DNA of 34,907 nucleotides from Bradyrhizobium sp. (GTDB lineage: Bacteria; Pseudomonadota; Alphaproteobacteria; Rhizobiales; Xanthobacteraceae), in the NCBI GenBank assembly GCA_018971675.1, contig JAGXAF010000009.1, positions 1 through 34,907 of the forward strand. Reading direction: 5' to 3'. Made by a program: the position numbers and the translations under genes. The notes beneath the pieces were generated by a model that was given only the letters and a program-made list of their open reading frames with translations, was not told the origin of the DNA and did not search any database. Numbering within the stretch: position 1 is the first letter of the stretch; the number at the start of each line of letters is the position of its first letter. Shown in pieces: positions 1 through 34,907 of the stretch.

Positions 1-52
1 GGAAGCGCATTGAGATCCGCCGCCGGTCTTTATCCTCGCGAAGAGCCTCACG

Positions 53-706
53 ATGAGCATCATCATTACCGCCTTTGAACGGTCACCCGATGGCGGCAGG
101 GGGCTGGCGCGCGATACGCGCGTTCGCTGGGCACTCGAGGAAGTGGGCCAACCCTACGAGGTTCGCCTTGTTTCCTTTCGTGCGATCAAGGAACCCGCGC
201 ATCTGGCTCTTCATCCCTTCGGCCAGATTCCGACGTATGAGGAAGGCGATCTCGCCCTGTTCGAGACAGGGGCGATCGTCTTCCATATCGCCCAGCGCCA
301 TGCAGGCCTTCTGCCTGTTGACGCCAATGCCCGGGCGCGCGCGATCACCTGGATGTTTGCCGCAGTCAACACGATTGAGCCGCCGATCCTTGAACTTGGA
401 ACGGCCAGGCTGCTGGAGGGTGACAAGCCCTGGCATAACGAGCGTTTGCCTCTGGTCGAGGATCGCGTGCGCAGCCGGCTGAAGCAACTTTCCGCCCGCC
501 TGGACGATGCCGACTGGCTTGATGGTGCGTTCAGTGCGGGCGATCTGATGATGGTGTCGGTGCTGCTCAGGCTGCGATTGTCGGGTATTCTGGACGAATA
601 CCCGAATCTCGCAGCTTATCTCGCTCGCGGTGAAGCGCGGCCGGCCTACAAGCGCGCGTTCGCCGCTCAATTGGCGGTCAACACCGGCAAGCCGCCGACC
701 CGTTGA
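53..706 (+). CDS. Glutathione S-transferase family protein
   Basis: 217-aa ORF. N-terminal thioredoxin-like GST fold (VGQPYEVRLVSF..HLALHPFGQIPTYEEGDLALFETGAIVFHIA) followed by a helical C-terminal domain. Confidence 0.9.
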   Translation: MSIIITAFERSPDGGRGLARDTRVRWALEEVGQPYEVRLVSFRAIKEPAHLALHPFGQIPTYEEGDLALFETGAIVFHIAQRHAGLLPVDANARARAITWMFAAVNTIEPPILELGTARLLEGDKPWHNERLPLVEDRVRSRLKQLSARLDDADWLDGAFSAGDLMMVSVLLRLRLSGILDEYPNLAAYLARGEARPAYKRAFAAQLAVNTGKPPTR

Positions 707-836
707 TGAGATTTGTCCCGGGCTCGAAGTCGTCATGCGGGTCATGTCCGATGCCATGATTCAGGCGGACGGCTGGTGCAGAAGATCGATATGGCGGCGT
801 TCCAGCGTGGTTGCGCCTATTGCGGCGGCCGATCTA

Positions 837-860
837 CGATATATCAGTGCAGATATAGCG
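837..860. promoter_or_regulatory. Candidate ModE-type (molybdate-responsive) operator palindrome
   Basis: CGATATATC-AGTGCA-GATATAGCG; half-sites match 8/9 after reverse complement. It resembles the CGnTATAT-N6-ATATAnCG class of Mo-boxes and lies upstream of the DUF2478 gene. Confidence 0.45.
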
Positions 861-1018
861 TTGCGCTGGCTCGCGCAAATGGGATCGGGAACCTGTGTTC
901 TGGATGGCTGCTATGATGATAGGCTGGAAGCCATGCTGGCGCTGGCAGGAGCGACGCGACCGGCGGCTTCCCGTCATCGGACAGGAAGCCCATCGGCGAT
1001 TACCGAAGGAGGATTGCG

Positions 1019-1549
1019 ATGATCTCAGCCGTACCCGCCATTGCCGCCGTGATCGGGGCAGACAGCCAGTTCGTCCAGACCTTGTTCGCCACCGTGGTAG
1101 CTGATTGGCGAGCCGCGGGCGTCAAGGTGGTCGGCGTGATCGCGGAAACCCATGGCCTGGCCGATCGCAGCTGCAGCGCCGGATTCCTGCGCGATATCGC
1201 GACGGGCAAGCTGTTTTCGATCTATCTGGAAACAGCACCGAGCCATACTTCGTGTCATCTCGATGCGGATGGCGTCAACGCGGCTTCTGCCAGCCTGATG
1301 CTTCAGGTGCAGACCGGTGATCTCGTCGTTCTCAGCAAGTTCGGCAAGCTCGAAGCGATGCGGTCGGGGCTAACAGGTGCATTCGAGGCCGCGATCGCGG
1401 CCGGCAAACCGGTATTGACGGCAGTTTCAGAAAAGCACCGCGACGCCTGGCGGGCGTTCGCGCCGGATGCGACTTTCCTGCCGGCCGAAAAGACCGCGCT
1501 CGAGGCATGGTGGCGCGATCTGGGCGTGTCATCTCACGCCGCAGCTTGA
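1019..1549 (+). CDS. DUF2478 domain-containing protein
   Basis: 176-aa ORF with a strong Shine-Dalgarno (gaaggagg). Sequence resembles the DUF2478 family (VVGVIAETHG..CSAGFLRDIATGKLFSIYLE..GDLVVLSKFGKLEA). Confidence 0.7.
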   Translation: MISAVPAIAAVIGADSQFVQTLFATVVADWRAAGVKVVGVIAETHGLADRSCSAGFLRDIATGKLFSIYLETAPSHTSCHLDADGVNAASASLMLQVQTGDLVVLSKFGKLEAMRSGLTGAFEAAIAAGKPVLTAVSEKHRDAWRAFAPDATFLPAEKTALEAWWRDLGVSSHAAA

Positions 1550-1691
1550 GAAAAGATCGCGGTTTGATGGGCGGGGTTGAGCCTTGCCGCATCCGGCACG
1601 GCCGCCCATGGGGAAATCCCGGCGATGCCGCGCATCGACTTCCGACTGCGATTTGGAGCCAGGTTCTGCATTTGCCGACTTAAGCCCTTTT

Positions 1692-3317
1692 TCAATGCGC
1701 AGCGCTGCCGCTGTTCGTCTTCGCCTTGCGTGTGAAGACCAAAGCCAAAGCGGCGATCGCAAGCACGAAGCTGAGTACCGCGAAGGTGTCGCTGAAGCTC
1801 ATCACCAGCGCCTGGTGCTTGACGGTGTTGCCAAGAGCAATGATGGCCTGTTGATGCGCGGCCGCCGGGTCGCTCACGCCATGCGCCAGGAAGTAGTCGG
1901 TCAAATGCGCGATGCGGTCGCGCACTTCCTCACGGCCGGACGTGACCGACTGGCCGATGATATTGGAATGAAACTGTTCGCGCTTGGTGATGACGGTCGC
2001 AAGCACCGCCGTGCCGATCGCACCGCCGAGGTTGCGCAGCATGTTGCTGATACCCGAGGCCGCCGCTGCATCCTGCGGCGCGATCTCGCTGGTTGTCACC
2101 GAGGTCAGCGGGGTCAGCACCATGGCCTGGCCGATCGCGCGGACGATGTTCGGGATCCAGAGCTGGTCGCCGGCGTAATCGGGGGACATTGCCGTGTTCA
2201 TGAAGCAGCTATAGGCGAAGATCATCAGGCCGGTGAAGGCGATGTAGCGGGTGTCGAAGCGTTGCATCAATTTCGGGACCAGCGGAATCAGTATCAGTTG
2301 CGGCAAGCCGGTCCATGCCAGTACCGAGCCGATCTGCTCGGCATTGTACCCCTGTGCCTGGCCGAGATAGGCGGGCAGGATGTAGACCGATCCGAACAGC
2401 GCGAAACCCAGCATCGTTACCGCGATGGTGCCGAAACCGAAATTGCGGTTCTTCAGCAGCCGCAGCCGGATCAGCGGCTTCTCGGCCGTGAGTTCGATCC
2501 AGACGAACAGCGACAGGCTGACCAGCGCGATGACGGCAAGACGCAGGATGAAGGGCGAAGCGAACCAGTCATCCTTGTTGCCTTCCTCGAGCACGGTCTG
2601 CAGCGCGGACAAGCCGATCGCCATGGTGACGATGCCGGCCCAATCGCCTTCCTTCAGGAGCTTGAGCTGCATCGGCTGCCGCTCCAGCGTCAGATAGAGT
2701 GCGCTCACCATCACAACGGTCGGGATCACGTTGACGAAGAAAATGGTCCGCCAGCCGTAATTCTCGGTGAGATAGCCGCCAATGGTCGGTCCGATCGCCG
2801 GCGCGAAGGTCACCGACAGCGCGAAGATTGCAAGCCCGACCGGCTGCTGGGATTTCGGCAGCTTGGTCAGCACCAGCGTAAACGCCATCGGGATCAGCAC
2901 ACCGCCGGCAAAGCCCTGCAGGCCGCGCATCGCGATCATCGAGGGCAGATCGTGGGTAAAGGCGCAAGCAACCGAGAAGGCCGCGAACAGCGCCGCGCTC
3001 GCCAGCATGTAGCGGCGGAACGAGAACACGCGGCTGAGAAAATCGGTCAGCGGAATCACGACGATCTCGCCGATCAGATATGAGGTCGAAATCCAGGAGC
3101 CGTTGTCGACGCCGGTGCCGATTCCGCCTTCGATATTGAGCAGCGAGGCGTTGGTGATCTGGATATTCAGAATTGCCATGAACGAGCCGATCATGGCGGC
3201 CAGAACCGCGATCCAAACGGTGACGCTGGCGCGATTGGGATCGATCACCGCCGGAGCGGGTGGGGCGAACGGAGCGGGAAAGGCTGCGACAGAGGCGGAA
3301 GCACTGAACGGGGACAT
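1692..3317 (-). CDS. DHA2-family MFS multidrug efflux transporter (EmrB/QacA type)
   Basis: 541-aa ORF, about 14 hydrophobic segments. MASLNIQ-like motif (MAILNIQITNASL), GWRTIFFVNVI and a DHA2 layout. Follows an EmrA-like gene. Confidence 0.93.
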   Translation of the reverse strand: MSPFSASASVAAFPAPFAPPAPAVIDPNRASVTVWIAVLAAMIGSFMAILNIQITNASLLNIEGGIGTGVDNGSWISTSYLIGEIVVIPLTDFLSRVFSFRRYMLASAALFAAFSVACAFTHDLPSMIAMRGLQGFAGGVLIPMAFTLVLTKLPKSQQPVGLAIFALSVTFAPAIGPTIGGYLTENYGWRTIFFVNVIPTVVMVSALYLTLERQPMQLKLLKEGDWAGIVTMAIGLSALQTVLEEGNKDDWFASPFILRLAVIALVSLSLFVWIELTAEKPLIRLRLLKNRNFGFGTIAVTMLGFALFGSVYILPAYLGQAQGYNAEQIGSVLAWTGLPQLILIPLVPKLMQRFDTRYIAFTGLMIFAYSCFMNTAMSPDYAGDQLWIPNIVRAIGQAMVLTPLTSVTTSEIAPQDAAAASGISNMLRNLGGAIGTAVLATVITKREQFHSNIIGQSVTSGREEVRDRIAHLTDYFLAHGVSDPAAAHQQAIIALGNTVKHQALVMSFSDTFAVLSFVLAIAALALVFTRKAKTNSGSAAH

Positions 3318-3340
3318 GACATACCCTCCAGAAACCGTGT

Positions 3341-4519
3341 TCAGGAGCTGGGTGATTCCGAAGATGCTGCGGTGGCCGCGCGGCGTGGCGCTATCGCCCG
3401 GGTCTCGATGGTCGGAATCACCGACATGCCCGGCCGCAGCGCGACGTCGGCGCGGTCGAGCGCGATCTTGACGGGGATGCGCTGCACGATCTTGGTGAAA
3501 TTTCCGGTCGCGTTGTCGGGCGGCAGCAATGCGAATTCCTGGCCGCTGGCGGGTGCGATGCTGTCGACATGGCCGTGCACCGGCTTGCCGGGGAACATGT
3601 CGACGGCGATGTTGACTGCCTGGCCCTGGTGCACGTCGGTGAGCTGGGTTTCCTTGAAATTCGCCACGATATAGGCGCCGCTCGCCGGCACCAGCGACAT
3701 CAACTGCGTGCCGGCCTGCACGAATTGGCCGGTGCGCAGGGTGCGGTTGCCGACCACGCCGTCGATCGGTGCGACGATCGTGGCGTAGCTGAGGTTAAGT
3801 TCGGCCTGATTCTGCAGCGCTTGCGCGCGTGCCAGAGTGGCTTCCGATTGAACGATCTCGGCCTTGAGCAGGTCGACCTGCTTGACCGCGGAAACAAGGT
3901 TAGCGGTGTCGCGCTGGATTGCGGCTTGCGCGCTGGCGATGCGCGACTGCGCCTGCTGCGCGTTCTGCACGCTGCCATAACCGGTCGAGGCGAGGTCGGT
4001 GTAGCGCTTGTTTTCCTGGGCTGCGAAAGTCGCGGTGGCCTCATCGACCTCGACGGTTGCCTTCGCGGCGTTGATCACCGCCTGCTGCACATCGAGTTGC
4101 GCCTGCTTGCTGGCGATCGCGGCCTGCGCCGCGGCGACATCCGCCTTGGCCTGGTCGAGCGCGACCTTGAAGTCGCGGTCGTCGATCCGCGCCAGGATCT
4201 GGCCGGCCTTGACCTGCTCGTTGTCGCCGACCAGCACCTGGTGCAGGTAGCCGGAAACCTTCGGCGCGATCGTGGTGTTGTCGGCCTTCACATAGGCGTC
4301 GTCGGTCGACACCAGATATTGTCCAACGGTCCAGTAATCCCAACCGTACCAGGTCGCCGCGGCGAGCGTCGCCAGCGCCGCGCCGGTCAGCAACATCTTG
4401 CGAAGATTTAGCTTTTTGACTGCCGCGGAGACCGCCGTCACGCCCGGCAAGGGGACGGCGACGGCTTCAGCGGCAGCAAGCGGTCGTTCGATTTCGAAGG
4501 TCGTGAAATGTTGGGTCAT
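3341..4519 (-). CDS. HlyD/EmrA-family membrane fusion protein
   Basis: ORF 3341..4609; the likely start is the internal ATG at 4519 (MTQHFTTFEIERPL), since upstream codons overlap the operator region. One TM, lipoyl/HlyD motifs (STDDAYVKADNTTIAPKVSGYLHQVLVGDNEQVKAGQ, ATIVAPIDGVVGNRTLRTGQ). Confidence 0.92.
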   Translation of the reverse strand: MTQHFTTFEIERPLAAAEAVAVPLPGVTAVSAAVKKLNLRKMLLTGAALATLAAATWYGWDYWTVGQYLVSTDDAYVKADNTTIAPKVSGYLHQVLVGDNEQVKAGQILARIDDRDFKVALDQAKADVAAAQAAIASKQAQLDVQQAVINAAKATVEVDEATATFAAQENKRYTDLASTGYGSVQNAQQAQSRIASAQAAIQRDTANLVSAVKQVDLLKAEIVQSEATLARAQALQNQAELNLSYATIVAPIDGVVGNRTLRTGQFVQAGTQLMSLVPASGAYIVANFKETQLTDVHQGQAVNIAVDMFPGKPVHGHVDSIAPASGQEFALLPPDNATGNFTKIVQRIPVKIALDRADVALRPGMSVIPTIETRAIAPRRAATAASSESPSS

Positions 4520-4544
4520 GGCCGGCTCCCATGGGCGATAATTA

Positions 4545-4584
4545 GGAAACTTGATATTTTCCAAATTAGAGTCCATATTTGGAA
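4545..4584. promoter_or_regulatory. Candidate TetR operator in the efflux/tetR divergent promoter
   Basis: Perfect 8-bp inverted repeat TTCCAAAT (4559-4566) / ATTTGGAA (4577-4584) with 10-bp spacer, plus an overlapping GGAAA (4545-4549)/TTTCC (4558-4562) repeat. Confidence 0.6.
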
Positions 4585-4617
4585 CTGTCAATGGAATGAC
4601 AGGCATCATTTAAAAGC

Positions 4618-5301
4618 ATGGCTGAAACCGACCGCCCGCAAGACCCGAATTGCGATCAGAGCGAGGACCGGCGCTGCCGCGGTCGGCCGCAACTGCGCCC
4701 GGACGATGAGACGCGCCAGATCATCTATGAGGCCGCGCGGCACCAGTTCGCCGAGAGTGGCTATGCCGCGACCAGCATGGAAACGGTGGCGCGCAGCGCC
4801 GGGGTCTCCACCAAGACGCTCTATCGGCTGGTACCGAACAAGGCGGCGCTGTTCGAGGGCATGGTGACCGATCGGCTCGATCGCTTCCTGTCCGAGGTCA
4901 ATTTGCGTGCGATCGATTGTGCCGAGATCGACGAGGCGCTGTATGCGGCGTTGCTCGCCTGCGCGAGCCTTTCGCTCGACCCGGAAGTCATCGCGCTACA
5001 GCGCATGATATTGCAGGAGACCGGAAAGGCGGACCTCGCGCGGACCCTTTATCAGAACGGTATGGCGCGAAACGCCGCGGCGCTGGCCGACTGGCTGCGC
5101 AGGCAGCAGAAGCGCGGCCTGATTGCGTGCGAGGATACCGATGAGGCCGCAGGTTTCCTGCTCGGCATGGTCGCCTTCGTGCCGCAGCGCGCTGCCGTGT
5201 TCGGCGGCCTGCCGCTGCCGTCGAAACAACAGATCGAGGCGCGGGTTCGTCATTGCGTGGCGTTGTTTCTGAGAGGATGTCAGGCGGGCGCGAGAGGCTA
5301 G
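4618..5301 (+). CDS. TetR/AcrR family transcriptional regulator
   Basis: 227-aa ORF with N-terminal TetR HTH (RQIIYEAARHQFAESGYAATSMETVARSAGVSTKTLYRLVPNKAALFEGMV), divergent from the efflux genes. Confidence 0.93.
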   Translation: MAETDRPQDPNCDQSEDRRCRGRPQLRPDDETRQIIYEAARHQFAESGYAATSMETVARSAGVSTKTLYRLVPNKAALFEGMVTDRLDRFLSEVNLRAIDCAEIDEALYAALLACASLSLDPEVIALQRMILQETGKADLARTLYQNGMARNAAALADWLRRQQKRGLIACEDTDEAAGFLLGMVAFVPQRAAVFGGLPLPSKQQIEARVRHCVALFLRGCQAGARG

Positions 5302-5449
5302 GCTGCGGCTTCCGGTGGGATCATGCTCGCAGCGCATCGGCCTTCGCGCGGAGAACTCGCGCTGATCGGGTGCTGGCGGCCTCAAGGCGTTGAACGGATC
5401 GGCCGGCTCGCCTATCTCTGCGGGACGCTGATTTGTACAAGGACCCGCC

Positions 5450-6706
5450 ATGACCGCACACCAACGCCACATTTCGACGCCGGTTGATCCCGTCAAGCTG
5501 GACCGGCTGGCGGAGGTCGCGGTGAAGGTCGGCCTGCAATTGCAGGAGGGCCAGGATCTGCTGGTGACCGCGCCGACGGTGGCGTTGCCGCTGGTGCGCC
5601 GGATCGCCGAACACGCCTACAAGGCCGGCGCGGGACTGGTGACGCCGATCTTCTCCGACGAGGCGGTCACGCTGTCGCGTTATCGCTTCGGCCACGACGG
5701 CAGCTTCGATCGCGCCGCGAACTGGCTCTATGATGGCATGGCGAAAGCTTTTGCCGCCAATACCGCACGGCTCGCCATTGTCGGCGATGACCCGATGCTG
5801 CTGTCGAACCAGGATCCGGCGAAGGTCGCGCGCGCCAGCAAGGCCAATTCGATGGCCTACAAGCCGGCGCTGGAGCGGATCGTCACTTTCGACATCAACT
5901 GGAACATTGTCGCCTATCCCAGTCCATCATGGGCGACGCGAGTCTTCCCCGACGACCAGGAGGATATCGCGGTGGCCAAGCTGGCGGACGCCATCTTCGC
6001 GGCCTCGCGCGTCGATAATGACGACGCGATCGCGGCGTGGAAAAAGCATAACGCCACGCTGCGCGATCGGACCGAATGGCTGAACGGCCAGCGCTTCAGC
6101 GCATTGCAATATTCAGGACCCGGCACCGATCTCACCATCGGCCTGGCCGACGGCCACGAATGGGAAGGCGGCGCCTCAACCGCGAAGAACGGCATCACCT
6201 GCAACGCCAATATCCCGACCGAAGAAGTCTTCACCACGCCGCATGCCCGGCGGGTTGAAGGCCATGTCGTCAGTTCCAAGCCACTGTCCTATCAGGGTTC
6301 GCTGATCGACAATATCCAGGTCAGGTTCGAGGGCGGCCGCATCGTCGAGGCCAAGGCCTCGAAAGGCGAGGAAGTGCTCAACAAGGTGCTCGATACCGAC
6401 GAGGGCGCGCGTCGGCTCGGTGAAGTGGCGCTGGTGCCGCATTCCTCGCCGATCTCGAAGAGCGGGCTGTTGTTCTTCAACACCCTGTTCGACGAGAACG
6501 CCGCCTGCCATATCGCGCTCGGTCAATGCTACTCGAAATGCTTCGTCAACGGCACCAGGCTGACGCCGGAGCAGATCGCTGCCCAGGGCGGCAACAAGAG
6601 CCTGATCCATATCGACTGGATGATCGGCTCGGACCAGATCGATATCGACGGCATCCATGCCGACGGCCGCCGCGTCCCGGTGTTCCGCAAGGGCGAGTGG
6701 GCTTGA
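5450..6706 (+). CDS. M29 family (thermophilic-type) aminopeptidase
   Basis: 418-aa ORF with M29 features: GLQLQEGQDLLVTAP, CNANIPTEEVFTTPHARRVEGHV, GEVALVPHSSPISKSGLLFFNTLFDENAACHIALGQCY, IHIDWMIGS. Confidence 0.92.
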   Translation: MTAHQRHISTPVDPVKLDRLAEVAVKVGLQLQEGQDLLVTAPTVALPLVRRIAEHAYKAGAGLVTPIFSDEAVTLSRYRFGHDGSFDRAANWLYDGMAKAFAANTARLAIVGDDPMLLSNQDPAKVARASKANSMAYKPALERIVTFDINWNIVAYPSPSWATRVFPDDQEDIAVAKLADAIFAASRVDNDDAIAAWKKHNATLRDRTEWLNGQRFSALQYSGPGTDLTIGLADGHEWEGGASTAKNGITCNANIPTEEVFTTPHARRVEGHVVSSKPLSYQGSLIDNIQVRFEGGRIVEAKASKGEEVLNKVLDTDEGARRLGEVALVPHSSPISKSGLLFFNTLFDENAACHIALGQCYSKCFVNGTRLTPEQIAAQGGNKSLIHIDWMIGSDQIDIDGIHADGRRVPVFRKGEWA

Positions 6707-6804
6707 CGCGTCGCCGGCTACCGCCTCGCCGTTGGCTCACGGCCTGCTTATGCGGCTAACCGGTTTCGCGGACACACCGGATTTCATTTTAGCCGGCCAT
6801 TGAG

Positions 6805-7767
6805 TTAGTCCGGATCCTCTCTGTTCAACCGTTCCAGGATGTCAGCTATGGACGAGTTCTCCTTCGGAAGCGATTGATCGAAACCGGAGCTTCCAACAGC
6901 GTAGGATCTCGACATCTGAAACCTTATCGCTGCATTGACGAGGGCGAATAAGCCCATCGCTATTGCAACCGAGCCGATGACCACCAGCAAAAAGCGAGGC
7001 ATCGTTTCTGGCTTGACTGGCGTTGGGTCCGTGGTCAGGGAGTTTTCGGTGCCGGCAGGCGACTGAATGTCGCCGCGTGGCACGGCTGGCGCCATCTTCG
7101 ATGAAGCGGCCGACTGGCTGGTCTCAGTCGACGCGAGCCAGCGCGCATCGAACGTCGACGGAAAGGTTTGCTTCAAGTTATCTTCGCTTTGGTCAGTTCG
7201 GCCCACATTGGAGGTATTGCGAGGTGCGGCGCCCTTGCTGACGAGCAAGCTGTCGTTCGTATTTGCGACAGACCGCAATTGTTTTAGATCGTTCTTCTTG
7301 GGCTTGTCCTCGTCGCTCTTGAGTTGGTCCGATTTATTCGACGGGCTGGTTCGTGTTCGTATCGCCGGCGATCGCCTGGAGAACGAACTGGCGAGGTACC
7401 AGCACCTTTGACCCGTCTCTTTGAGACGATAGCGCCAGCGAGTATTGCGCGGCGATTGACCGTTGGGAAATGCCAGGCAACTCGGCGCCTGCGATTGCAT
7501 GAACCCGGTTCCTGCCTCATCCTTGGCAACGATCGGGCTTCGCTGTTCGCGCGGCGTGCTTCTGCTATCGGCTCGAAGAAACCAGCATTTCTGGCGCGAT
7601 CCCCGAATCCTTCGATACATCCACCGGCCGTCTGAATGGGAGGCGCGCATCGGGTGGGCATGGCAGCCCGCATCCATATTTTCAGCGGCGACGTCGCGAG
7701 CCGATGCCAAACCGCCGGCTATCGCAATCGACAAAGTCAGCAAAAGCGCGGTTGGGCTGAAATTCAT
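6805..7767 (-). CDS. Hypothetical exported/membrane protein with duplicated C-x13-W-x-YR-x(7-8)-CW(F/Y)L motif
   Basis: ORF 6805..7806; internal ATG at 7767 gives a signal-peptide-like start (MNFSPTALLLTLSIAIAGGLASA). Two motif copies and a C-terminal TM segment (FLLVVIGSVAIAMGLFALVNAAI). Confidence 0.65.
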   Translation of the reverse strand: MNFSPTALLLTLSIAIAGGLASARDVAAENMDAGCHAHPMRASHSDGRWMYRRIRGSRQKCWFLRADSRSTPREQRSPIVAKDEAGTGFMQSQAPSCLAFPNGQSPRNTRWRYRLKETGQRCWYLASSFSRRSPAIRTRTSPSNKSDQLKSDEDKPKKNDLKQLRSVANTNDSLLVSKGAAPRNTSNVGRTDQSEDNLKQTFPSTFDARWLASTETSQSAASSKMAPAVPRGDIQSPAGTENSLTTDPTPVKPETMPRFLLVVIGSVAIAMGLFALVNAAIRFQMSRSYAVGSSGFDQSLPKENSSIADILERLNREDPD

Positions 7768-8187
7768 GGAGCTCTCGTGCAACGCGATCGAAGGCCGAAG
7801 CAGCATCCGTTCCGCGGATCGAACAGGGAGTTAATTCGATGCGTGGAACAGGAACCCGGAGCAATCGCGTTTCAAATTTAACGTAAGTCGGCAAGGTTAC
7901 CGGGAGGAGACGAAGGGACTTGCCGTCGCGGAAAGCTGCCATCCAGCGCTGCAATTAACGTTACCATTGCCCGCGGAAATGAGGGGTTCTCACCGCGCGA
8001 GTGGCCGTTGGGCACGAAAGTGGCTGGGCGCGGCAGCCGATCGAGAACGCCAGTTTTCGCTTCACCGGCCGCGTCGACATTAATCTAAATTGAAAAGCTT
8101 AACCGGCAAATGGGGATTGTAAATTCGCGTGAGATGGCCGACGTTTAGAGCGCATTTTAGTCTGTTTAAAAACGATCGGATAACACC

Positions 8188-8676
8188 ATGACAAAGTCCA
8201 CACCGAGCGATTCCCTGGGGGTCATCGAGCGCGCAATTCAGGCGGGTATGAGTGACTCCAGCAATCGCCCCACCCGTCCGACCGACGAAACGGATCCCAC
8301 GATGCCGAACTATGTGGAGCACCGCGAAGGTGTCACCGAAATCGGAAAACTGTCGGCCGAGGCGGTAGTCCGCGAATACGAAGCGACCGCAAAAGAAATC
8401 GAATCCATGGGCATCGATCTGGTTGAGCGCGTCAAGGCTTGCGAAGCGATGACTCGCGATACCTTGCAAGTGACCCAGGAATTGAACGAAATCGCGGCTC
8501 GCTATCGCAAGGAAGCAAAGCGCGTCTTCGAGCACATTGAAAACTGCTCGCTGCTCGTCGCCGCTGCCCGGGAGACTTGCGGCGAATTGAAAGACAAGCT
8601 CGCTATTCCGACGCGACTGGGACGCTTGGGAACGGATCGCCCCGACGATAACAACGACTTGCAATCGCGTGACTGA
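8188..8676 (+). CDS. Hypothetical protein, predicted coiled coil
   Basis: 162-aa ORF rich in E/K/A heptad-like sequence (SAEAVVREYEATAKEIESMGIDLVERVKACEAMTRDTLQVTQELNEIAARYRKEAKRV). Confidence 0.6.
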   Translation: MTKSTPSDSLGVIERAIQAGMSDSSNRPTRPTDETDPTMPNYVEHREGVTEIGKLSAEAVVREYEATAKEIESMGIDLVERVKACEAMTRDTLQVTQELNEIAARYRKEAKRVFEHIENCSLLVAAARETCGELKDKLAIPTRLGRLGTDRPDDNNDLQSRD

Positions 8677-8681
8677 TTGCA

Positions 8682-8924
8682 ATGACGGAGCGGGCCAGAA
8701 ACGCGCCACAAGGCATGAGGGCGCGCAAGATCGAGGCTGCCATCCTGGAGATTATGCCGGGACGGGAATGGCTGAGCTGTACATCGATTTCACGTCTTAT
8801 TCATGCGAACGACACCCGAAAGACGCGCGCGCGGCTTGATCGCCTTGCGAAGGAAGGCAAAATCGAACGCAAGCGCGGGCAGGGCACCCACGGTGTCGTT
8901 TATCTCTACCGCCAATTGCCATAG
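8682..8924 (+). CDS. Small winged-helix-like DNA-binding protein
   Basis: 80-aa ORF, 6 nt after the previous stop. wHTH-like pattern (SCTSISRLIHANDTRKTRARLDRLAKEGKIERKRGQGTHGVVYLYR). Confidence 0.5.
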   Translation: MTERARNAPQGMRARKIEAAILEIMPGREWLSCTSISRLIHANDTRKTRARLDRLAKEGKIERKRGQGTHGVVYLYRQLP

Positions 8925-9111
8925 AGCCTTTTCCGTTCCGATGGAATCGGAACGCGACTCTGGATTCTTGTTTTGACGCGTTTTCCTTACGCGAACCGGT
9001 ATCCACTTCGCTCGAAAACGCTCTGGAATTCTTGTTTTGGCGCGTTTTCTTCACGCGAACCGGTATCCACCCACGGATCAAGTCCGGGGCATGCCTCGCT
9101 CGAAAACGCTC
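8923..9111. repeat. Composite palindromic intergenic repeat (two tandem units)
   Basis: Perfect hairpin CGTTCCGAT-GGA-ATCGGAACG, then two tandem copies of TTGTTTTGrCGCGTTTTCyTyACGCGAACCGGTATCCAC..CTCGAAAACGCT. A related copy is at 23333-23458. Confidence 0.85.
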
Positions 9112-9224
9112 CAAGCGCAGCGGCGCCTCCGTTGACCGTCCAATAGTCCGGAACAGCCGTGCAAGGCACCAGGCCGCGCCCTCGCTCGCCGACGGAAATA
9201 TCGCTCCCGGCGTCAGGACTGACA

Positions 9225-10757
9225 TCAGAAGGGCATCTGGCTGCGTCGCGGGCTGATCCTCCAGGTCCCGGCGAGGATGACCATCGTCATCAGCGCAGCG
9301 ATGATGGCAGCGAACGGGACGGTCAGCACCAGCACCGCGGTCGCGGCCCATCCAATCGAGGTAAAGGCTTCCGCGAACGTCGCCAGCCGTGACGAGGTCT
9401 GGCGGCGGCGAAACTGGCTGCGCTTCGCCTGCACCCGGAACCAGAGCTGGATGGCGGTCGCCGAGGCGGTTGCGGTCACCACGCCGAGCGCGGTGACGGC
9501 GGCCTGCAATGGCGAGGCAAAGGCCAGCGCGGCGATCAGCGGCGTGAATATCGCGCCGATCGCCATCAGCACCACCTCGATCTTGGCTCGCGTCACGCGA
9601 GACGGCGTCAGCGGCGCGGTGGCAACCAGATCGGCGGCATCCTCGCCCGATATTGTCAGCCAGGCGAGACCGCCGGCGAGCTGCCCCGCCGCCATCACGA
9701 TCACCGGGGTGATCAACACGATGGCGGTCGAGCTATGAGAAAAGCTGCGCCACAGCATCAGCGCCGGCGGCACCAGATACAACAGCTGCATCAGCGTCTG
9801 CGACACCAGCCACGGATCGCGTCGCAACAGGGCGAACTCCTTCCAGCGCAGCGCCTGTGGGCGCGAGCCGGTGCGGAATGACGTCCTGCGCGAGGCCATG
9901 GCCCGCACCGCATGCGCCGACGCACGCGCGGCGGTGTCGGCGAACCGGTTGGAGAACAGCGCCATCACCGTGCCGAGCAGCGCCAGACCCGACGCCAGCA
10001 GCAATAGCAGCACCTCGCGGTCGCCGAGCACCGCGCGGGCCGGCCACCAGACGATACTGTCCGGATCGGGCGCGAATGCCGCGGCCGTGCCCGAGGTCAG
10101 CACGGCAAAGCGCGAGAGCGTGCCGTAGGACAGGATCGCGGCGATCTGCAATGCGATGACAAAGCCGGCGCCGATCACGGCCGCGACGATCTGCGCGACC
10201 AGGCGCGTCCGGCTCGGGCCGATCAGGCGAAACAGCGCTACCGTGATCGCGATCGCAATCGCGGAGGCCGACAGCCCGATCGCGATCACGACGCCGAAAG
10301 CCGACAGCCATCGCCCGCCGCCACCGATCACCAGCACGTCGATGAACGGCGTCGACAGCAACAGCGCCATCGCGATGACCGACAATGCGATGGCGACCAT
10401 GCGCACCGCGAATATGTTGGCAAGCCGGACCGGCGACGACATGATCAGGTCGAGATCGTCGCGCGTGTAGAATACCCGCGTCACCGACTCGATCGCCTGC
10501 GACAGCATCAAGGCCCAGGCCAGGAAGATGCTCGCCGACAGCACGATGAGCGAGGATTTGTCGAGCGGCATCTGCAAATCCGCGAAGCGGCCGACCACGG
10601 CATAGGCAGGCAAATGCAGGATCACCGCGAAGGCAATCAGCCCGATCACGGCGCGTTTGCGCTTGCGCCGGCCGCCCATGATCATCGCAAGCCGTTCCCG
10701 CCACGCCAGGCGGAGTTCGTGTTGGGCGAACCAGGTCAGCGCCGCGGCCGAACTCAT
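9225..10757 (-). CDS. ABC-2 type transporter permease
   Basis: 510-aa ORF with multiple TM segments. Translationally coupled (overlaps by 4 bp) to the upstream ATPase gene. Confidence 0.85.
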   Translation of the reverse strand: MSSAAALTWFAQHELRLAWRERLAMIMGGRRKRKRAVIGLIAFAVILHLPAYAVVGRFADLQMPLDKSSLIVLSASIFLAWALMLSQAIESVTRVFYTRDDLDLIMSSPVRLANIFAVRMVAIALSVIAMALLLSTPFIDVLVIGGGGRWLSAFGVVIAIGLSASAIAIAITVALFRLIGPSRTRLVAQIVAAVIGAGFVIALQIAAILSYGTLSRFAVLTSGTAAAFAPDPDSIVWWPARAVLGDREVLLLLLASGLALLGTVMALFSNRFADTAARASAHAVRAMASRRTSFRTGSRPQALRWKEFALLRRDPWLVSQTLMQLLYLVPPALMLWRSFSHSSTAIVLITPVIVMAAGQLAGGLAWLTISGEDAADLVATAPLTPSRVTRAKIEVVLMAIGAIFTPLIAALAFASPLQAAVTALGVVTATASATAIQLWFRVQAKRSQFRRRQTSSRLATFAEAFTSIGWAATAVLVLTVPFAAIIAALMTMVILAGTWRISPRRSQMPF

Positions 10758-11512
10758 GCGGCGGCGTCCTCGACGTCAACCAGCGCGATGAACATGTCTT
10801 CCAGGCTGGTGTCGTTCCTGCCGTTCTGCTGGCGCAACTCGGTGAGCGTGCCTTCGGCGACCAGTCTGCCCGACGCGATGACGCCGATCCGGTCGGCCAT
10901 GCGTTCGGCCACTTCGAGAATGTGCGTCGTCATGATCACGGTGCAGCCGGATCGCACGCGTTCGCCCAGCAATCCCTTGACGTGACGCGCCGACAGGGCG
11001 TCGAGGCCGGTGAGCGGCTCGTCGAGAATGATCAGGCGGGGATCGTGCACCAGCGCGCCCGCGAGAGCGACCTTCTGGCGCATGCCCTTGGAAAATCCCT
11101 CGCAGCGTTCGTGCAGGTGCGGCTCGAGGCCCAGCGAAACCAGAAGCTCGCGCGCGGAGGATTCGGAGATGCGCGGATCGATGCCCCAGAGCCCGGCGAC
11201 AAAGGCGAGGTATTCCAGCGGCGTCAGCTTGTCATAGATCATCGGCTCGTCGGAAACCCAGGCGGTGATCTGCTTGGCGGCGACCGGGTCATTCAGCGCA
11301 TCGATCCCGAGCACCGATACCGAACCGGCGTCAGGCCGCAACAGCCCTGCTACCATGCGCAGGGTCGTGGTCTTGCCGGCGCCGTTCGGCCCGAGCAACG
11401 CATAGAATTCGCCGCGGCGAACGGTGAGATCGAGCGCGTCGACCGCGAGGCGGTCAAAACGCTTTGTTAACCCTCGCACCTCGAGGGCGGACGGCGGTTC
11501 GGCGGGTTGCAT
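10754..11512 (-). CDS. ABC transporter ATP-binding protein
   Basis: 252-aa ORF. Walker A GPNGAGKTTT, signature FSKGMRQKVALA, Walker B LIILDEPLTGLD. Confidence 0.97.
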   Translation of the reverse strand: MQPAEPPSALEVRGLTKRFDRLAVDALDLTVRRGEFYALLGPNGAGKTTTLRMVAGLLRPDAGSVSVLGIDALNDPVAAKQITAWVSDEPMIYDKLTPLEYLAFVAGLWGIDPRISESSARELLVSLGLEPHLHERCEGFSKGMRQKVALAGALVHDPRLIILDEPLTGLDALSARHVKGLLGERVRSGCTVIMTTHILEVAERMADRIGVIASGRLVAEGTLTELRQQNGRNDTSLEDMFIALVDVEDAAA

Positions 11513-11624
11513 GATGTCGGGACCATCCTTGGGTTCGGAACAGCCGGTTTTTCAGCCGGACCTTGAACCCAGGACCTTGAACATAAGAGATTTCGGCGCG
11601 GTGAACGCTGGACCGCAAATCCCG

Positions 11625-11933
11625 TCAATGCGGCTGGGGGTCGCCAGGATTTGCAGGCTTGTGTCGCCGGTGAATAACGGGCTCGCGTTTCAGCGTCGCG
11701 CAGGAACTGTTTTCAGCCTCTTCCCTGGTGGATTCGGAGCTCGTCCACACCTGCTGGATACCGGTGAAGAACAGATAGCGACAATGCTTCTTGTAGAACG
11801 GCACCGGATAGTCATCGCTCAGTTTGGCGGTCTCGATTTTCGATCCAACCAGCACGCCCCGGTTCAGGGCATAGCAGGCCAGCACAACCACCGCCAAACC
11901 AAGCAAGGACCAGCCGATCGTTCGCATTCGCAT
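11625..11933 (-). CDS. Hypothetical protein, one N-terminal TM
   Basis: ORF 11625..12023; the likely start MRMRTIGWSLLGLAVVVLACYAL is at 11933, just after the stop of the 11945..12619 gene. Confidence 0.55.
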   Translation of the reverse strand: MRMRTIGWSLLGLAVVVLACYALNRGVLVGSKIETAKLSDDYPVPFYKKHCRYLFFTGIQQVWTSSESTREEAENSSCATLKREPVIHRRHKPANPGDPQPH

Positions 11934-11944
11934 GGCTTTACCCG

Positions 11945-12619
11945 TTATTCGTCCATACATTGAAGAATGAATTCGGTGCGGTCTCTGGGCAGAACGCCGT
12001 GGGCGTCCGCCTTTTGCCGGCATTTGATCTGCTCGATATGGGCGGCGAGCGCCTTGGCGCGACGGTCATCGGTTTCCGGGGCTTCCGGATCGACGGCCCT
12101 GACCATCATCACCCTGATCGGCGAGCCATCCGACTCGAACTGAAATTCATATTTCACGCCATTCGCATCGGTCGCCGCGCAGGAGACGCTCGACACCCGC
12201 TGTGTGACGAAATTCCCCACCTGTTTGCATGCGCCGCTTGCCAGTACGACCGACGGCACAGGCAGTCCGTCGATCTTGGGCCGATCTTTCGATTTCAGCA
12301 GCATCCGGTCGACGGTCAGCTCGTAGACATCCTGGTCTCTCCTGGCCTTGTCGCCGGAGAACGTGATGATGTGGCTGTCGTCGTCGGGATCGTTGAGCGG
12401 CACGGTGAAGCTGGATCGGCCGCCGGGGCTGTGGAAGAAGGCGACCGAGGTGCACATGAAATCGCGCTCTGCGACTTTTACCGCAGGGCATTTGCCGGCC
12501 ATCGAGGCGAACATGTCGACGTCGGGTTCGTGGCGCTCGCTCTCGTCGGCAACGAGCGCGCTTGACGCCGTCACCAGGCAAACGAACGCAGCAGCGATCG
12601 CTCGCCAGCAGATGCGCAT
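11945..12619 (-). CDS. Hypothetical exported protein
   Basis: 224-aa ORF with signal peptide MRICWRAIAAAFVCLVTASSALVADE. Four or more cysteines in the mature part. Confidence 0.65.
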   Translation of the reverse strand: MRICWRAIAAAFVCLVTASSALVADESERHEPDVDMFASMAGKCPAVKVAERDFMCTSVAFFHSPGGRSSFTVPLNDPDDDSHIITFSGDKARRDQDVYELTVDRMLLKSKDRPKIDGLPVPSVVLASGACKQVGNFVTQRVSSVSCAATDANGVKYEFQFESDGSPIRVMMVRAVDPEAPETDDRRAKALAAHIEQIKCRQKADAHGVLPRDRTEFILQCMDE

Positions 12620-12753
12620 GAAAAGAACCTCCAGCCGAGGTGCAGCCTAAACCCTGTGGGTGCAAAGATAAACACGCAATGCTCGCCGGAGCACGGCGCT
12701 GGCGGCAACGGGTTGGCTTGCAAAGAACCGGGTTTTGTTGTGTGCTTCGGAAG

Positions 12754-13548
12754 CTAGTCCTGGTCGGACGACGAGGCTGACGCCGGTTGTCCCGCCAGAT
12801 TCAGCGCCAGCAGTGCAGCATCCGGATCCGGCCCGCCGGCCAGCAACGGCGTATCGATGTATCGCATGGTACCGCGCTCATCGAGGACGAACAGCGGCCG
12901 ATAGTTGCGCACATCGACATCCTCGACCATCGCCATGCGGTTGTTGTCCAGCATCAGCCAATGCCCGTCCAGCCGGGCGGCGGCGACGGCGTGGTCCTCG
13001 CCGCGAATGGTGTCGTGCATGACCACCAGCCGCAGGTCATCGGCATCGACGCCGGCGAGGCGCAATGCGACATATTTGGCGATCGCATAGTCCTCGCAAT
13101 CGCCGGCGCCATGCGCCAAGGTAACGAGCGGCGAACTCCACACATCGGGCTGGCCATATTGCGCCAGATCGCTCATTGGCCGGATCGCCAGATTGATCGC
13201 GCGATTGACCTCGCCGAGACGGGCGCGCCCCTCGCGCGCGCGTGCATTGTCGACGATGGCAAGAAGCTGCAGCGCGGCCGGAGAGACGCAGCGCTCGCGG
13301 TCGCCGTCGCATAGCGCAAGCTGTACCCGTTCGTCGTCAAGCTCGCGCTCGACGCCCAGCCATTTGTCCCGCAAGCCGCCCTCGGCGAGGAGCGATGTGA
13401 GCAGGCCGAACGGCTCGTTCGAGCGGCTGGCTGCTATCGATGGTTCCACCAGATCCGGCGTGCCCGCCGCGAGCTCCGTCGCCGATCCGAACCAGGCCAT
13501 GCATACGAAGATGGCACAGCAAACGCGCGCGCGGCCGGAAAACCTCAT
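12754..13548 (-). CDS. Transglutaminase-like cysteine peptidase (BTLCP, DUF920/peptidase C93; LapG-like)
   Basis: 264-aa ORF with signal peptide. Conserved GAGDCEDYAIAKYVALRLAGV (Cys), EDHAVAAARLDGHW (His) and LMLDNNRMAMVEDVDVRNYRPLFVL (Asp) match the LapG-family catalytic layout. Confidence 0.88.
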   Translation of the reverse strand: MRFSGRARVCCAIFVCMAWFGSATELAAGTPDLVEPSIAASRSNEPFGLLTSLLAEGGLRDKWLGVERELDDERVQLALCDGDRERCVSPAALQLLAIVDNARAREGRARLGEVNRAINLAIRPMSDLAQYGQPDVWSSPLVTLAHGAGDCEDYAIAKYVALRLAGVDADDLRLVVMHDTIRGEDHAVAAARLDGHWLMLDNNRMAMVEDVDVRNYRPLFVLDERGTMRYIDTPLLAGGPDPDAALLALNLAGQPASASSSDQD

Positions 13549-13965
13549 CTGACGCCCCTTGTCCGGGCATCGGCGAGGCCGGTTAGCCTGCTCGTGACCG
13601 GATCATTTCGTGGGCGAGAGGATGAGCGGCGGAGCTTTTATTCGGCTTAAGGGGGGCCGGGTTGAACCTGGAAACCGCGAAGCAGACTAAAAGCCGTGTG
13701 GCCAGTTTGCTGAAAGTTTTACGGGTTTGCCTTTTTGGGGAGGGCGCGCGGATCGCGGTAGGCCGAAGGGTGAAAATTTCGCTGCATTTTCGACGAATTT
13801 GGCCAAGTATGGCTAATCGGCGACAAGCAGCCTGTTTTGTAGGCTAGATCACAGCTTTGGCTCGAGAATTGGTGCAGGATGTCGCAAGGAAATGCAAGCT
13901 GAAGAAAGAAAAAGTATCGGCGCCCTATTATATACTTATTTATTTCCAAGGAGAACTTTTCGGCT

Positions 13966-14073
13966 ATGTCAAATGGTGATTTAATACTTGGAAAAACGAC
14001 AGGAAAATGTGCTGTTTTCGAGAATAAACCTCAATTGTTTGATGTCGCTGGCTTGATCGTCGAGGTTACGTAG
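13966..14073 (+). CDS. Putative 35-aa leader ORF/uORF upstream of the giant surface protein
   Basis: ATG at 13966 preceded by AAGGAG (13948-13953); reads MSNGDLILGKTTGKCAVFENKPQLFDVAGLIVEVT, stop TAG at 14071. Not in the supplied ORF track because it is short. Confidence 0.35.
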   Translation: MSNGDLILGKTTGKCAVFENKPQLFDVAGLIVEVT

Positions 14074-14177
14074 CACGTCCACAAGCAGGGAGATGGTTCC
14101 GCTCCACATCCTCCAATGATATGGAGGACATAGACTGACAAAATTATAACAAATATTAACCTTTTTTGCGGTGGCCT

Positions 14178-17100
14178 TTGAATTTCGTAGGCAAATTCGA
14201 CGCACAGCTACCGGCTGACGGCCTGGCCGGGCATGCCCATGTCCAGACCTATGTACCGACGGCGCATGCTCCGGCGGACGCCATTATTGTTCCCGACGCT
14301 CATCTGTTGTTCGGCGCGGACTTCAAGCGGTCCGGCGTCGACCTGATCCTTTCCAACGGCGACCGCGAACTGGTCCTGCACGATTACTTCAAGGGTGAGC
14401 ATCGCCTTCCGCTGGCGTCGCCTGATGGCGCCCATCTTACCGGCGCCATCGTCAATGCGCTCACCGGCCAGGTCGACTATGCCCAGGCCGCCGGCGCCGC
14501 CGACGCTGCCCATGTCATCGGTCACGTCACCAAGCTCACGGGCAGTGCGACCGTGGTCCGTAACGGCGTCTCGATCATCCTCAATAACGGCGACAACGTC
14601 GAAAAGGGCGACGTGGTCGCCACCGGTTCGGATTCCACGCTCGGCGTCACCTTCATCGACGGCACCGTGTTCGGCCTGTCGTCGAACGCCAGGATGGTGC
14701 TCAACGAGATGGTCTACGACCCCAACGGGTCGAACAATTCCTCGCTGATCAGCCTGGTTGCCGGAACCATCTCCTTTGTCGCCGGCGAGACCGCCAAGCA
14801 CGGCGACATGAAGGTCGACACGCCGGTTGCGACCATGGGCATTCGCGGCACCGCGGTGCTGGTCGAGATCAACTTCGACGTTCCCGGCGAGAACGGCCTG
14901 CCGGATGCGAAATTCCAGGTGCTGGTCGAGCCGGACGGCCACACCGGCTCCTACATCCTGTTCGACAAGACGACGCTGGATCCGATCGCAACGGTCAACA
15001 AGGCCGGCCAGCAGGTCAACATCAACCAGAACGGCATCAGCTACACGACCAGCCCGCTATCGCCCGAACTGCAAAAGCTGATCAACGATGTGTTCCAGCA
15101 GAAGTTCAGCGCCAACGACACCAATACCAAGTCGTTAGATCATTTTACCGACTCGGTCGTCCCGCCGCAGTTCGAGACGGTGAAGGGGGTGGACTTCATC
15201 ATCGTTTCGCCGGTCGTCCTGACGGTAAACTCGCTGGGCAATACGCCTTCGCCTCAATCCGCCCCGAGCCCTCTCGCCCCCCACATCGATCAGGCGCCGA
15301 AGATTGGCACCACCTCCGGCCAGGTCGGCGAACTGAAGGCCATTACCGGAAGCCATACGCCCGACATTGCGATCGGTGTCATCCACTATAACGACATCAA
15401 CGTCGGCGACCAGCCGACGGCGAGCGCCAAGTTTGATTCCTTCGTCTACCAGAATGCCCAGCACCAGGACATCAGCAAGAGCCTGACGCCTGCGGAACTG
15501 GCGGCGGTTCAGGCGGCGGCAGTCCCGCTGAACGTGGTCCAGGATCCGGCGAACAAGAACATCGGCTCGGCGACCTGGACCTACGCGGTTCCAGACGGTT
15601 CGCTCGACTTTCTCGGCGCCGGCGAGACGCTGACGCTGACCTATACCGCGAGTGTCAACAACAATTACGCGCCGAACATCGCAATCACCACGGCGCCGAT
15701 CACGATCACGATCACCGGCACCAATGACGTCCCGGTGTTCACCTCCGCGGCGCCGCAGCCCATCGCCTTCAACAGCGGCACCAGCGTGCCGGGCGGTAAC
15801 CTGACCACCAAGGTGGCGACATCGGGCACGATCTCATTCGACGATCCCGATCTCACCGACACCCACACGGTTTCGCTCTCGACGGCGACGGCAACGCTGA
15901 CCGATCCGACCACCGGCACCACGACCGCTTTCACGTTGCCGCCGACTCCGCAGGCGGTTTTCGATCAGGCGCTGACCGCCTATATCGTGAATCCCACGAC
16001 CGGAGTTTCGACCGACAGCACCGGTACGGGTTTGGGGACGGTCAACTGGAATCTCGCCGACCTTCCGGTCTGGCTCGGCGACATCGTGCCCAAGGGGGAT
16101 ACCCTCACGCTCACTTACGTGGTGACCGTGACGGATTCGCAAGGCGCAACTGCCCAGCAGGACATCACCGTCACCATCACCGGGACCGACGCCGCGGCGG
16201 AGGTCTGGATCGCCACGAGCGGAACTGGCGCCGCATCTGATGGCCTTTGGAGCACGGGTGCGAACTGGGAAACCGGTAACGCGCCGACGGCCAGCGACGA
16301 TGCAATCATCATCACCGATCAGTTGAAAGGTTTGACGCCGACCTACCCGGTGACGATCACCAGCGCCGCCGAGGCCCATAGTCTGAAGATGGACAATTAC
16401 GGCGGCAACGCTCCGGTGCTGATCAACCAGAGCACGCTGACGATCGGAACCGATTTCAATATCAACGATCACTCCACCAACAATCCGGACGGCTACATCG
16501 GCCCTGAGCTGGACAACCGGGGCGCGCTCACGGTCGGCGGCGCCTTCAATCTCAACGCGGATTCGATTGTCGACAATTCGGGAACCATCGCCGTTGGCGG
16601 CAAGATGGAGGTGCTTGACCAGAGCGAGTTGAAGAACTGCGGCATGATCGAGCTTGCCGGGGGCGGCGACTTCAGCGGCAAGAGCACGATCTCGAACACC
16701 ACTACCGACGCCATCATCGAGGTTTCCGGCGGTACGCTCAATGTCGGGGTCGACATTTCCAATCAGGGTGCGGTCAAGGTCGACCTCCCCGCGACGCTGG
16801 CACTCGGCGGCGCGACCATCTACGGCGGTACCATCACCAATAGCGGCACGCTGACGCTCGATGGCGGCGTGGTGAAAAACGGTACGCTCGGCAATTCCGG
16901 CACCATCGGCGCCATCGGCGCCAGCAACGCGCTCGACAACGAGCGGATCACCAACACCGGCGGCATCGAGATTGCGGCCCTCGGCGCGCTGACGCTGGAT
17001 TTGCTTACCATCGTCACCAATACCAACCACACGATCACGGTCGACGGCACCGGCACGCTGACGCTGCAGGGCGGTGCTTCGATCACGGGCGGCTCGCTTT

Positions 17101-20100
17101 CCAATTCGGGCTCGGTCGACATTGAGGGAACGGGCGCGACGCTCGATGGCGTCGCGATCACCGGATCGGGCGCCGTCAATGTCGATGATGCCGCCGTGCT
17201 GACGACGCTGGTTTTGAAGGATACCGCAAGCATCACCAGCGGCACGCTGACGGTCGGGCCAACCGGGATTCTCTCGGTCGCCGGCGACGTCACGCTGGAC
17301 CATGTCGCCGTCACCAACCAGAACTCGATCGAGGTAGCCGCGGGCAACGCACTGACGCTCGATGATACAACGACGCTCGGCAATACCGCCGGCACGGTCA
17401 CGATCGACGGTACCGGCAAGCTGACGCTGAACGATGCCGAGATCACCGGCGGCACGATCGCCGACAACGGCACGATCGATATCACCGGCTCCAGCAAGAT
17501 CGACGGTGGTGCGGCGCTGAATGACGGCCACGTGACCATCGAGGCCCATCAGACGCTGACGCTGGACAACGTCACGGTGACCGGGACCTCGTTCGGCGAT
17601 ACCGCCAGCGGCGCCGCGATCCAGATCGATGGCGGCGATACGTTGAAGCTGAGCGGCGTCAGCATCACTGGCGGCGGCTTCAACGTCGCGGCGAACGGCC
17701 TGGTGCAGACCAGCGGCGGCGTCACGTTGACCAACGCCAATGTCGCCAATGACGGGACGATCGAGGTGACCGGCGGCAAGTTGACGATCACCGGCGCCGG
17801 CTCTGTCGCGAACGATGGCGGAACCATCCAGATCGACGGCGGCGCGCTGCTCGATCTGAATGTGCCGGACACGCAAAATGTCTCGTTCAACGGCACCGGC
17901 GGTGAATTGCGGATCGATACCGGCAGCTTCGGCGGAAGCATCGTCGGCCTGGCCGCGGGCGACCAGATCGACCTGACCACCATCGGCTATGGGCCCGGCA
18001 CCACCGGCACCTATGTCAGCAATGCCGACAATACCGGCGGCATCCTGACCATCACGGACGGCACCCATTCGATCGCCTTGCAACTGGTTGGCGATTATCG
18101 CAACGCGCATTTCGCCGGCTCCGCCGACAGCAGCGGCGACACCCTGATTACGCTGCATGCCAATGACGACACACCGGTCTTTGCCCCGGGCGAGACCGCA
18201 CAGAGCGCCACGGTAGCGGAACTTACCGATGTCACGGGATCGTCGGCGGTGGACGACTCTACACCGGCCGGTGGCGCCATTCACTTCACCGACATCGACC
18301 TGACCGATCGACCGACAGCCAAGGTGACGTTGCAGACCGTCACCTGGACCGGCGGCACGCTGACGGATGCGGAGACGAGCGCACTCGAAAGCGGCTTCCA
18401 CCTGACACCGGTCACCAATACCAATAACGGCGAGATCGACTGGACCTATTCGATCACCGACGGCTCACTGGATTTCCTCGCTGCGGGCCAAACCGCGACG
18501 GTGACCTCGACGGTCACGCTGGATGATCATCAGGGAGGCACCAGCACGGCGACAGTCACCGTCACGATCGACGGCGCCAACGACATTCCGACGATCACGG
18601 CGACCGGCGGCGGCATCACCGAAGCGCCAAACATCACCGGAAGCGGTGCGACCGATACGGCCACAGGCACCATCGCTTTCACGGATGCGGATAGCACCGA
18701 CCGGCCGACCGTCAGCACATCGTTTGTCTCGGCCAAGTACACGGACGCGGCGGGTGACGATCTCACGCAGATGCCGGAGCTTCAGGCGGCGGTTGCGGCG
18801 CTGGAGACGGCTCTTATGCTCGCGCCGAGCAAGGCCAATACCAACAACGGCACCGTCGGCTGGACCTATTCCGTCACCGACAGCGCGCTCGACTTCATGG
18901 CGGCGGGCGACAAGCTGGTCCTGACCTACGACGCCACCGTCACCGATCACAACGGCGGCACGGCGACCACGCCGATCACGGTTACCATCACCGGCAGCAA
19001 CGATGCGCCGACGATTGCAGGTGAAACCAATCCGACGACACAGACGGTTATTCTAGGGCCGACCGGGCCGACTGTCTTGAGCGCCGGGACGACAACGAAC
19101 GCGCTCGGACTGCCTACCGAGACGTTCGATGAGCTTAGCGCCGGCGGCGCATCGAATAACGGCGCCGGCTACGGCAATTTCACGAGCGCTGTGCTCGGCG
19201 CCACGTTCAGCGCGTCGGGCAATGCGGGTGTCGTCAACGGTTCATCCTCGGTCTCGGCGGCTCCGTTCATCGGGCCTTGGTGGGACGATGACGAGTGGGG
19301 CCATGCGGACACCACGAACTACCTGAGCATTGGCGCCGGCGGCTCGGAAACCATCACCTTTACGACCGAGCAGAATCAATTCGGCCTGTATTGGGGATCG
19401 GTGGACTCCTACAACAAGATCAGTTTCTACAATGGAAGCGTGCTGGTCGCTTCCTACTCGGGCGCCGACGTTGCGCCGCTGTTTGCCGACGGCGATCGGG
19501 ATTCGTTTTCGTCGAACGGCTACGTGGAATTTGCGCATCTGGCGCCGTTCACCCAGGTGGTGCTGACAAGCAGTTCGAATGCTTTCGAGATCGACAATAT
19601 CTCCGCAGGATATTCTCAAGTCCATCTTGCCGGTCCGATCACCGGCACCATTACCGTGAACGACGCCGACATCGGCGACACGCTGACGGCCTCCGTGACC
19701 GGCAACGCCGTCGCTGAGTACAACGGCTCAACGACCCTGCCGTCCGGCGTGGATGTTTCCGCGCTGATCGCTTCCGGTGCGATCACGTTTGATACCGTCA
19801 AAACGACCGGCGGACCGGATGTGCTGGATTGGACCTACAATCCCGCCAACGCCAATCTCGATTTCCTGCAGCCGGGCGACAAGCTGACCCTGACCTTCAA
19901 TGCAACCGTCAGCGACGGGCACGCCACCACCGCCAATCAGGCGCTCACCATCACGCTGGTCGGAAACGGCTCGTCTGTCGTCAACGGAACAGCTGGCAAC
20001 GATACGTTTACCGATGTCGGCGGCGGGGTCACGATTTCCGGCAACGGCGGCCATGACATCTATAATTTCAACGCGCATTTCGGCAGCGCAACGATTACCG

Positions 20101-20933
20101 ATTTCGATGTCAGCCACGACGTCATCGATATCAGCAGCACGTTGTTTACCAGTGTTACGGCCCTTCTGAACAGCGCAGTTGCCTCCGGTGCCAACGACGC
20201 CAATACCGTCATCACCGACAGCGCCGGCGACACGATTACGCTGGACAATGTCAGCGTTGCCCAGCTCAAGGCGAATCCGGGTGACTTCCAGTTCACCATC
20301 GCCAACGGTGGCACATTCGAGGCCGGCGCCTCGACCGGCGAGAATGTGGTGTTCGAGGGTTCGACCGGAAAGCTGACGATCGATACGCCGTCGAGCTTTA
20401 CCGGCGTCATCTCCGGCTTTACCGGCGACGGCACCCTGGCCGGGTCGGACCAGATCGATCTAAAGGGGATCGATCATAATTCGGCTTCGTTCACCGAGAG
20501 CTTCAACGCGACCAACGACACGCTGTTCGTGAGCGATGGCACTCACAGTACGACTCTGCATTTCGACGGCACCTATCAAGCCAAGAATTTCAGCTTCATC
20601 ACCGACAATAACGGTGGCACGATTGTGTACGATCCGCCGGTTCCGTCCGACACGACGGCTTCGGGCGCCGGCAATACGTCGGCGGTAACCGCCAACGGCC
20701 AAGGCTTCGTGTTTAACTTTGCCGCCAATGGCCACGACGAGACAGGCGGCAACCCTCCGTCCGGCGATTCGCATTTGTTCGATCACCAGATGAGCACGGA
20801 TACGGAAGCGGCCCTGAACCAACTGCACGACGATAGCCATACCGCAGCGTTCGTGCCGACCGACAGCCACGATCCGTCCGGTACGGCCGGCGCCAAGGCG
20901 CTATGGCACGCGAGCGATTTCCACTTCGTTTGA
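14178..20933 (+). CDS. Giant type I secreted surface protein: FecR-like domain, VCBS/cadherin-like repeats, beta-helix repeats, RTX-like motif
   Basis: ORF 14166..20933, in-frame TTG at 14166 or 14178 (the latter gives MNFVGKFDAQLP). No signal peptide. FecR-like region at about 14517-14861 (VTKLTGSATVVRNG..GDVVATGSDSTLGVTFIDGTVFGLSSNARMVL..MKVDTPVATMGIRGT). VCBS units at about 15290-16190, 18170-19020 and 19625-19975. Beta-helix at about 16200-18160. GTAGNDTF..GNGGHDIYNF..ITDFDVSHDVIDI at about 19985-20130. Only one Cys noticed. C-terminal hydrophobic tail DFHFV. Confidence 0.92.
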   Translation: MNFVGKFDAQLPADGLAGHAHVQTYVPTAHAPADAIIVPDAHLLFGADFKRSGVDLILSNGDRELVLHDYFKGEHRLPLASPDGAHLTGAIVNALTGQVDYAQAAGAADAAHVIGHVTKLTGSATVVRNGVSIILNNGDNVEKGDVVATGSDSTLGVTFIDGTVFGLSSNARMVLNEMVYDPNGSNNSSLISLVAGTISFVAGETAKHGDMKVDTPVATMGIRGTAVLVEINFDVPGENGLPDAKFQVLVEPDGHTGSYILFDKTTLDPIATVNKAGQQVNINQNGISYTTSPLSPELQKLINDVFQQKFSANDTNTKSLDHFTDSVVPPQFETVKGVDFIIVSPVVLTVNSLGNTPSPQSAPSPLAPHIDQAPKIGTTSGQVGELKAITGSHTPDIAIGVIHYNDINVGDQPTASAKFDSFVYQNAQHQDISKSLTPAELAAVQAAAVPLNVVQDPANKNIGSATWTYAVPDGSLDFLGAGETLTLTYTASVNNNYAPNIAITTAPITITITGTNDVPVFTSAAPQPIAFNSGTSVPGGNLTTKVATSGTISFDDPDLTDTHTVSLSTATATLTDPTTGTTTAFTLPPTPQAVFDQALTAYIVNPTTGVSTDSTGTGLGTVNWNLADLPVWLGDIVPKGDTLTLTYVVTVTDSQGATAQQDITVTITGTDAAAEVWIATSGTGAASDGLWSTGANWETGNAPTASDDAIIITDQLKGLTPTYPVTITSAAEAHSLKMDNYGGNAPVLINQSTLTIGTDFNINDHSTNNPDGYIGPELDNRGALTVGGAFNLNADSIVDNSGTIAVGGKMEVLDQSELKNCGMIELAGGGDFSGKSTISNTTTDAIIEVSGGTLNVGVDISNQGAVKVDLPATLALGGATIYGGTITNSGTLTLDGGVVKNGTLGNSGTIGAIGASNALDNERITNTGGIEIAALGALTLDLLTIVTNTNHTITVDGTGTLTLQGGASITGGSLSNSGSVDIEGTGATLDGVAITGSGAVNVDDAAVLTTLVLKDTASITSGTLTVGPTGILSVAGDVTLDHVAVTNQNSIEVAAGNALTLDDTTTLGNTAGTVTIDGTGKLTLNDAEITGGTIADNGTIDITGSSKIDGGAALNDGHVTIEAHQTLTLDNVTVTGTSFGDTASGAAIQIDGGDTLKLSGVSITGGGFNVAANGLVQTSGGVTLTNANVANDGTIEVTGGKLTITGAGSVANDGGTIQIDGGALLDLNVPDTQNVSFNGTGGELRIDTGSFGGSIVGLAAGDQIDLTTIGYGPGTTGTYVSNADNTGGILTITDGTHSIALQLVGDYRNAHFAGSADSSGDTLITLHANDDTPVFAPGETAQSATVAELTDVTGSSAVDDSTPAGGAIHFTDIDLTDRPTAKVTLQTVTWTGGTLTDAETSALESGFHLTPVTNTNNGEIDWTYSITDGSLDFLAAGQTATVTSTVTLDDHQGGTSTATVTVTIDGANDIPTITATGGGITEAPNITGSGATDTATGTIAFTDADSTDRPTVSTSFVSAKYTDAAGDDLTQMPELQAAVAALETALMLAPSKANTNNGTVGWTYSVTDSALDFMAAGDKLVLTYDATVTDHNGGTATTPITVTITGSNDAPTIAGETNPTTQTVILGPTGPTVLSAGTTTNALGLPTETFDELSAGGASNNGAGYGNFTSAVLGATFSASGNAGVVNGSSSVSAAPFIGPWWDDDEWGHADTTNYLSIGAGGSETITFTTEQNQFGLYWGSVDSYNKISFYNGSVLVASYSGADVAPLFADGDRDSFSSNGYVEFAHLAPFTQVVLTSSSNAFEIDNISAGYSQVHLAGPITGTITVNDADIGDTLTASVTGNAVAEYNGSTTLPSGVDVSALIASGAITFDTVKTTGGPDVLDWTYNPANANLDFLQPGDKLTLTFNATVSDGHATTANQALTITLVGNGSSVVNGTAGNDTFTDVGGGVTISGNGGHDIYNFNAHFGSATITDFDVSHDVIDISSTLFTSVTALLNSAVASGANDANTVITDSAGDTITLDNVSVAQLKANPGDFQFTIANGGTFEAGASTGENVVFEGSTGKLTIDTPSSFTGVISGFTGDGTLAGSDQIDLKGIDHNSASFTESFNATNDTLFVSDGTHSTTLHFDGTYQAKNFSFITDNNGGTIVYDPPVPSDTTASGAGNTSAVTANGQGFVFNFAANGHDETGGNPPSGDSHLFDHQMSTDTEAALNQLHDDSHTAAFVPTDSHDPSGTAGAKALWHASDFHFV

Positions 20934-21082
20934 GGGATGCTGCCACAGGATGAATGGCGGACCTGTCGGGCATGAATTTTCCCGCAGCGGCGCCAGCCAT
21001 AAGGCGCCTGTCATCCTCAACAATCCCGGCCGGTTTGCCCCGCCGACGTGATCAAATCGGCCAAACCTGATATCCAGACCGC

Positions 21083-23314
21083 ATGAAGCGCCTGAGTATG
21101 TTGCGGCACTGGTTCGCACGGAAATTCGGCTTTGCGAGGCTGGCGGGTCTTGCCATCCTGGTCGGATTCGTGGCGCTGCGCGTATGGGATCCGCAGCCGA
21201 TCGAGGAATTTCGGATCAGGGTGTTCGACGGATTCCAGCGCATCAAGCCGAGGGTCAAGACACAACGGCCGGTTACCATCGTCGACATCGACGAAAAGAG
21301 CCTGGCGAAGTTAGGCCAGTGGCCATGGCCGCGGACCCGGATCGCAGACATGGTCATCAACCTCACGAACCTCGGCGCGCTCGCGATCGGTTTCGACATT
21401 ATGTTCCCGGAGCCCGACCGGCTCAATCCGGACGTTGTCGCCGGGACCATGCGGTATCTTGACGATGTGACCAGGACCAAGCTGCGGGAATTGCCGACCA
21501 ACGACCAGATCCTGGCCGATGCGATCCGGCGTTCGCGCGTGATCCTGGGCGAAACCGCGCTTGGCGATGTCAATCCGCACCTCGACAAGAGCCTTCCGGA
21601 AACCGGCACCGCCACGCTCGGCGGAGATCCGCAGCATTTCATCCGCAGTTTTCCCGGCCTGTTGCGTAACGTCAGCGTGCTGGAGACGGCGGCGGCGGGG
21701 CGCGGCCTGTTCACCATCGAGCCCGAGCGCGACGGCATCGTGCGGCGCGTACCGATGATGATGCAGGCGCAAGGCATGATGTTGCCGTCGCTGAGTCTCG
21801 AAATATTGCGGGTGCTGATGCGCACACCGACCATCATGATCAGGGCTGAACCCACCGGACCGGTCACGGGCGTCCAGCTCGGGCGGCTAATGATCCCAAC
21901 CGACTACAACGCCAAGCTCTGGATACATTTCGCGCGGCGCGATCCTTCGATCTACGTATCCGCCTCGGACGCGATCGAGGGCAATATCGCGCCCGAGAAG
22001 GTCAATGGCAAGATCGTGCTGATCGGCACCTCGGCGGTCGGATTGAACGACAACAAGACCACGCCGGTGTCGCTCCAGATGCCTGGCGTTGAAATCCATG
22101 CGCAGGTGATCGAGGCCAACTTCGAACACGCGCTGCTGTCGCGGCCGCCCTGGGGTATTCCGCTCGAATTCGCCGCTGCCGTGCTGCTCGGGCTGCTGGT
22201 CGTGATTTTCACCCCGATGTTCGGGCCGGTCGCTCTCGTTCTGGGCGGCGGGCTGTTCGCTTCGCTGCTGATCGGTACTTCCTGGTATTTCTACACCGCG
22301 CAGAACCTCCTGCTCGATTTCACCTATCCGCTGATGTCGACCATGGCGATTTATCTCAGCATGATCTTCTCGAGCTTCGTACGCGAGCAGGCGCAGCGAC
22401 GTCAGATCCGTTCGGCGTTCGGCCAGTATCTGTCGCCGGCGCTGGTCGAGCAACTGGCGCAATCGCCGGAAAAGCTCGTGCTCGGCGGCGAGGAGCGCGA
22501 GATGACCATCATGTTCTCCGATGTCCGCGGCTTCACCTCGATCTCGGAATCCTACAAGAACGATCCGCGAGGCTTGACCGCGCTGATGAACCGGTTCCTG
22601 ACCCCGCTGACCAACGCGATCCTGGCGCGCTACGGCACCATCGACAAATATATGGGCGACGCCATCATGGCGTTCTGGAACGCGCCGCTGGACGATGCGC
22701 AGCACCAGATCAATGCCTGCGAAGCCGCGGTCGACATGCTGGAGCAGATCGACGTGCTGAACAAGCAGCGCGAGATCGAGGCGCAGAACGGCGGCCCCGC
22801 CTATATTCCGCTCAATGTCGGCGTTGGCCTGAATACCGGAATATGCGTGGTCGGCAATATGGGGTCCGACCTGCGTTTCGACTATTCGGTGCTCGGCGAC
22901 AGCGTCAATCTGGCGTCGCGGCTGGAAGGCCGGTCCAAGGAATATGGCTTCCCGATCATCGTCGGCTCGAAAACCGCGCTGGCGGTCAAGGAAAAGTTCG
23001 CGATCCTCGAACTCGACTTCATCATGGTGAAGGGCAAGAAAGAGCCCGAGGCGATCTACGCCATCGCCGGCCGCGAGGACATCGCGCAATCCGGCCGCTT
23101 CCAGCGCCTGCGCAACCTGACCATCGAGATGCTGGCTTGCTACCGCAGCCGCGATTGGAATGGCGCGCTGGAAGCGATCGAGCGCGGCCGCAAGACCGAC
23201 GCCGCCCGCTCGCTTGAACTGCTATACAACCTGTACGAAGTGCGGATCCTCAACTACCAGAAGAATCCTCCGCCGGAAGACTGGAACGGGGCGTTCGCGC
23301 TGTTGACGAAATAG
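21083..23314 (+). CDS. CHASE2 domain-containing class III adenylate/guanylate cyclase
   Basis: 743-aa ORF. N-terminal TM then CHASE2 region (VTIVDIDEKSLAKLGQWPWPRTRIADMVINLTNLGALAIGFDIMFPEPD), C-terminal TMs, cyclase domain (MTIMFSDVRGFTSISE, IDKYMGDAIMAFWNAP, DYSVLGDSVNLASRLEGRSKEYG). Confidence 0.95.
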   Translation: MKRLSMLRHWFARKFGFARLAGLAILVGFVALRVWDPQPIEEFRIRVFDGFQRIKPRVKTQRPVTIVDIDEKSLAKLGQWPWPRTRIADMVINLTNLGALAIGFDIMFPEPDRLNPDVVAGTMRYLDDVTRTKLRELPTNDQILADAIRRSRVILGETALGDVNPHLDKSLPETGTATLGGDPQHFIRSFPGLLRNVSVLETAAAGRGLFTIEPERDGIVRRVPMMMQAQGMMLPSLSLEILRVLMRTPTIMIRAEPTGPVTGVQLGRLMIPTDYNAKLWIHFARRDPSIYVSASDAIEGNIAPEKVNGKIVLIGTSAVGLNDNKTTPVSLQMPGVEIHAQVIEANFEHALLSRPPWGIPLEFAAAVLLGLLVVIFTPMFGPVALVLGGGLFASLLIGTSWYFYTAQNLLLDFTYPLMSTMAIYLSMIFSSFVREQAQRRQIRSAFGQYLSPALVEQLAQSPEKLVLGGEEREMTIMFSDVRGFTSISESYKNDPRGLTALMNRFLTPLTNAILARYGTIDKYMGDAIMAFWNAPLDDAQHQINACEAAVDMLEQIDVLNKQREIEAQNGGPAYIPLNVGVGLNTGICVVGNMGSDLRFDYSVLGDSVNLASRLEGRSKEYGFPIIVGSKTALAVKEKFAILELDFIMVKGKKEPEAIYAIAGREDIAQSGRFQRLRNLTIEMLACYRSRDWNGALEAIERGRKTDAARSLELLYNLYEVRILNYQKNPPPEDWNGAFALLTK

Positions 23315-23332
23315 CGGACCTGCGGCTTGCTA

Positions 23333-23458
23333 CAGCCTTTCCGTTTCGATGGAATCGGAACGGGGCCCTGGATTGTTGTTTTGACGTGTTTTCTTCACGC
23401 GAACCGGTATCCACCCACGGATCAAGTCCGGGGGCATGCTTCGCTCGAAAACGCTCTA
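23333..23458. repeat. Palindromic intergenic repeat, second copy
   Basis: CCGTTTCGATGGAATCGGAACG hairpin then TTGTTTTGACGTGTTTTCTTCACGCGAACCGGTATCCACCCACGGATCAAGTCCGGGGGCATGCTTCGCTCGAAAACGCTCTA. Near-identical to parts of 8923-9111. Confidence 0.85.
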
Positions 23459-23701
23459 CTCACCGAGGCCAGCCCAGCGTTCTACTTCGGCGGGGCCAAC
23501 AACCTGCTTGGGCTGATGCGGATTGAGCGTGCCGGCGCTGGCGGTCCAGCCCTTCGCCAGGATTTGCGTGGCGAACAGCCTGGCGTCGACTTCCGTTTTG
23601 AACGTCCGGGTCGATCGCACCCTTCCTCGATCAGCACCGTCGTCCGTTTTCACCGCCTCGTCGGGACCGAAGGTCACGTACCAGATATCGGGCTGGGTCA
23701 T
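23456..23701 (-). CDS. Small hypothetical protein
   Basis: 81-aa ORF (MTQPDIWYVTFGPDEAVKTDDG..TFKTEVDARLFATQILAKGWTASAGTLNPHQPKQVV). Compact and well-formed; the stop codon lies in the repeat edge. Confidence 0.65.
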   Translation of the reverse strand: MTQPDIWYVTFGPDEAVKTDDGADRGRVRSTRTFKTEVDARLFATQILAKGWTASAGTLNPHQPKQVVGPAEVERWAGLGE

Positions 23702-23874
23702 ACCAACACAACGCCCTCGGCGGGCGAAAGTTGCGTCAAATCTCGAGCGCTCTCGTTCTTATCTCATCGGGCCGCAGCACGCCGGCAAATATATGGGAGT
23801 CGTCAGGTCGGGGAATTGCGGTTAGGCTGTTGTCCGGTACGCAGGCGGAGATGCGCGGCAACAGGGGAAATTGC

Positions 23875-24144
23875 ATGCATTTGTCAAATGAAGGCCTTTT
23901 TGTCATCCTGTTCGTCGGTCTGGTTGCGGGCTGGATTGCAGGAAAGATCGTTAGCGGCACCGGCTTTGGCATCATCGGCGATATTCTGATCGGCATCGCC
24001 GGTGCTTTCGTCGCAAGCTGGCTGTTTCCGAAGCTGGGTGTCCGGCTTGGCGCCGGCCTCACGCGCGAGATCATCGATTCCTCGATCGGTGCGATCATCC
24101 TGCTGCTGGTCGTGCGCCTCATTCGCTCGGCGGGCCGTTTCTGA
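23875..24144 (+). CDS. GlsB/YeaQ/YmgE family (transglycosylase-associated) membrane protein
   Basis: Start at internal ATG (MHLSNEGLFVILFVGLVAGWIAGKIVSGTGFGIIGDILIGIAGAFVASWLF). Three TM segments, typical family pattern. Confidence 0.9.
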   Translation: MHLSNEGLFVILFVGLVAGWIAGKIVSGTGFGIIGDILIGIAGAFVASWLFPKLGVRLGAGLTREIIDSSIGAIILLLVVRLIRSAGRF

Positions 24145-24165
24145 TACGCCGTTTCGCTTTGCTCG

Positions 24166-24193
24166 AAAAAAGAGGCCGCCCGCGAGGACGGCC
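24166..24193 (-). terminator. Rho-independent terminator for the DUF1236-like gene (minus strand)
   Basis: Minus-strand RNA GGCCGUCC-UCGC-GGGCGGCC followed by UCUUUUUU. The stem is fully paired on the minus strand (one U-G), but has an A-C mismatch on the plus strand. Confidence 0.75.
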
Positions 24194-24239
24194 CGTGTCG
24201 TCTTTGCAGGCCGGCAGACTTTTCAACAACGCCTTTGAT

Positions 24240-24656
24240 CTATTCGACGATCTCGACGATCCGGCCGGTGCGCGGATCGACCAGAACCGTGCGACCGTTT
24301 ACGACCGCATAGCGATAATCCGGGACGCCATATTCCGGCGGCACATCGTAATAGGGGACGTCGGCCTCAGGCAGAACCGTGCCGACCCGGACTTCCTCGG
24401 CATAGTGATAAGAGGGACGGTGCTGCTCGACCACATAGTTGCGAAAGCGCGGCCGCTGGTCGACGCCGAGCACCCCGGCGACGCCTCCGATGACGCCGCC
24501 AACGACGCCACCGACCACGGCCCCGACGGGTCCGGCAGCCCGTTCGCCGTCCCGCGAGCCTTGCTCAATCCCGCCTGGTATTCCTTGGGCCTGCGCCAGC
24601 GAGGGCAGCGCCAAGGCGGCGACAAGGGCGGTCATTCCGATGAAACGGTGAATCAT
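24240..24656 (-). CDS. DUF1236-like exported protein with glycine-zipper segment
   Basis: Signal peptide MIHRFIGMTALVAALALPSLAQAQ, GPVGAVVGGVVGGVIGGVAGVLGV, then YVVEQHRPSYHYAEEVRVGTVLPEADVPYYDVPPEYGVPDYRYAVVNGRTVLVDPRTGRIVEIVE. Confidence 0.85.
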   Translation of the reverse strand: MIHRFIGMTALVAALALPSLAQAQGIPGGIEQGSRDGERAAGPVGAVVGGVVGGVIGGVAGVLGVDQRPRFRNYVVEQHRPSYHYAEEVRVGTVLPEADVPYYDVPPEYGVPDYRYAVVNGRTVLVDPRTGRIVEIVE

Positions 24657-24839
24657 GATTGCTCCCGAAGTGTCCATCAAGGGTCTCCGCTAGGAGCGAA
24701 CACAAGCGATTGGACGCTAAAAGGTTCCGCTGGGGGTGCCGTCGGTCAGCGGTATTTGAGTAATGTCATTTAAATGGACGGTCGGCCGAAATATCGGTAA
24801 AACGGAGTTCCCGCATCCAATTGGCCGAGATCAGGTTTG

Positions 24840-26582
24840 ATGGCAGGCGCTCCCGGTGTCCGGCGTTCCGAGCTCGGCGATGCGCTGCGCACGTGCCGCC
24901 ACGCCTTCATTGGCGTCGGCATTATGAGTTGCGCGATCAATGTGCTCTATCTCACCGGCTCGATCTTCATGCTGGAGATCTACGATCGCGTGCTGCCGAG
25001 CCGCAGCGTGCCGACCCTGATCGGCCTCGCGATCCTTGCCGGCGGAATGTACCTCGGCCAGGGCGTTCTTGACCTCGTTCGCGGACGAATTCTCGGGCGT
25101 GTCGGCACCGCCCTCGATGAATCGCTCAACCGCCGGGTATTCGACACCCTGGTGCGCCTGCCGCTGGTCATGGGCGCGCGCAACGAAGGCCTGCAGCCGT
25201 TGCGCGACCTCGACGCGGTGCGCTCTTTTCTCTCGGGCATGGGTCCCGGTGCCTTCTTCGACCTGCCGTGGTTGCCGTTCTACCTGGCGATCTGTTTCGC
25301 CTTCCATTTCGCGATCGGGATAACGGCACTGGTGGGCGCCATCATCCTTGTCGGCCTTACCCTCGTCACGGAATACCTGTCGCGCGCACCGGCGCGCGAG
25401 GCGACGGGGCTTGCGGCGCGCCGCAACGATCTGGCCGCCGCCAGCCGACGCAACGCCGAGGTCCTGGTGGCGATGGGAATGTCCGGACGATTGACCGATC
25501 GCTGGAGCGAGGCCAACGAAAAATATCTGACGGGCAATCAATACGCCAGCGACATCGCCGGCGGTCTCGGTGCGATTTCCAAGGTGCTTCGCATGACGCT
25601 GCAATCGGCGGTGCTTGGTGTCGGCGCCTACCTGGTGATCTATCAGGAGGCGACGGCTGGCATCATCATTGCGGGATCGATCCTGAGCGCGCGGGCATTG
25701 GCCCCCGTCGATCTTGCAATCGCGCACTGGAGAAGCTTCGTCGCCGCCCGGCAAAGCTGGCACCGCCTCAACCGCCTGCTCGAACAATTGCCGCCGCGAA
25801 CCGGGCAGACCCTGCTGCAGGAGCCGTCGAGCCGGCTTTCGGTCGAGACCGTCAGCATCGTGCCGCCGGGCGATCAGAAGATCATCGTGCAGGAAATCAC
25901 CTTCGCACTCGAGGCCGGACATGGGCTCGGCATCATTGGACCGAGCGGATCCGGAAAATCGTCGCTGGCGCGCGTGCTGGTCGGCGTATGGCAACCGTTT
26001 CGCGGCAAGGTCCGGCTGGATGGCGCCGCGCTCGACCAATGGTCGCCTGACGTGCTTGGCCGTCACATCGGATATCTGCCGCAGGATGTCGAATTGTTCG
26101 CCGGCACGGTGGCGCAGAATATCTGCCGTTTCGATCCCGATGCCAGTTCCGACGGCATCATTGCCGCCGCCAAGGAAGCCGGTGTGCACCAGCTCATCAT
26201 CAAGATGCGCGACGGCTACGATACCCAGGTCGGCGAACAGGGGCATGCGTTGTCGGCCGGCCAGGCGCAGCGGGTGGCGCTGGCGCGGGCGTTGTACGGA
26301 AATCCTTTCCTGATCGTGCTCGACGAACCGAATTCCAACCTCGATACCGAAGGCGACGAAGCGTTGACGCGGGCGATCCGTGCCGCGCGGGAGCGCGGCG
26401 CCGTCGTGGTGGTGGTGGCGCACCGGCCGGTCGGGATCGAAGGGGTTGACCAGCTTTTGGTGTTGAGGGACGGTCGCATGCAGGCCTTCGGCCCCAAGGA
26501 GACGGTGCTCGGACAGGTGATCCAGCGGGTAGGGCCGCCCACGCCGATCAAGATCGTCAGCGAAGGCGGGGTCAAGAAATGA
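24840..26582 (+). CDS. Type I secretion system permease/ATPase (PrtD/HlyB-like ABC exporter)
   Basis: About 580 aa. TM domain plus Walker A GPSGSGKSS, signature LSAGQAQRVALARAL, Walker B FLIVLDEPNSNLD. Confidence 0.95.
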   Translation: MAGAPGVRRSELGDALRTCRHAFIGVGIMSCAINVLYLTGSIFMLEIYDRVLPSRSVPTLIGLAILAGGMYLGQGVLDLVRGRILGRVGTALDESLNRRVFDTLVRLPLVMGARNEGLQPLRDLDAVRSFLSGMGPGAFFDLPWLPFYLAICFAFHFAIGITALVGAIILVGLTLVTEYLSRAPAREATGLAARRNDLAAASRRNAEVLVAMGMSGRLTDRWSEANEKYLTGNQYASDIAGGLGAISKVLRMTLQSAVLGVGAYLVIYQEATAGIIIAGSILSARALAPVDLAIAHWRSFVAARQSWHRLNRLLEQLPPRTGQTLLQEPSSRLSVETVSIVPPGDQKIIVQEITFALEAGHGLGIIGPSGSGKSSLARVLVGVWQPFRGKVRLDGAALDQWSPDVLGRHIGYLPQDVELFAGTVAQNICRFDPDASSDGIIAAAKEAGVHQLIIKMRDGYDTQVGEQGHALSAGQAQRVALARALYGNPFLIVLDEPNSNLDTEGDEALTRAIRAARERGAVVVVVAHRPVGIEGVDQLLVLRDGRMQAFGPKETVLGQVIQRVGPPTPIKIVSEGGVKK

Positions 26583-27919
26583 CCGTTCAGGGAATGATCG
26601 GCCAAAAGACGGGCCTTGCCGAGGCAAAGGGCGCGCAAGCATCGATCCGGCTGCACCTGATCGTCGGCCTGTCGGTGGTCGTGCTCCTGGTTGGCGGGCT
26701 CGGCGGCTGGGCCTCGACCGCCGAAATCTCCGGCGCGCTGATCGCGCCGGGATCGATCGTGGTCGAATCCAGCGTCAAGAAGGTCCAGCATCCGACCGGC
26801 GGCGTCGTTGGCGAAGTGCGCGCGCATGACGGCGACCACGTCAAGGCCGGCGATATCGTGGTGCGGCTCGATGACACTGTCACCAAGGCGAACCTCGCGA
26901 TCGTCACCAAGAATCTCAATGGTCTCCTGGCGCGCGGCGCGCGGCTGGAGGCCGAGCAGCAGGGCCTCGACAAGATCGTGTTTCCGCAAGCCTTGCTCGA
27001 TCAAGCTGATGACCCCGATGTCAAGGACGTGATGGCAAGCGAGACCAAATTGTTCGAAGTCCGCACCACCGGGCGGAGCGGACAGAAGGCGCAATTGCGC
27101 GAGCGGATCACGCAGTTGAAGGAAGAGATCGCGGGCCTCTCGGCGCAGGCCCAGGCCAAGGACCAGGAAATAGCGTTGGTCGACAAGGAATTGGTCGGCG
27201 TTCGCCAGCTCTACGACCAGCATCTCGTGCAGTTGGCGCGGCTGACCACGCTGGAGCGCGACGCGGCGCGGCTCGCCGGCGAAAAGGCGCAATACGTTGC
27301 CTCCACGGCGCAGGCCAAGGGCAAGATCACCGAGACTGAATTGCAGATCATCCAGATCGACAAGGACATGGTCAGCGACGTCTCCAAGGATCTGCGCGAG
27401 ACCAATGACAAGATCGGCGAATATATCGAGCGCAAGGTCACCGCAGAGGACCAGTTGCGCCGGGTCGATATCCGCGCGCCGCAGGACGGGATCGTCGAGC
27501 AATCGACCGTGCATACCGTAGGCGGGGTGATCCAGGCGGGCGATGCGATCATGATGATCGTGCCGCAAGCCGACGACCTTCAGGTCGAGGCCAAGGTCAA
27601 CCCGCAGGACATCGACAAACTGCAGATCGGCGAAAAGACGCTGCTGCGGCTATCGGCTTTCAACCAGCGCACGACGCCGGAATTGACCGGCGAGGTGATC
27701 CGCGTATCGCCCGACGTCACCACGGACCAGCGCACCGGACAATCCCACTACACCATCCGCGTCTCGCTGCCGCCGGACGAAGTTGCAAAGCTCGGCGAAG
27801 TCAAGCTGATTCCGGGCATGCCGGTGGAAGCCTTCGTCCAGACCGGCGATCGCACCCTGATGTCCTATCTGGTCAAGCCGCTGAAGGACCAGTTGATGCG
27901 TGCCTTCCGCGAGCGCTGA
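26579..27919 (+). CDS. HlyD family type I secretion periplasmic adaptor
   Basis: 446-aa ORF overlapping the ABC gene by ATGA. GALIAPGSIVVESSVKKVQHPTGGVVGEVRAHDGDHVKAGDIVVRLDDT, coiled coil, VDIRAPQDGIVEQSTVHTVGGVIQAGDAIMMIVP. Confidence 0.95.
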   Translation: MTVQGMIGQKTGLAEAKGAQASIRLHLIVGLSVVVLLVGGLGGWASTAEISGALIAPGSIVVESSVKKVQHPTGGVVGEVRAHDGDHVKAGDIVVRLDDTVTKANLAIVTKNLNGLLARGARLEAEQQGLDKIVFPQALLDQADDPDVKDVMASETKLFEVRTTGRSGQKAQLRERITQLKEEIAGLSAQAQAKDQEIALVDKELVGVRQLYDQHLVQLARLTTLERDAARLAGEKAQYVASTAQAKGKITETELQIIQIDKDMVSDVSKDLRETNDKIGEYIERKVTAEDQLRRVDIRAPQDGIVEQSTVHTVGGVIQAGDAIMMIVPQADDLQVEAKVNPQDIDKLQIGEKTLLRLSAFNQRTTPELTGEVIRVSPDVTTDQRTGQSHYTIRVSLPPDEVAKLGEVKLIPGMPVEAFVQTGDRTLMSYLVKPLKDQLMRAFRER

Positions 27920-28242
27920 GCCAGGACCCCCCGCTGCTGCCAGGCTCCTGAAGCTTCTGACGCCCGACGCTGGCATCAAGTCATGCGGAATATTTCGCGC
28001 GACGACGGTGAAACAAAGCCGGCCCGGGATAGCAGCGTATGTTCATAAAACTCGGCCGCCGACGTCCCATATCCCGGAAACAAGCGGCGATGGCAGCTTG
28101 CGCCGACAATCCGCTTTGGGCCGCTTCCGTTGAAAGGTGGGCGGTAATTCAACGTGGTTGCAGGTGCTGCGCTTTGGCTGCTCCGAGTGAAGCGGTAAGC
28201 CGATTTTCGCCCCTTCCGCATTCCCCATCCGGAAAAGGCGGG

Positions 28243-28273
28243 TTGACAGCCCGACTAGCAGGGTTTTTATTTA
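28243..28273 (+). promoter_or_regulatory. Sigma70-like promoter of the chromate module
   Basis: TTGACA at 28243-28248, 17-bp spacer, TTTATT at 28266-28271 (or TATTTA at 28268-28273); expected start about 28278-28280. Confidence 0.45.
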
Positions 28274-28278
28274 AGCCA

Positions 28279-28346
28279 CGGGGATGTGCGATCTCCCCGC
28301 GAGGCGACATGCCCAAGAATCGCGTCCTGATACCAAGGGGCGCCGC
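28279..28346 (+). ncRNA. Candidate chrB-type cis-regulatory RNA in the 5' UTR of chrB
   Basis: P1 CGGGGA (28279-28284)/TCCCCG (28294-28299); small hairpin GGC-GACAT-GCC (28303-28313); pseudoknot between P1-loop GCGAU (28288-28292) and AUCGC (28319-28323); then AAGGGG SD and ATG at 28347. Confidence 0.5.
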
Positions 28347-29165
28347 ATGTCTTCATACACCTCAATTTCCTCCGACAAGCTTTCCAGACTGATCGGTACT
28401 TCCAATGCGCCGACGCTCATCGACGTCCGCCTTGATGAGGATTTCGCGGCCGATCCACGCTTGATTCCCGGTGCCGCGCGGCGCTCGCATGTCGACGTCC
28501 AGGACTGGGCTCCTCGCGTCGCGGGTCAGTCGGTGGTCGTCATCTGCAACAACGGCCAGAAAATCAGCGAAGGCACGGCCGCCTGGCTCCGATGCAGCAA
28601 CATCGCCGCCGAGGTTCTCGAAGGCGGTCATCTCGGCTGGAGACAGGCCGGGCTTCCGACTGTTCCCGCGGACAAGATTCCCAGGCGTGACGGGCGGGGT
28701 CGCACGGTTTGGGTGACGCGATCCCGGCCCAAGATCGACCGTATCGCCTGTCCCTGGCTGATCCGGCGCTTCGTCGATCCCGCCGCCGTGTTTCTTTTTG
28801 TGGCGCCTGCCGAGGTCACATCGGTGGCCGAGCGCTTCGATGCCACGCCGTTCGACATCGAGGATGTCTTCTGGAGCCATCGCGGCGAGTTCTGCACCTT
28901 TGACGTCATGGTGCAGGAGTTCGGTATTTCCACGCCGGCGTTGGAGCGGCTCGCGACCATGGTGCGGGCTGCCGATACGGCGCGTCTCGATCTGTCGCCC
29001 GAGGCGCCCGGATTGCTGGCGGCCTCGCTCGGCCTCTCGCGCATGTACGACGACGATCTCGAACAGTTGAATGCCGGCATGCGCCTGTATGACGCGTTCT
29101 ACCGCTGGTGCCGTGACGCGATCAAGGAAACGCACAACTGGCCGACCAACAAGGTGAAGCCGTAA
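28347..29165 (+). CDS. chrB: Rhodanese-ChrB domain chromate resistance protein
   Basis: N-terminal rhodanese (TLIDVRLDEDF..VVVICNNGQKISEGTAAWLR..EGGHLGWRQAGLP) followed by ChrB-type domain (TVWVTRSRPKIDRIACPWLIRRFVDPAAVFLFV..FDVMVQEFGI). Next gene is chrA. Confidence 0.88.
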   Translation: MSSYTSISSDKLSRLIGTSNAPTLIDVRLDEDFAADPRLIPGAARRSHVDVQDWAPRVAGQSVVVICNNGQKISEGTAAWLRCSNIAAEVLEGGHLGWRQAGLPTVPADKIPRRDGRGRTVWVTRSRPKIDRIACPWLIRRFVDPAAVFLFVAPAEVTSVAERFDATPFDIEDVFWSHRGEFCTFDVMVQEFGISTPALERLATMVRAADTARLDLSPEAPGLLAASLGLSRMYDDDLEQLNAGMRLYDAFYRWCRDAIKETHNWPTNKVKP

Positions 29166-29231
29166 GCACGCGGACACTCTTTGGACCAACTGCCTCGTCG
29201 AGGAAAAGCTAGAGCCAGAGGGCATTGGGCG

Positions 29232-30407
29232 ATGACGACAACAACGACGACTTTCGCTCGCGGCCGGATGGGCGAAATCGTGCGCTATTTTCTTCGGCTT
29301 GGCTGCCTGGGCTTCGGTGGACCGGTGGCCCTGGTCGGCCAGATGGAGCGCGAACTCGTCGACGGCAAGAAGTGGTTGACGAAAGAGCAGATGCGCGAGG
29401 CTGTTGCGATCTGTCAGTCACTGCCGGGACCGCTGGCGATCCAGGTCGGCATCTACATCTGTTATCTTCGTTGCGGCTTCTGGGGAGCATGGGCCGGCGG
29501 CTGGGCTTTTATCCTGCCGAACTTCATGATCGTTGCCGGCCTGGGTGCACTGTATGTGTATCTGGGTGATCTGCGACCGGTCACCGCCATCTTCTACGGC
29601 GTCAGTCCGGCGGTGATCGCGCTGATACTTCATTCCTGCTACCGGCTCGCCAGGCTCGGCATGGAGGACCGGCTGCAATGGGTGATCGCCGTGGTTTGCC
29701 TTGCCATCACGGTGATCCTTCAGGCCGAAGTCGCGCTCTTGTTCATTGGCGCCGGCGTTGTAGGCATTCTCTGCTACGGCACCTTCCGGGGACGCACACC
29801 GACGGCATTGAGTGTCACCGCGCCGGTTCTGGCGCAGCTTGCGCCGAATACCTCCGGCTCGATCCTCGGCAAGCTATTGCTGTTTTTTCTCAAGGCCGGT
29901 TCGCTTACCTTCGGAAGCGGACTTGTGATCGTGCCCTTTCTCGAACAGGGGCTCGTCCAGCAGTTCGGTTGGCTTGACGAGCGACAGTTCCTGATCGCGG
30001 TCGCGATCGGGATGATCAGCCCGGGGCCCGTGGTGATCACCGCGACGTTTGTCGGCTATCTCGTCGCAGGCTTTTGGGGCTCGCTGGTCTCCACCATCGG
30101 CATCTTCCTGCCATCGTTTCTGCTGGTGCTGATCGTCGCCCCGTTGCTTGCACGCCATCGCGGCAATGCGAACGTGCAGGGTTTCGTCAAGGGCGCCTAC
30201 GCGGCCGCGATCGGAACGATCCTGGGCGCATGCATTCTGCTCGGCCGCATCGCCATCGGTGATTGGCTGACGGCGCTGGTCGGAATTGTCTCACTGGCTA
30301 TCCTGTTTCGCTGGAAGGTGAGCAATCCGCTCCTGATCTGCGCGACGGCGGTGATTGGTCTCATGACCTATCCGATCATCCAGCCGGGTTGGGTGATGGT
30401 TCATTAG
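29232..30407 (+). CDS. chrA: Chromate transporter ChrA (CHR family)
   Basis: FFRLGCLGFGGPVALVGQME..REAVAICQSLPGPLAIQVGIYICYL and second-half repeat FFLKAGSLTFGSGLVIVPFLEQGLV..LIAVAIGMISPGPVVITATFVGYL. Confidence 0.95.
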   Translation: MTTTTTTFARGRMGEIVRYFLRLGCLGFGGPVALVGQMERELVDGKKWLTKEQMREAVAICQSLPGPLAIQVGIYICYLRCGFWGAWAGGWAFILPNFMIVAGLGALYVYLGDLRPVTAIFYGVSPAVIALILHSCYRLARLGMEDRLQWVIAVVCLAITVILQAEVALLFIGAGVVGILCYGTFRGRTPTALSVTAPVLAQLAPNTSGSILGKLLLFFLKAGSLTFGSGLVIVPFLEQGLVQQFGWLDERQFLIAVAIGMISPGPVVITATFVGYLVAGFWGSLVSTIGIFLPSFLLVLIVAPLLARHRGNANVQGFVKGAYAAAIGTILGACILLGRIAIGDWLTALVGIVSLAILFRWKVSNPLLICATAVIGLMTYPIIQPGWVMVH

Positions 30408-30448
30408 AGCCGTGGCGTGTCCCGGAAGGGACGGCGGCGGCGCCGACG

Positions 30449-31828
30449 CTAGGCGATTTGGGTCAAGACGATCAGCACGCCCGTGACGGTAAGCGCGCCA
30501 CCGATGCGGGTTGCGATCTGGGCGAACGGCATCAGCTGCATGCGGTTGGCCGCGGTCAGGATCGCGACATCGCCCGTGCCGCCCTGTCCGCTGTGACAGG
30601 CGGTGACGATCGCGGTGTCGATCGGATACATTTTCAGCCAGCTTCCGACAAAAAATCCCGTGGTTATGATTGCGGCCACCGTTGCCACGATCGTGATGAT
30701 GTAGGGCAGGGTGAAAGCCGCCACCAGCTTGTCCCATGGCGTCAACGCCACGCCGATCGCGAACAGCAGCGGATAGGTTACGGCGGTCGAAAAGAATTTA
30801 TAGACGTGGAAGGCGCCAAGCTGAAGCGATGGCGACACCGCACGAGCCAGCTTCAGCAGCACGGCAATCAGCAGCATCACCACCGGCGCGGGAAAGCCGA
30901 ACAACCGCTGCGCCAGGACGCCGATCAGATAGAGCGTTACGGCGGTAACGACGGCGGCTGCGACGGTTGCTACATCGACATGCTGCTTCGTATCTTCTTC
31001 CTCGAATTCCAGCTCGTCATGCTCGCCCGGTTGCAGGCGTCCCTCGCCGGTCAGATGCGGATATTTCTTCCCGACATAGTTGAGCGTGCCCGACAGCAGA
31101 ATGGCCGTCAGGCTGCCCAGCATTACCGGCGGCAGCACCTGCGCGAACAGGTCGCCCTGCGGCTGGTGAAGAATCTGCGAATAGCCGATCGAGAGCGGAA
31201 TCGCTCCTTCGCCCACGCCTCCGGCCATGATCGGAACCACGACGAAGAAGAACGCGTGGTAAGCGCCGAGGCCGAGCATGATGCCGACGAGTGTTCCCAC
31301 CAGACCGCCGGCGAGCGAGCCCGCGGCCAGCGGAACGAAGATCTTGAGGAATCCCTTGATCAGGACGCCTCGATCCATCCCCAGGATGCTGCCGACGATG
31401 ATGCAGGAAATGAACAGGTACAGGAAGTTCGAATCCTTGGTGAAGGTCTTGATCGAATCCACAATTGAGGCAGGCAACAAATGATGGAATGCCAGGAACG
31501 ACGGAATGAAGGTCGCGAAGATCGCCGCCGCACCGATGTTGCGGATGATCGGAATTCGTTTGCCCAGCTCGGCGCAGCTAAAGCCGCCCATCGATAGCAG
31601 TACGATGGCCATAAGGATATCGGACGGCACTTTCCCGGTGGTCGCGAAACCGGCGATCACGGCAAACAGGATCAGGAAAACGGGCAGAGGAATGATGCCG
31701 ATCTTGTAGTCGACGATTGCCCACCAGCGCACGGGCCAGGACCCGCGAGCTTCGCTTTGCAAGCCTGTTTCGCCTTGCAAGGTTGCCTCGCTTTGCAAAG
31801 CCGGCGCTGCGCTCTCGGCGTCCTGCAA
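30449..31828 (-). CDS. 2-hydroxycarboxylate transporter (2HCT/CCS) family symporter
   Basis: 459-aa multi-TM ORF with MAGGVGEGAIPLSIGYSQIL and VTACHSGQGGTGDVAILTAANRMQLMPFAQIATRIGGA typical of CitS/MaeN-type transporters. Confidence 0.92.
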   Translation of the reverse strand: MQDAESAAPALQSEATLQGETGLQSEARGSWPVRWWAIVDYKIGIIPLPVFLILFAVIAGFATTGKVPSDILMAIVLLSMGGFSCAELGKRIPIIRNIGAAAIFATFIPSFLAFHHLLPASIVDSIKTFTKDSNFLYLFISCIIVGSILGMDRGVLIKGFLKIFVPLAAGSLAGGLVGTLVGIMLGLGAYHAFFFVVVPIMAGGVGEGAIPLSIGYSQILHQPQGDLFAQVLPPVMLGSLTAILLSGTLNYVGKKYPHLTGEGRLQPGEHDELEFEEEDTKQHVDVATVAAAVVTAVTLYLIGVLAQRLFGFPAPVVMLLIAVLLKLARAVSPSLQLGAFHVYKFFSTAVTYPLLFAIGVALTPWDKLVAAFTLPYIITIVATVAAIITTGFFVGSWLKMYPIDTAIVTACHSGQGGTGDVAILTAANRMQLMPFAQIATRIGGALTVTGVLIVLTQIA

Positions 31829-31988
31829 TTTGTTTCCCCTGTTTTTTCGCCCGTCGTTTTCCCTGGGCGTGGCCGGTCAGGTTTCTCGTCCGCCGGCCGT
31901 TGTCTTTTGAGGGCTCAATCTGCCATGCCCGCGCGGCGCGGCCAACCGCAAAACTTCCTGAACGAGATACCGTGCGCCCGCCGATATT

Positions 31989-32888
31989 TCAGGGCTTGTT
32001 CTGCGCCGAGGCGCGAAGCCATTGCCGGAATGCCGCGAGCTTGGGCGGGTCGGCGCGCTCCACCGGCGAAACCAGATAGAATCCGGCATCGGCCGGCAGG
32101 GCGATCTGGAAGGGGACGACGAGGCGGCCCTTGGCGATGTCGGCCTCGACATAGGAGGTGCGGCCCATCGCGACCCCGATACCGTCGATTGCGGCCTGCA
32201 CGGTCATCAGGATCAGGTCGAACGTCAGCCCGGGCTGCCTGGAAATATTGGCCGGCAATTCCGCGGCGGTGAGCCACAACCGCCAGTCGTCGTCATAGAC
32301 GCCGCTGGTGTGCAGCAACGTATGATGGGCGAGATCTTCCGGGCTTTTCAGCGGCCGCTTGCCGGTGAGCAGCGCCGGGCCGCACACGGGAAACAATTGA
32401 TCGGCAGTCAGCCAGTCGGCGCGCAGACCCGGCCAGTGGCCGCGTCCGTAGCGGATCGCGGCGTCGACATCGCCGCTCTTGAAATCGACCAGAGCCGTCG
32501 AGGTGGTGATGCGGACGTCGATGCCCGGATGGGCCTCCTGGAACGTCGACATCCGCGGCAGAAGCCACTTCGCAGCCAGCGAGGCCAGCGTCGAGATCGT
32601 CAGCACATGATCGTCGTCCTTGCGCAGCAAGCGGTCGGTCGCCAACCTCAAATCGTTGAATGCGGCGCGGACTCCCGGCAGATAATCCCTGGCTTGCGGG
32701 GTCAGTGCCAGCGCGCGGTTCTGCCGGACGAACAGCCGGATCCCCAATTCCTCCTCAAGCCGCCGGATCTGATGGCTGATCGCGGTTTGGGTGACGTTCA
32801 ATTCGGTTGCCGCATTGGTGAAGCTGAGGTGCCGGGCGGCGGCCTCAAAGGCGCGCAACCCATTGAGCGAAGGTAGCCTGCTGGCCAT
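31989..32888 (-). CDS. LysR family transcriptional regulator (GcvA-like)
   Basis: LPSLNGLRAFEAAARHLSFTNAATELNVTQTAISHQIRRLEEELGIRLFVRQNRALALTPQ and LysR substrate-binding domain. Confidence 0.95.
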   Translation of the reverse strand: MASRLPSLNGLRAFEAAARHLSFTNAATELNVTQTAISHQIRRLEEELGIRLFVRQNRALALTPQARDYLPGVRAAFNDLRLATDRLLRKDDDHVLTISTLASLAAKWLLPRMSTFQEAHPGIDVRITTSTALVDFKSGDVDAAIRYGRGHWPGLRADWLTADQLFPVCGPALLTGKRPLKSPEDLAHHTLLHTSGVYDDDWRLWLTAAELPANISRQPGLTFDLILMTVQAAIDGIGVAMGRTSYVEADIAKGRLVVPFQIALPADAGFYLVSPVERADPPKLAAFRQWLRASAQNKP

Positions 32889-33003
32889 GCCACAAATCCC
32901 AATTCATGAATTTTTGTCATCTTAACGGGAACAAAGTGTCGTTTGTAGAAGTGCCAAATAGCATGAATATCCATAGCAGAATGTTGGTTTTTGGAGGCAA
33001 AAA

Positions 33004-33207
33004 ATGTTCGTTCGTTCACATCCACAGATGATGAATCATCATGGCTCTGGTTTCTGGGCGCAAATGGAGGAAACCATCCATGTTTGGCGGGAACGCATGA
33101 GGGCCAGGCGGGAACTGGCGCAGTGGACCGACCGCGACCTGCACGATATCGGCGTTTCCCGCAGCGACATCATCAACGAGACCGAAAAGCCATTTTGGCG
33201 GGCTTGA
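33004..33207 (+). CDS. DUF1127 domain-containing small protein
   Basis: 67-aa ORF; RMRARRELAQWTDRDLHDIGVSRSDIINETEKPFW is the DUF1127 signature. GGAGG SD upstream. Confidence 0.92.
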   Translation: MFVRSHPQMMNHHGSGFWAQMEETIHVWRERMRARRELAQWTDRDLHDIGVSRSDIINETEKPFWRA

Positions 33208-33286
33208 AGGCAGCCGGAGCGCGAGCAGCGCCGGCACCGCTTCGTCATCAGGGTCGGCGGCCAACTTATTTCAAGGGGAGCACGCG

Positions 33287-33904
33287 ATGGGCACCCTTCA
33301 CCTCGATGATCTCAGGCAATATTCCGACGCGCTGCGCTGCCGTAACGGAATTGTTGTAACAGTGCGTTTCGTCGAGCCGCGCGATGCAGCGACGCTGCAA
33401 AGCTACTTCCGCTCGCTCTCCGTACGATCACGCTACAACCGCTTTTTCAGCGCCATGCGCGAACTGCCGGACAATTTGCTTGAGCAGTTCATGCATGTTG
33501 GCGAACGCGACGAGTTCAGTGTGCTCGCGACCACCAAGATCGATGGGTTTGAAATCGTGGTCGGCGAAGCCCGCTATGCGTTCCACCCCGAGGCGGCAAG
33601 TGTCGAACTCGGCCTGTCGGTCGATGATCGATGGCAAGGCCAGGGCATCGGATCGGCGCTGCTGCGCAATCTGGAATGCCGCGCGGCGGCGTTGGGGGCG
33701 AAGCGCCTGTTCTGCGACACCCTGCGCTCGAACGAGGCCATGATCGGTCTGGCCCGCAAATCCGGCTTTACGCTTACCTCCAATCCCGACGATTGGAAGC
33801 TGGCGCGGTTCGTCAAGCAGATCGACACCGGGCCGCTGGACATTGCTTGCGCCAGCTGGCGGCTGGCTGCCACGCGGATCGATGCCGGCTTGGCCTATCG
33901 ATGA
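33287..33904 (+). CDS. GNAT family N-acetyltransferase
   Basis: 205-aa ORF; VELGLSVDDRWQGQGIGSALLRNLECRAAALGAKRLFCDTLRSNEAMIGLARKSGF. Confidence 0.93.
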   Translation: MGTLHLDDLRQYSDALRCRNGIVVTVRFVEPRDAATLQSYFRSLSVRSRYNRFFSAMRELPDNLLEQFMHVGERDEFSVLATTKIDGFEIVVGEARYAFHPEAASVELGLSVDDRWQGQGIGSALLRNLECRAAALGAKRLFCDTLRSNEAMIGLARKSGFTLTSNPDDWKLARFVKQIDTGPLDIACASWRLAATRIDAGLAYR

Positions 33905-33932
33905 AGGCCTGCGCCTCTCCTTGCGAGGTGTT

Positions 33933-34634
33933 CTAGAATTTCTCAAGCCACGGCCGCACCTCCAATTCCCAGGTCCAGGCGCTGCGCGGCTGTCGCAGCA
34001 CGTTCCAGTAGCTCAAGGCGATGGCATCGGGGTCGAGCATCGAGTCCGGACGATCCGCGGGCTCGGCCCGCGCCGCGCTGCGAATGCCGCCATCGATGAC
34101 GAAATGAGCGACGTGAATACCCTGCGGCGACAATTCGCGCGCCATGCTCTGGGCCAGGCCGCGCAGCGCGAACTTGCCCATCGCGAACGGCGCCGATTGC
34201 GGATAGCCCTTGACGCTGGCGGAAGCCCCGGTGAACAGGACCGCGCCGTGCTTGTTGGGCAACATCCGCTTCACGGCTTGCTGTGCCACCAGGAAGCCGC
34301 CGAAGGCACTGACGCTGATGGCCTGCGCCACTTCCGCCGGCACCAGATCGACGAACGGACCGCGCGCGCGGGTGGAGGCGTTATAAACCACGACGTCGGG
34401 GCTGCTGATTTCGCGCTCGACCATGCCGAACAGCCGCTCCACCTCGTCAGCGTCGGTTGCGTTACAGGCAAAGGCGCGGGCGCCGGTCTCGCTGCACAGC
34501 GCGCCGAGCTTTCCGATCTGGCGTGCGGCGAGCGCGACGCGAATGCCCTCGCGGGCGAACAGCCGCGCCAGCGATGCGCTCAGCCCTTCGCCGGCGCCGA
34601 CGATCAGGGCGGTCTTGTACTTCGGCATCTCCAT
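33933..34634 (-). CDS. Short-chain dehydrogenase/reductase (SDR) family protein, noncanonical active site
   Basis: GAGEGLSASLARLFAREG, VVVYNAS, GASASVKGYPQSAPFAMGKFALRGLAQSMARELSPQGIHVAH; FxxxK in place of YxxxK. Confidence 0.9.
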   Translation of the reverse strand: MEMPKYKTALIVGAGEGLSASLARLFAREGIRVALAARQIGKLGALCSETGARAFACNATDADEVERLFGMVEREISSPDVVVYNASTRARGPFVDLVPAEVAQAISVSAFGGFLVAQQAVKRMLPNKHGAVLFTGASASVKGYPQSAPFAMGKFALRGLAQSMARELSPQGIHVAHFVIDGGIRSAARAEPADRPDSMLDPDAIALSYWNVLRQPRSAWTWELEVRPWLEKF

Positions 34635-34907
34635 GGGCGCCGTCCTCGTTGGGTGAAAGTTTCGTATCTATGCGGGCGATGCGCCGAGGCAACCCTTCGC
34701 TTCCGGAACGCCGTCGAGCGTTTGCCCGGTTGGGCGCATGGTATCCGCCCGGCGCGGGGTTGTCCTCCAGTTATGCTGGTTGACGGCTTGATCGTCTGCT
34801 TTATCGGTAGCGGATCGATGGCAGTAGCCAGCCCGGCAAAATCAGCACGAGGCGAAAATGCATCCATTCCACCAGGATCGCTCCGCCGCGGCCAACAGGC
34901 CCGGTTT

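Follow-up and report, generated by a model that had tools for sequence, protein, structure and literature searches.

The chrB operon of a Bradyrhizobium sp. lies within the stretch of DNA analysed here, 34,907 nucleotides in length and referred to as the window (GenBank contig JAGXAF010000009.1). Its first gene, chrB, encodes a rhodanese domain fused to a ChrB_C domain, and the second, chrA, encodes a chromate efflux transporter and is likely carried on the same transcript. A structured RNA, chrB-a, stands directly on the ATG at 28347 of the rhodanese–ChrB_C gene. A further in-frame chrB ATG at 28284–28286, inside helix P1 of this RNA (open reading frame 28284–29165), may be picked by annotation software but is probably unused. 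The rhodanese domain (28374–28646) has a CxxG loop (C67, G70) that is nearly invariant in 123 first-gene products, and ChrB may therefore be an active sulfurtransferase. Just upstream of the operon, 24837–27919 encodes a pair consisting of a PrtD-type type I secretion ATPase and an HlyD adaptor. The features of the locus are as follows.

28243 to 28248, forward strand: -35-like TTGACA, from the sequence; relatives are T/TG/A-C enriched there (n = 137)
28266 to 28271, forward strand: -10-like TTTATT, from the sequence, with weak consensus; relatives are A/T-rich at -9 to -4
28275 to 28349, forward strand: chrB-a RNA including the start codon, RF03078 match
28279 to 28284, forward strand: P1 5' arm CGGGGA, pairing with 28294–28299 (Rfam consensus pairing)
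28288 to 28292, forward strand: pseudoknot 5' strand GCGAU in the P1 loop (compensatory changes)
28294 to 28299, forward strand: P1 3' arm UCCCCG (Rfam consensus pairing)
28303 to 28305, forward strand: P2 5' arm GGC, pairing with 28311–28313
28311 to 28313, forward strand: P2 3' arm GCC
28315 to 28316, forward strand: AA of the CAAG that follows P2, unpaired by prediction and invariant across the aligned chrB-a and chrB-b sequences
28319 to 28323, forward strand: pseudoknot 3' strand AUCGC (compensatory changes)
28322 to 28323, forward strand: GC common to the pseudoknot and P3, proposed switch point
28322 to 28328, forward strand: P3 5' strand GCGUCCU, pairing with 28337–28343 (minimum free energy fold and compensation in relatives)
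28335 to 28340, forward strand: Shine-Dalgarno (SD) AAGGGG, from the sequence
28337 to 28343, forward strand: P3 3' strand GGGGCGC, containing most of the SD
28347 to 28349, forward strand: start codon ATG of chrB, at the 3' end of the RNA match
28347 to 29165, forward strand: chrB, rhodanese–ChrB_C fusion of 272 amino acids (PF00581 and PF09828), without ChrB_N
29232 to 30407, forward strand: chrA, chromate efflux transporter (PF02417, TIGR00937)

The segment 28275–28349 scores 74 bits against the Rfam covariance model RF03078 (chrB-a), far over the gathering score of 43.9 bits, with an E-value of 7e-11 over the whole window. It is aligned over all 80 model positions, every model pair forms, and it is the sole Rfam match within the window. 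The preliminary description had proposed a chrB-a- or chrB-b-type RNA at this place; the first assignment stands and the second falls, the score for chrB-b (RF03086) being 24.8 bits against a gathering score of 36.5. The RNA is a true member of the already catalogued chrB-a family, whose function is unproven and which reportedly stems from a 2017 paper. No reported ligand for chrB RNAs and no experimental study of them was found in the open literature, and they form an orphan class. The chrB-a RNA is carried by 107 of the 398 genomes of the order and is present at the same place in all 20 named close relatives tested; the genome itself holds this one copy. P1, P3 and the placement at a ChrB_C start codon are those of the family; apart from an SD of the GGGG type, a shorter P3 loop and U·G pairs in that helix, the RNA is a typical chrB-a. 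Single-sequence folding is uninformative (z = -1.2 for the window, -0.5 to -1.2 overall) and was discarded as evidence for the RNA.

Promoter-like elements precede the RNA at a conserved place. TTGACA and TTTATT are separated by a 17-nt spacer, and the 137 chrB-a loci have T-rich -35-like columns at -33 to -28 and TA-rich -10-like columns at -9 to -4 before the RNA. A generic promoter scan of the window makes no call, as TTTATT is without the required A at position 2. Because these columns stand at fixed distances in the 137 loci, a predicted transcription start at about 28278–28279 is reasonable, in agreement with the earlier proposal of a start near 28279.

The nested structure in RF03078 consists of P1 and P3 only; the pseudoknot and P2 are absent from it. 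Leaders were gathered (137 chrB-a, 30 chrB-b, and four divergent) and aligned without the use of the pseudoknot, a script-based covariation analysis of the pseudoknot was run on 165 sequences, and pairs were counted separately in 38 diverse sequences. The spacing between the P1-loop strand and the P1 3' arm is fixed, and the partner strand follows CAAG at a nearly fixed spacing; the closing pair of P1 is A-U, U-A, or C-G among relatives. In the diverse set, the pseudoknot is 94.7% paired, with GC in 17, AU in 16, and CG in two sequences at pair 3, and GC in 21 and AU in 15 at pair 4; pair 5 is UA, AU, CG, GU, or UG, and about one sequence in four leaves it unpaired. The exchanges are seen across chrB-a, chrB-b, and relatives below threshold. 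The covariation score of the pseudoknot with P2 is 0.507 against 0.233 in shuffled alignments (reached in none of 500), and slid pairings give at most 0.144. P2 covaries in the joint chrB-a and chrB-b set (G-C 19, A-U 17) and extends in chrB-b; inside chrB-a alone it is nearly invariant, with no covariation. By this comparison, the H-type pseudoknot between the P1 loop and the strand 3' of P2 is real. The pairing of loop GCGAU with AUCGC around a GGC/GCC hairpin had been put forward in the preliminary description, and the compensatory changes in homologous leaders uphold it. The AA at 28315–28316, predicted to be unpaired, and A28302 before P2 may contribute nucleotides to a binding pocket. 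The CaCoFold survey (Rivas 2020, PMC7657543) describes, on the strength of covarying pairs, a new pseudoknotted helix in 'chrB RNA'. The main text of that survey leaves the chrB family unspecified, and its passage on this RNA is without P3 competition or gene context. Since the pseudoknot had been flagged there, it is not itself new, and is here confirmed and extended.

The third helix, P3, has the consensus GCGUCC...GGRCGC and lies a few nucleotides 5' of the start codon, with the SD inside it. Among the 30 chrB-a sequences with an altered P3 5' strand, 24 keep six of six pairs, compared with a mean of 12 and a maximum of 17 when partners are swapped. The helix boundary is sharp at the G of the GC dinucleotide, with perfect 5-mers numbering 85 at offset 0, 95 at +1, 25 at -1, and six at -2 (n = 136). 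The chrB-b model ends at the pseudoknot, without P3; a perfect 5-bp helix is nevertheless present downstream in 16 of 30 chrB-b leaders against a mean of 5.0 and a maximum of 10 with swapped partners, and it peaks exactly at the GC, with diverging sequences (GCUACC/GGUAGC, GCGCA/UGCGC, GCCCA/UGGGC). The pseudoknot strand ends with the GC dinucleotide on which P3 begins, and the complete pseudoknot and the complete P3, as predicted folds, are therefore mutually exclusive in chrB-a and chrB-b alike. In nested-model estimates, P3 loses an average of 4.1 kcal/mol when the GC pairs are barred, and 4.3 kcal/mol in the window; the chrB-a P3 retains four pairs once GC is removed. The cell may use this exclusivity as a regulatory switch. 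The 5' leader thus holds both an SD-controlling helix and a covarying conserved structure, as is expected of a riboswitch. The on/off switch suggested earlier survives in kind with another partner, the conserved anti-SD being the P3 5' strand; pairing of the P1 CCCC with the GGGG of the SD was dropped, as GGGG occurs near the start codon in only six of 132 relatives.

Both families follow the order P1, pseudoknot, P2, and CAAG, and both have the GC overlap with the downstream P3. The chrB-b pseudoknot is GCAG/CUGC where that of chrB-a is GCGA/UCGC, its P2 is longer and more variable, and its gene set is wider. With the pseudoknot compensated between them, chrB-a and chrB-b have one predicted architecture. 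A further leader, upstream of position 1193 (+) of locus L141, has a chrB-a-like P1, pseudoknot, and P3 with an extra hairpin between P1 and P2; the Rfam models give no match on it. In Bradyrhizobium sp. LMTR 3 (L200), a chrB-b at 2741–2789 (-) and a chrB-a at 2922–3003 (+) share an intergenic region back to back, preceding an MFS-like gene and chrB, respectively, an arrangement that suggests a common signal. The small H-type pseudoknot riboswitches preQ1-I and SAM-II control translation and place a compact pseudoknot beside the SD. In chrB-a, the SD instead lies in a separate hairpin that overlaps the pseudoknot by two nucleotides, and the likeness drawn here is one of probable working principle.

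The gene context ties the RNA to chromate genes. Of the 114 RNAs in the order sample, 94 are followed by ChrB_C at a distance of about 360 nt, and most of the others lie immediately before chrA or before disrupted genes. ChrB_C is encoded by 113 of the 123 intact first genes (109 of them with a recognised rhodanese domain) and ChrA by nine. Rhodanese-type ChrB_C loci without chrB-a are mostly preceded at close range by chrB-b or by a weaker match. The chrB-b RNA stands before genes for ChrB_C, ChrA, MFS, OCD-like, and Cj0069-family proteins. Several of these contexts were seen individually. In L189 (1260–1303, -), L175, and L088, a chrB-b or chrB-a lies directly before a Cj0069-family (DUF6815) gene; in L189, from B. 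mercantei, the RNA comes after a gene judged by eye to encode a putative His-rich RcnA-type nickel/cobalt exporter. In L149 (2468–2515, -), of the same genus as the window, chrB-b precedes an open reading frame judged by eye to be beta-propeller-like, together with a ChrB_C gene that stands alone. In L159 and L160, chrB-b precedes ornithine cyclodeaminase/mu-crystallin family genes, a possible clue to the ligand.

None of the five loci checked with ChrB_N-type ChrB genes has the RNA. The ChrB of Ochrobactrum tritici is taken here to be of this ChrB_N type. In the O. tritici TnOtChr system, chrBA control is chromate-responsive, the N-terminal half of ChrB binding DNA and acting on the promoter and the C-terminal half sensing chromate (PMC3817168). 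The ChrB_N-type proteins found here have the ChrB_C domain in common with the ChrB of the window, which has a rhodanese domain and an RNA leader in place of the O. tritici N-terminal DNA-binding half. The pattern fits an exchange in which RNA control is found where ChrB is without a DNA-binding half.

We propose, with slightly better than even confidence, that the chrB-a leader is a translational switch of the chrB-chrA operon, probably an ON switch, responding to a ligand for which a chromate-related toxicant is plausible. The nascent leader would first form P1, P2, and the pseudoknot. A ligand, either a small molecule or an ion, binding close to P2 and the conserved A/AA would stabilise the pseudoknot, which would then keep the GC, and P3, deprived of the two G-C pairs at its outer end (worth about 4 kcal/mol), would open so that the ribosome could start and chrB be translated. 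When the ligand is absent, P3 would take the GC and hide the SD, and translation would be low. Accumulation of the toxicant would thus turn efflux ON. From the genes controlled, the leading candidates for the ligand are chromate, a different oxyanion, or a signal that it gives rise to in the cell. A broader reading is held more tentatively, at a little under even confidence: chrB-a and chrB-b would constitute one riboswitch class, in which the last two nucleotides (GC) of a P1-loop pseudoknot aptamer double as the first two of the SD-hiding hairpin. In Alphaproteobacteria, this minimal overlap switch would have taken over the sensing of chromate or oxyanion stress from the N-terminal, DNA-binding half of ChrB, and would also control MFS, ChrA, Cj0069-family, and OCD-like genes.

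The direction of the switch is an inferred part of the proposal, and the opposite sign, in which stacking of the pseudoknot on P3 leaves the SD hidden in the ligand-bound form, is considered unlikely. No unpaired nucleotide lies between the pseudoknot strand and P3, the pseudoknot could on steric grounds stack coaxially on a P3 of four pairs, and a shortened P3 so stacked could still cover the SD, making the ligand an OFF signal or neutral. However, if the two helices coexist, a conserved two-nucleotide overlap that is so costly to P3 is hard to explain, and efflux-type genes such as these are usually induced by their own substrate.

Other readings keep the fold and dispense with a metabolite. 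The RNA could be a protein site, used in autoregulation by ChrB or bound by another RNA-binding protein, and the tight tie to one protein family (the 94 of 114 above) is typical of autoregulatory leaders. Yet the cognate protein is missing from at least eight genomes, where the RNA is kept directly before chrA and no ChrB_C gene was found anywhere; ChrB is thus rejected as the ligand there and appears dispensable for the role of the RNA in those genomes. The wider gene set of chrB-b, with its MFS, OCD-like, and Cj0069-family members, also speaks against a ChrB site; some other protein may yet bind the RNA, but we regard the protein-site reading as improbable. Lower still is the probability we give to a conserved translational attenuator, or an RNA that serves basal control, stability, or thermosensing without sensing a ligand. 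P3 by itself would reduce translation and no ligand is known, but the invariant unpaired A/AA and the covarying pseudoknot exceed the needs of an SD-masking hairpin, and the RNA tracks genes of one theme. The ligand-responsive ON switch is the reading that we consider most likely.

This work adds to the chrB RNAs a proposed shared-GC switch in both families, their unification by a compensated pseudoknot, and a gene-context test against ChrB autoregulation. The comparison yields a testable fold and pinpoints the two nucleotides where switching should occur. The RNA accompanies rhodanese-type ChrB, and the five DNA-binding-type ChrB genes are without it. If chromate sensing is true, the leader would be an RNA that detects a toxic metal oxyanion and could serve in biosensors; if chromate is not sensed, the genes that the RNA accompanies would hint at what else 'chromate' systems handle.
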